A DNA stretch of 47,185 nucleotides, taken from contig NZ_JACJTO010000034.1 of NCBI RefSeq assembly GCF_014698755.1, forward strand, positions 1 to 47,185. Reading direction: 5' to 3'. The notes under the pieces are model-generated. The model did no database searches, had not been told where the DNA came from, and saw only the letters and a list, made by a program, of their open reading frames with translations. Positions 1 through 47,185 of the stretch are shown here, in pieces. Position numbers and translations under genes: made by a program. The DNA is from Aphanizomenon flos-aquae FACHB-1287 (GTDB lineage: Bacteria; Cyanobacteriota; Cyanobacteriia; Cyanobacteriales; Nostocaceae). Position 1 is the first letter of the stretch; each line of letters starts with the position of its first letter.

Positions 1-354
1 TTTGTCTTATATCAGTCGAATATGCTGCTGCCATATATATCTCAATTATTTTCTTTTTTTTCCATCTTTAAAGTTTACCATCTTTGTACCGCTTTTGATC
101 TCAAACTGCTGTAAATGGTATCCTAATAAAATAGTAAAACAACTGCCTTGGACTCAGGGTGTTGAACAAAGAATACAGGAGTATGAGCAAATCTGCGCTA
201 TTAGCAGAAAGAAAAAAGCATAAAGAAAGAAATAAATAAAGAAATAAAGAAGAAAGAATCAGGAAATCCTTCTCTTGTTTCCTGTTCCCAGTTCCCAGTT
301 CCCAGTTCCCAGTTCCCAGTTCCCAGTTCCCAGTTCTCTGTTACCTAATATAAC
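1..354. other. Left-edge non-coding region
   Basis: I see no convincing gene here. A 73-codon frame at 2-223 starts with TTG, has a composition unlike its neighbours and matches nothing I know, so I do not call it. The right part holds a run of perfect heptamers (listed separately) just before the TonB-like gene. Confidence 0.5.
284..336. repeat. Heptanucleotide tandem repeat (STRR type)
   Basis: Seven perfect head-to-tail copies of GTTCCCA (284-332) are followed by a partial copy. Short tandemly repeated heptamers of this kind are typical of heterocystous cyanobacteria. The array ends about 18 bp before the start codon of the TonB-like gene, so it lies in that gene's leader or promoter region. 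Confidence 0.9.
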
Positions 355-1488
355 ATGATATCGACTATTACGAATAACCACTTACATGATAGGTTAATTA
401 TATCTCACAATTCTAGAAGACATATTGATCCTCCTGGTTTATGGATCATGGTATCTATTGGTTCACTGTCTCTTCATTTGTTAGTATTTTGGTTAGTAGG
501 TTCATCTAATAATTTTAAACCTTGGTTTCCGCAATCTAACCAAAGTTCTGTTCCCATTGACCTGATTGAAATTCCTTCTCAACCAAAATCTAAAATTAAA
601 CCTCAACCAACAACTACAAAGATTAAAACACAATCTTATTTTTCTCCTTTACCAAAATCATTACCTGTTAAACTCGAGAATCAGGATGATGATCAGATAA
701 CTTCTGATACTAATTTACCACAGCAGGATAAAGTTCAAAAACCTGAAGTTCAAAAACCTCAAGTCCAACAACCTCAAGTCCAACAACCTCAAGTTCAAAA
801 ACCTCAAGTTCAAAAACCTCAAGTCCAAAAACCTCAAGTCCAAAAACCTGAAGTTCAAAAACCTCAAGTCCAAAAATCACCAGTTAGACAGCAATTCTAT
901 CCCACAAAACCAATAGCAGAAGTAACACCTATAATTCCAGAAAGTGAACTTCCCTGGAATAGTCGTCAAGAAATTAAACTAGGTAAGGAAAAACCCCTAC
1001 CCCAAGATATTCCTACTGATTTCCCGACTCCCACAGCAAAACCCTCCACAAATCCCAACCTAGAACCATCTCCAACCGTCACTGGAGAGGGTGCTATAGC
1101 TACCATCAATCCTATACACAGAGAACAAGTTAGTGAATTAATACAACAAAGAACTCTGTCACCGGATGGTTTACCAGATGTTCTCGCTGAATACAAAGGA
1201 AGTCCAGAAAAGGAATTAGAGATTAGTGTACTTCCGACTGACAAGGATCTCAAACCAGCAAATATACTAGCTAGTTTAATAATTGATGACAATGGAAAGT
1301 TTCAACAAGCGAAAATCATAAATATTGAACCAATCGTACTCCCTAGTCAAAAAAATATTTATGAGCAAGCACTTAACCAGATATTTGCAGAAGAGAGTTT
1401 TCTTGCTGCTTACAATCAAGACGGTTCAAAACCCCAGTTGAGTAACTTATATATTCGTCTACAAATTAAAACAATAAATTCTCCATAA
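355..1488 (+). CDS. TonB-like energy-transducer protein with VQKPQ repeat
   Basis: The 377-residue protein has TonB architecture: a short cytoplasmic N-terminus, one membrane anchor at about residues 30-48, a long Pro/Lys/Gln-rich periplasmic linker, and a C-terminal alpha/beta-looking domain (about 285-377). TonB proteins transmit proton-motive force from ExbBD to outer-membrane receptors for siderophores and similar ligands. The linker holds nine pentapeptides of the form VQ(K/Q)P(Q/E) at residues 127-171, encoded by a 15-bp tandem repeat at 733-867, plus a degenerate tenth. The linker of real TonB is Pro/Lys-rich too, but the C-terminal domain here is diverged and I cannot identify its signature firmly. 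No exbB or exbD is adjacent. No clear ribosome-binding site precedes the ATG. It could instead be a generic anchored periplasmic protein. Confidence 0.72.
733..882 (+). repeat. 15-bp in-frame tandem repeat (VQKPQ)
   Basis: Nine tandem 15-bp units at 733-867 encode [10 protein letters not shown] or VQQPQ, and a tenth unit encodes VQKSP. The units differ mostly at synonymous or Lys/Gln and Gln/Glu sites, as expected for a recent expansion by slippage or unequal crossing-over. Copy number probably varies between strains. Confidence 0.9.
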
Positions 1489-1538
1489 CTACTTGCAATT
1501 TAATAAAAGGTATGTTATCTTGATTAAATCACAAACAC

Positions 1539-1609
1539 GCGGGTGTAGTTTAGTGGTAAAACTCCAGCCTTCCAAGCTGATCATGCGGGTTCGATTCCCG
1601 CCACCCGCT
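1539..1609 (+). tRNA. tRNA-Gly (anticodon TCC)
   Basis: The 71-nt sequence folds as a tRNA. The acceptor arm GCGGGTG pairs with CACCCGC. The anticodon loop CTTCCAA gives anticodon TCC, which reads GGA and GGG. The T arm has GGTTCGATTCC. The discriminator base is T and no CCA is encoded. The outermost anticodon-stem pair is C-A, a small imperfection. Confidence 0.95.
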
Positions 1610-1764
1610 TATAATCTATGGTTTTATGATTCATGATGTCTAGTTTGAATATTATCAATATTATGGCAAAATATTATCTCTTTGACTGGTAATTTACCAT
1701 AGAGCCAGATATTTAATCAGGAATCTAAAATAGAAAGCTAATAAAATTAAAATATCAATAGCAT

Positions 1765-1787
1765 GGGGTGGACAAATAGCCCACCCT
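1765..1787. terminator. Hairpin downstream of atpE and tRNA-Gly
   Basis: GGGTGG and CCACCC pair around a 9-nt loop between the convergent tRNA-Gly and ATP synthase epsilon genes. There is no strong T-run on either side, so termination is inferred from position and stem. Confidence 0.45.
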
Positions 1788-1813
1788 CACAATTTGCAGT
1801 CGGGAAATTTGTT

Positions 1814-2227
1814 TTACACCAAACCACCGGCAGCTTGAAAACGAGCACGAGCGCGTTTCAACACTTTTGTCGCCTGGATTTGTGCTTGACGATCTTCTGG
1901 TTTAACTTGATTTAAGCCAGATTGTGCTTCATTAAAGGCAGTGCGGGCTTCTTCAAGTTGAATCTTGTCCCCACGTTCAGCACCATTGACTAAAATTGTC
2001 ACTTCATCTTGATCAACTTCCGCAAAACCGCCTAAAAGAGCGATCGCTTGCCAACTGGCATTTTTAGTAGCACGAACACGCATTACACCTATATCCAAAG
2101 CTGTCAACATTGGAGCGTGTCCGCTGAGGATACCTAACTGACCAGTAGTGCTAGGTAAAATTACTTCATCAGCTTCAGCATCCCAAACAGTTTTGTCTGG
2201 GGAAATTACACGAACAGTTAATGTCAT
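1814..2227 (-). CDS. atpC: F1Fo ATP synthase epsilon subunit
   Basis: Epsilon subunit of the thylakoid and plasma-membrane F1Fo ATP synthase; part of the central stalk, it couples rotation to catalysis and restrains ATP hydrolysis. The 137-residue protein has the usual family length. Residues 1-85 form the beta-sandwich, with the conserved stretch [20 protein letters not shown] near residues 31-50. The C-terminal helical hairpin, rich in Ala, Gln and Arg, follows. It lies 96 bp downstream of the beta gene and is certainly co-transcribed with it. This two-gene beta-epsilon unit, separate from the alpha-subunit cluster, is the usual cyanobacterial and chloroplast arrangement, in which the gene is called atpE. 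The ATG is the only reasonable start. Confidence 0.97.
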
Positions 2228-2323
2228 TTGTCAGTTGTCCTTTGTCATTTGCCTTTTGTCAATTGTCAATTGTCAGTTGTCAGTTGCATAAAAAACCACT
2301 GACTACTGACTAATGACGAATGA
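2228..2323. repeat. STRR heptamer array, inverted halves, inside the ATP synthase operon
   Basis: The atpD-atpC spacer is built of diverged heptamers: TGTCAGT/TGTCAAT-type units on the left and the reverse-complement ACTGACT/ACTGACA type on the right, joined by an A-rich stretch. The halves can pair into a long imperfect hairpin in the beta-epsilon transcript. The same family recurs at 9640, 10743, 21783 and 39880. Confidence 0.8.
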
Positions 2324-4107
<1,784 letters not shown>

Positions 4108-5082
4108 ATGCCTGAATGTACATCAATTAGCAGCATAGTAGTGAAAGCAAAAGCCAAAGAGTTGGGATTTCACGAAGTGGGGATTACTGCTGTAGGTGAT
4201 TTAGATCCGACAGAGACAGAAAAATTGCCAGCTTGGCTAAAAATGGGTTATCACGCTGACATGGAATGGATGGAAAATCCCCAGCGTCAGCAGATTAGTT
4301 TAATTATGCCAGATGTGCGATCGCTCATATCTGTAGCATTGAATTATTATACCCCCCATGAACGTCCCCACGGAAATGAATACGGAAAAATTTCCCGTTA
4401 TGCCTGGGGTCGAGATTATCATAGAATTATCCACAAAAAGCTGAAAGCATTAGCTATTTGGCTAGAATCCCAAGGGAAGGAGATAAAAACCCGTTATTAT
4501 GCAGATACAGGACCTGTCCAAGATAAAGTTTGGGCGCAAAAAGCTGGAATTGGTTGGATTGCTAAAAATGGAAATGTCATCACTAGGAAATATGGTTCTT
4601 GGGTATTTTTGGCAGAAATATTAACTAATATAGACCTAGAAAGCGATCGCCCATCTAGCCAACATTGTGGAACTTGTACTCGTTGTTTACAAGCTTGTCC
4701 AACAGGTGCAATTACTGCACCCTTTGTCGTAGACGCTAATCGCTGTATTGCCTATCATACAATTGAAAATCGATCCCCGGAATTACCACCAGACATAACA
4801 CCTCATTTACAAGGATGGGTAGCAGGTTGCGATATTTGTCAAGATGTCTGCCCTTGGAATCAGCGATTTGCTCAAACTACTGATGTCACAGATTTTCAAC
4901 CCTATCCTGGGAATTTAGCCCCCAAGCTGGTAGAATTAGCCCAAATATCAAAGGAGGAGTGGGATACACAATTCACAGCATCAGCCCTGCGGCGCATTAA
5001 ACCAGAAATGTTACGACGTAATGCTCGCGCTAATCTTGACAAATCCAGGCATAATAATGACCCAGAAGATAATAATTTTTGA
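4108..5082 (+). CDS. queG: Epoxyqueuosine reductase QueG
   Basis: Reduces epoxyqueuosine to queuosine at the wobble position of GUN-decoding tRNAs, using cobalamin and two [4Fe-4S] clusters. The 324-residue cytosolic protein shows the N-terminal cobalamin-binding domain, with the YADTGPV segment at residues 131-137 carrying the proposed acid Asp. The ferredoxin-like part has CGTCTRCLQACP (Cys187, 190, 193, 197), Cys213, and CDICQDVCPWN (Cys241, 244, 248). Length fits the shorter QueG type without the C-terminal HEAT repeats. Its last 26 bases overlap the start of the following HAD gene, so the two are probably co-transcribed and translationally coupled. Confidence 0.96.
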   Translation: MPECTSISSIVVKAKAKELGFHEVGITAVGDLDPTETEKLPAWLKMGYHADMEWMENPQRQQISLIMPDVRSLISVALNYYTPHERPHGNEYGKISRYAWGRDYHRIIHKKLKALAIWLESQGKEIKTRYYADTGPVQDKVWAQKAGIGWIAKNGNVITRKYGSWVFLAEILTNIDLESDRPSSQHCGTCTRCLQACPTGAITAPFVVDANRCIAYHTIENRSPELPPDITPHLQGWVAGCDICQDVCPWNQRFAQTTDVTDFQPYPGNLAPKLVELAQISKEEWDTQFTASALRRIKPEMLRRNARANLDKSRHNNDPEDNNF

Positions 5083-5692
5083 TTTTGATGGGACGATTGC
5101 TGATACAGTAGATGCTCTTGTAACTATTGCCAATCGTTTAGCCCTGGAATTTGGATATGTTCCGATTAATTCCCAAGAACTAGTTCTCCTGAGAAATTTA
5201 ACAGCCAGAGAAATTATTAAATATTCTGGTGTTTCCCTATTCAAAATTCCTTTTATGGTCAAAAAAGTAAAAGGAGAATTAAAACATAAAATCCCAGAAT
5301 TAAAGCCTATTGAGGGAATTAATACCGCATTAATAGAACTCCATCATCAAGGTTATCACTTGGGAATTATTACTTCTAACTCTCAAGAAAATGTCAATGA
5401 ATTTCTCAAGTGTCATAACTTAGATTATTTGTTTGACTTTATTTATTCAGGAGTCACTATTTTTGGTAAAACCACAATTATTAATAATGTCTTACGGCAA
5501 AAACATTTCCAGCCAGAATCAGTAATTTATGTGGGAGATGAAACTAGAGATATAGAATCTGCTAAAAAAGCAAATATCAAAGTGATTGCAGTTAGTTGGG
5601 GTTTTAATTCTCCCGAAGCCCTCAGCAAACAAAACCCAGATTTTTTAATTCATCATCCTCATGAATTATTAGCTGTCATGAAAAGCTCTTAA
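5057..5692 (+). CDS. HAD-IA family phosphatase (phosphoglycolate phosphatase-like)
   Basis: A 211-residue haloacid-dehalogenase hydrolase. Motif I is IIFDFDGTIAD with nucleophile Asp9 and Asp11, motif II is the TSNS segment, motif III is the Lys in FGKTT, and motif IV is GDETRDIESA. An alpha-helical C1 cap separates motifs I and II. Family members dephosphorylate small metabolites such as phosphoglycolate or nucleotides; the substrate cannot be read from the sequence. I place the start at the ATG at 5057 because residues before it (an upstream ATG at 5021) do not belong to the family N-terminus. The start lies inside queG, in another frame. Confidence 0.88.
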   Translation: MTQKIIIFDFDGTIADTVDALVTIANRLALEFGYVPINSQELVLLRNLTAREIIKYSGVSLFKIPFMVKKVKGELKHKIPELKPIEGINTALIELHHQGYHLGIITSNSQENVNEFLKCHNLDYLFDFIYSGVTIFGKTTIINNVLRQKHFQPESVIYVGDETRDIESAKKANIKVIAVSWGFNSPEALSKQNPDFLIHHPHELLAVMKSS

Positions 5693-5709
5693 CCAAAAAA
5701 CTCCTGACT

Positions 5710-5728
5710 GGGCGCAGACCAGGCGCCC
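5710..5728. terminator. Hairpin between the HAD gene and recA
   Basis: GGGCGC pairs with GCGCCC around a 7-nt loop in the 52-bp gap between two convergent genes, so it may end transcription from both sides. It lacks a strong T-run. The G/C-rich stem resembles interspersed hairpins common in cyanobacteria. Confidence 0.5.
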
Positions 5729-5744
5729 CTACTGTCTCAAGTAT

Positions 5745-6821
5745 TTATTCCTCTTCTAAATCAATTTCTTCTTCCTCTTCTATGTCATGGGGTTGAACAA
5801 CAGAATTAGCAGAAACTACAGCACCTTTATCTAATTTTTCCAAAACTTGTTCTTTAATTTTGGCCGCAAATTCTGGTTTTTCTTCTACATATTTAATCGC
5901 GTTATCTCTACCTTGGGAAATGTTTTCACCATTGTAGCTATACCAAGCACCTTTACGCAGAATAACACCAGTTTCTTCAGCTATATCTACTAAACAACCA
6001 ATGGTAGAAACACCTTTACCAAAAATAATGTCAAATTCCGCAATTCTGAACGGTGGTGCAACTTTATTTTTAGCTACTTTCACTTTCACCCGATTACCAA
6101 ATTCATCAGTTCCTTTTTTCAACGTTTGAATTCGGCGAATATCTAACCGCACAGAAGCATAAAACTTGAGCGCGTTACCACCCGTTGTAGTTTCTGGACT
6201 ACCATAGGTGACACCGATTTTTTGCCGCAATTGGTTAATGAAAAGAACTGTACATCCAGATTTACCAATATTACCAGTAATTTTTCGTAGGGCTTGGCTC
6301 ATTAACCGAGCCTGTAAACCTACGTGAACATCCCCCATATCCCCTTCAATTTCGGCCCGGGGTACTAAAGCTGCAACGGAGTCAATCACAACAATATCAA
6401 CAGCCGCAGAGCGCACAAGTTGATCAACTATTTCTAATGCTGATTCACCATTATCTGGTTGAGAAACAAGCAAATTATCTATGTCTACACCCAATGCAGC
6501 GGCATAGGTAGGGTCTAATGCGTGTTCAGCATCTACAAATGCCGCTATACCACCATTTTTCTGTACTTCTGCGAGGGCATGAAGCGCGATAGTAGTTTTA
6601 CCAGAACTTTCTGGTCCGTAGATTTCGATTACCCGTCCTTTCGGTAAACCACCACCCAAAGCTAAATCTAGGGTGAGTGCCCCGGTGGATATTGTTTCTA
6701 CCTTCATGCGGGTAGCATCACCTAAGCGCATAATTGCTCCTTTCCCGAAGCTGCGCTCAATTTGTCCAAGTACGATATTTAACGCTTTTTGCTTGCCAGA
6801 AGTCTCAGTATTAGCTGCCAT
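5745..6821 (-). CDS. recA: Recombinase RecA
   Basis: DNA strand-exchange and SOS coprotease protein. The 358-residue product has the canonical core: P-loop GPESSGKT at residues 69-76, the [10 protein letters not shown] Walker B segment, the [11 protein letters not shown] and [11 protein letters not shown] segments with loops L1 and L2 ([20 protein letters not shown]), and an acidic C-terminal tail ending in a run of Glu. The acidic tail is known to modulate filament loading. The ATG at 6821 gives the expected N-terminus. It is monocistronic here. I looked for a cyanobacterial LexA-type box upstream (6822-7016) and found no convincing one, which agrees with reports that the SOS circuit is weak or different in cyanobacteria. 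Confidence 0.98.
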
Positions 6822-7016
6822 TTTTGCCTCTAAGTATAGGATTTTCCCAAATTACTGGACGGGAGTTTTAATAGAACGAATATACTATCCTAACCGGAAA
6901 GTGCGCCAATTAGGAATGTTTACAAAATTAGGTTTGCCAATATCCTCAAGCCATCGCTGAAGAATTATAGCATTTTAGATTTAAGATTGGGAAAGACTGG
7001 CTGAGAATATATTACT

Positions 7017-7382
7017 ATGGAACAAGTAATTAAAAGTGGGACTGGTTGGCGTATAGGTTGGAATCCAAATGCACCAGAGTTTAAAGGGTTAGTCGGTACC
7101 CAAGATTGGGCAATAGAATTAACTGAAGCGGAATTAAACGAATTTTGTCGCCTTTTAAATCAGCTTGCAGATACTATGAAGCATCTAGCTACAGAATTAA
7201 TGGATACAGAAAAAATTGTCTGTGAAGCCGAAAGTGATTTATTATGGATGGAGGTGGAAGGTTATCCTCACACTTATAGTCTGCGCTTTATCCTGAATAC
7301 AGGACGAGGAACAGAAGGTAAATGGGAAGCTTCAGCAGTGTCCGAATTGTTGCCCGCAACAGGAATGTTAAAAGTTTTCTGA
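7017..7382 (+). CDS. DUF1818-type cyanobacterial conserved protein
   Basis: A 121-residue soluble protein. I recognise its pattern as the DUF1818 family, found essentially only in cyanobacteria: N-terminal SGTGWRIGWNP, then TQDWAIELTEAELNEFCRLL, a helical segment, an acidic WMEVEGYPHTYSLRFIL strand pair, and a C-terminal segment ending in LLPATGMLKVF. The function is unknown. Structural-genomics structures exist for the family, as I recall, without an assigned activity. No membrane segment or signal peptide. The gene is divergent from recA and is followed by tRNA-Pro, so the context gives no pathway hint. Confidence 0.8.
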   Translation: MEQVIKSGTGWRIGWNPNAPEFKGLVGTQDWAIELTEAELNEFCRLLNQLADTMKHLATELMDTEKIVCEAESDLLWMEVEGYPHTYSLRFILNTGRGTEGKWEASAVSELLPATGMLKVF

Positions 7383-7504
7383 AAACCCCCTTGCTATTTT
7401 CTTTAACCTTGTGATACACTCGTCAGAGTGACTTAATGAATTTTAGATTCATAAATTTGGAATCATCCCCACTCCAAAAGTCTAAGATCTAAGGCTCACA
7501 TTTA

Positions 7505-7578
7505 CGGGGCGTAGCGCAGCTTGGTAGCGCGCCACTTTGGGGTAGTGGAGGTCGTGGGTTCGAATCCCGCCGCTCCGA
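7505..7578 (+). tRNA. tRNA-Pro (anticodon GGG)
   Basis: A 74-nt cloverleaf: acceptor CGGGGCG pairs with CGCTCCG (one G-T pair), the D arm has AGCTTGGTAGCGC, the anticodon stem CCACT/AGTGG closes the loop TTGGGGT giving anticodon GGG, and the T arm is GGGTTCGAATCCC. The discriminator base is A; CCA is not encoded. Confidence 0.96.
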
Positions 7579-7948
7579 TTTATATAAACCTAATAACCTG
7601 CATTTGTACACACCCATTTACTATCTTTCTCGCAAATAGATTGACGCTGTTATGTATTTGTTATGCTAAAGCGAGGATTTGAGATCTGGCAAAGGGTAAA
7701 TATTTGGACATAATACCATAATATGGAAACATATAAGGGTTATTGATTATATGTAACCAGCTTTATTAGGTTTTCCAAATTTAATTAGGTACAAAATTAT
7801 CTGTGTTTATCTGCGTTTAATTCTCACTCCTTGTACATGAATTGGCGGGAAATTGCTATAATACTAAATCATCTTTTCTATCTCCTATTTCATCAATTAC
7901 TTAATAAACAAGGGTAGGTATCAAACCCACCCCAGTTTTAATTATGAA
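7579..7948. other. Non-coding gap with an interspersed repeat
   Basis: The 370-bp AT-rich stretch between tRNA-Pro and ndhD has no gene I can support. It contains a 52-bp segment (7768-7819) with a near copy at 38098-38149, reported separately. Confidence 0.6.
7768..7819. repeat. Interspersed 52-bp repeat, copy 1
   Basis: It matches 38098-38149 at about 46 of 52 positions without gaps; the shared core is GTACAAAATTATCTGTGTT and then ATCTGCGTTTA. Both copies are in intergenic DNA on the same strand, 30 kb apart. It is probably one of a larger genomic family. Confidence 0.75.
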
Positions 7949-9526
7949 TTAATTACCAATTATCGGCGCACTCAAAGAGATATTTTGTAGTTCCTTATTT
8001 GCGGCTAAAGTTGGTACAGAATCCCGCAGTCTTGCTGTTAATTGTACAGTTGTCGCGTCATACATTTGGGTGAGTAACTTAGGATAAAAACCAATACCAA
8101 TAATAGGTATCAACAAACAGGCAATGATAAAGACTTCGCGGGGTTCAGCATCTATTAAATTTTGATGAGAAACCAACTCTTCATTCTCTTGTCCGTAGAA
8201 AATCTCCCGCAACATTGATAGTAAATAAATTGGCGTTAAAATCACACCAACAGCCATTAAGAAAATGACAATAACTTTGAATGTCGGGTTATAAGCATCG
8301 CTAGTTGCAAAGCCCACAAATACCATTAATTCAGCGACAAAACCGCTCATTCCTGGTAATGCTAAAGAAGCCATTGAACAAGTTGTGAACATAGCGAAAA
8401 TCTTCTGCATCTTCTTGCCAACACCACCCATTTCATCTAACATCAGGGTATGTGTGCGATCATAAGTTGCACCGACTAAAAAGAACAAACTTGCCCCAAT
8501 TAATCCATGAGAAACCATTTGTAAAACTGCTCCACTTAAACCTAAATCAGTGAAAGAGGCAATCCCAATCAGCACAAAACCCATGTGGGAAATTGAAGAG
8601 TAGGCAATTTTCCGTTTTAAGTTCCTCTGGGCAAAGGACGTTAAGGCCGCATAGATGATATTTACTACCCCCAAAACCACTAATACTGGTGCAACATAAG
8701 CGTGAGCATCCGGTAGCATTTGGGCATTCATGCGAATTAAGGCATAACCACCCATTTTTAACAAAATACCTGCCAGTAACATATGTACGGGCGCTGTAGC
8801 CTCACCGTGGGCATCTGGTAGCCAGGTATGGAGGGGAATGATTGGCAACTTCACAGCATAGGCAATTAGGAAGCCAGCATAGAGTAAAAGTTGTAAATTT
8901 AGGTCAAAATCTTTCAATGCCAGCGATCGCATATCAAAAGTCACCGTACCGCCATAAAACCCCATTGTCAAGGAAGACAGCAAAATAAACAGTGAACCAC
9001 CAGCAGTGTACAAAATAAACTTAGTTGCTGCATACTGACGCTTTTTACCTCCCCAAATTGATAGCAGGAAGTATATTGGTACAAGTTCCAGTTCCCACAC
9101 CAGGAAAAATAACAGCATATCCTGGACAGCGAAAACCGCAATTTGACCACCATACATTGCCAAAATTAGGAAATAAAATAATTTCGGCTTCAACGTTACA
9201 GGCCAAGCTGCTAAAATCGCCAAAGTGGTAATAAACCCGGTCAAAAGAACTAGAGGCATGGACAAGCCATCAACCCCTAAAGACCAATTTAAACCCAACT
9301 GTGGCACCCAGGGATAACTCTCTACTAGTTGCAAGTCAGGATTAGAGAAATCGTATCCAGTGTAAAAAGCCCAGACTATCAGGACAAAATCTATCAACCC
9401 AACAATCAGAGAATACCAGCGCACGGTTTTTCCGTCTTTATCGGGAATGATAGGAAGTAGTAGTGATGCGGCTATAGGGAATAAAATGATCGTCGTTAAC
9501 CACGGGAAATTAGCTATATTCAACAT
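7949..9526 (-). CDS. ndhD: NAD(P)H-quinone oxidoreductase subunit 4 (NdhD)
   Basis: Antiporter-like membrane subunit of the photosynthetic/respiratory NDH-1 complex, which takes electrons from ferredoxin to plastoquinone and pumps protons. The protein is about 525 residues with some 14 hydrophobic segments and the Proton_antipo_M signature. Segments seen include [19 protein letters not shown] (with the conserved Glu of TM5), [18 protein letters not shown] with the conserved Lys, and [12 protein letters not shown]. An upstream in-frame TTG (9532) adds two residues, but the ATG at 9526 gives the family N-terminus. Length and sequence fit NdhD1/D2 rather than the CO2-uptake forms D3/D4, though I cannot separate D1 from D2. 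No ndhF lies next to it, so it is an isolated ndhD copy. Confidence 0.94.
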
Positions 9527-9619
9527 AATCAATCTGCAATTAAAATCACGTTTGGCAAAAATTCATTATCTAATAATTTCTGAATCAAGTTAAATCAACG
9601 ATTACAGCTACAAGATTAA

Positions 9620-9662
9620 ATGATCAACCTGTTAGTTGTCGATTGTCAGTTGTCAGTTGCAA
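9620..9662. repeat. Short STRR heptamer cluster
   Basis: Three to four units of the GTTGTCA/GTCAGTT type lie in the divergent ndhD-moaA spacer. They belong to the same heptamer family as those at 2228, 10743, 21783 and 39880. Confidence 0.65.
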
Positions 9663-9737
9663 AAGAATATTTCTCTCCTCTGTTCCCTGTTCATAAGTTA
9701 AGATCAAACTGTTTAATCTGTCACCCCTTTTCCTAAC

Positions 9738-10742
9738 ATGACAACTAGCGAAATTATAAACCAGGTGGACTACCTCCGCATCAGTTTAATTGATCGCTGT
9801 AACTTTCGTTGTCAATATTGTATGCCAGAAGGTTCAGAACTTGATTATATCCTTCAACAGCAATTATTAACTGACGAGGAACTGCTTACCCTCATTCAAG
9901 AAGTATTTATTCCCGTCGGTTTTACCCGCTTTCGCTTAACTGGTGGTGAACCCTTACTCCGTCCCCACATAGTCGATTTAGTCGAAAAAATTGCTCATCT
10001 TCCCCAAACCCAAGATCTGGCAATCACAACCAATGGGTTTTTACTCGCCCCCATCGCTCAAAATCTCTATAATGCAGGTTTAAGAAGAATTAATATCAGT
10101 TTAGATTCTCTAAATTCACATATATTTGAACAAATTATCGGTAATCATGGACGTGGACGTTGGCAACAAGTATGGCAAGGCATCCAAACTGCTTATAATG
10201 TAGGATTCAACCCATTAAAATTAAATGTAGTTGTAATTCCTGGCGTTAATGACCATGAAATTTTAGATCTAGCAGCTTTAACTATTGATAAACAATGGCA
10301 CGTCCGATTTATTGAATTTATGCCCATTGGCAACGGAGACCTATTTAGCGATCGCGGTTGGATATCCTCATCTGATTTACGTCAAGCTATCCGTGAGCGT
10401 TGGGGCTTGACAGAATCACAAATTCGTGGTAACGGACCAGCGGATGTATTTCAAATTCCCGGGGCTCAAGGAACACTAGGATTTATTAGCCAAATGTCAG
10501 AATGTTTTTGCGATCGCTGTAACCGGATGCGTCTTAGCGCCGATGGTTGGCTACGTCCTTGTTTATTAAACGAAACAGGTCAACTAGACCTAAAAACATC
10601 CCTACGTGCTGGTATCAGTACCAATGAATTACAAACACAAGTCAGACAAATTTTAAATATCAAATCAGAAATAAACTTTAAACAACGCGACTCTGGTACT
10701 GTCGGCACATACACCCGTACCATGTCGCAGATTGGTGGTTAG
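9738..10742 (+). CDS. moaA: GTP 3',8-cyclase MoaA
   Basis: Radical-SAM enzyme of the first step of molybdenum-cofactor synthesis, turning GTP into 3',8-cyclo-GTP. The 334-residue protein has the radical-SAM cysteines in [10 protein letters not shown] (Cys21, 25, 28), the SAM-binding LTGGEP at residues 68-73, and the second-cluster motif [10 protein letters not shown] with a later RPCL cysteine. It ends in the conserved Gly-Gly tail (SQIGG). Moco is needed for nitrate reductase, relevant in a nitrogen-regulated organism. It is a single gene here, with no other moa or moe gene nearby. It converges on rpsD across a repeat-filled spacer. Confidence 0.97.
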
Positions 10743-10837
10743 TCATTAGTCAGTTGTTCGTTGTCAGTTGTTGCTTATTTAATAACCACTGACCACTGAC
10801 CACTGACCACTGACCATTGACCACTGACCACTGACTA
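10743..10837. repeat. STRR inverted heptamer array between moaA and rpsD
   Basis: The whole 95-bp spacer between two convergent genes is made of heptamers. The left half has GTCAGTT-type units, the right half seven or eight ACTGACC-type units, with a T/A-rich centre. The halves are reverse complements, so either transcript could form a long hairpin here and end; no other terminator is visible. Confidence 0.8.
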
Positions 10838-11446
10838 TTACGCTTGACGTGAGTAGTATTCCACCACGAGTAGTTCATTAACTTGTAGCGCTACCCATTC
10901 CCGTTCAATCACACTATTCACCTTACCAGACAACTTGGTTTTATCAAACTCTAGATGACTAGGAAGATTAGCTAAACCGGGGTATTGCAAATTAGCTTCC
11001 ACCAACTTCTTAGAAGCTTCTCTGTTTCTCACAGCGACTTCCTCACCAGGACGGCATTGATAGCTGGCAATATTTACTGGCCGGCCATTCACAGTTACGT
11101 GACCATGATTTACCAATTGACGGGCGGCTGGGATTGTGGGAGCCATACCCATCCGAAAAACGGTGTTATCCAGGCGCATTTCTAACAATTGCAATAACAC
11201 CTGTCCGGTAGAACCAGCTACTCGTCTAGCTTTACGGACATAACGCAGCATTTGTTTTTCCGTTAAACCATAGTTCATGCGGAGTTTTTGCTTTTCCTCT
11301 AGACGGATAGCATACTCGGAACGCTTTTTACGGTTTTGGCCATGTTGTCCAGGGGGATAGGCACGTCTAGCACTCTTCCGAGTTAAGCCTGGTAATTCGC
11401 CTAAACGACGGACAATTCTGAGGCGGGGTCCTCTATATCGGGACAT
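10838..11446 (-). CDS. rpsD: 30S ribosomal protein S4
   Basis: Primary 16S rRNA-binding protein of the small subunit. The 202-residue protein has the typical N-terminus ([20 protein letters not shown]), the [17 protein letters not shown] segment, and an S4 RNA-binding domain from about residue 90 ([36 protein letters not shown]). The zinc-binding cysteines of some bacterial S4 proteins are absent, as is usual in cyanobacteria and plastids. It stands alone, as is common for cyanobacterial rpsD. Confidence 0.98.
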
Positions 11447-11707
11447 GAGTTTCCTTAATTTAATCCTTCTAAAATTTTATTCAGACCTACCATTATGGCA
11501 TAGTTCCCAAAAGCATAGACATTTTATAGCTAAATTGTCTTTTATTACCGCTAATTTTCAGAGAAATCAACCCGTTAAATTCACTAATTTTCGGAGGATT
11601 TTTGGTGATTGCACCGACATTACCTGATAGTAGAAGATTGGAACTAGATTCTACGGTAGCATAATCTTGGTTGAATCAAAAACAATTATGTTAAAAAGCG
11701 AGAAAAA

Positions 11708-12292
11708 ATGAGTAACTTTGGGAACAAACAAATCAATTATTCCTTCGGAGCATTTACAGCATCATTTATAACTATAGGTGGATTGCTAACCAGTAGTTTA
11801 CCGACTCTGGCTGTCACCGATTCATATCGGAATGACTATCGGCTTTGTGTTGCTCAACTAGGGAGAGTCGGTGTCACAGCTAAATCAGCATCTCAAAGTT
11901 GTGCCGGATCACTCTACCCACGAGAGTTATCATCATGTGTAGTAAAAATTCACAAACTTACACAAATTACACCTGTGGATGCCCTTTCTTCCTGTGAGCA
12001 AGCCCGTCGTCCACAGGATTTAGCAACCTGTGTAGTTAGCATTAGTGAGAGTTATCAGGGATTGGAAAATTCAGCTACTTTAACATCCTGTGGTCGCAGT
12101 TTGTTACCAGTAAACTTTGCTGAGTGTGTAGTTGGTTTACATCGGGAAATTGATGATTTGACTCATACTCAGGCATTAGATACTTGTATTAATGCCAGTG
12201 AAGGATCTAGCGGTTTTGGCGCGGTGTCCACAAAGCCATTGGTTAAACCCAATGAAGAGACAAAACCAAAGTCATCAACTCCCAATAAGTAA
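11708..12292 (+). CDS. Exported protein with regularly spaced cysteine pairs
   Basis: I do not recognise this 194-residue protein by name. It has a hydrophobic N-terminus with a plausible Sec cleavage site near residue 37 (LPTLAVT), so it is probably periplasmic or outer-membrane associated. The mature part carries eight cysteines at 47, 65, 77, 96, 108, 128, 140 and 160. Three C-x11-C pairs recur every 31-32 residues, each within a repeat like SC-x-x-x-LxPxxLxxCVV. The even number and spacing suggest disulphides. The tail (about 170-194) is Pro/Lys/Ser-rich and low in complexity. It converges on hetR, separated by a hairpin; the context gives no function. Confidence 0.8.
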   Translation: MSNFGNKQINYSFGAFTASFITIGGLLTSSLPTLAVTDSYRNDYRLCVAQLGRVGVTAKSASQSCAGSLYPRELSSCVVKIHKLTQITPVDALSSCEQARRPQDLATCVVSISESYQGLENSATLTSCGRSLLPVNFAECVVGLHREIDDLTHTQALDTCINASEGSSGFGAVSTKPLVKPNEETKPKSSTPNK

Positions 12293-12302
12293 ATAGATAA
12301 CT

Positions 12303-12333
12303 GTAGGGCTGGTGAGTATACCAACCACCCTAC
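12303..12333. terminator. Hairpin between the Cys-repeat gene and hetR
   Basis: GTAGGG pairs with CCCTAC, with additional TGGT/ACCA pairing inside, in the 62-bp gap between convergent genes. It probably works as a bidirectional terminator; no T-run follows closely. Confidence 0.55.
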
Positions 12334-12354
12334 GCAACATAAAAATTATGTTTT

Positions 12355-13667
<1,313 letters not shown>

Positions 13668-15827
13668 CTATTTAGATGCTTGTAGCTGATTTGGCGTTTT
13701 TCTCCAGCTAATACTAGATGCACCGACTGTGACTAAAATCACTCCTATGATTTGGGTAATATTTAGAGATTCTTGTAGCATTAAACCAGCAAAAATTACT
13801 GTTAGAATAGGGACTGTAGCTCCAATTAAGGATGAAATATGAGTACCTAATTTACGGATGCCAAAATTATTGAATAAGTAACCACACAAGGTTAAGACAC
13901 CTAGTATAAACGCACTTAATACTAATTCAAGGGCATTAGATGGATTAATTGTTAAACCTAAATTACTGGGTAAGGGTATAATTAAACAGATAAAACTTAA
14001 TATTAACATAGTAGTGAATTGAATTAAAGCTGAAGATACGGGATGTAGTTTAAGTTTAGTAGCACATATTCTGGTGACAACGAGATAAATTGCAAAGGCT
14101 ATGCCAGCTAGAATAGCTGTAGTGCCTCCCAATGAGATATTATTCATACCTGACTGATTACCCAAAATTAACAGTTCACCGCAGAAAACCGCTGCTATTG
14201 ACCCTGTCACCAATAAATTAGGACGTTCCCGAAATAGAAACCAGGACAAAAATACGCTCATTACCGGATAGATAAAAAAGAGGGCGATTGCCATTCCTGT
14301 TGTGACTTCACCAATAGCAACATAAATAAATACCTGTGATACAAATAATAAACAACCGCTAATTACTGACAAAAATAAAGCCTGTTTGGTTTTGTTCTGA
14401 CTAGGATTTGCATTTGCTCGTAGTGAAGTCAATAAATCTTCTAATTCTTGCCAAATACGCGGATGTAATATAGGTGATAAAAGTAACATTAATGGTACAA
14501 CCACTAATAAACGCAACATTAAAATTAAGAAAATATTACCCAAAGTCGGCAGAATTAACTGCTGCGTTGACAATTCTCCCAAGGAATTAGAAGCTGTCAG
14601 GAAAATCCCTTTAATTGCTACATTATAAAGAGACGAAACCACGGTAGACACAGAGATCAACAAAAAACCCATTTGTAATTCTGACCAGTTGGGAGATGTG
14701 CGGGATCTTAGTTGTCTGGGAGTTATTTGTAGATTGGGAGTTGTTTTGTCTTTAGAAGTGCTTTCCCGTCTTAATTTTGGGGTTGGGGGTCGTCCCGTTG
14801 ATAAATTAGGAGTTAAAACAGAAGGTGGTTCAGGTGTGATATGTTCCAGGGATGGTGCAATTAATACCTGAGAATTTAAGACAGCACTAAGTTCAGGGTG
14901 TGTGTTCGTCGGTGGTAAATCTGGACTAATGAAAGAACTGGATTCCGAATTTTGATCAGTTTGTATTGCTGTCGGTAAATCTGGACTTATAAAAGAACTG
15001 GGTTCAGGGATTTTATCTGTTGGTGAAGATAATATAATCGCATTAGCGGCTGATGTAGAATCAGGATGTGGTGATCCATGATCCATTAAAGGTCTTGGTG
15101 GGGATTTTTCCGTAGAACCATTTTGAGTAGAACCATTTTGATAAATTATGGCTTCACCGCGCAGGTTATCAGCTAATTGCAAAACCGTGGGTGCGCCCTC
15201 CGTTATTACCTTGACAGAAGTAGCATCTTGATTTTTTTCTACCTGACTACGGAGACGATTGACAAATTCCGCTAATATTGCCTCCCCTTGCTGTTGTTGA
15301 CTATACATCCGCGACAACTGTTGGGAAAGATCACCTTGATAGTCTTTGAGTTCTTGTAACAGCGAACTAAAAGCAATAGTTACAGAATCATCCAGGCTAC
15401 TTAGCATATTAGTAACATTTTGTCCAATTTCATGAACAGCATGATTATCTAATTGAGGATTTTGCAGCGCGGACGAATCAGAAGAGTTATATTCTACGGC
15501 TTGAGTGGCTAAAGTTTTCAGAGAGGATTGCAATTGGGAAGATATGTGTTTAGCTAAAACCTCTGCTAATTGACGAATTAGTACCTGTTGCTCAGTGATT
15601 TGTCGTGATTGTTGTAAATTTTCTTTTTCCTCAATTAATCTTTGAATATCGCTAGATAAGCGGTTTTTCTCAATTTCTAGTCGTTTTACGTCTTCCTGTA
15701 ACGACCTCAACAGATTTTGTTGGAGATTTTCTAAATCCTCAACTACATCCCATAAAGCATTTTCAGCAGCTCTGGATAGCTCACCTCTAATGCGTGGATT
15801 TTCTGGTCGCTTCTCAAATCGCCCCAT
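13668..15827 (-). CDS. EamA/DMT-family transporter with long coiled-coil N-terminal extension
   Basis: A 719-residue fusion. Residues about 20-115 are a strongly heptad-like coiled coil rich in Leu, Glu, Gln and Lys. Residues 120-215 are helical and Gln-rich. Residues 230-380 form a Ser/Pro/Thr-rich linker with a repeated SSFISPDLP segment. From about residue 386 to 710 comes a ten-helix DMT transporter with two EamA halves (for example FFIYPVMSVFLSWFLFRE and GATVPILTVIFAGLMLQE). Plain EamA exporters are about 300 residues. The substrate is unknown; family members export amino acids, purines or other metabolites. It lies directly upstream of hetR on the same strand, so a role in filament biology is possible but only by proximity. 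Confidence 0.85.
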   Translation of the reverse strand: MGRFEKRPENPRIRGELSRAAENALWDVVEDLENLQQNLLRSLQEDVKRLEIEKNRLSSDIQRLIEEKENLQQSRQITEQQVLIRQLAEVLAKHISSQLQSSLKTLATQAVEYNSSDSSALQNPQLDNHAVHEIGQNVTNMLSSLDDSVTIAFSSLLQELKDYQGDLSQQLSRMYSQQQQGEAILAEFVNRLRSQVEKNQDATSVKVITEGAPTVLQLADNLRGEAIIYQNGSTQNGSTEKSPPRPLMDHGSPHPDSTSAANAIILSSPTDKIPEPSSFISPDLPTAIQTDQNSESSSFISPDLPPTNTHPELSAVLNSQVLIAPSLEHITPEPPSVLTPNLSTGRPPTPKLRRESTSKDKTTPNLQITPRQLRSRTSPNWSELQMGFLLISVSTVVSSLYNVAIKGIFLTASNSLGELSTQQLILPTLGNIFLILMLRLLVVVPLMLLLSPILHPRIWQELEDLLTSLRANANPSQNKTKQALFLSVISGCLLFVSQVFIYVAIGEVTTGMAIALFFIYPVMSVFLSWFLFRERPNLLVTGSIAAVFCGELLILGNQSGMNNISLGGTTAILAGIAFAIYLVVTRICATKLKLHPVSSALIQFTTMLILSFICLIIPLPSNLGLTINPSNALELVLSAFILGVLTLCGYLFNNFGIRKLGTHISSLIGATVPILTVIFAGLMLQESLNITQIIGVILVTVGASSISWRKTPNQLQASK

Positions 15828-16174
15828 CAGTTTCTAGCCTCTAACACCTTGATGATTAAATTGCGGCCCCGATGACCAGGGACACTACCCTAACCGACTT
15901 ATATTTATTAATTTTCCTTGAGAAAGAACAGGAAACTGAAAAATTTTGCCGAAGTTATAAAATTAATTAACATAATCCCACACTAGTACCTATCATTTCT
16001 TGAGGCAATATCATGAAAGCCTTACAAATAAATACCTAACTACAAGCATCTAATCAGTGCGGAATGCTATTACCTTCTCCATAAGGAGAGATACAAACAC
16101 CCTACCCCGTAAATGCCTTAATTAATTGCATACCACTAACATTGGAAAATTCTGATTAGTATTTTTATTTAAAG
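15828..16174. other. Non-coding gap, 347 bp
   Basis: AT-rich spacer between the PiT permease gene and the EamA fusion gene, both leftward, so it should hold the promoter of the latter. I see no gene, strong hairpin or repeat in it. Confidence 0.5.
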
Positions 16175-17428
16175 TTAGAAAATTGCCATTAGGCAAACAA
16201 AAATAGTAGCACTAAAGGCAGCGCTGATAGGAATTGTAATTAACCAGGCCGCAGCGATATTTTGGATAGTGGAAAATTTTATTGATTTAATATTTTGTAC
16301 AACTGCAATGCCCACAACTCCACCAACAAGGGCGTGGGAAGTAGAAACAGGTAAACCTAAGCGAGAAGCCAGTAAAATAGTGATAGCTGTGGCCAATTCC
16401 GCACAAAATCCACTACTAGGTTCTAGAGGGATAATATTTTCACCAATAGTAGCAATAACTTTTTTACCCCAAGCAGCTAAACCTGCCACAATTCCCATTG
16501 CACCGAGAACCAGAATCCAGAGAGGAATCGTTAGTTGATCATTGGGGACTCTACCCTGTTGATGAATATAAGAAATTATTGCTAGGGGAGCAATGGCATT
16601 ACCAACATCATTAGAACCATGGGCAAAAGCCACAAAGCAAGCGCTCAAAACCTGAAAATTGGCAAATAAACCTTGAATTGTATTTTCAATTCGACCATCT
16701 GCTAATTGTCGCCAACTAATCAAAGTCAAGCTAACTGCCGCCATTCCAGTGATAAATAGGCTGATGTCATGGGGAGGAATATGTAAATTTCCCTGTTCTG
16801 GTAAAAACTGATTCAGAGATTGAATGATTGTGGGGAGAACAATAAGTCCAAATACACTCAAGAGTAGGGTGCTTAACCAGGGAATCCATTCCTGTAACTG
16901 TAATAGGGGATGGGGTTGGTTAAAAATCCAGTGCCGAATCAGACTATACAAACTTAGGGCAATAACTCCACTGATAATCGGTGTTAAAATCCAGCCAATG
17001 GTAATTAAACCAATGGATGACCAATCTATTGCCTCTATTCCTAATGATACCCAACTAAAGCCAGCGATCGCTCCCACGACGGCATGAGATGAAGAAACGG
17101 GCAAACCTCTAGCTGTGGCAATTTGTAACCACACCCCAGAGGTGAGAAGTACCGAAATCATTCCCATAGCTAAAGTTTGTGGTGTCCCAGCGAATAAGGC
17201 TGGATTAGCTATTTTTGTGCCAAGGGTGGAAGTTACCTCTTGTCCAAATAAGACAGCACCAAGAAACTCTAACACCCCAGCAATAATGATGGCCTGTTCG
17301 AGGGTAATGGCCTGAGAACCCACCGAAGTACCCATGGCATTAGCAACATCATTTGCACCCAAATTCCAGGCGACGTAGAAGGCTAAGATGGCGACTATCG
17401 CGGTTTGTATGTCCATAAAATCAATCAT
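16175..17428 (-). CDS. PiT-family inorganic phosphate transporter
   Basis: Low-affinity phosphate (metal-phosphate/H+ or Na+) symporter of the inner membrane. The 417-residue protein has the duplicated PiT signature: WNLGANDVANAMGTSVGS near residues 21-38 and AHGSNDVGNAIAPL near 265. Each is followed by a repeat with (L/G)PVSSSHA or LPVSTSHALVGG. About 10-11 hydrophobic segments are present and the central loop is short. Met1 (17428) and Met5 (17416) are both possible starts. No PhoU-like (DUF47) gene is adjacent. Sulphate or other oxyanions are possible substrates in this family. Confidence 0.92.
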   Translation of the reverse strand: MIDFMDIQTAIVAILAFYVAWNLGANDVANAMGTSVGSQAITLEQAIIIAGVLEFLGAVLFGQEVTSTLGTKIANPALFAGTPQTLAMGMISVLLTSGVWLQIATARGLPVSSSHAVVGAIAGFSWVSLGIEAIDWSSIGLITIGWILTPIISGVIALSLYSLIRHWIFNQPHPLLQLQEWIPWLSTLLLSVFGLIVLPTIIQSLNQFLPEQGNLHIPPHDISLFITGMAAVSLTLISWRQLADGRIENTIQGLFANFQVLSACFVAFAHGSNDVGNAIAPLAIISYIHQQGRVPNDQLTIPLWILVLGAMGIVAGLAAWGKKVIATIGENIIPLEPSSGFCAELATAITILLASRLGLPVSTSHALVGGVVGIAVVQNIKSIKFSTIQNIAAAWLITIPISAAFSATIFVCLMAIF

Positions 17429-17864
17429 TCACACCTGTTAACAGGCAAAAATTGTCATGAATGATTTATATTTTCCATTCTTTTGGCTATAAAAATTTGG
17501 GCAAGTTAGTAAAAAGGTTGAGAAACTGAATTTATCCATCACTTTAGCCAAATCTCTCTCAAGTCCCAACCGATAGCTTTTAACCATTTCCCCAAGGACA
17601 ACTCCGAGTCATAGATGTGACCTGTGGTAATGGACAAATACTAAAGTTAATGAGAGAAACTTGATCTAAAGTGATGATTTGACCAAATTTAACCAAAAGA
17701 TTGCTTTTTTCAATTCCGGTAATTATTCCCGCCTATTAACGCCTAAACATTAAACGAGGTAATTATGGTCGTGTATTAATGACTAAATCACCAATACACA
17801 CCAAATTTTGACTAATTACCGGATTTTTTTGCTGAAATATTGAACAATTTGCCAGAAATTATGA

Positions 17865-17884
17865 AGTGCTGTAACTGTCTATGT
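17865..17884 (+). repeat. 20-bp direct repeat, copy 1
   Basis: The 20-mer AGTGCTGTAACTGTCTATGT occurs here and again, identical, at 18024-18043, 159 bp away. The flanks differ. The origin is unknown; it may be the footprint of a lost mobile element or a protein-binding repeat. Confidence 0.8.
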
Positions 17885-18023
17885 GTTTGGCCGAGAAACG
17901 GAAATACTGATAGCTTGTGTGATGACCCAAAAGCCACACAACTGATCTAAGATATAGTAGTGTGACTAGCTATACCTAATACCAGGGAAAGGTAAATATT
18001 GAATAAGAGAATCAAACAAGTGT

Positions 18024-18043
18024 AGTGCTGTAACTGTCTATGT
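18024..18043 (+). repeat. 20-bp direct repeat, copy 2
   Basis: Identical to 17865-17884. It lies about 120 bp beyond the stop codon of the patX-like gene. Confidence 0.8.
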
Positions 18044-18161
18044 TGTCTTAATTCAAGAAGTCCTACGTAGGATTTAAATTATCCAGTAATCCGGTAATAT
18101 CATTACTAGATTGGCAGATATCACGCCTCAACGATTCCATGGCAGAACTTAAATTGCCAGC

Positions 18162-18395
18162 TTATCCATTTAAGCTTCTGCGACCACTACCTCGATGAGG
18201 ATTGGGCTTTTCGGGTTGATTGGGGCTGGGTTTGGATTTATCAGCCAGGTGGAAATCCTGGTCTAATAAAGATGAAAGCTGGTAATCGGACTTAGCTGTT
18301 GACAGAGCGGAAAAATGAGTCTGTACTGCTTTGCAGTTAAAAGCTAAGGAGCCACATACCAGACTCGATACTAAAAGTGAAATGGCAGCACGCAT
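18162..18395 (-). CDS. patX: PatX-type RGSGR peptide precursor, heterocyst inhibitor
   Basis: A 77-residue protein with a hydrophobic Sec-type N-terminus (about residues 1-22), a variable Ser/Asp-rich middle, a Pro/Lys/Asn-rich segment, and near the C-terminus HRGSGRR, with RGSGR at residues 68-72 (bases 18180-18194). RGSGR is the exact pentapeptide of PatS and HetN that binds the HetR hood and blocks differentiation. The layout of secretory leader plus HRG(S/T)GR close to the C-terminus is that of PatX, described from heterocystous and other filamentous cyanobacteria. The only Met is the start. A TCCGGA promoter element lies upstream. PatS itself is much shorter (13-17 residues) and lacks a classical leader. 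It lies 5 kb from hetR on the same strand. The inhibitory role is inferred. Confidence 0.93.
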   Translation of the reverse strand: MRAAISLLVSSLVCGSLAFNCKAVQTHFSALSTAKSDYQLSSLLDQDFHLADKSKPSPNQPEKPNPHRGSGRRSLNG

Positions 18396-18429
18396 AGTAG
18401 ATGTCTATTTTAGAACTCTCTACTTCACT

Positions 18430-18458
18430 AATACTCTACTTTTATATATCTATCCGGA
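18430..18458 (-). promoter_or_regulatory. Candidate DIF-type promoter of patX
   Basis: On the minus strand TCCGGA (18458-18453) lies 57 bp before the patX start codon and is followed after a 17-18-bp spacer by AGTATT/GTATTA, a weak -10. TCCGGA is the consensus -35-like core reported for HetR-dependent, heterocyst-associated start sites, including RGSGR genes. The element falls in the 105-bp gap between the FAD oxidoreductase gene and patX, where a dedicated promoter is expected. Confidence 0.6.
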
Positions 18459-18500
18459 AAATTCGGGAAAAAGTATTGAGGAATTGAATAAAAGTTACTT

Positions 18501-20243
18501 TTATAATTCTTCGAGATGCTCAATAAGTAACCAATTTCCGGAAAAATTTGGCCTCCCCCAAATCTTGAGCATTTTTGCTGGAGGAAAAGCTTGTAATTGC
18601 TGGTCTATATGCGATCGCAATGTAACAAGCTGCCAATTTTTTGTAGTTAAATTGGTTTCATTTGTAATATTAAATTGGTAATTTTGGTAATCTAGTGGGT
18701 AGAAATTGCCTGTGAAGCAGTTAAGGTCGAATTTGTTGTCTGACTTTACTGAAACACAAGGACAGTTACCATCGTCAGGATAGGCTTCTGGATGATCTAA
18801 ATAATAAGTTTGCCAGTATAACCAATCGGGATGATGAGTTAATAAGTTAAACAGGGGAACAATTAGGCTAGGTGCAGTTTGGTCTGTCAATAATGCAGCT
18901 TGCAAAATTTTCACTGATAAATCTCTGGGCTGACATTGTAGCAGAATACAAAGAGAGGCTGCCATACCTGCGGCTTGACCAATTCCCATGACTACTGGTT
19001 GAAGTCTTGTACACCCGTTAGCGATATGGGAAACGGAAATGTTTTTTTCGCAAACTAAAAAACCATCTGTGGTGGTGGGAATCAGAGCGCGATAAGGGAT
19101 AGTAAAGGGCGTTCCGGTCCATCTTCCACCCCAACGGATAGATTTAGATTGTAGTAAAAATTCTACACCAGGATAATGATGATCATTGGCATAGTTACCG
19201 ACAGCGATAGCATCAGGAAATATTGATGCGGTTTTACTGTTCGCTAAAGGCAAAATATCCTGTTCAGAAATGGTTGTTAAGCCTACCAAACGGCGACTTT
19301 CCCGATAATAGGGATGGAGAGCAAAGGCGGAGTTAGCATGAGGAAAAAGGTTTTCTGCTAATCCGTAACGCTGACCAAACTGAGTTTGAATGAAATGGGC
19401 AAAATTCCGACTGTGCCAGTAACATTCTTGCACAAATTCCTGCTTTTTGCCATCTATATCTAGTAACCGATTGGCATTTTGGCAGTAATCGTTGCCTGCA
19501 ATAGGCCAGTTAATCATAAATCTATCTGCTGGTAAGCGTCCATAGTTCAAAAATTTTTCTGGACTATAGTGATCCCAAGCTGTTGTAAACTGGGATGGAT
19601 CATAATTAGGGGCTGGGGTAATTGCTGGGGCGTTACTGTCCCCAAAGTCTTGCATGACTACTACCCAAGTCGGCGCTTGTACTGGATAGGTTTGGACTAG
19701 GGAGTTAAATGTTTCTGGGGCGCTGGGTTCTCCCCATTCTGACTGTAATTCCCAACCCCAACGGTGAGGGACTTCTCCTAAGGCTAATAAGTCTCCTAAT
19801 TCTGTGCCGTCCAGAATAATTTTGGCGTTGATGGTAAAATTGGCGAAGCGTACACCTGTGATACAGTCTTGGGTTCGCAATACTTCTAAAGGAATTTGTC
19901 CCGAAATCCATTGGAGATTAGGTAATTCTCGCACCCAATCGGCAAATATTTCTGCACCTATGCGCGGGTCATAACTGAAGAAACTCACCCAACTATGATC
20001 CAGTCCTCCTGGTTGTCTGCGTTGCAATTCCTGTAAAAAAGCACCCCATAACCCTGTTTGAAAGGCCTGTAATTCGTTTCCGTCTGGTGCGGATACACCG
20101 GCGGAGGTAAGCATTCCTCCTAACCAGGGAAATTCACTTACTAAGATGGTTTTTACACCTTGTCTCGCTGCTTGAATAGCGGCTGCTGTGCCGCCGGTGC
20201 CACCACCGACAACTAGGACATCGGTTGTATAGGTTTGATTCAT
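18501..20243 (-). CDS. FAD-dependent oxidoreductase (FAD_oxidored family)
   Basis: A protein of about 580 residues with an N-terminal Rossmann dinucleotide fold: VLVVGGGTGGTAAAIQAARQG, with the GxGxxG run at residues 13-18, then an acidic strand end and the WLGGMLTSAG segment typical of the FAD_oxidored (pfam12831-like) group. The conserved IILDGTELGDLLAL and later GNYANDHHYPG and GIGQAAGMAAS segments support FAD binding. The substrate is unknown. The start is placed at the ATG at 20243 because the FAD motif then lies 10 residues in; a frame extends upstream to 20300. It is divergent from the MidA-type methyltransferase gene and is followed, same strand, by patX. Confidence 0.85.
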   Translation of the reverse strand: MNQTYTTDVLVVGGGTGGTAAAIQAARQGVKTILVSEFPWLGGMLTSAGVSAPDGNELQAFQTGLWGAFLQELQRRQPGGLDHSWVSFFSYDPRIGAEIFADWVRELPNLQWISGQIPLEVLRTQDCITGVRFANFTINAKIILDGTELGDLLALGEVPHRWGWELQSEWGEPSAPETFNSLVQTYPVQAPTWVVVMQDFGDSNAPAITPAPNYDPSQFTTAWDHYSPEKFLNYGRLPADRFMINWPIAGNDYCQNANRLLDIDGKKQEFVQECYWHSRNFAHFIQTQFGQRYGLAENLFPHANSAFALHPYYRESRRLVGLTTISEQDILPLANSKTASIFPDAIAVGNYANDHHYPGVEFLLQSKSIRWGGRWTGTPFTIPYRALIPTTTDGFLVCEKNISVSHIANGCTRLQPVVMGIGQAAGMAASLCILLQCQPRDLSVKILQAALLTDQTAPSLIVPLFNLLTHHPDWLYWQTYYLDHPEAYPDDGNCPCVSVKSDNKFDLNCFTGNFYPLDYQNYQFNITNETNLTTKNWQLVTLRSHIDQQLQAFPPAKMLKIWGRPNFSGNWLLIEHLEEL

Positions 20244-20315
20244 AATATAGCGTTCTGTCTGATGTCTGAATATATCTTGGTTAAAAGTATTAGTTAACAA
20301 TCAAGGGTAAATTTT

Positions 20316-21503
20316 ATGGATTCCTATTCCCCATTATGTCAAGTTATAGCTCATCGGATTATCACCAGTCCCCAACAACGAATTACCTTTGCGGAATATA
20401 TGGATATGGTGTTATATCACCCAGAATATGGTTATTATTCTAGTGATGCGGTCAAAATCGGATTTCGGGGTGGTGATTTTTTCACATCTGTCAGTTTAGG
20501 GGCTGATTTTGGGGAGTTACTGGCTAGGCAATTTTACCAAATGTGGGTGATTTTAGATCAACCTATACATTTTGATTTGGTGGAAATGGGTGCGGGACAA
20601 GGTATTTTAGCATCTCATGTCCTTAATTATATCCGGCAAGAATACCCAGATTTTTGGGCGGCTGTATCCTATATTATTGTTGAAAAATCACAAAGTTTAA
20701 AACAAGAACAACAACAACGGCTACAAGATTTTGCTGTAAATTGGTGTAACTTGGAAGAAATTCCATTGCAATCCCTAACTGGTTGCTTCTTTTCTAATGA
20801 ATTGGTGGATGCTTTTCCCGTCCATCAATTTACAATAGTAGCGGGGGAATTGCGGGAAATTTATGTTACTATTCGGCCACAATTGGAGGAAATAACCGCT
20901 AAGTTACCTATATTTATTGAAGTCATAGGAGAACCATCAACACCGCAATTAGGAGAATATTTACAGTTGGTGGGGATTGATTTAAGCCAAAATACTTATG
21001 AAAATGGCTATCGCAGTGAAATTAATTTAGCAGCTTTGAATTGGTTGGGTATAGTGGCAGACTGCTTGCAACGGGGGTATGTGTTAACAATTGATTATGG
21101 CTACTCCGCTGATCGTTATTATAACCCCAGGCGATCGCAAGGAACTCTCCAGTGCTACTACCAGCATCGTCATCATGATAATCCTTATGTCAATGTTGGG
21201 CAACAAGATATCACTGCTCATGTTGACTTTACGGCTTTATCATCTTGGGGTCAACGGTGTGGACTCCAAAAGGTTGGTTGGACGCAGCAAGGTTTATTTT
21301 TAATGGCATTGGGAATAGGTGAAAGGTTAGCTGCTCTTTCTTTTCAACAGCAATCAATATCACAGTTGCTACAGCGACGGGAAGGATTACACCAATTAAT
21401 TAATCCAGGGGGGCTAGGCAATTTTGGGGTTTTAATCCAAAGTCGCGGACTCACTGCACAAGAGGCCTCAAAACCACTGCTGGGATTAGTCGTACCAGGG
21501 TAG
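20316..21503 (+). CDS. SAM-dependent methyltransferase, MidA/NDUFAF7 family
   Basis: A 395-residue class I methyltransferase of the DUF185 family. The N-terminus ITFAEYMDMVLYHPEYGYYS and the GGDFFTSVSLGADFGELLA segment are family hallmarks. The SAM-binding motif is DLVEMGAGQGILASHVL near residues 91-107. FFSNELVDAFPVHQF and TIDYGYSADRYY follow. The eukaryotic relative NDUFAF7 dimethylates an arginine in complex I subunit NDUFS2, so a role in NDH-1 maturation (NdhH) is a reasonable guess here but not shown. It is divergent from the FAD oxidoreductase with a 72-bp gap. Confidence 0.88.
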   Translation: MDSYSPLCQVIAHRIITSPQQRITFAEYMDMVLYHPEYGYYSSDAVKIGFRGGDFFTSVSLGADFGELLARQFYQMWVILDQPIHFDLVEMGAGQGILASHVLNYIRQEYPDFWAAVSYIIVEKSQSLKQEQQQRLQDFAVNWCNLEEIPLQSLTGCFFSNELVDAFPVHQFTIVAGELREIYVTIRPQLEEITAKLPIFIEVIGEPSTPQLGEYLQLVGIDLSQNTYENGYRSEINLAALNWLGIVADCLQRGYVLTIDYGYSADRYYNPRRSQGTLQCYYQHRHHDNPYVNVGQQDITAHVDFTALSSWGQRCGLQKVGWTQQGLFLMALGIGERLAALSFQQQSISQLLQRREGLHQLINPGGLGNFGVLIQSRGLTAQEASKPLLGLVVPG

Positions 21504-21585
21504 AGATCAAAGAGAAAGGTTAAAAATCTCTTTAACAATCCCGTATGAGTCTTGTTTGCACTAGCATAACAGAGATGACATTCAA

Positions 21586-21705
21586 ATGACAAATCTACCC
21601 CAAATAATTATGACTGCTCATGATCTGTTAGTGCTAGTAACTCTACTGTCTCCTGGACTCTTACTTTCCATAATCATTATGGTGACTTTTGCCGCGGGAG
21701 GCTAG
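21586..21705 (+). CDS. Tiny single-span membrane protein (31 or 39 residues)
   Basis: A short frame between two larger genes. From the ATG at 21610 it encodes 31 residues; an in-frame ATG at 21586 gives 39. One hydrophobic span (LLVLVTLLSPGLLLSIIIMV) is preceded by a His/Asp-containing N-terminus, and the protein ends in FAAGG. Size and layout match the one-helix subunits of cyanobacterial photosystems, cytochrome b6f and NDH-1, but I cannot match it to a named one. No clear Shine-Dalgarno sequence is present. Reasons to believe it: good membrane segment, no odd codons, and stop soon after the helix. Confidence 0.5.
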   Translation: MTNLPQIIMTAHDLLVLVTLLSPGLLLSIIIMVTFAAGG

Positions 21706-21782
21706 TACCGCTTCGCGGAAGTCAAAAGTCAAAAGTCAAAATTAATTGGGTATGGGTAATAAATTCTTCCAATTATCCGTAC

Positions 21783-21830
21783 CCACTGACAACTGACTAC
21801 TGACAAATAACAACTGACCACTGACTAAGG
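21783..21830. repeat. STRR heptamer cluster upstream of the dehydrogenase
   Basis: ACTGACA/ACTGACC-type heptamers, interrupted by a few bases, lie just before the ribosome-binding region of the gene starting at 21841. A second short run, three GTCAAAA units at 21720-21740, precedes it. Confidence 0.65.
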
Positions 21831-21840
21831 AACGTGAAAC

Positions 21841-22719
21841 ATGAAGGTGGCATTTCTGGGAACTGGATTGATGGGACTACCGATGGCTCAAAGGTTATTA
21901 GCTACTGATATAGAGTTAATTGCCTATAATCGCACCCCAGAAAAATTAGAACCGCTACGGGCAGCAGGTGTGGAAATTGTGACAAAACCACGGGAAGCCA
22001 TCCGCGTTGCTGATTGTATAGTTCTAATGCTTTCTAACGCCGCAGCTATTTATCATGTATTGTTGACAGATACTTCTTGGCATACTTTATCAGGACGTAG
22101 TATCATTCAAATGGGGACAATTAATCCCTTAGAAAGCCAAGAAATCAGAGATGCAGTAGTTGCGGCTGGTGGTGAATATATAGAAGCTCCTGTCCTCGGT
22201 AGTATTCCTGAAGCTAAAACTGGCAAGTTAATTGTCATGGTAGGTGGAGAGGAGGAACAGTATCAGCGTCATTTAAAGTTGCTTCAACATTTTGGAGAAA
22301 ATCCTGTATATATAGGTACTGTGGGTTCTGCCTCAAATCTTACCCTAGCACTCAATCAACTTATCGCTTCACTCACAACTAGCTTTGCTCTTAGTCTGGC
22401 TTTTATCCAGTTGCAAGGTATTGATGTGGATTTGTTTATGCAAATTCTGCGCGAAAGTAAACTTTATGCTCCCACTTTTGATCAAAATTTGCGGCGGATG
22501 TTAGATGGTAATTATACTAACGCTAATTTACCGACAAAGCAATTGATCAAGGAAATAGATTTATTTATCTCGGAAGCGAAATCCTTGGGTTTGAATCTCA
22601 GTAGTATTGAGGGTGTAAGGCAAATCTTACACGCAACTATGAAAATGTCTTATCCAGAAGATGATTATTCATCCGTATTTCCCGCAATTCGGGAATGGGG
22701 TGAGGTCAGTGGAGGGTGA
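21841..22719 (+). CDS. Beta-hydroxyacid dehydrogenase-family oxidoreductase lacking the catalytic Lys
   Basis: A 292-residue NAD(P)-binding protein of the 3-hydroxyisobutyrate dehydrogenase/glyoxylate reductase (GLYR) family. The Rossmann motif is VAFLGTGLMGLPMA at residues 3-16, followed by NRTPEK, which suggests NADPH preference. The substrate-binding motif is EAPVLGSIPEAKTGKL at residues 115-130. The all-helical C-terminal domain follows. The family's catalytic lysine sits in a G-x-x-x-x-x-K-x-x-x-N motif; here the aligned stretch GSASNLTLALNQ has Thr168 instead. Either the activity is altered or the protein works differently. A hairpin with T-run follows the gene. Confidence 0.86.
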   Translation: MKVAFLGTGLMGLPMAQRLLATDIELIAYNRTPEKLEPLRAAGVEIVTKPREAIRVADCIVLMLSNAAAIYHVLLTDTSWHTLSGRSIIQMGTINPLESQEIRDAVVAAGGEYIEAPVLGSIPEAKTGKLIVMVGGEEEQYQRHLKLLQHFGENPVYIGTVGSASNLTLALNQLIASLTTSFALSLAFIQLQGIDVDLFMQILRESKLYAPTFDQNLRRMLDGNYTNANLPTKQLIKEIDLFISEAKSLGLNLSSIEGVRQILHATMKMSYPEDDYSSVFPAIREWGEVSGG

Positions 22720-22750
22720 TAGAGGAAGACTGATGTTTCTGAACTAGGTC

Positions 22751-22790
22751 TTGTAGGGACGTTCTCGGAAATGTCTCTACAATATTTTTT
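22751..22790 (+). terminator. Intrinsic terminator after the dehydrogenase gene
   Basis: TTGTAGGGAC pairs with GTCTCTACAA (one G-T pair) around a 12-nt loop and is followed by ATTTTTT. It lies 31 bp after the stop codon and fits a rho-independent terminator for the rightward gene. Confidence 0.8.
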
Positions 22791-22806
22791 ACCCCTATCG
22801 CGTGCC

Positions 22807-22895
22807 CTATAGCATCGTCTTTGTATGTTACCTGATGGCTAACAACTCTATAGCATCGTCTTTGTATGTTACCTGATAGCTCAAAACTCTATAGC
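22807..22895. repeat. 41-bp tandem repeat
   Basis: Two 41-bp units (22807-22847 and 22848-22888) differ at about three positions. Each begins CTATAGCATCGTCTTTGTAT. A third copy starts at 22889 but diverges after CTATAGCA. The array lies upstream of the RTX protein gene. Confidence 0.85.
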
Positions 22896-23243
22896 AAAGT
22901 TTTTCAGTGATATATATGTATTTATTGATATATCTATATTCAAAGAATATTTATCTTAAAAATAACTTTATTAATCCGTATATTTACAATTGATTTTTGA
23001 GGCTCTAGGCATTATCAAGCAAAAAAAATCGCCTTTAAGTATTGTTACGCAAGGATAAAAGAAAGTCCGACCGCAATTTTATCTAAGCACTATGTTTATT
23101 TAATTCTATTTTTTTACTAAAAAAGATACAACACTTTCTTGATAAAGTCCGCTTTTTTTCAGTAATTTAACTGGTTGACAAGAAATAAAAGTACAAATTA
23201 AGTTTATAAATATCTACCAAACTTTACAAAACAACATAAAATT
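22896..23243. other. AT-rich leader of the RTX gene
   Basis: About 350 bp, very AT-rich, with no gene visible. It should contain the promoter of the RTX-type gene; several A/T-rich hexamers could serve as -10 and I do not choose among them. Confidence 0.5.
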
Positions 23244-25727
23244 ATGACGAATACAGGGACATTTGATGCTTCTTTATTAACTGGTACTGCTACCATTAAT
23301 GCCAATTTAGTAACTCAATCTGTAGTTATTAATACTGGGATTACTGGTTTACTACCTTTAACTCTTGGCGTTACTGGTATCGGTAACGTTATCGGTACAG
23401 CCAATAATGACACAATTACTGGAAATGATCATGATAATAATCTAGCAGGAGGTAACGGTGATGACATTTTAACCGGAAATGGTGGTAATGATACCGTTAG
23501 TGGTGGAACTGGTAATGATACTTTAATCGGTGGTACAGGTAATGATAGTCTGGACGGTGGTACTGGTAATGATACAGCCGATTATAGTGCCATAGGTCAA
23601 GCTATTACCCTAAAACAAACAGGAGTAGTTACCAAAGGTACAGCAGGAACAGACCAACTGGTTAATGTAGAGAATATTATCGGTGCTACAGGTAGAACCA
23701 ACATTATTGATGCTTCCACTGCTACGGGAACTGCTACAATTAATGTCAATTTAGCGACTAAATCTCTAGTTGTTAATACTTGTGTTATTGCTTTCCCTAC
23801 GTTGACTTTTGGTGTTACTAATTTTGCTACTGTTATTGGTACTGTCAATAATGACACAATTGCTGGAGATAATGGTAATAACACACTAATAGGGAATGCC
23901 GGTAATGACATTTTAACCGGCAATGGTGGTAATGATACCGTTAGTGGTGGAACTGGTAATGATACTTTAATCGGTGGTATAGGTAATGATAGTTTGGACG
24001 GTGGTACTGATAATGATACAGCCGATTATAGTGCCATAGGTCAAGCTATTACCTTGTTAACAACAGGAACTGTTACCAAAGGTGCAGCAGGAACAGACCA
24101 ACTGGTTAATGTAGAGAACATTATCGGTGCTACAGGTCTAACTAACATTATTGATGCTTCCACTGCAACTGGAACTGCTACAATTAATGCCAATTTAGCG
24201 ACTAAGTCTCTAGTTTTTAATACTGGTGTTAGCACTTTCCCGACTTTGACTTTTGGTGTTACTAATTTTGTTACTGTTATCGGTACAGCCAATAATGACA
24301 CAATTACTGGAGATAATGGCAATAATACACTAATAGGGAATGCCGGTAATGACATTTTAACCGGCAATGGTGGTAATGATACTGTTAGTGGTGGAAATGG
24401 TAATGATACTTTAGTCGGTGGTATAGGTAATGATAGTTTGGATGGTGGTGCAAATACTGATACAGCGGATTATAGTGCCATAGGTCAAGCTATTACCCTC
24501 AAACCAACGGGAGTAGTTACCAAAGGTACAGCAGGAACAGACCAACTGGTTAATGTAGAGAACATTATCGGTGCTACAGGTCTAACCAACATTATTGATG
24601 CTTCCACTGCTACGGGAACTGCTACAATTAATGCCAATTTAGCGACTAAGTCTCTAGTTGTTAATACTGGTGTTATTGCTTTCCCTACGTTGACTTTTGG
24701 TGTTACTAATTTTGCTACTGTCATCGGTACAGCCAATAATGACACACTTACTGGAGATGATGGCAATAATACACTAATAGGAAATGGCGGTAATGACATT
24801 TTAACCGGCAATGGTGGTAATGATACCGTTAGTGGTGGAACTGGTAATGATGCAATTAACGGTGGTTTAGGAAGCGACACGGTTGATTATAGCAGTTTTA
24901 CCGAAGCAATTACCCTGTTAGCGAGTGGAATCGTTAATAAAGGCTCTTTTGGCACTGATACAATTGTAGACGTAGAAACTGTAATTGGCGCTACAGGTCA
25001 ATCTAACACTATTGACGCATCAACGGGAACTGCTACTACTACATCCCTCAATGTTAATCTAGGTAATAATAGCCTGATTGTTAACGGACTACCTTCACCG
25101 ATTAATTCTATCACCTTAAATGTTCAGAATTTCCTAAATGTTTATGGTACTACTCAAAACGACACAATCACAGGTAATAACCTCAGTAATTTGTTAGCTG
25201 GAAATGCTGGCAATGATACTATTCAAGGTAATGATGGAGATGATGGGTTGTTTGGTGGTGATGGTAATGATAGCTTATTAGGTGGTGTTGGTCAAGATGT
25301 TCTTTTGGGTGAGTTTGGTAATGACTTTCTCTTTGGTGAAGTAGGTAATGATTTACTATTTGGAGATGATGGTAATGATCAGTTGTATGGTGGTGATGGG
25401 TTAGATGAATTATACGGGGGTATAGGCGCGGATTCTCTTTATGGAGGCAATGATAATGATGTCCTCTGGGGAGAAGATGGTAATGATATTCTCAATGGTG
25501 GTAATGGCAATGATATTTTTGTAATTGCACGAGGTTCTGCTGATATCGTTCAAGACTTCCAAGATGGATTTGACCGTATTGGCTTAGGTGGGGGTTTACT
25601 ATTTAGTCAATTGACAATTTCATCTTTAGGTACTAATACTTTAATCAGAAGTAGTGGTCAAATTCTTGCTACTTTGCAAAATGTTAGTTCTACGTTGATT
25701 ACTAATACTGATTTTACTGTAGTCTAA
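23244..25727 (+). CDS. RTX/hemolysin-type calcium-binding repeat protein
   Basis: An 827-residue secreted-type protein. It is made of blocks of the nonapeptide GGxGxDxLx (for example GGNGDDILTGNGGNDTVSGG), which form Ca2+-binding beta-rolls. Between these blocks lies a 148-residue module, seen three times nearly identically and once diverged: TADYSAIGQAITL, VNVENIIGATG, NIIDASTATGTATIN. The DNA of the modules repeats with a 444-bp period. No N-terminal signal peptide is seen; such proteins leave by type I secretion using C-terminal signals, and the last 75 residues (FVIARGSADIVQDFQDGFDR onward) match the usual C-terminal region. No enzymatic domain is present, so a surface or extracellular role is likely. 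No transporter gene is adjacent. Confidence 0.9.
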   Translation: MTNTGTFDASLLTGTATINANLVTQSVVINTGITGLLPLTLGVTGIGNVIGTANNDTITGNDHDNNLAGGNGDDILTGNGGNDTVSGGTGNDTLIGGTGNDSLDGGTGNDTADYSAIGQAITLKQTGVVTKGTAGTDQLVNVENIIGATGRTNIIDASTATGTATINVNLATKSLVVNTCVIAFPTLTFGVTNFATVIGTVNNDTIAGDNGNNTLIGNAGNDILTGNGGNDTVSGGTGNDTLIGGIGNDSLDGGTDNDTADYSAIGQAITLLTTGTVTKGAAGTDQLVNVENIIGATGLTNIIDASTATGTATINANLATKSLVFNTGVSTFPTLTFGVTNFVTVIGTANNDTITGDNGNNTLIGNAGNDILTGNGGNDTVSGGNGNDTLVGGIGNDSLDGGANTDTADYSAIGQAITLKPTGVVTKGTAGTDQLVNVENIIGATGLTNIIDASTATGTATINANLATKSLVVNTGVIAFPTLTFGVTNFATVIGTANNDTLTGDDGNNTLIGNGGNDILTGNGGNDTVSGGTGNDAINGGLGSDTVDYSSFTEAITLLASGIVNKGSFGTDTIVDVETVIGATGQSNTIDASTGTATTTSLNVNLGNNSLIVNGLPSPINSITLNVQNFLNVYGTTQNDTITGNNLSNLLAGNAGNDTIQGNDGDDGLFGGDGNDSLLGGVGQDVLLGEFGNDFLFGEVGNDLLFGDDGNDQLYGGDGLDELYGGIGADSLYGGNDNDVLWGEDGNDILNGGNGNDIFVIARGSADIVQDFQDGFDRIGLGGGLLFSQLTISSLGTNTLIRSSGQILATLQNVSSTLITNTDFTVV
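23581..24912 (+). repeat. 444-bp tandem module within the RTX gene
   Basis: Three consecutive modules of 444 bp (148 codons) starting near 23581, 24025 and 24469 are nearly identical in long stretches. A more diverged fourth begins near 24885. The very low divergence points to recent duplication or ongoing gene conversion. Confidence 0.85.
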
Positions 25728-25749
25728 GTTAGTATCATTTTTAGGGATT

Positions 25750-25857
25750 TACAGCACTTTCCGGTGTTATGAGGTACATATCTAGCGGGCAAGATGCCCG
25801 CTCCACAAGAGTTTTATGATTCAATTTTGTACCTCATCTTCAGCGGAAAATGCTGTA
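25750..25857. mobile_element. MITE-like palindromic element, 108 bp
   Basis: Imperfect terminal inverted repeats of 28-29 bp lie at 25750-25777 and 25829-25857. Both read outward-in TACAGCA(C/T)TTTCCG and end in ATGAGGTAC. The centre includes a GC-rich hairpin, GCGGGCAAGATGCCCGC, at 25784-25800. No coding capacity and no clear flanking duplication. Such elements are non-autonomous IS derivatives or interspersed palindromes. It sits between the convergent RTX and GH15-like genes and may also stop transcription. Confidence 0.65.
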
Positions 25858-25897
25858 GGACTTACGCTGATAAAGAAAAGGATGATTTGATTTACAG

Positions 25898-28800
25898 CTA
25901 AATATCCTGTACAAACTCTGTTAAGAACCTAAACGCCTTTAAAATATAATTAGCGCAATCTTGAGGAGAACTATTATAAAATGATGGCCATGCAGTAGCT
26001 TTATCTTCATCATAATTATCGCTTCTGTGGGGATGATTTTCTAACCACGCTAACCTCACTGCATGACCAATTAAGACATCTAAAACTATATATTCTTCAA
26101 TTTGCAAGTTAGGGTTATTAGCGACGATTGTAGCTAATTCCATCAAGGCTTCTACATTGACTTGGCGATATTCTGGGGCTTCAATTTTATTCAGTAAATG
26201 TTCAACTAATAAGGCGAAATTTCTTTCTCCTGCTGTCATTTCTGAAAGCATGATTTCACTTTCTAAGCGATTTCGCCGTTCTAATTTATCGCCAATAACT
26301 AAACCTTTGCAATGCTGCATTAATAGCCAAACTTCTTTAAAAAAGTTTTTGGGTACACGATTTAATGCGCCTTCTGTTTGACGAAATCTCCGCCAACCGT
26401 CAGCGGGAATTTCTATTTCTTCACTAATTGTAGGTAGCACAACCCAAGCAATATCACTTTCTTTTTGTTTGACGTGCAATGATTCCTGTTGACGTAATAA
26501 ATTACTCACGCCACTATATCCAGTTAATACTTGACGTAAACGCATTTTCACTTCAAAAGGTGATAATTGCATTAATTGTTCGTAAGCTTCATCTTGGGTA
26601 AGGACAAATTCTCTAGCAATGTCGCTAGTAATTAAAAGAATCAAATAACCAACTCTTAATGTGATAAATCCGCGAAATAATTCTGGTTCTGATTTGATTA
26701 AAACACCAAGATAAATTAAGATTTCTTGGGTTAAAACGCGATCGCGGATATCCTCACGACAGAAGTGATTAATTTTCTCGGTAATCTCATTTCCAGATAT
26801 GGGAACAACTATGAGGGAGGCTTGACTGTAAGCCCTACCAACTGCAATTTGCTTACCTTGAACCAAAATGCTGGTTATCGCGTCTGATAGGCGAATATCG
26901 AGCATTTGCCGTAAACCCGCAGCCCGTCGCACCACCGCCCACAGCCCTAAATCTCCAGCTTTGGTATAAACTTCATCAAGTAAATCAGCTACGGTGACAG
27001 GATGATTAGGACCTGCATAGCCTGTATCAAATTCTAAACCCTGTAATCGAGTTAAAGTTTGCAGGAGTTCAATTTGCTCATAAATATTTTCTGATGAGCG
27101 CAGATATTCTAATAATAAATCTAAGTTAGTTTCGCATTCCATTTGAAATTCTTGGGTATGTCCCAAAGACCAACTTTTTGCTAAATGAGAAGTCAGGTAA
27201 TGACAAGGAATGCTCTGATTTGCGACTGATGATTGCGATAATTCTGTATCTGACAAAAAATCAATTCTTTGAATTGCGGCTGTCAGCATTAATTGATTAA
27301 GTTTTCCTAATTTTACCTGAACTCCATGACAAATACCATCTTTGAGTTCTTGCATTAATTCTAATAATGCTTGTGAACCAGTTTCTAGCATTGTCCGAGT
27401 AATCATTAAGGTTAAAGTCGGACGACCTAAATCACTCCAATATTTTTGGATATAAGCTAGTTCGCTTCTAATTTCATCTAATAAAAAGTGATAATCAAGA
27501 GTTAAATAAAATTGCTGAGAATCTAGAAATGATGGTAAAAAGACTACTGTTTGATCTCGAATCCGAAAGAATCTTGATGTGGTTAAACTTCTCAATCTTC
27601 GCAGGGGACGGCCTGTTAAACCTAGTTGATCATTTCTACCAATTTGTGTATAAATTTGGGAAAGTTCCTCAGATTTTCTAATTTGAATTGGTGCGATTTG
27701 TGTAGGTGTTTGGGTTTCGATTCCGTATATTTCTAATTGGGTTTGTAATTGTTCATCTTCAGCTATTAAAGCAATTTGAACTAATGCACTCCGTTTTTTT
27801 CCAACGTTTAAATGTCTACCTAAAGGGTCAATATCTCCCAAGGAGATTAAACCTTCGCTTAACATTTCCCCTAAATAATATAAACTTTGCGCCCAAACTA
27901 AGGGGATATTTTCATTTGGTAATCTTAATTGAGATTGAGGATTTAATTTCTCAGTTTCTATATTTTCTGCGGGAACATAATAAATTTCTGGTAATAGTTG
28001 TAATCCGTTTTCTTCTACCAATAATGATTTTAAAAGTTGCTGATATTTTTCAACTTGTGTTTGTTCACTGCGAAATAATCCATCCAGAACTAAATAGGTG
28101 AAAAATAATGGCCATTCACATTCAATATGCTCAAATTGCTTGAGTTCACCAGGTTCATAATGTAAGCGTTCGGTGTCTTCTAAAACGGTTTGATGTCCAT
28201 CTCGTAAAAATCGTTTACAACCGTATTTTCCGGCGAGTTTACTAATAATTTCATTAAATGTACGTTGTCTCAATTGCTCATCTTTGACAGCAAAAGCGGG
28301 ATAACTAATAATACTTAATAGTGCAGCATCAACTTCTTTAGAACCTGATTCTCTGGGTAATAATGATTCTAAAGTAATTCTAGCTCTGGCGATTTCATCT
28401 GGTAATACATGAATTACTGATGATTGACTACCATGTACACCAAATAAGTTTAATCCATTTATGGATTCTAACGCTGCTTTAGCCATTCCTAAAGAACTGG
28501 CGTTTAATTCTGCACTACCATGATTAATTTTATTTCCCCGTTCCCAAATACCAAAATCTGGTGTCCGGTAAGCCCGTCCAATATAATAAACTAGGTTTTG
28601 AACAAAGTTTACTTCGTCTAATGTAAAAATAATTGATAATCCACTGGCGGTCATTTGTGCTAACATTAATAGAAAGATAGATGTGGCATCAAGTTGCAAA
28701 TGTCCCCATTCATCATCACCGACAACTATATCACCTGTGGCTGTATTATATTTGGCGTGAAGTCCATCTAATAAGGATTGTGTATGTTTGAATATTTCAA

Positions 28801-29104
28801 CTTTATGGGATTGTCGCATCATAGAGAATAGCAGGCCACGCATTAGTTTAATGACACTATGTTCAAGTTCATAGGTGCGGCCGTTATCATAATCTAATTT
28901 GCGATATGCTAATGCTAAACCCCAAACTGCTAAAATACTATAAACATTATCTCGCACCCAGGCATCTGTATAATCACCATGAGCAGTAATAGCGGTACTC
29001 GCTGGTAATAAGCCAGTAATGGGATTTTGACGCGCTAAAATAATTGTCTTGATTTGTTGATAGTAAAAGTCTAAGCGCGTATGTGATGTAATGGATGTGT
29101 TCAT
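25898..29104 (-). CDS. GH15/phosphorylase b kinase regulatory-subunit-like protein
   Basis: A 1068-residue cytosolic protein. Residues about 1-370 form an (alpha/alpha)6 barrel of the glycoside hydrolase 15 type as in phosphorylase kinase alpha/beta subunits. Recognisable stretches are NPITGLLPASTAITAHGDYTD and AWVRDNVYSILAVWGLA, the DEWGHLQLDATSIF stretch, and HYEPGELKQFEHIECEWPLF. The rest is a long helical region without a motif I can name. Cyanobacteria carry such proteins with unknown function; glucoamylase-like hydrolysis or glycogen-linked regulation is possible. No signal peptide. It stands alone, upstream of the ATP-grasp gene on the same strand but separated by a MITE-like element. 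Confidence 0.83.
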   Translation of the reverse strand: MNTSITSHTRLDFYYQQIKTIILARQNPITGLLPASTAITAHGDYTDAWVRDNVYSILAVWGLALAYRKLDYDNGRTYELEHSVIKLMRGLLFSMMRQSHKVEIFKHTQSLLDGLHAKYNTATGDIVVGDDEWGHLQLDATSIFLLMLAQMTASGLSIIFTLDEVNFVQNLVYYIGRAYRTPDFGIWERGNKINHGSAELNASSLGMAKAALESINGLNLFGVHGSQSSVIHVLPDEIARARITLESLLPRESGSKEVDAALLSIISYPAFAVKDEQLRQRTFNEIISKLAGKYGCKRFLRDGHQTVLEDTERLHYEPGELKQFEHIECEWPLFFTYLVLDGLFRSEQTQVEKYQQLLKSLLVEENGLQLLPEIYYVPAENIETEKLNPQSQLRLPNENIPLVWAQSLYYLGEMLSEGLISLGDIDPLGRHLNVGKKRSALVQIALIAEDEQLQTQLEIYGIETQTPTQIAPIQIRKSEELSQIYTQIGRNDQLGLTGRPLRRLRSLTTSRFFRIRDQTVVFLPSFLDSQQFYLTLDYHFLLDEIRSELAYIQKYWSDLGRPTLTLMITRTMLETGSQALLELMQELKDGICHGVQVKLGKLNQLMLTAAIQRIDFLSDTELSQSSVANQSIPCHYLTSHLAKSWSLGHTQEFQMECETNLDLLLEYLRSSENIYEQIELLQTLTRLQGLEFDTGYAGPNHPVTVADLLDEVYTKAGDLGLWAVVRRAAGLRQMLDIRLSDAITSILVQGKQIAVGRAYSQASLIVVPISGNEITEKINHFCREDIRDRVLTQEILIYLGVLIKSEPELFRGFITLRVGYLILLITSDIAREFVLTQDEAYEQLMQLSPFEVKMRLRQVLTGYSGVSNLLRQQESLHVKQKESDIAWVVLPTISEEIEIPADGWRRFRQTEGALNRVPKNFFKEVWLLMQHCKGLVIGDKLERRNRLESEIMLSEMTAGERNFALLVEHLLNKIEAPEYRQVNVEALMELATIVANNPNLQIEEYIVLDVLIGHAVRLAWLENHPHRSDNYDEDKATAWPSFYNSSPQDCANYILKAFRFLTEFVQDI

Positions 29105-29547
29105 TGTGGTAATGAGAAAATTGAATCGGTCGCTGTAAGGTCAATAAATAGAAAAGTGGTACAAATTCTCCGGTGAGAGTATGTGACAATTATACTGAGG
29201 GGAATTTTTTGCGGAGAGGGTGGACTACAATTATATATACAATGTGGCTCAATTTTCTATTAATTTCCAAAAACCTAACCCCCCCCTTTTTTTCTAGCTA
29301 TACCTGACCCTCCCCTAAGAGGAGCTATCGTGTAGACACAAGTTAAATTACCCCCCTTAATCCCCCCTTGGAAATGGGGGAAACCGGAAAAATTAGTTCC
29401 CTCCCCAAAGCATAGGGGAGGGTGTTTGGTGGGGTAATTTGAGGAATAATGGTGATTCGATAACTTGTGTGTACACCGTAGCCTAAGAGGAGAGAGAAAA
29501 AGACAAACGTTTGTCAATTAAAATGGTTTTATTTATTCAAATATTTT
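29105..29547. other. Non-coding gap containing a MITE-like insertion
   Basis: 443 bp between two leftward genes. The main content is the 157-bp element at 29325-29481 with its 11-bp flanking duplications, plus a poly-C/poly-T tract at 29279-29293. The promoter of the GH15-like gene lies at the right-hand side of that gene, close to 29105. Confidence 0.7.
29325..29481. mobile_element. MITE, 157 bp, with 21-bp TIRs and 11-bp target duplication
   Basis: Terminal inverted repeats at 29325-29345 and 29461-29481 match at 18 of 21 positions (CTA..GTGTA.ACACAAGTTA). The element is flanked by a perfect 11-bp direct repeat, CCTAAGAGGAG, at 29314-29324 and 29482-29492, exactly abutting both ends. The interior holds nested hairpins (for example CCCTCCCC...GGGGAGGG). 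It has no transposase. Target duplications of 9-12 bp are known for IS4-type elements, so a parent of that kind may exist elsewhere in the genome. Confidence 0.85.
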
Positions 29548-31173
29548 CTAACAACTATATCCATCTCTAGTAATTGGAAAATTGTAATCAGAAGATATAT
29601 CATAATCATAACCTGCTTGCAGCAGTGTTTCGCTATCAATGTTAGTTTCTTGATCAAGAACTTCAATAACTTTGTTATAAATGTCTTCTGCTTCTTGGGG
29701 AGAATCACCAATACTTGTTAATCCTAATTTACCAAATTGAGAAAGACATCCCAGGAGATGAAAAACTGTACCTGTTTCTGTACCACTGTCAAAATATAGC
29801 CTATGGTGGGCAATAATATCCATTAAATCATTAGGTAATAATCCTTGATAATTGGGTTTTTGTAAATTGTCTGTGGCAATATAATATTTAGGTCTACCTT
29901 GTTGACTATAAAATAAACCAGTGGATAAATCATAGCGACCATTAGTTAATAATTTTAAGGTCATAAATGGGTGAGTTGTTCCTCCTTTGCGAAGATTAAT
30001 TTCAATAGCTTGAATATCCCATATACCATTACCTTTGTCAACGGTCACAAAGTCAACTGCAAATCTTTCTAAAGCTCCTTTTTCTGCTAATTTTTTGCCA
30101 ACTTTTAAACCTAATTCCTGTAATTCACAGCGGTAATTTTCATGAGCAGGAAAGCGACAACCTATATAAATTTGTCCGTCAGGTCCGCCTAAAATTTGGT
30201 CGTGGGTAGAAAGAATTTCTACTTCTCCATTAGGTGTAATTCTACCTTGAACGCTGGGAGAATGTTTAATTTCTCCTTCTATAAAAGCTTCGACAATTGC
30301 TCCTAATTCGGGAATCCGTTGAGAAAAATTTGCCCAAGTTTCTTGTAAAGATTGAAAACGTAAATTGAGGAAGCGATCGCTAATAGCTGCTACTCTTTGA
30401 ATATGATCAGCTTTTCCGGGGGCAAAATCCATTATTTTTCTTAAATCTAACAGTGCATTTCCTTCTCCAGAAAACCCTTCATTTAACTTAATTACCATTC
30501 TTTGTAATGTCGGTTGACGTTCCCACAAATCAGCCGCAGCATTAGCTAAATCTGCCGAACTTTTGACCAACTCGCTACCGTCGGGAAGAGGTACATCACT
30601 TTCTTTAAAAATTTGTCTACTTCCGCTTTTTGTTCCCCAAATCTGTAAATCTGGTGCAGCAGCATATAAAGGTACACCTAGTTTTAGAGATAATTTTGCT
30701 TCCCAAAATGTAGAATTATAACATACCATAAAAGCTTTATTTAATCGCAGAGCCTTGTAAATACGTTCTAATAAACGGGGACGTTCTAATATTTTTTGAC
30801 TCAAAGGTTTTAAGGAAGCATCATAGGTAGAAAGTAATAATAAACGATGACGAGCATGAGAAAAAGGAATCCCCGGAAGTAATTGTAGATAATAATCAAT
30901 AATACTGGGATGAAGTGGCATTGATGTCACATAAATTAACCTAGTGCGGGGATTTCGTAACCGCATTAACGAGAAAAGTAATCTTTCTTCATAATGCTCA
31001 CAGCCTTCTACCTTAAGTAATTCCCGTTGATCTATACTTAAAGAAGGAATAATTAAAATATCTGCTTCGCTATTATCAAATAACTCGCTAGTTTTCCAGC
31101 GATCGCTTAAAGTTAATTGTAACTGACGAAATTTATCAATTTCCTGGAAATCATCAATATTTACTGTAACCAT
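29548..31173 (-). CDS. ATP-grasp protein, peptide-ligase PGM1-related
   Basis: A 541-residue ATP-grasp enzyme. After an N-terminal domain (residues 1-200, with ILIIPSLSIDQREL and LIYVTSMPLHPSIIDYYLQL), the ATP-grasp core runs from about 200 to 420: VIKLNEGFSGEGNALLDL (glycine-rich lid), IVEAFIEGE, and the metal-binding FAVDFVTVDKGNGIWDIQAI followed by EINLRKGGTTHPF. It corresponds to the family annotated as peptide ligase PGM1-related, after pheganomycin synthetase, in which a carboxylate is activated as an acyl phosphate and joined to an amine. The actual substrates in cyanobacteria are unknown to me. A strong ribosome-binding site (AGGAGGAGG) lies just before the ATG, which fixes the start. 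Confidence 0.85.
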   Translation of the reverse strand: MVTVNIDDFQEIDKFRQLQLTLSDRWKTSELFDNSEADILIIPSLSIDQRELLKVEGCEHYEERLLFSLMRLRNPRTRLIYVTSMPLHPSIIDYYLQLLPGIPFSHARHRLLLLSTYDASLKPLSQKILERPRLLERIYKALRLNKAFMVCYNSTFWEAKLSLKLGVPLYAAAPDLQIWGTKSGSRQIFKESDVPLPDGSELVKSSADLANAAADLWERQPTLQRMVIKLNEGFSGEGNALLDLRKIMDFAPGKADHIQRVAAISDRFLNLRFQSLQETWANFSQRIPELGAIVEAFIEGEIKHSPSVQGRITPNGEVEILSTHDQILGGPDGQIYIGCRFPAHENYRCELQELGLKVGKKLAEKGALERFAVDFVTVDKGNGIWDIQAIEINLRKGGTTHPFMTLKLLTNGRYDLSTGLFYSQQGRPKYYIATDNLQKPNYQGLLPNDLMDIIAHHRLYFDSGTETGTVFHLLGCLSQFGKLGLTSIGDSPQEAEDIYNKVIEVLDQETNIDSETLLQAGYDYDISSDYNFPITRDGYSC

Positions 31174-31467
31174 ATCCTCCTCCTGATATTTCTATACTAC
31201 TTTCTTATTTAAAATATACCCTAAGAGAGAGTGCAGATAAAGATTGTGAATGTGTCGTTTTGTTAAATATAAAAATCTCCATCTCTTCCTTCTCCACCTC
31301 TGTGGCCTCTGTGCCTCTGTGGTTAGTTAAAAAAAAATTAAAATTCACCACACAAACAAATGCCATATTAATTAATAAAAATTTCAAACTCAAGAGAGAT
31401 AAATAAATATTTAATAGCCCATAAAATCGAAGAATTTGGGAATAGCTAAATACTAAAAAAGGGAACT

Positions 31468-31725
31468 ATGATAGATCCACAACCATTATATGATACAGAA
31501 CTAGTAGATTGTGCCAGAGCAAATGCCAACCAGGGAATAGAAACCGCAGCTTATCAGTGTGGTTATGGGAATGATATTAATACATTTACCCAAGAATTAC
31601 GCCAAGCTTGTGAAAAAATGAATTTACAAGTTAGAGAACTGAAAGAACTGATTACCGATCAGGATATAATCTTAAAATCCGGTACTGGACAAATTATTGC
31701 CCCAGAGACAGAATCAGAACTTTGA
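31468..31725 (+). CDS. Small conserved-looking hypothetical protein
   Basis: An 85-residue acidic soluble protein of unknown function. Features: N-terminal LYDTELVDCARANANQGIETAAY, then CGYGNDINTFTQELRQACEKM, a helical segment and a short tail with SGTGQIIAPETESEL. Three cysteines are present, without a metal motif. No membrane segment. A GGGA sequence a few bases before the ATG could serve as ribosome-binding site. Composition is compatible with a real cyanobacterial gene. It lies in a 900-bp interval between the ATP-grasp and M50 genes and is divergent from the former. Confidence 0.7.
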   Translation: MIDPQPLYDTELVDCARANANQGIETAAYQCGYGNDINTFTQELRQACEKMNLQVRELKELITDQDIILKSGTGQIIAPETESEL

Positions 31726-31871
31726 TTTTCTCCAATGTCAGCGAATTTTTAACCATAGAAATTGTACTTTGTCAACTTTTTGGCAAAAAAATATAATTCA
31801 AAGCTTTATAACTGCGTGTAGTGTCATCACAACATAGCGCCGTTTATGCCTAAGATAAATAAACATATTTA

Positions 31872-31899
31872 TTGATTTTATCCTCAAAAATGGTAGAAT
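31872..31899 (+). promoter_or_regulatory. Sigma70-type promoter candidate
   Basis: TTGATT, a 16-bp spacer, then TAGAAT. Match to the housekeeping consensus is good. It points to the M50 peptidase gene, whose ATG is about 160 bp downstream; the leader would include the heptamer run. Confidence 0.55.
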
Positions 31900-31984
31900 G
31901 TATAGAAAAACAGACTTGTTCTAGTACACAACGGCTGCCGTCAATCAACCATTAAAAATTTGACAAAAGCTTGTGTAATCTGCT

Positions 31985-32013
31985 TTTTTAATTTTTAATT
32001 TTTAATTTTTAAT
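31985..32013. repeat. T/A-rich heptamer tandem repeat
   Basis: About four copies of TTTTAAT in tandem. The same heptamer family appears as a short run at 38277-38297, before purH. Confidence 0.75.
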
Positions 32014-32059
32014 TCCGCAGTGCGGTACTAGCTTCCGTCTCAATAGCAAAGGTTTAGAG

Positions 32060-33544
32060 ATGTTCAATTCATCAGAAACTCCTATCATTGCAGCCATTGT
32101 ACTGATAGCGTCCGGCATTTTAGGCTGGGGCTTTTATCGCGCCAGACCTTTTGGTAAACTAGGTATATTAGCCTGGTTACAGTCCGTCGTCTTAATGACT
32201 CCCTGGCTGTTGTTCTTTGGATTATTTGCCGCTGGGATTTATATCAATATCGTTGGTATCTTGTTCCTAGTGGTAACTTCCGCTGGATTGTATATTTTCC
32301 TCGGCAGAAAATTACGGGAAGCGGGACAAGATGCTATTCTCAAGCAACGGGCAACAGATAGACTCGCGGCCCAAAGTGCAAGCGAAGGTGATAAAGACAG
32401 TTCAGTAGCAACAGAACAGCAATTAGCGCCAACGCCCATACCTGAAGCCGATTTAAGCCTAATTAGAGGTATTTTTGGGATTGATACATTTTTTGCCACA
32501 GAAACTATTCCCTACCAAGAAGGAGTAGTTTTTAAAGGTAATTTACGCGGAGAACCGGAAGCCGTTCACAACCGACTCACGAAAACCTTACAAGAACGGT
32601 TAGATGATAAATATCGGCTGTTTTTGGTAGAAAATACCGACGGTAAACCGGTAATGATTGTTCTCCCTAGCCGCACTGACCCCCAGCGGACTCAATTAGG
32701 ACAAAAAGCTTTTGCTGTGATTTTGTTGATAGCAACCATTGCTACCAGCTTGGAGGTGGGGGGTATATTACAAAACTTTGATCTACTCAGTAATCCCGAA
32801 CGTTTTGTAGAAGCCTTACCTATTGCTTTGGGTTTATTTGTGGTTCTCATAGCTCATGAAATCGGACATTGGTTGTTAGCACGTCGTCACCAAGTGCGGT
32901 TAAGTTGGCCGTTCTTTTTACCAGCGGTGCAAGTTGGCTCTTTTGGGGCAATTACTAGGTTTGAGTCCCTTGTCCCTAGCCGTAAAGCCTTATTTGATAT
33001 TGCTTTGGCTGGACCTGCTTTCGGTGGGATTACTTCCTTATTATTACTGGTAATAGGGTTACTACTTTCCCACCCAGGAAGTTTATTTCAATTACCGAAT
33101 CAGTTTTTCCAAGGTTCAATTTTAGTCGGTAGTTTAGCGCGGGTTGTCCTGGGTTCGGCTTTGCATTCCCCTGTAGTCAATATTCATCCTTTGGTGATTA
33201 TTGGTTGGTTAGGATTAGTCATTACTGCTTTGAATTTAATGCCCGCTGGACAATTGGACGGGGGGAGAATTGTACAAGCGATTTATGGACGCAAAACCGC
33301 AGGTAGAACCACTTTTGCGACGATAGTTTTACTGGGTATTGTATCATTAGGTAATCCTCTGGCTATGTATTGGGCAATTGTGATTCTGTTTTTACAACGG
33401 GATTTAGAACGGCCTAGTCTCAATGAAATTACTGAACCAGATGATGCTAGAGCGGCTTTATGTCTTTTGGCTCTGTTTTTAATGATTGCTACTCTTTTAC
33501 CTTTAACTCCTGCTTTAGCTGGGCGTTTGGGTATCGGTAGTTAG
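32060..33544 (+). CDS. Site-2 protease-like M50 metallopeptidase (EGY-type)
   Basis: A 494-residue intramembrane zinc protease homologue. It has N-terminal membrane helices (about 8-80), a soluble domain (about 90-215) with the GNLRGEP segment seen in the family, and an M50 core. The core carries HEIGHWLLARR (zinc ligands His266 and His270, catalytic Glu267) and the third ligand in NLMPAGQLDGGR (Asp400). Plant EGY1/EGY2 and cyanobacterial relatives share this arrangement. Site-2 proteases release membrane-bound regulators such as anti-sigma factors, or remove signal-peptide remnants; the substrate is unknown. It is probably transcribed from the promoter at 31872 and ends before a hairpin at 33562. 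Confidence 0.9.
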   Translation: MFNSSETPIIAAIVLIASGILGWGFYRARPFGKLGILAWLQSVVLMTPWLLFFGLFAAGIYINIVGILFLVVTSAGLYIFLGRKLREAGQDAILKQRATDRLAAQSASEGDKDSSVATEQQLAPTPIPEADLSLIRGIFGIDTFFATETIPYQEGVVFKGNLRGEPEAVHNRLTKTLQERLDDKYRLFLVENTDGKPVMIVLPSRTDPQRTQLGQKAFAVILLIATIATSLEVGGILQNFDLLSNPERFVEALPIALGLFVVLIAHEIGHWLLARRHQVRLSWPFFLPAVQVGSFGAITRFESLVPSRKALFDIALAGPAFGGITSLLLLVIGLLLSHPGSLFQLPNQFFQGSILVGSLARVVLGSALHSPVVNIHPLVIIGWLGLVITALNLMPAGQLDGGRIVQAIYGRKTAGRTTFATIVLLGIVSLGNPLAMYWAIVILFLQRDLERPSLNEITEPDDARAALCLLALFLMIATLLPLTPALAGRLGIGS

Positions 33545-33561
33545 GAATAGAAGAATTATCT

Positions 33562-33585
33562 CGTTCCCATACTCTGTGTGGGAAC
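33562..33585. terminator. Hairpin CGTTCCCA/TGGGAACG
   Basis: CGTTCCCA and TGGGAACG pair around an 8-nt loop. It lies about 20 bp after the M50 stop codon and directly before the truncated gene copy. Near-identical hairpins are very common interspersed palindromes in Nostocales, so it may be a repeat rather than a dedicated terminator. Confidence 0.5.
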
Positions 33586-33741
33586 GAATTATTGATAGAA
33601 GCAATTGCTATGCTAGGAGGTTTACCTGAACTTCCCACTTGTAGTAGTTTAGAGCCTTTAATGCCAGAAGATGGTATAGATGTAGATCAGGATGATGAAG
33701 TAAACCTCAATCCTACTACAATCAAAAGACCTAAATTTTAA
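33586..33741 (+). pseudogene. Truncated copy of the downstream hypothetical gene (34437-34889)
   Basis: This segment reads in frame as IAMLGGLPELPTCSSLEPLM and onward to TIKRPKF and a stop. It is nearly identical to the last 50 residues of the intact gene ending at 34889, with homology from 33586 (aligned to 34731). The 5' two thirds are missing; the homology starts right after a hairpin. It is a relict of duplication or of an insertion event that placed the HicA/HicB pair between the copies. Confidence 0.85.
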
Positions 33742-33759
33742 TCAAAATTCTCAGCAGAT

Positions 33760-33990
33760 ATGCCCAAGAAAATTAGAGAATTGAAAAGTTTATTATTACA
33801 AGCTGGGTTTGCTTATAAACCTGCCAAGGGAAGTCATAGCAAATGGATACATCCAAAATTATCACAAGCTATTATTATTGCAGGTAAAGACAGCAATGAT
33901 GCTAAACTCTATTTAGAAAAGCAGGTAACGGAAGCACTGGAAGAACTAAAGAAGATCGAAGCAGACAAACAGGAGAAACCAAAAGAATGA
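33760..33990 (+). CDS. hicA: HicA-family toxin (mRNA interferase)
   Basis: A 76-residue protein of the HicA/YcfA double-stranded RNA-binding-like fold. The core reads LKSLLLQAGFAYKPAKGSHSKWIHP, with the catalytic-type His26 in the G-S-H motif, then a strand with II(I)AGK and a helix. HicA toxins cleave mRNA in a ribosome-independent way and are held in check by HicB. The C-terminal tail (EELKKIEADKQEKPKE) is charged and longer than usual. Its stop overlaps the antitoxin start by four bases (ATGA), the normal toxin-first hicAB order. It follows the gene fragment by only 18 bp. Confidence 0.85.
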   Translation: MPKKIRELKSLLLQAGFAYKPAKGSHSKWIHPKLSQAIIIAGKDSNDAKLYLEKQVTEALEELKKIEADKQEKPKE

Positions 33991-34211
33991 AATATACAAT
34001 AATTATTCAATGGTCTGAAGAAGATAAATGTTATGTAGTATTATTGCCTGATTTTATTAATGTAATGCAGCCTTGTACTCATGGTGAAACTTACGAAGAA
34101 GCTTTAAAAAATGGTCAGGAAGTATTAGAAATGCTGATTGAGTCATGTTTAGAAGATGGTGAACTGCTTCCCGAACCGCAAGTTTTAGGCAAGTTTTTGA
34201 AAGTCGCGTAA
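33987..34211 (+). CDS. hicB: HicB-family antitoxin
   Basis: A 74-residue protein with the HicB partial RNase-H-like fold: YTIIIQWSEEDKCYVVLLPDF, the conserved GETYEEALKNGQEVLEMLIE helix, and GELLPEP. It binds and blocks HicA. A C-terminal DNA-binding domain, present in many HicB proteins, is absent here, so autoregulation would need another factor. It starts four bases inside the toxin gene. Confidence 0.87.
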   Translation: MKYTIIIQWSEEDKCYVVLLPDFINVMQPCTHGETYEEALKNGQEVLEMLIESCLEDGELLPEPQVLGKFLKVA

Positions 34212-34228
34212 TTTGTAAATTGATGTAG

Positions 34229-34255
34229 GTTGGGTTGAATAAAATGAAACCCAAC
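34229..34255. terminator. Hairpin after hicB
   Basis: GTTGGGTT pairs with AACCCAAC around an 11-nt A-rich loop, 18 bp after the antitoxin stop. No T-run, so it could be an interspersed GTTGGGTTTC-type palindrome as well as a terminator. Confidence 0.45.
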
Positions 34256-34436
34256 ATTGATTAATTACAGTTTCAATAAATAACAGTTCCTAAACAATCT
34301 TTACTGCGCTTAAAAAAATCAGCGTGTAAGCCTACGTAGGTATAGTTTTTATTTGTTACCTATAATTAAACAACGAAATGCCAATGTATTTCCAAAGAAA
34401 ATAAGTTATAATGCGAAGAACACGGGAAGACAGTGG

Positions 34437-34889
34437 ATGGAAAATATAAATATGGCAATTACAGCAGAAAAATCACTTAATTTACAAAATGGTCCAAATT
34501 GGCAATCCTTTGAAAAATTTCGCACAGAAGGTGTAAAAGCACTGGAATCAGTTAAAACTGGGACAGTTGCTACTTTAAATACTAAAACTGGACAATACCG
34601 CATTCTTGAAGAACAGGATTTTCAACATTTATTAGGTTTAGCTCGTGATGTTGATCGTTTGCGCGGAGGGATGCGTGTAATATCTAGCTCTGTGCGTGTT
34701 GTGCAAAAACATCGTGATGTTGAGAGTATTGATTTATTAATAGAAACCATTGCTATGTTAGGAGGTTTACCCGAACTTCCCACTTGTAGTAGTTTCGAGC
34801 CTTTAATGCCAGAAGATGGTATAGATGTAGATGAGGATGATGAAGTAAATCTTGATCCTAGTACAATTAAAAGACCTCTTGATTATTGA
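34437..34889 (+). CDS. Conserved-looking hypothetical protein, parent of the truncated copy
   Basis: A protein of about 150 residues that I do not recognise. With the ATG at 34437 (MENINMAITAEK) or at 34452 it reads: an N-terminal helical region, EGVKALESVKTGTVATLNTK, YRILEEQDFQHLLGLARDVD, RLRGGMRVISSSVRVVQKHRD, then a C-terminal acidic segment (residues around EDGIDVDEDDEVNLDP). The frame continues upstream to a TTG at 34353, but that part has no supporting start. No membrane segment. The last 50 residues are duplicated at 33586-33741. Its partners are unknown; the hypothetical gene at 34958 converges on it. Confidence 0.75.
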   Translation: MENINMAITAEKSLNLQNGPNWQSFEKFRTEGVKALESVKTGTVATLNTKTGQYRILEEQDFQHLLGLARDVDRLRGGMRVISSSVRVVQKHRDVESIDLLIETIAMLGGLPELPTCSSFEPLMPEDGIDVDEDDEVNLDPSTIKRPLDY

Positions 34890-34957
34890 GGTTTGTTCAT
34901 GAGTACAATTCTCATTCATAAATATTAGGGTTGGCATTAATAACCCTAATATTCTTT

Positions 34958-35656
34958 TTATAGAGATGACCTCATTTTTACTTCTTCTTCACCAGCACGA
35001 ACTATAATTGAGCGAACCATTGAGCCAAAAATCCGCCATCCTACTAAACTTAAACTCGCGTGTCGTGTTGCTAATAGCAAATCATCTAATTTTATTTGTA
35101 CTATTCCATCAAATAATAAGGCATTTCCAACTATATCAGATGAATCATCTGGCAAGCGTGGAAGATACATCTTTTGTGTGGAAGTAAACTTTAACAATTG
35201 CGAAAGAATTTCTTTTGCGTTGGGATCTCTACTACTAATTGGTTGAATTCGTAGTAGTGCTGCATAATTGCGTCTGCCTTTTACGAGATCACAAGTAGAA
35301 CTAGCTATTGCAAACTTGCTATTTTCCCGACGATTTCCTAGAAAATAAGCTGCATTTGTACTAACAATGTCACCTTGTAAAAGTGTAAAGGAGTCCTTTT
35401 CTGGATCTGCTAAACCCTTTTCAACGACATCCTGATAATAAATTGGTTTACGAATGAGCGCCCCTTTTTCACTAAATACATCCTGGCGATATTTTGTTTG
35501 TTTCAGGTTTTTAGAAAATTGTTGAATAGTTTTAATAGCCTGATCATCATGAGAATAATTTTGTAAATATCTTTCTAGTTCTGGTAAATTTTTTGGTATG
35601 TTTGTTTCTGCTTCTGAAAGCAATTCTTTTTGACTATTATTTGTAGTTTGATTCAT
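34958..35656 (-). CDS. Hypothetical protein, possibly metal- or nucleic-acid-related
   Basis: A 232-residue protein I do not recognise. The N-terminal 60 residues are polar and helical. The middle has LLQGDIVSTNAAYFLGNRR and FAIASSTCDLVKGRRNYAALL, which look like a buried beta-strand core with a conserved-type Cys-Asp pair. The C-terminal part holds LDDLLLATRHASLSLVGWRI and a charged tail. No signal peptide or membrane segment. It converges on the hypothetical gene at 34437 in an interval that also carries hicAB; it may be accessory cargo. The ATG at 35656 has no strong ribosome-binding site. Confidence 0.7.
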   Translation of the reverse strand: MNQTTNNSQKELLSEAETNIPKNLPELERYLQNYSHDDQAIKTIQQFSKNLKQTKYRQDVFSEKGALIRKPIYYQDVVEKGLADPEKDSFTLLQGDIVSTNAAYFLGNRRENSKFAIASSTCDLVKGRRNYAALLRIQPISSRDPNAKEILSQLLKFTSTQKMYLPRLPDDSSDIVGNALLFDGIVQIKLDDLLLATRHASLSLVGWRIFGSMVRSIIVRAGEEEVKMRSSL

Positions 35657-35706
35657 ATTTTTATATTTACAGATTTCTAGAGTATAAAATTATTTTTTGT
35701 ATTTTA

Positions 35707-36924
35707 TCATGGACAGAGAACAAAATCAAACAAATAATGCGCCATTTCCAACTTAGAACAAGCCGGAATTTCTACCTCTCTTCCTAACCTATCTAAAAAC
35801 ACCGCTTGATTATTATCACTCCCAAAACCACTATCAACTTTATCAATAGGATTGGCTACAATTGCATCTAATTTCTTTCTTTGCAATTTTTCCCGCGCTG
35901 GCTTGACAATATCCCCAGTTTGTGCTGCAAAACCAATTAAATATTGATGGGGTTGTTTGCGATTTCCCAGTTCAGCGACAATATCCGGTACTGCTGCTAG
36001 AGGAAGATTTTCAGGAAGCGATCGCTTGGGCAATTTTTCGCTACTATAATCTTTAGGCTTGACATCCGCCACCGCCGCTGACATAATAATTATATCCGCA
36101 CTGGGTAAATGCTTTAACATAACTCCCTGCATCTCCTCCGCCGTAATAACGGGAATAGCTTCCACTCCCAAAGGTACATCCCAACTTCCCGGACAATGTA
36201 CCAATATCACCTTTGCACCTCTGTGTAGTGCAGCCTGTGCCAATGCTAAACCCATTTTACCAGTCGAAGGATTGCCAATAAATCGCACCGGATCTAAATA
36301 TTCTCGCGTTCCCCCAGCACTAATTAAAACCTCTTTCCCCACTAAATCTCTCTTGCCTTGGGTGTATAATAAAGATTGAATATAAATAAATATTTCCGCA
36401 GCTTCTGCCATTCTACCAGCACCAATGCGATCGCAAGCCAACAACCCAGAACCAGTTTCCACACCATAAAATCTGTTATCTGTCAATAGCTGCTGCCAAT
36501 TTCTTTGTACTGCTACCTGTTCCCACATATCTGTATTCATCGCTGGTGCTAACAACACTGGACAAGTAGAAGCGAGAACAGTATTTGTTAATAAGTTATC
36601 TGCCATACCATAAGCTAACTTAGCCAAAGTATTAGCAGTTAAAGGCGCGATAACAATTAAATCAGCCCATTCCCCCAACTCAATATGTAATGGACGAGAA
36701 TAAATTGGTTGCCAAAAATTCTCATCTGTATAAGCTTGATAACGGGATAAAGTAGATAAAGTTAAAGGAGTAATAAATTTTTGGGCAGATTTAGTGAGAA
36801 TAATTCGCAATTCCACCCCAGATTTAAATAGTGTAGAAACCAATTCACAAACTTTATAGGCGGCGATACCACCGCCCACACAAACAACAACCCGTTTAGA
36901 TTTAGGACTTGTAAATAATGGCAT
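35707..36924 (-). CDS. coaBC: Bifunctional CoaBC (coenzyme A synthesis)
   Basis: Bifunctional phosphopantothenate-cysteine ligase and phosphopantothenoylcysteine decarboxylase. In the N-terminal CoaC flavoprotein half (about 1-190) I see [16 protein letters not shown], the active-site His in [12 protein letters not shown], the PAMNTDMW motif and the substrate-lid Cys. In the C-terminal CoaB half (about 195-405) I see [30 protein letters not shown] and the EKLPK motif. The 405-residue length is normal. The small DUF2555-type gene upstream on the same strand may be co-transcribed, with a 79-bp gap. Confidence 0.97.
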
Positions 36925-37003
36925 TTTGGGTTAAAATCTCAATTATCTGTGATTTTAACTTCTCCTACCCAATCTAAAATCCAAAATCTAAAATTTAAAA
37001 TTC

Positions 37004-37216
37004 TTAGGCTTCGTCGTAAGCTTCTAAATCTAAGAGGTGAATATAGGCTTCAACTAACTCTGGACGCTGAAAAGCAATTGCCCGCAGTAGATGCCAATCA
37101 TTTAAACCCTCAAAAGCATTACTATAATTATCTAATTCCAGACGTGTAGCCAAATCCTGTACCTCTGTCGCTGTCATAGCAGAAATTTCTGTTTTGGAAA
37201 TGCTTAGAGTTTTCAT
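37004..37216 (-). CDS. DUF2555-type small cyanobacterial protein
   Basis: A 70-residue, mostly helical acidic protein: an N-terminal segment, then MTATEVQDLATRLELDNYSNAF, LNDWHLLRAIAFQRPELVEAY and LLDLEAYDEA. I take it as DUF2555, a cyanobacterial family of about this size with unknown function, found next to coaBC in other genomes as I recall. The ATG at 37216 has GGGGAGGG-like bases upstream on its strand. Its place before coaBC suggests a link to that operon, which is inference only. Confidence 0.75.
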   Translation of the reverse strand: MKTLSISKTEISAMTATEVQDLATRLELDNYSNAFEGLNDWHLLRAIAFQRPELVEAYIHLLDLEAYDEA

Positions 37217-37362
37217 AATGCTTGCCCCTCCCTTTTGCAGCGCTTAAATTCAGCTGAGGGTGGAGTTGATTCCACCTTTACTATCTTACTCATTAACGAG
37301 CATTAAATTTGTAAAAATTCTTGTGAATTTCACCAGAATTTGAAAAATTTTTGTAACTAAAG

Positions 37363-37989
37363 TTAACCAATTGTGTTGACAACAAAAGTTCGTAGCACTT
37401 TCAACATTTGTAAATTAATTTCATGACCCATTTCAAATTCATGGTACTCCACTGCCACTCCTAGACCTTGTGCAACGTCCCTCGACTTAATTGCCGCTTG
37501 CAAAGGAACAACCTCATCCAGTGTCCCGTGTATAATCAATGTAGGCGGAAAATTGCCTTTATTTAGCGTTGCCACAGTAGGATGTAAATAACCACTCATT
37601 ACTACCAAACCAGCCAAGGGTAAACTTAATCCTACATCTAAAGTCATTGCCCCACCTTGAGAAAATCCGCTCAAAATAGTGCGCGACAAGGGCACGCCCG
37701 TATTAGCTTCTAAAGATTGCAACCAATCTATTAACAGTTCCTTGCTTTCCGCTAATCCATCATACATATTTTCTGAGCGCAGATCATACCATGACCTACC
37801 ATTATCACCATAAGGATAAGGATAAGGAGCATTTGGGAGTAGAAATTCATAATCAGGTAGGTTAACATCGGGAATTAAAGATGCAACATCTTCGGCATTT
37901 GCACCCCAACCATGTAAAGTAACAATTAAAGCCTTTGGTGTTTGTTTTGCCGGTGGAGAAACCCTAATAAAATCTAATACTGGAGTCAT
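37363..37989 (-). CDS. Alpha/beta hydrolase, carboxylesterase/phospholipase family
   Basis: A 208-residue serine hydrolase of the acyl-protein-thioesterase/carboxylesterase family. The oxyanion segment is VTLHGWGANAED (residues 23-34). The nucleophile elbow GFSQGG has Ser110, the acid is Asp158 in HGTLDEVVP, and the base His189 is in MGHE, a complete triad. No signal peptide, so cytosolic. Natural substrates are unknown; relatives cleave short-chain esters or thioesters. The ATG at 37989 gives the normal family start. Confidence 0.9.
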   Translation of the reverse strand: MTPVLDFIRVSPPAKQTPKALIVTLHGWGANAEDVASLIPDVNLPDYEFLLPNAPYPYPYGDNGRSWYDLRSENMYDGLAESKELLIDWLQSLEANTGVPLSRTILSGFSQGGAMTLDVGLSLPLAGLVVMSGYLHPTVATLNKGNFPPTLIIHGTLDEVVPLQAAIKSRDVAQGLGVAVEYHEFEMGHEINLQMLKVLRTFVVNTIG

Positions 37990-38355
37990 GGCTAATTGAG
38001 TTAAAAATTAATGCAGATACAGTATACTGTGTCCTAATCCAGTACACATTTCCAAACTTTTTTAACCCTTCTGGATGTTTTCAAAATAAAATCATATAGG
38101 TTTTCCTAGTCTAATGAAGTACAAAATTATCTGTGTTCATCTGCGTTTATCTGCGTTTATATAATTACATATAATCTTCTAGACTTTACCAATTATCACG
38201 AAATTTTGAACAAATTAGGGCAGATTCAAACAATAGCCTCCTCAATTATTTTCACCCCGGCTCTGAATCCGAATATTTTTAATTTTTAATTTTTAACCCC
38301 CTTTCGGTAGAATGTTGTTCTGTTTGCAATTTAGTCCAAAGGAATTTAGAGGATT
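37990..38355. other. Promoter region between the esterase and purH
   Basis: A 366-bp divergent spacer. It contains copy 2 of the interspersed 52-bp repeat (38098-38149) and a short TTTTTAA heptamer run at 38277-38297. A TAGAAT at 38308-38313 is a plausible -10 for purH, without a clear -35. No gene seen. Confidence 0.55.
38098..38149. repeat. Interspersed 52-bp repeat, copy 2
   Basis: It matches 7768-7819 without gaps at about 46 of 52 positions. The final ATCTGCGTTTA is doubled here (38139-38160), which copy 1 lacks. Confidence 0.75.
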
Positions 38356-39879
38356 ATGGCGCGTTTAGCCCTGTTGAGTGTATCTAATAAAACTGGTGTA
38401 ATTGATTTAGCCAGAAGTTTAGTTGAGGAATTTGGTTTTGATATTATCAGCAGTGGGGGAACAGCCAAAACCCTCAAAGATGCAGGAATACCAGTTACTA
38501 AAGTTTCTGATTATACAGGTTCACCAGAAATTTTAGGCGGTCGGGTCAAAACTCTTCATCCTCGCATTCATGGCGGTATTTTAGCACGGCGGGATGTAGA
38601 ACAAGATATCACAGACCTGGAAAATAACCAAATTCGTCCCATTGATTTGGTAGTAGTTAATCTTTATCCATTCGCGGAAACCATTGCTAAACCGGGTGTT
38701 ACCTTAGCTGACGCAGTTGAACAAATTGATATTGGCGGTCCTGGGATGTTAAGGGCTTCATCAAAAAATTACGCCCATTTAACGGTATTATGTGATCCTA
38801 CCCAATATAACGAATATTTAGAAGAATTACGCCAAAATGGGGAAGCGTCCCTAGAATTTCGCCAAAAATGCGCCTTGAAAGGATTTTTGCATACTGCTAA
38901 CTATGATAATGCCATTGCTGCCTATTTAGCGGGTATACAAGGATCAGAATTGACAATTTCTGGTACACAACTCCAATCTTTACGTTATGGAGAAAATCCC
39001 CACCAAACTGCTACCTGGTATCAAACAGGAAACACCCCCACAGGTTGGACAGCGGCCACCAAACTACAAGGTAAGGAACTCAGCTATAATAATCTGGTAG
39101 ATTTAGAAGCTGCACGGCGGATAATTACCGAATTTACCGACAGTCCCGCAGCCACAATTATCAAACATACCAATCCCTGTGGAACTGCGGAAGCAGCCAC
39201 AATTTTTGCCGCTTATCAAAAAGCCTTTAATGCTGATTCTATATCGGCTTTTGGCGGAATTGTGGCTTTAAATCGTCCCATTGATGCAGCTACAGCGACA
39301 GAATTAACAAAGACGTTTTTAGAGTGCGTAGTTGCCCCTGGTTGTGACGAAGAAGCCCAAGAGATTTTAACTAAAAAAGGTAATGTCAGAGTCTTGATTT
39401 TACCAGATTTGCTGGCCGGACCCAAAGAAATTGTCAAAGCGATCGCTGGGGGGTTTTTAGTCCAATCTGCTGATGATATCATTGCTGACCCTACTCAATG
39501 GCAAGTAGTTACAGAACGTCAACCCACACCCAGCGAGTTAGCAGAATTGCTGTTTGCTTGGAAAGTGTGCAAACACGTTAAATCTAATGCTATCGTGATT
39601 GTGAGCGATCGCACAACCTTAGGTATTGGTGCTGGACAAATGAACCGTGTCGGTTCGACAAAAATCGCTATCGAACAAGCTGGAGAAAAAGCCCAAGGAG
39701 CATTCTTAGCTAGTGACGGCTTCTTCCCCTTCGATGATACCATCAGAACCGCAGCCGCAGCCGGAATTAGTGCCATTGTCCAACCAGGAGGAAGTCTCCG
39801 CGATAAAGACTCTATTAAAGCCGCTAATGAACTCGGTTTACTCATGGTTGTCACTGGTATAAGGCACTTTTTACATTAG
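38356..39879 (+). CDS. purH: Bifunctional AICAR transformylase/IMP cyclohydrolase PurH
   Basis: It catalyses the last two steps of IMP synthesis: formylation of AICAR with 10-formyl-THF, then ring closure. The 507-residue protein has the N-terminal MGS-like cyclohydrolase domain (LLSVSNKTGVIDLARSL, ISSGGTAKTL, GGRVKTLHPRIHGG, residues 1-195) and the C-terminal transformylase domain with the catalytic Lys-His in IIKHTNPCG, AFGGIVALN, and NRVGSTKIA. Length and ends are normal. A strong AGAGGA lies before the ATG. It is monocistronic, followed by a heptamer repeat and then the small RNA gene. Confidence 0.98.
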   Translation: MARLALLSVSNKTGVIDLARSLVEEFGFDIISSGGTAKTLKDAGIPVTKVSDYTGSPEILGGRVKTLHPRIHGGILARRDVEQDITDLENNQIRPIDLVVVNLYPFAETIAKPGVTLADAVEQIDIGGPGMLRASSKNYAHLTVLCDPTQYNEYLEELRQNGEASLEFRQKCALKGFLHTANYDNAIAAYLAGIQGSELTISGTQLQSLRYGENPHQTATWYQTGNTPTGWTAATKLQGKELSYNNLVDLEAARRIITEFTDSPAATIIKHTNPCGTAEAATIFAAYQKAFNADSISAFGGIVALNRPIDAATATELTKTFLECVVAPGCDEEAQEILTKKGNVRVLILPDLLAGPKEIVKAIAGGFLVQSADDIIADPTQWQVVTERQPTPSELAELLFAWKVCKHVKSNAIVIVSDRTTLGIGAGQMNRVGSTKIAIEQAGEKAQGAFLASDGFFPFDDTIRTAAAAGISAIVQPGGSLRDKDSIKAANELGLLMVVTGIRHFLH

Positions 39880-39947
39880 TCAGTTGTCGGTAGTCAGTGG
39901 TCAGTTGTTGGTGGTCAGTTGTCAGTTGTTGGTGGTTAGTTGTTTTT
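39880..39947. repeat. STRR heptamer array after purH
   Basis: GTCAGTT/GTTGGTG/GTCAGTG-type heptamers in imperfect tandem start at the stop codon of purH. They belong to the same family as the arrays at 2228 and 10743, here in one orientation only. Confidence 0.75.
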
Positions 39948-39988
39948 TACCCCTTAAAAACAATTTCCAAAATTGTTGGTTTAGGTAC

Positions 39989-40017
39989 TTGCCATTTTAA
40001 GAAAAGAGTGATAAATT
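39989..40017 (+). promoter_or_regulatory. Strong sigma70-type promoter of the Yfr2-like RNA
   Basis: TTGCCA (39989-39994), a spacer of exactly 17 bp, then TAAATT (40012-40017). The expected start site, seven bases later, is the G at 40024. No coding frame follows, which fits a promoter dedicated to a small RNA. Confidence 0.75.
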
Positions 40018-40023
40018 ATATTT

Positions 40024-40089
40024 GTGTGTGAGGAGCAAGTTTAAAGAACGCCTGGGGTGGAAACACGGCCACACTCCCAGGCGTTTTTT
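40024..40089 (+). ncRNA. Candidate Yfr2-family small RNA
   Basis: A transcript of about 66 nt is bounded by a promoter and a clear intrinsic terminator. AACGCCTGGG pairs with CCCAGGCGTT, GTGG/CCAC continues the stem, the loop is AAACACGG, and TTTTTT closes it. GGAAACA, the conserved Yfr2 motif, spans the stem-loop border at 40059-40065. The 5' part GTGTGTGAGGAG is unpaired and complementary to the conserved single-stranded core of Yfr1 (ACUCCUCACAC). Yfr2 RNAs are abundant 60-100-nt regulators widespread in cyanobacteria. The family call rests on these motifs, not on a covariance search. Confidence 0.75.
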
Positions 40090-40513
40090 AATGGCAAAAA
40101 TTTCACTACGGGTATCATAGAACAGTAGAGATATTTCAAAAAACACCTCCACAACCGAAAAATAATAATCTCACATTTTGGCAATTTGGCAGATAACCAT
40201 TTTAATTTCCAGCTTTAATGGAATATCAACAGGGTTAAAGCAAAACAAAAGCTGTTTTGATATGGGGATTGATCCCAGCACTATAGACTTATAGACCAGA
40301 TGGTAAACAATAAATAGGATGTTGTTAAAGACACAAAAATGTTGCGACCTTCTAAAAGTGGCCATTGGTAATAGATTAACAACCATGGGTTAAGAAGCGC
40401 CAAGAAAATATATAGTATTTTGTTGATTTCCTAGTGAACAAAACTGTAAACGTAGAAATTAACTTGAAAATGCTGAAATTTTCAAAAAAGATGACAAGTT
40501 AATAATTTACCTA
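40090..40513. other. Non-coding gap after the small RNA
   Basis: About 420 bp with no gene I can support. A 71-codon leftward frame at 40171-40386 has a random-looking composition and no ribosome-binding site, so I leave it out. Confidence 0.5.
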
Positions 40514-40894
40514 TTAATCAAGAAGCATTTGAGAGATAATGGCATCAGCTTGTAATCTCTTATAAGTTAAATGTACTAGGTTAGCTTCATCCAATTGTCC
40601 ACAAATGTAACAAGCTAGACTAAGAGCATCTAATAATATTAAAGTAGTAATGCCTTCTGCTGCTAAAGATAATATATAGTCAGAAACGCCATTGGCACAG
40701 GTTTTTGCTGGCATCAGGATCAGTAGTAACCGTAAACAATCTGCTGAAGCCATCATCCCATCTAACTCATGGGTACGGGTAGCTAATTGAGCAATACCCA
40801 GAACAATTTGATTAGGAGAAATACCCTCTTTCATCAGTAGAGTAAAGAAAGAGGTTAAATGACATGGTGTGCTGTGATCAAGTTGAATATTCAT
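40514..40894 (-). CDS. Hypothetical helical protein
   Basis: A 126-residue protein I do not recognise. It is mostly helical, with Leu/Ala-rich segments (FFTLLMKEGISPNQIVLGIA, CLRLLLILMPAKT, TLILLDALSLACYICGQLDE). It has five cysteines and no signal peptide, and the hydrophobic stretches are too short or broken for certain membrane spans. The ATG at 40894 is a normal start. Codon use resembles that of its neighbours. It is isolated between two long non-coding gaps. Confidence 0.55.
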   Translation of the reverse strand: MNIQLDHSTPCHLTSFFTLLMKEGISPNQIVLGIAQLATRTHELDGMMASADCLRLLLILMPAKTCANGVSDYILSLAAEGITTLILLDALSLACYICGQLDEANLVHLTYKRLQADAIISQMLLD

Positions 40895-41657
40895 AGTGCT
40901 TGCTAAAATCAGTGTAACAATAATCGCAGATTTTTTGACTAATCCGGAAAAATCTCCAAAAACTTTTGGGGTTTTTTGGTTTTTTAAATAATATTCCAGA
41001 ATCTTGTGATAGATGCCACCCCAAATTTTTAACTTAAGTTTTAATCAATCGTTGTCTGTTAGATAACTTCTGATTTAACTCCTATTTCCCTGTCTCTTGA
41101 TGCTGTATACCAGCAAATTGTTATTTTTACATCATTTTACATCTTGTAACACTAAACTATTCAGGTTTTTGATAACTGAAATATCAAATTAGTAGTTTAT
41201 GTAACCGACAGCAGGATTTTAATGATGTAAATTGAGTCAGATGGTAAAGCAAAGTGTAAATAAAACAAGAATTTAAAATGGGTGGAAGTGTACCCAGTAA
41301 GGGTTTTCGGTTTTGAGGTTCACTTGCTTGACTAGGCTTTTGTTTCTGTCTCATTAATGGGACAAAGCGGATCATAAATTTTTAACCTTTCACCTCCTGT
41401 TGATACCCAGAGAGAGTAAACCTGATTTACGTCTAATTGTTCTAGATGTAAATGCCTCAAACCGGGAAAAAATAATGACGAATTTTTAGTTATTTTTTGT
41501 CTATGGGACAATCATAGGGCTATGTTAGGGCTGTCAGTATAGCTATAATTTTCATAGATACTTTATTAATTTGGACGACGGGTAGGGTAGATTCTGGTAT
41601 TTTTGGTAGCATAATAATAGGTTAAGGCAGTAACTGTATTATGAAAAGAAGATTTGT
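40895..41657. other. Long non-coding gap, 763 bp
   Basis: AT-rich. A 63-codon leftward frame (41184-41375) is not convincing. A TATAAT at 41542-41547 is a possible -10 for the YbjN-like gene, about 110 bp before its start. I see no hairpin with a T-run that would mark a second small RNA. Confidence 0.5.
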
Positions 41658-42134
41658 ATGGCCAGCTACTTAGAAACCCAATCTCCAGACGAGTTAATAG
41701 ATGAACTTCAGGATACCACAGCGCCGAATCATGTAGAAGTGATTGAAAATGTGATTAATACCCTGGCACAAGATCAAAGTGCAATGGTTAGTCATGGTGC
41801 TGAGGGTGGATATCTGTGGAAGTTCCAGTATGGTAGTGTAGAAGTATTTGTACAGTTGACGGGAACTACTGATGAAGATACTATTACGGTTTGGTCTGCT
41901 GTCTTGACGTTACCTGTTCAAAATGAAGCCCGATTAACACGATATTTATTAGAATTGAATTGTGTTAGTACCTTTGAAGCTCGTTTTGGAATTATTGATA
42001 ATCAGGTAGTGGTGATTTCTACACGCACTTTAGCGGAGTTGTCTCCAGGAGAGGTTTCTCGAATCATTACTATAGTTGCAACTATCGCTGATGATAATGA
42101 TGAATATCTGCAATCTGAATTTAGTAAAGTTTAG
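41658..42134 (+). CDS. YbjN-domain protein
   Basis: A 158-residue soluble acidic protein with the YbjN/T3SS-chaperone-like fold: an N-terminal helix, strands WKFQYGSVEVFVQL and TITVWSAVLTLPVQ, then the helix ARLTRYLLELNCVSTFEARF and strands GIIDNQVVVISTRTLAELS. Cyanobacterial members have no defined role; family members are thought to bind peptides or act in stress responses. The ATG at 41658 is preceded by AAGAAG. The lipoate-ligase-family gene follows 109 bp downstream on the same strand. Confidence 0.85.
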   Translation: MASYLETQSPDELIDELQDTTAPNHVEVIENVINTLAQDQSAMVSHGAEGGYLWKFQYGSVEVFVQLTGTTDEDTITVWSAVLTLPVQNEARLTRYLLELNCVSTFEARFGIIDNQVVVISTRTLAELSPGEVSRIITIVATIADDNDEYLQSEFSKV

Positions 42135-42243
42135 GTATTGCACTATGGTAGTGTAAATTATGTTTCATGCCACAATTTTGTGGTTTGCATACATAAGAAT
42201 TGCTGTAACTATTTTAGTATTTTAGCCTGGGGGTTGACTTTTA

Positions 42244-42969
42244 ATGCCTGAGCAGCGGGTGTGGCGACTTATTCCGATTTTAGCGGCTTCTGGCTCTGTC
42301 CAGATGGCTATAGACCGTTGGTTATTAGTGCAGCATGAGTCGGGAAATTGTCCACCAACCTTACGTTTTTATACTTGGTCTCCCCCGGCGATTTCTCTGG
42401 GTTATCATCAGGGGAAATATCCCGAATTTTGGCAAAATTTAATCTGGAAGGGGGAAAAACTGGATTTGGTGCGTCGTCCTACTGGTGGTAGAGCGGTTTT
42501 ACATCAAGGTGATTTAACTTACTCTGTGGTGACTTCTGGACTACGGGGAAATACTCTGGAGGTTTATGCAAAGATTTGTGAATTTTTGATGCAAGGATGG
42601 CGATCGCTTGGTATAGAGTTGTACTATGGTCAGGCTGGACGCGGGTATATTCATAATCCTAATTGTTTTGGAACGGCTACTGGTGCAGATTTGGTTTTAG
42701 CAGATGGTTCTAAACTCATTGGTAGTGCCCAATTACGGAAAGGTGGGGCTGTTCTTCAACATGGTTCTATACGATTAAATCCAGATGTGGATTTGTTTAT
42801 AAAAGTATTTAATCAGGAGTTTTTTGATCCTATTCAATTTCCAGAAAGTATTAATCAAGAAACAATTATTAAGGCTTTAATAGAGGCAGCTTGTGATTGT
42901 TTTGCTATGGAAATAGAGGTAATACCTTTGTCTGAAAATGAGTGGAATTTGATTTTATCATATTGTTGA
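42244..42969 (+). CDS. Lipoate-protein ligase A-family protein
   Basis: A 241-residue member of the biotin/lipoate protein ligase (BPL_LplA) family. I see TLRFYTWSPPAISLGYHQ near residues 40-57, the active-site RRPTGGRAVLHQGDLTYSVV (residues 77-96), and SKLIGSAQLRKGGAVLQHGS with the catalytic-type Lys (about 176) and His. These proteins attach or transfer lipoyl or octanoyl groups to E2 and H proteins. Whether this one uses free lipoate, like LplA, or is an amidotransferase or octanoyltransferase (LipM/LipL-like) cannot be told. No C-terminal accessory domain is present. Confidence 0.85.
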   Translation: MPEQRVWRLIPILAASGSVQMAIDRWLLVQHESGNCPPTLRFYTWSPPAISLGYHQGKYPEFWQNLIWKGEKLDLVRRPTGGRAVLHQGDLTYSVVTSGLRGNTLEVYAKICEFLMQGWRSLGIELYYGQAGRGYIHNPNCFGTATGADLVLADGSKLIGSAQLRKGGAVLQHGSIRLNPDVDLFIKVFNQEFFDPIQFPESINQETIIKALIEAACDCFAMEIEVIPLSENEWNLILSYC

Positions 42970-43587
42970 TTAGGGTCAGTTTTTGGACTACCCTAAGTTT
43001 TTTTCTCTCGCGGAGACGCAAAGGCGCGAAGAGAGGTCTGGTTTATTTTAGTTTTTGTCTTTGGTATGATGTTTACTTTTTAGATTGTTATGTTTTATTT
43101 GCAGTTCGTACCATTCGTTTAAACAGTATTCTGACCAACAAAAACAATATTGATTCCAGCAGAAATCACATAATCCTTGTTCTTTTGTTTGATTATTGTT
43201 TGCTGATTTTTGCAGTAGATAAGTGCGGGGACAATGGCTGTAATTATTCATGATTTTACTTGGTATATGGGGTAATATTTTTGGATAATCTATATCTAAA
43301 ATATGATACATATAAATCTCGCTTTTTGTGGAAATTATTGACTATTTGTATAAAATATTTTCAGAAGTATATATTTTTTAATACTCAGTTCTACTTATGA
43401 ATAAGGTCGAGACTAGGAATTTGAGGATACAGAGAAATAGAGAAAATAGGAGTTTGGGAGATTGTGCGTTAGTTGCGAAGGTAGACTTCTCTTTAGGGAG
43501 TAATAAAAATTTGCAACATATAATCTATGAAAATCATGTACATTGAGTTACTATGGGAGAGGTGTCAAATACAGCAAGATTACCCGC
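42970..43587. other. Gap with a doubtful Cys-rich frame
   Basis: 618 bp between the lipoate-ligase-family gene and the next cluster. On the minus strand a frame from an ATG at 43251 to a stop at 43048 would encode about 67 residues with CDFCWNQYCFCWSEYC, a cysteine-dense segment. It has a biased composition and no family I know, so I do not call it a gene. A short AAGGCGCGAAG tract near 43020 resembles interspersed repeats. Confidence 0.4.
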
Positions 43588-44427
43588 ATGGATACAAATC
43601 AGTTAAAGTTTCTATTAAAGCTGTTAGGATGTGCTAATTATCGTACTGGCTTTAGTTCTAGCACTTTTGATGTTTTTAAAAGCGAGAAAAACAAAATTTG
43701 TCGAGATTTGGGGGAATTGGAATATGTGGACTATTCCCGTGAGGTTGCTACAGTGAAAATTTTACCTGCTGGTCAAGCACTATTAAAACTTGACTCTACA
43801 CAGTTACCTATTGATAATAAAGAACTCAAGGTACTGGAGAAAATAGGTAAAAGTTCTGGAAAAATAGCCCCTAGTGAAATCAAAGTTTCAGCACTAAAAT
43901 CTGATGAAAGAGAGGCAATTTTAACAGCTTTGAATGAACGAGGTTTAATTGCTATTGAAATTAAGATGAAAAGGCTTAAAGCTGACATTTGGTTAACAGA
44001 AAGAGGTATTGAGTTTTTGCAGGATGAATATGTTCCCAATAAAGGTAATAATCCTGTTATTAGTTTAGATTTGCTGGGTAATTATGTGCAGTTTTTACGG
44101 AAGAATTTGCGGGTTAAGTTAGAACAAGTTTCTACTTTAGTTTCTGATATTAATAGCAATATTAGTGATGAAGAAATTTTAGAGACTATCAAGAAATTAG
44201 ATCGGGAATTGGGTACAGAGAATTATTTACCAATTTTCCATTTACGACAAAAATTACAACCACCTTTATTACGAGATGATTTAGATCAGGCGTTGTATAG
44301 ATTACAAAAAAGTGACAAAATTGATTTTAGTACCTTACAAGAATCTAGTGCTTATACACCAGAACAAATTGACGCGGGAATTCCTCAAAATATTGGCGGA
44401 CAACTGTTCTTTCTCATAGTTAATTAA
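43588..44427 (+). CDS. Protein with winged-helix-like repeats, first gene of the ATPase cluster
   Basis: A protein of about 279 residues that I do not recognise. With the ATG at 43588 (MDTNQLKFLLKLLGCANYRT) it shows three helix-rich blocks, near residues 1-60, 75-145 and 190-265. Each ends in a strand-like wing (for example RGLIAIEIKMKRLKADIWLT), which suggests tandem winged-helix folds as in DNA-binding or scaffold proteins. An upstream in-frame TTG at 43543 is less likely. The C-terminus ends in GGQLFFLIVN. The gene precedes the P-loop ATPase by 58 bp on the same strand, which suggests they act together. Confidence 0.75.
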   Translation: MDTNQLKFLLKLLGCANYRTGFSSSTFDVFKSEKNKICRDLGELEYVDYSREVATVKILPAGQALLKLDSTQLPIDNKELKVLEKIGKSSGKIAPSEIKVSALKSDEREAILTALNERGLIAIEIKMKRLKADIWLTERGIEFLQDEYVPNKGNNPVISLDLLGNYVQFLRKNLRVKLEQVSTLVSDINSNISDEEILETIKKLDRELGTENYLPIFHLRQKLQPPLLRDDLDQALYRLQKSDKIDFSTLQESSAYTPEQIDAGIPQNIGGQLFFLIVN

Positions 44428-44485
44428 CAGGTTTTCCAATATTTTTCATTTTTTCATTACTTCCTCCTCTCACTCACCTATATCT

Positions 44486-46498
44486 ATGACAGACATTAAC
44501 GACATTATTAAACGCGAGGTCAACCCTTTTGACATCGAAATGAAACATCTAGAGTTTTGGGCTGACGAAGAAGACTCATTACTGATGGTTGAGTCAATTC
44601 ATAAAAATGCAATCATAGAAATTGAAGAATTACTAGATTTAGTGGGTCAAGATCATCGTAGTCGTACAGTTTTACTAGAAGGTGAATCTGGTTCTGGAAA
44701 AACTTATTTACTAAGACGAATTAAACGCTCATTTAATAGCAAAGCCTTTTTTGCTTATATTCTCTGTGACTGGCCTGATAGTACCCACATTTGGCGGCAT
44801 ATTTTACGTCGTACTGTTGATAGTTTAATTCAAGTTCCCGAAGGGGAAAACGAATCACAGTTAATATTATGGCTAAAAAGTTTAACGGCGTTTACAAAAC
44901 GCGATATAAAACAACGAATATTTAATGATAGTTTTTGGGAAGCATTACAAAGTAATCGGCAAAAATTTATCAAGCACCTCAAGGATAGTTATAAAAAAGC
45001 AAGTATTTATAATCCTGATATGTTTTTTGGAGTGCTGCATGATCTGGCAAATCCAGAATTATATGATTTAGCTTGTGAATGGCTCCGTGGTGATGATTTA
45101 AATGAAGATTCTATGAAGGAAATCAAAGTTAAAACCTGTATTGATACGGAGGATGCTGCTAAGAATATCTTGGCTAACTTTGGCAGAATTTCTACGCAAA
45201 CCCAACCCATTGTTTTATGTTTTGACAATTTAGAAACTATGCCCCAATTACCGGAAGGTCTTCTGGATATACAACCATTTTTAAATGTCAATACCACAAT
45301 TCATGGGAATAATTTAAAAAATTTCTTGGTGATAATTAGCGTTATTACTAATAATTGGAATCGGCATCTTGACCGAATTTTCCTAGCTGATAAAGTAGGA
45401 ATACATAGAAAAACTAGGTTAAAAGATATTACACTAGAACAAGCAGAGGCACTCTGGAATTATCACTTAAAACCATTGCATCAACTAGCAAATCCCAGCC
45501 CTGAATCTCCTATTTTTCCACTAAATCGGGAAATGTTGGAGAAAAACAACCCCGGTAGTAAAACTAAACCTAGAAATGCACTAACTCTAGGTCGTGAGGA
45601 ATATCAAAAATATAAACTTTCATTAGAAGATATCCTTCCTCCACCACCACCTCCAGATCCAACTCAAGCAGAATTTGAATTATTATGGCAGCACGAATAT
45701 ACAAAAAGTCAGGGGAAAATTACCAAGATTTCTCTGTTATCATCACCTGATTTAATTCAGATGTTGCAGCAGTCTATATCTAGTTTAAAAATGCAGGGAG
45801 TTAAGACTAAACTCTTAAGCGGAAAGTATGCTAGTTATTCCTTGAGTTATCAACATCCTACCAAGCGGGAAAAATTGGGCATAGTTTGGACAGAAGACTC
45901 AAATATGACCAGTTTTTATCATATAATGAATGCTTGTCAAACAGTCCTTCAAAAAAATCTCTGTCAAACTATGTACTTGATTCGTGGTGGGGATTTAGGA
46001 AAACCAAACATGGCTGGAAATCAACTCTATAGACAGATTTTCACTGATACTAATCATGTTCATATCAAACCAAGTTTACAGTCTATTCACTATTTGGCAA
46101 CATATCAAAGTTTGGTAAATTCTGCCAAATCTCAAGAATTGGTAATTGGTGGACAAACGATTAATTTACAAAGATTAGAAACTTTAATTAATGAATATGA
46201 GATATTGAATCAATGTACTTTATTACAAGATTTGGGAATTGTTTCTAAACCAAATCCAAAGCCAAATGGTAAGGAAGGAAAAGATTTAAGACCTGTTAAA
46301 AATTTCCTATTAAATCTAGTCAAAACTCAAGCATTTATGGGAGTAACTACTTTAATTTCACAAGCAGTTAGCCAATTTCCTGATGTGAAAGAAACTGATA
46401 TTCAACATTTAATTGATCTATTATGTCAAGAAAGGAAAGTTAAGATTATGAATCCAAAAGCTAAATTACCAGATCAATTAATTTGTTTAATTGCTTAA
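44486..46498 (+). CDS. Large P-loop (AAA/STAND-like) ATPase
   Basis: A 670-residue ATPase. The Walker A is GESGSGKT at residues 66-73 and the Walker B is PIVLCFDNLE (Asp247), followed by a sensor-like region (IISVITNNWNRHLDRIF, residues about 283-299). Residues 387-395 are Pro-rich (six consecutive prolines). A second globular part (about 400-550) contains GIVWTEDSNMTSFYHIMNAC. The last 70 residues look like a winged-helix domain. No membrane segment. The domain order resembles ORC/Cdc6 or BREX- and STAND-type ATPases more than classic transporters, but I cannot assign a family. It sits between the winged-helix-like gene and an RNase D-type gene. Confidence 0.82.
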   Translation: MTDINDIIKREVNPFDIEMKHLEFWADEEDSLLMVESIHKNAIIEIEELLDLVGQDHRSRTVLLEGESGSGKTYLLRRIKRSFNSKAFFAYILCDWPDSTHIWRHILRRTVDSLIQVPEGENESQLILWLKSLTAFTKRDIKQRIFNDSFWEALQSNRQKFIKHLKDSYKKASIYNPDMFFGVLHDLANPELYDLACEWLRGDDLNEDSMKEIKVKTCIDTEDAAKNILANFGRISTQTQPIVLCFDNLETMPQLPEGLLDIQPFLNVNTTIHGNNLKNFLVIISVITNNWNRHLDRIFLADKVGIHRKTRLKDITLEQAEALWNYHLKPLHQLANPSPESPIFPLNREMLEKNNPGSKTKPRNALTLGREEYQKYKLSLEDILPPPPPPDPTQAEFELLWQHEYTKSQGKITKISLLSSPDLIQMLQQSISSLKMQGVKTKLLSGKYASYSLSYQHPTKREKLGIVWTEDSNMTSFYHIMNACQTVLQKNLCQTMYLIRGGDLGKPNMAGNQLYRQIFTDTNHVHIKPSLQSIHYLATYQSLVNSAKSQELVIGGQTINLQRLETLINEYEILNQCTLLQDLGIVSKPNPKPNGKEGKDLRPVKNFLLNLVKTQAFMGVTTLISQAVSQFPDVKETDIQHLIDLLCQERKVKIMNPKAKLPDQLICLIA

Positions 46499-46529
46499 AT
46501 TCACTTGTTTTTTATAAGATGATCAGCCA

Positions 46530-47156
46530 ATGCACTACCTGACAGAAGCTTCTGAAATTTACAAGCAAATTTCCCAACTGTCCCTATCTAAAACTCTATG
46601 GATAGATACGGAAATTGCTGACTGGTATACTGATAAACCAAAATTAGCACTAATTCAGGTATTGGCTAATTATACAGACTTAACTGGTGAATCTGCTTAC
46701 ATTTTTGATGTTTTAGATAAACCTGATTTGGCTGTATATTTCATTAACCAAATTATGGTTAATCCGCAAATTGAAAAAGTTTTTCATAATGCTGGTTTTG
46801 ATTTAAAATATTTAGGTAAGGAACTAGCCCAAAATGTCACTTGTACTTTAAAAATAGCGAGAAAAATCACCAAAGAAGTTTTAGAAACTACCAACCTAAA
46901 ACTAAAAACTCTAGCTGCTGAACTCTGTCAATTTTCTCATGTAGACGCAGAAGAGGGAAGCAGTGATTGGGGAAAACGTCCCCTGACTCAAAAACAGTTA
47001 AACTATGCAGCTATGGATACTGTTTATCTCGCTGCTGTTCATTATCGCTTGCTTGAAATATCCAATCCTGATGCAGAAGTGTTGAATGTTAAGAAAAGCC
47101 TGATAAAAATAGCCAAAAATATGTTAAATTTTGGGCGAAGGATTAAAATATTTTGA
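46530..47156 (+). CDS. RNase D-family 3'-5' exonuclease (DEDDy)
   Basis: A 208-residue ribonuclease-H-like exonuclease without an HRDC domain, as usual for the short cyanobacterial type. Motifs: ExoI LWIDTEIADW (catalytic Asp26, Glu28), ExoII VFHNAGFDLKYL (Asp), and ExoIII LNYAAMDTVYLAAVHYRLL with Tyr and Asp. The SSDWGKRPLTQKQLNYA stretch is typical. Such proteins trim tRNA precursors or degrade structured RNA or DNA ends. It follows the ATPase by 31 bp and may belong to the same operon; many cyanobacteria have this gene alone, so the link to the ATPase is not certain. It is complete; only 29 bases of the window remain after it. Confidence 0.9.
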   Translation: MHYLTEASEIYKQISQLSLSKTLWIDTEIADWYTDKPKLALIQVLANYTDLTGESAYIFDVLDKPDLAVYFINQIMVNPQIEKVFHNAGFDLKYLGKELAQNVTCTLKIARKITKEVLETTNLKLKTLAAELCQFSHVDAEEGSSDWGKRPLTQKQLNYAAMDTVYLAAVHYRLLEISNPDAEVLNVKKSLIKIAKNMLNFGRRIKIF

Positions 47157-47185
47157 TTAACCATGATCATAAACTCATTTCCCAA

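Follow-up and report, generated by a model that had tools for sequence, protein, structure and literature searches.

Genes and sites around patX

The window (the whole 47,185-nucleotide stretch of DNA analysed, from Aphanizomenon flos-aquae FACHB-1287) carries on one strand the heterocyst regulator gene hetR, two transporter genes, the small gene patX and an oxidoreductase gene. Positions are those of the window; negative numbers count from the patX ATG.

12355..13254, minus strand: hetR (299 aa), encoding the master regulator that the peptide presumably targets (NF009718)
13668..15827, minus strand: gene with an EamA transporter domain, between patX and hetR (Pfam)
16175..17428, minus strand: gene for a phosphate transporter of the PHO4 family, between patX and hetR (Pfam)
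18162..18395, minus strand: patX coding sequence for 77 aa, beginning with ATG (NF047413, 92.4 bits)
18180..18197, minus strand: codons for HRGSGR, residues 67-72, the presumed inhibitory hexapeptide, invariant in nine aligned PatX
18327..18395, minus strand: N-terminal leader, residues 1-23, a putative Sec-type signal peptide recognised by eye
18396..18423, minus strand: conserved stretch from -28 to -1, a probable 5' untranslated leader judged from column conservation
18431..18437, minus strand: AGAGTAT at -42 to -36, site of a conserved TaAGTAt element and likely the -10 region
18453..18458, minus strand: TCCGGA at -63 to -58, predicted by sequence match to be a DIF1 (DIF+) promoter box
18501..20300, minus strand: FAD-dependent oxidoreductase gene, the next gene upstream of patX (PF12831)

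A six-frame reading of the window gives a 77-codon reading frame on the minus strand with the product MRAAISLLVSSLVCGSLAFNCKAVQTHFSALSTAKSDYQLSSLLDQDFHLADKSKPSPNQPEKPNPHRGSGRRSLNG. The preliminary description of this DNA had placed a PatX-type precursor of 77 residues here, leaving its strand unstated, and its account of the frame, of the motif and of the family is borne out. RGSGR occupies residues 68-72 in the context HRGSGRR, and none of the window's six frames contains another RG[ST]GR. Against the NCBIfam equivalog model NF047413 (heterocyst_PatX) the product scores 92.4 bits (E 2.1e-26) where the cut-off is 30, and no Pfam model exceeds its threshold. PatX is a small secreted protein, and the peptide released from it keeps adjacent cells of a cyanobacterial filament from differentiating into nitrogen-fixing ones. 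The N-terminus is hydrophobic and conserved among nine aligned PatX. In PatS, by comparison, the motif forms the very end and no such secretory leader is known; the PatX product departs from that kind of ending, that of a very short peptide closing in (E)RGSGR, in having a histidine before the motif and RSLNG after it. Elhai and Khudyakov, in 2018, are reportedly where PatX comes from, being cited by others as its source.

Conservation of the precursor

A profile search with NF047413 matches 210 of 217 genomes of the same family, 209 of them above the cut-off, and none of 14 control genomes, while HetR is matched in 214 of the 217. Seven family genomes are without a PatX match, five of which are at least 90% complete and six of which match HetR, so that by this model PatX is not universal. 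Within the nine aligned PatX, the leader residues M1, R2, A3, I5, S6, L8, S11, G15, L17, A18 and F19 are invariant, as is the whole of HRGSGR. We also collected loci from named relatives, keeping the best 80 of 88; these were retrieved by patterns in the leader and not by the motif, a manner of sampling that leaves out relatives too distant in the leader. RGSGR is found in 80/80 of them (best 80 of 88). Two of the three conditions on which the earlier reading stood or fell, homologues outside the strain and a conserved leader and tail, hold. It had also singled out the RGSGR form as meriting attention. This part does not hold: the best 80 of 88 relatives all share it, which rules out RGSGR as an unusual form of PatX. 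The available part of PMC7761841 likewise has RGTGR in a few PatX alleles only, with the PatX of PCC 7120 as the exception to the usual RGSGR; the strain therefore differs from PCC 7120 by carrying the common form.

The promoter box is held in place with similar strictness, TCCGGA beginning at -63 in 79/80 relatives' loci and at -62 in the remaining one (best 80 of 88). Across 57 distinct rows in register, mean information amounts to 1.66 bits per column from -28 to -1 and 1.62 from -42 to -29, against 0.92 from -57 to -43. In excerpts of the literature on patS, transcription starts about 35 bases past TCCGGA. If patX transcripts started at the same distance, the stretch from -28 to -1 would be untranslated leader, and on the strength of its conserved columns we consider this probable. 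In the patX leader, AGTAGA (-29 to -24) can pair with TCTACT (-6 to -1), all six pairs being present in 32 of 58 distinct rows by an uncontrolled count, on which we base no claim of a stem. Expression from the patX DIF1 promoter is dependent on hetZ, according to the portion of PMC7377430 at hand.

HetR, the presumed target

The hetR product scores 592 bits against NF009718 (cut-off 489) and 137.8 bits against the hood domain model PF18460. The protein aligns to solved HetR chains with no gap and has R223, E253, E254, D256 and D270, so that the five hood residues that the preliminary description had named as kept are all present by sequence. The choice of E253, E254, D256 and D270 as hood residues is that of the preliminary description; a role for R223 is given in the excerpted text of PMC7476756. 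At 591.7 bits, the HetR score is the lowest among 16 members of the genus, the others lying between 599 and 613.

A further TCCGGA stands at 13393, upstream of hetR. We do not claim it as a DIF1 promoter of hetR because nothing corresponds to it in the 1200 bases that precede the gene in nine Dolichospermum loci from six genomes.

Linkage and gene order

The hetR and patX frames are separated by 4,907 bases and both lie on the minus strand, in agreement with the earlier statement that activator and inhibitor are encoded some 5 kb apart on one strand. Should this linkage be regarded as remarkable, as that statement had implied? We counted distances in 39 of 65 genomes assembled in at most 10 contigs (65 by eye), namely those where the places of both genes were among the matches listed; in the other 26 the place of patX or hetR fell outside the matches listed or there was no patX match. 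Since the matches listed are the best-scoring ones, the sample leans towards high PatX and HetR scores. The two genes lie within 20 kb of one another in 23 of these 39 low-contig genomes, 20-100 kb apart in three and further apart in 13. Linkage is thus common in the family and is ruled out as an unusual feature.

Orientation shows a different picture. Nineteen of the 23 linked genomes have the genes divergent and four have them on the same strand, all four belonging to the genus of the strain (Dolichospermum, going by its named relatives). Both genes share a contig in 10 of the 16 genomes of this genus, and in 10/10 of these the two share a strand, with patX 4.9-6.4 kb upstream of hetR; the remaining six, with the genes on separate contigs, stand outside this count. 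The named loci (best 80 of 88), which span at most 10 kb of DNA per side, include hetR in 12 cases, five same-strand and seven divergent, and the five same-strand loci are all from Dolichospermum or from Anabaena of the Dolichospermum genus. That 68/80 (best 80 of 88) have no hetR in the span says little, because divergent distances often exceed 10 kb. For PCC 7120 we take hetR to be alr2339, and by the rule of gene naming it would point the opposite way to patX (asl2332). By gene names, then, the two genes are opposed in PCC 7120, whereas they share a strand in FACHB-1287.

What might have brought the two genes onto one strand? The FAD-dependent oxidoreductase gene lies upstream of patX on the same strand in 79/80 loci (best 80 of 88), a pairing that holds even where the retrieved DNA contains no hetR. 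Elsewhere in the family the order hetR-EamA-PHO4 points away from the oxidoreductase-patX pair; in Dolichospermum this pair is reversed. As judged from gene order, the pair appears to have been flipped in the Dolichospermum lineage, and the shared strand of patX and hetR would follow from its having been turned round.

With both genes now on one strand, they might be imagined to form a single transcription unit. The constancy of the arrangement (10/10 same-contig genus members) would fit this idea, as would non-heterocystous Leptolyngbya BL0902, where patX likewise precedes hetR on one strand and the two, being adjacent, are apparently co-transcribed (PMC11298460, in excerpt). In FACHB-1287, however, they are about 4.9 kb apart, separated by two other genes, and patX is followed by a gap of some 0.7 kb. 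We regard a common unit as very improbable.

An even more basic doubt is whether the frame might be a chance one that happens to carry RGSGR. Such coincidences do arise, inasmuch as the genome has 15 coding sites for RG[ST]GR, 10 of them with no start codon ahead of the motif in frame. A chance frame would nonetheless hardly match NF047413 so far above the cut-off, nor would its leader, tail, promoter and neighbouring gene all be conserved; family model and conservation together rule it out to near certainty. Judged by its sequence, the frame is an ordinary member of the already described PatX family, with a peptide, a promoter and a place near hetR that are usual for its relatives, and the preliminary description read it correctly and with care.

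Other inhibitor precursors

If PatX is ordinary, is it accompanied by the other RGSGR-bearing inhibitors? The genome is 99.75% complete. A degenerate DNA pattern for RG[ST]GR has 52 matches in it, of which the 15 mentioned truly encode the motif and five have an in-frame start codon ahead of it. These five are PatX (77 codons), NusG (218), a 472-codon protein and two short frames (67 and 35 codons). The short frames do not look like secreted precursors; the 67-codon frame (contig C6, position 4346), with RGSGR 18 residues past a possible start, shows no secretory leader by eye and was set aside. NusG (contig C12, position 33466; Pfam NusG and KOW) holds KRGSGRGRG, and in this cytoplasmic protein the motif is probably due to chance or to a basic linker. 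The 472-codon protein has no Pfam match of its own, and its residues 1-295 are 46% identical to a recombinase-like frame of the nifH element described below. An HRGSGR at position 160406 of contig C34, considered as a second PatX tail, was rejected because it sits in a CRISPR spacer, judged from the surrounding repeats. The repeat of this array, called CRISPR by eye, is GTTTCAATCCCTAATAGGGAGTAAGAGAAATTGCAAT. Among the 15 coding sites we found no credible inhibitor precursor besides PatX.

PatS was sought through its ending. A pattern for ERGSGR has no match in the strain's own genome (two for its reversed control), nor does the version that requires a stop codon directly after the motif. Short frames ending in ERGSGR are seen elsewhere, and the degenerate pattern with stop, which admits other residues, matches 157 of 217 genomes of the family; this is an upper bound, as the reversed control also matches about 78 of 217 by eye. 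Within the genus the pattern with stop matches 3/16 genomes against 4/16 for the control, the letters, read by eye, being ERGTGR in two and ERGCGR in one. The two ERGTGR-stop matches (genomes G047 and G048) end frames of 13 and 11 codons and were not counted as PatS. HetN was sought by motif alone, with no HetN protein as query and, in the strain's own genome, with no positive control for HetN; in six genomes the ERGSGR pattern fell at 36 places, and none of nine loci picked by eye lay in a long SDR-like frame.

These results suggest that the strain may encode no inhibitor of the RG(S/T)GR kind other than PatX, since no other credible precursor occurs among the 15 coding sites. The point is not new. 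For Anabaena sp. 90, the excerpted 2012 report likewise did not detect patS or hetN and proposed a frame with a C-terminal RGSGR, ANA_C10293, as a suppressor of HetR. We infer that ANA_C10293 is patX.

A divided nifH and further observations

In the FACHB-1287 genome, about 6.3 kb of inserted DNA interrupts nifH between codons 137 and 148 (contig C3, 90295-97487). The insert carries a 975-aa frame of the MmeI restriction-modification type and, on the minus strand near its right end, a 475-aa frame with a weak phage-integrase match below the Pfam cut-off. The insert is similar to the 5.9-kb element that is excised from nifH in Anabaena sp. 90, as far as that element is described in the available text, which characterises Anabaena sp. 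90 as a nitrogen-fixing, bloom-forming organism with such elements. Because nifH is split as it is in Anabaena sp. 90, FACHB-1287 is, by analogy, very likely heterocyst-forming. The genome may contain another such element, given that the 472-codon frame (contig C22, position 2172) shares 46% identity, over 293 residues, with that recombinase-like frame of the nifH element. Elsewhere in the window, an 827-aa frame at 23244-25727 is made up of calcium-binding repeats of the RTX type (PF00353, 234 bits, 13 stretches).

Discussion

We consider patX with high confidence to be a standard gene of a Dolichospermum-type heterocystous cyanobacterium, which by analogy would act along the HetR-inhibitor route of PCC 7120. 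Upon loss of nitrogen, differentiating cells would turn on patX from its DIF1 (TCCGGA) promoter by way of HetR and HetZ. The 77-residue precursor would be exported by its putative signal peptide, and an extracytosolic peptidase, which in Nostoc PCC 7120 is PatP, would trim it to roughly the HRGSGR peptide. That peptide would reach neighbouring cells, bind the HetR hood and stop HetR from binding DNA. In this sequence of events the gene, the motif, the promoter box, the conservation and the HetR target residues come from the present analysis; export, cutting, binding and promoter control are carried over from PCC 7120 and would have to proceed in the same way here.

For PCC 7120, excerpts from PMC12756182 report that the PatX hexapeptide HRGTGR binds HetR (88 nM), which then no longer binds DNA, that export of PatX is required and that PatP processes the precursor. 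Published extracts also describe asl2332 of Anabaena/Nostoc sp. PCC 7120 as likewise a small precursor with a secretory leader, RG(S/T)GR and a DIF1 promoter, and have the RGSGR peptide of PatS, a motif it has in common with PatX, bind HetR. Two observations weigh against a PatX-HetR explanation that holds everywhere. First, in Leptolyngbya BL0902 the effects of patX are in appearance largely independent of hetR, in the part of PMC11298460 concerned. Second, six of the seven family genomes lacking a PatX match do match HetR.

A broader reading would be that Dolichospermum, having lost PatS as well as the HetN that bears RGSGR, sets its heterocyst pattern through PatX alone, and that the flip of the oxidoreductase-patX pair in the same lineage brought patX onto the strand of hetR and closer to it. 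We put this forward tentatively, deeming it a little less probable than its opposite. A competing explanation is that PatX, albeit conserved, is not the main pattern inhibitor, this part being played by a diverged PatS, by a HetN whose motif has changed or by another molecule. Inactivating patX alone in PCC 7120 caused no discernible change in nitrogen-depleted medium, according to the extract from PMC7761841, and a HetN with a changed motif would escape a motif search of the kind used here; but PatX alone looks like a precursor among the 15 coding sites of a nearly complete genome, no ERGSGR coding site was matched there, and patS and hetN went similarly undetected in Anabaena sp. 90. On balance we think this explanation unlikely, though by no means negligible.

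In the literature searched, mainly journals without subscription, we found no paper that treats PatX, hetR and Dolichospermum together. With seemingly a single RGSGR inhibitor in the genus, the role of PatX in patterning could be tested there without the masking by PatS that is known from PCC 7120. If PatX does pattern alone, Dolichospermum would represent a naturally occurring HetR circuit with just one inhibitor.
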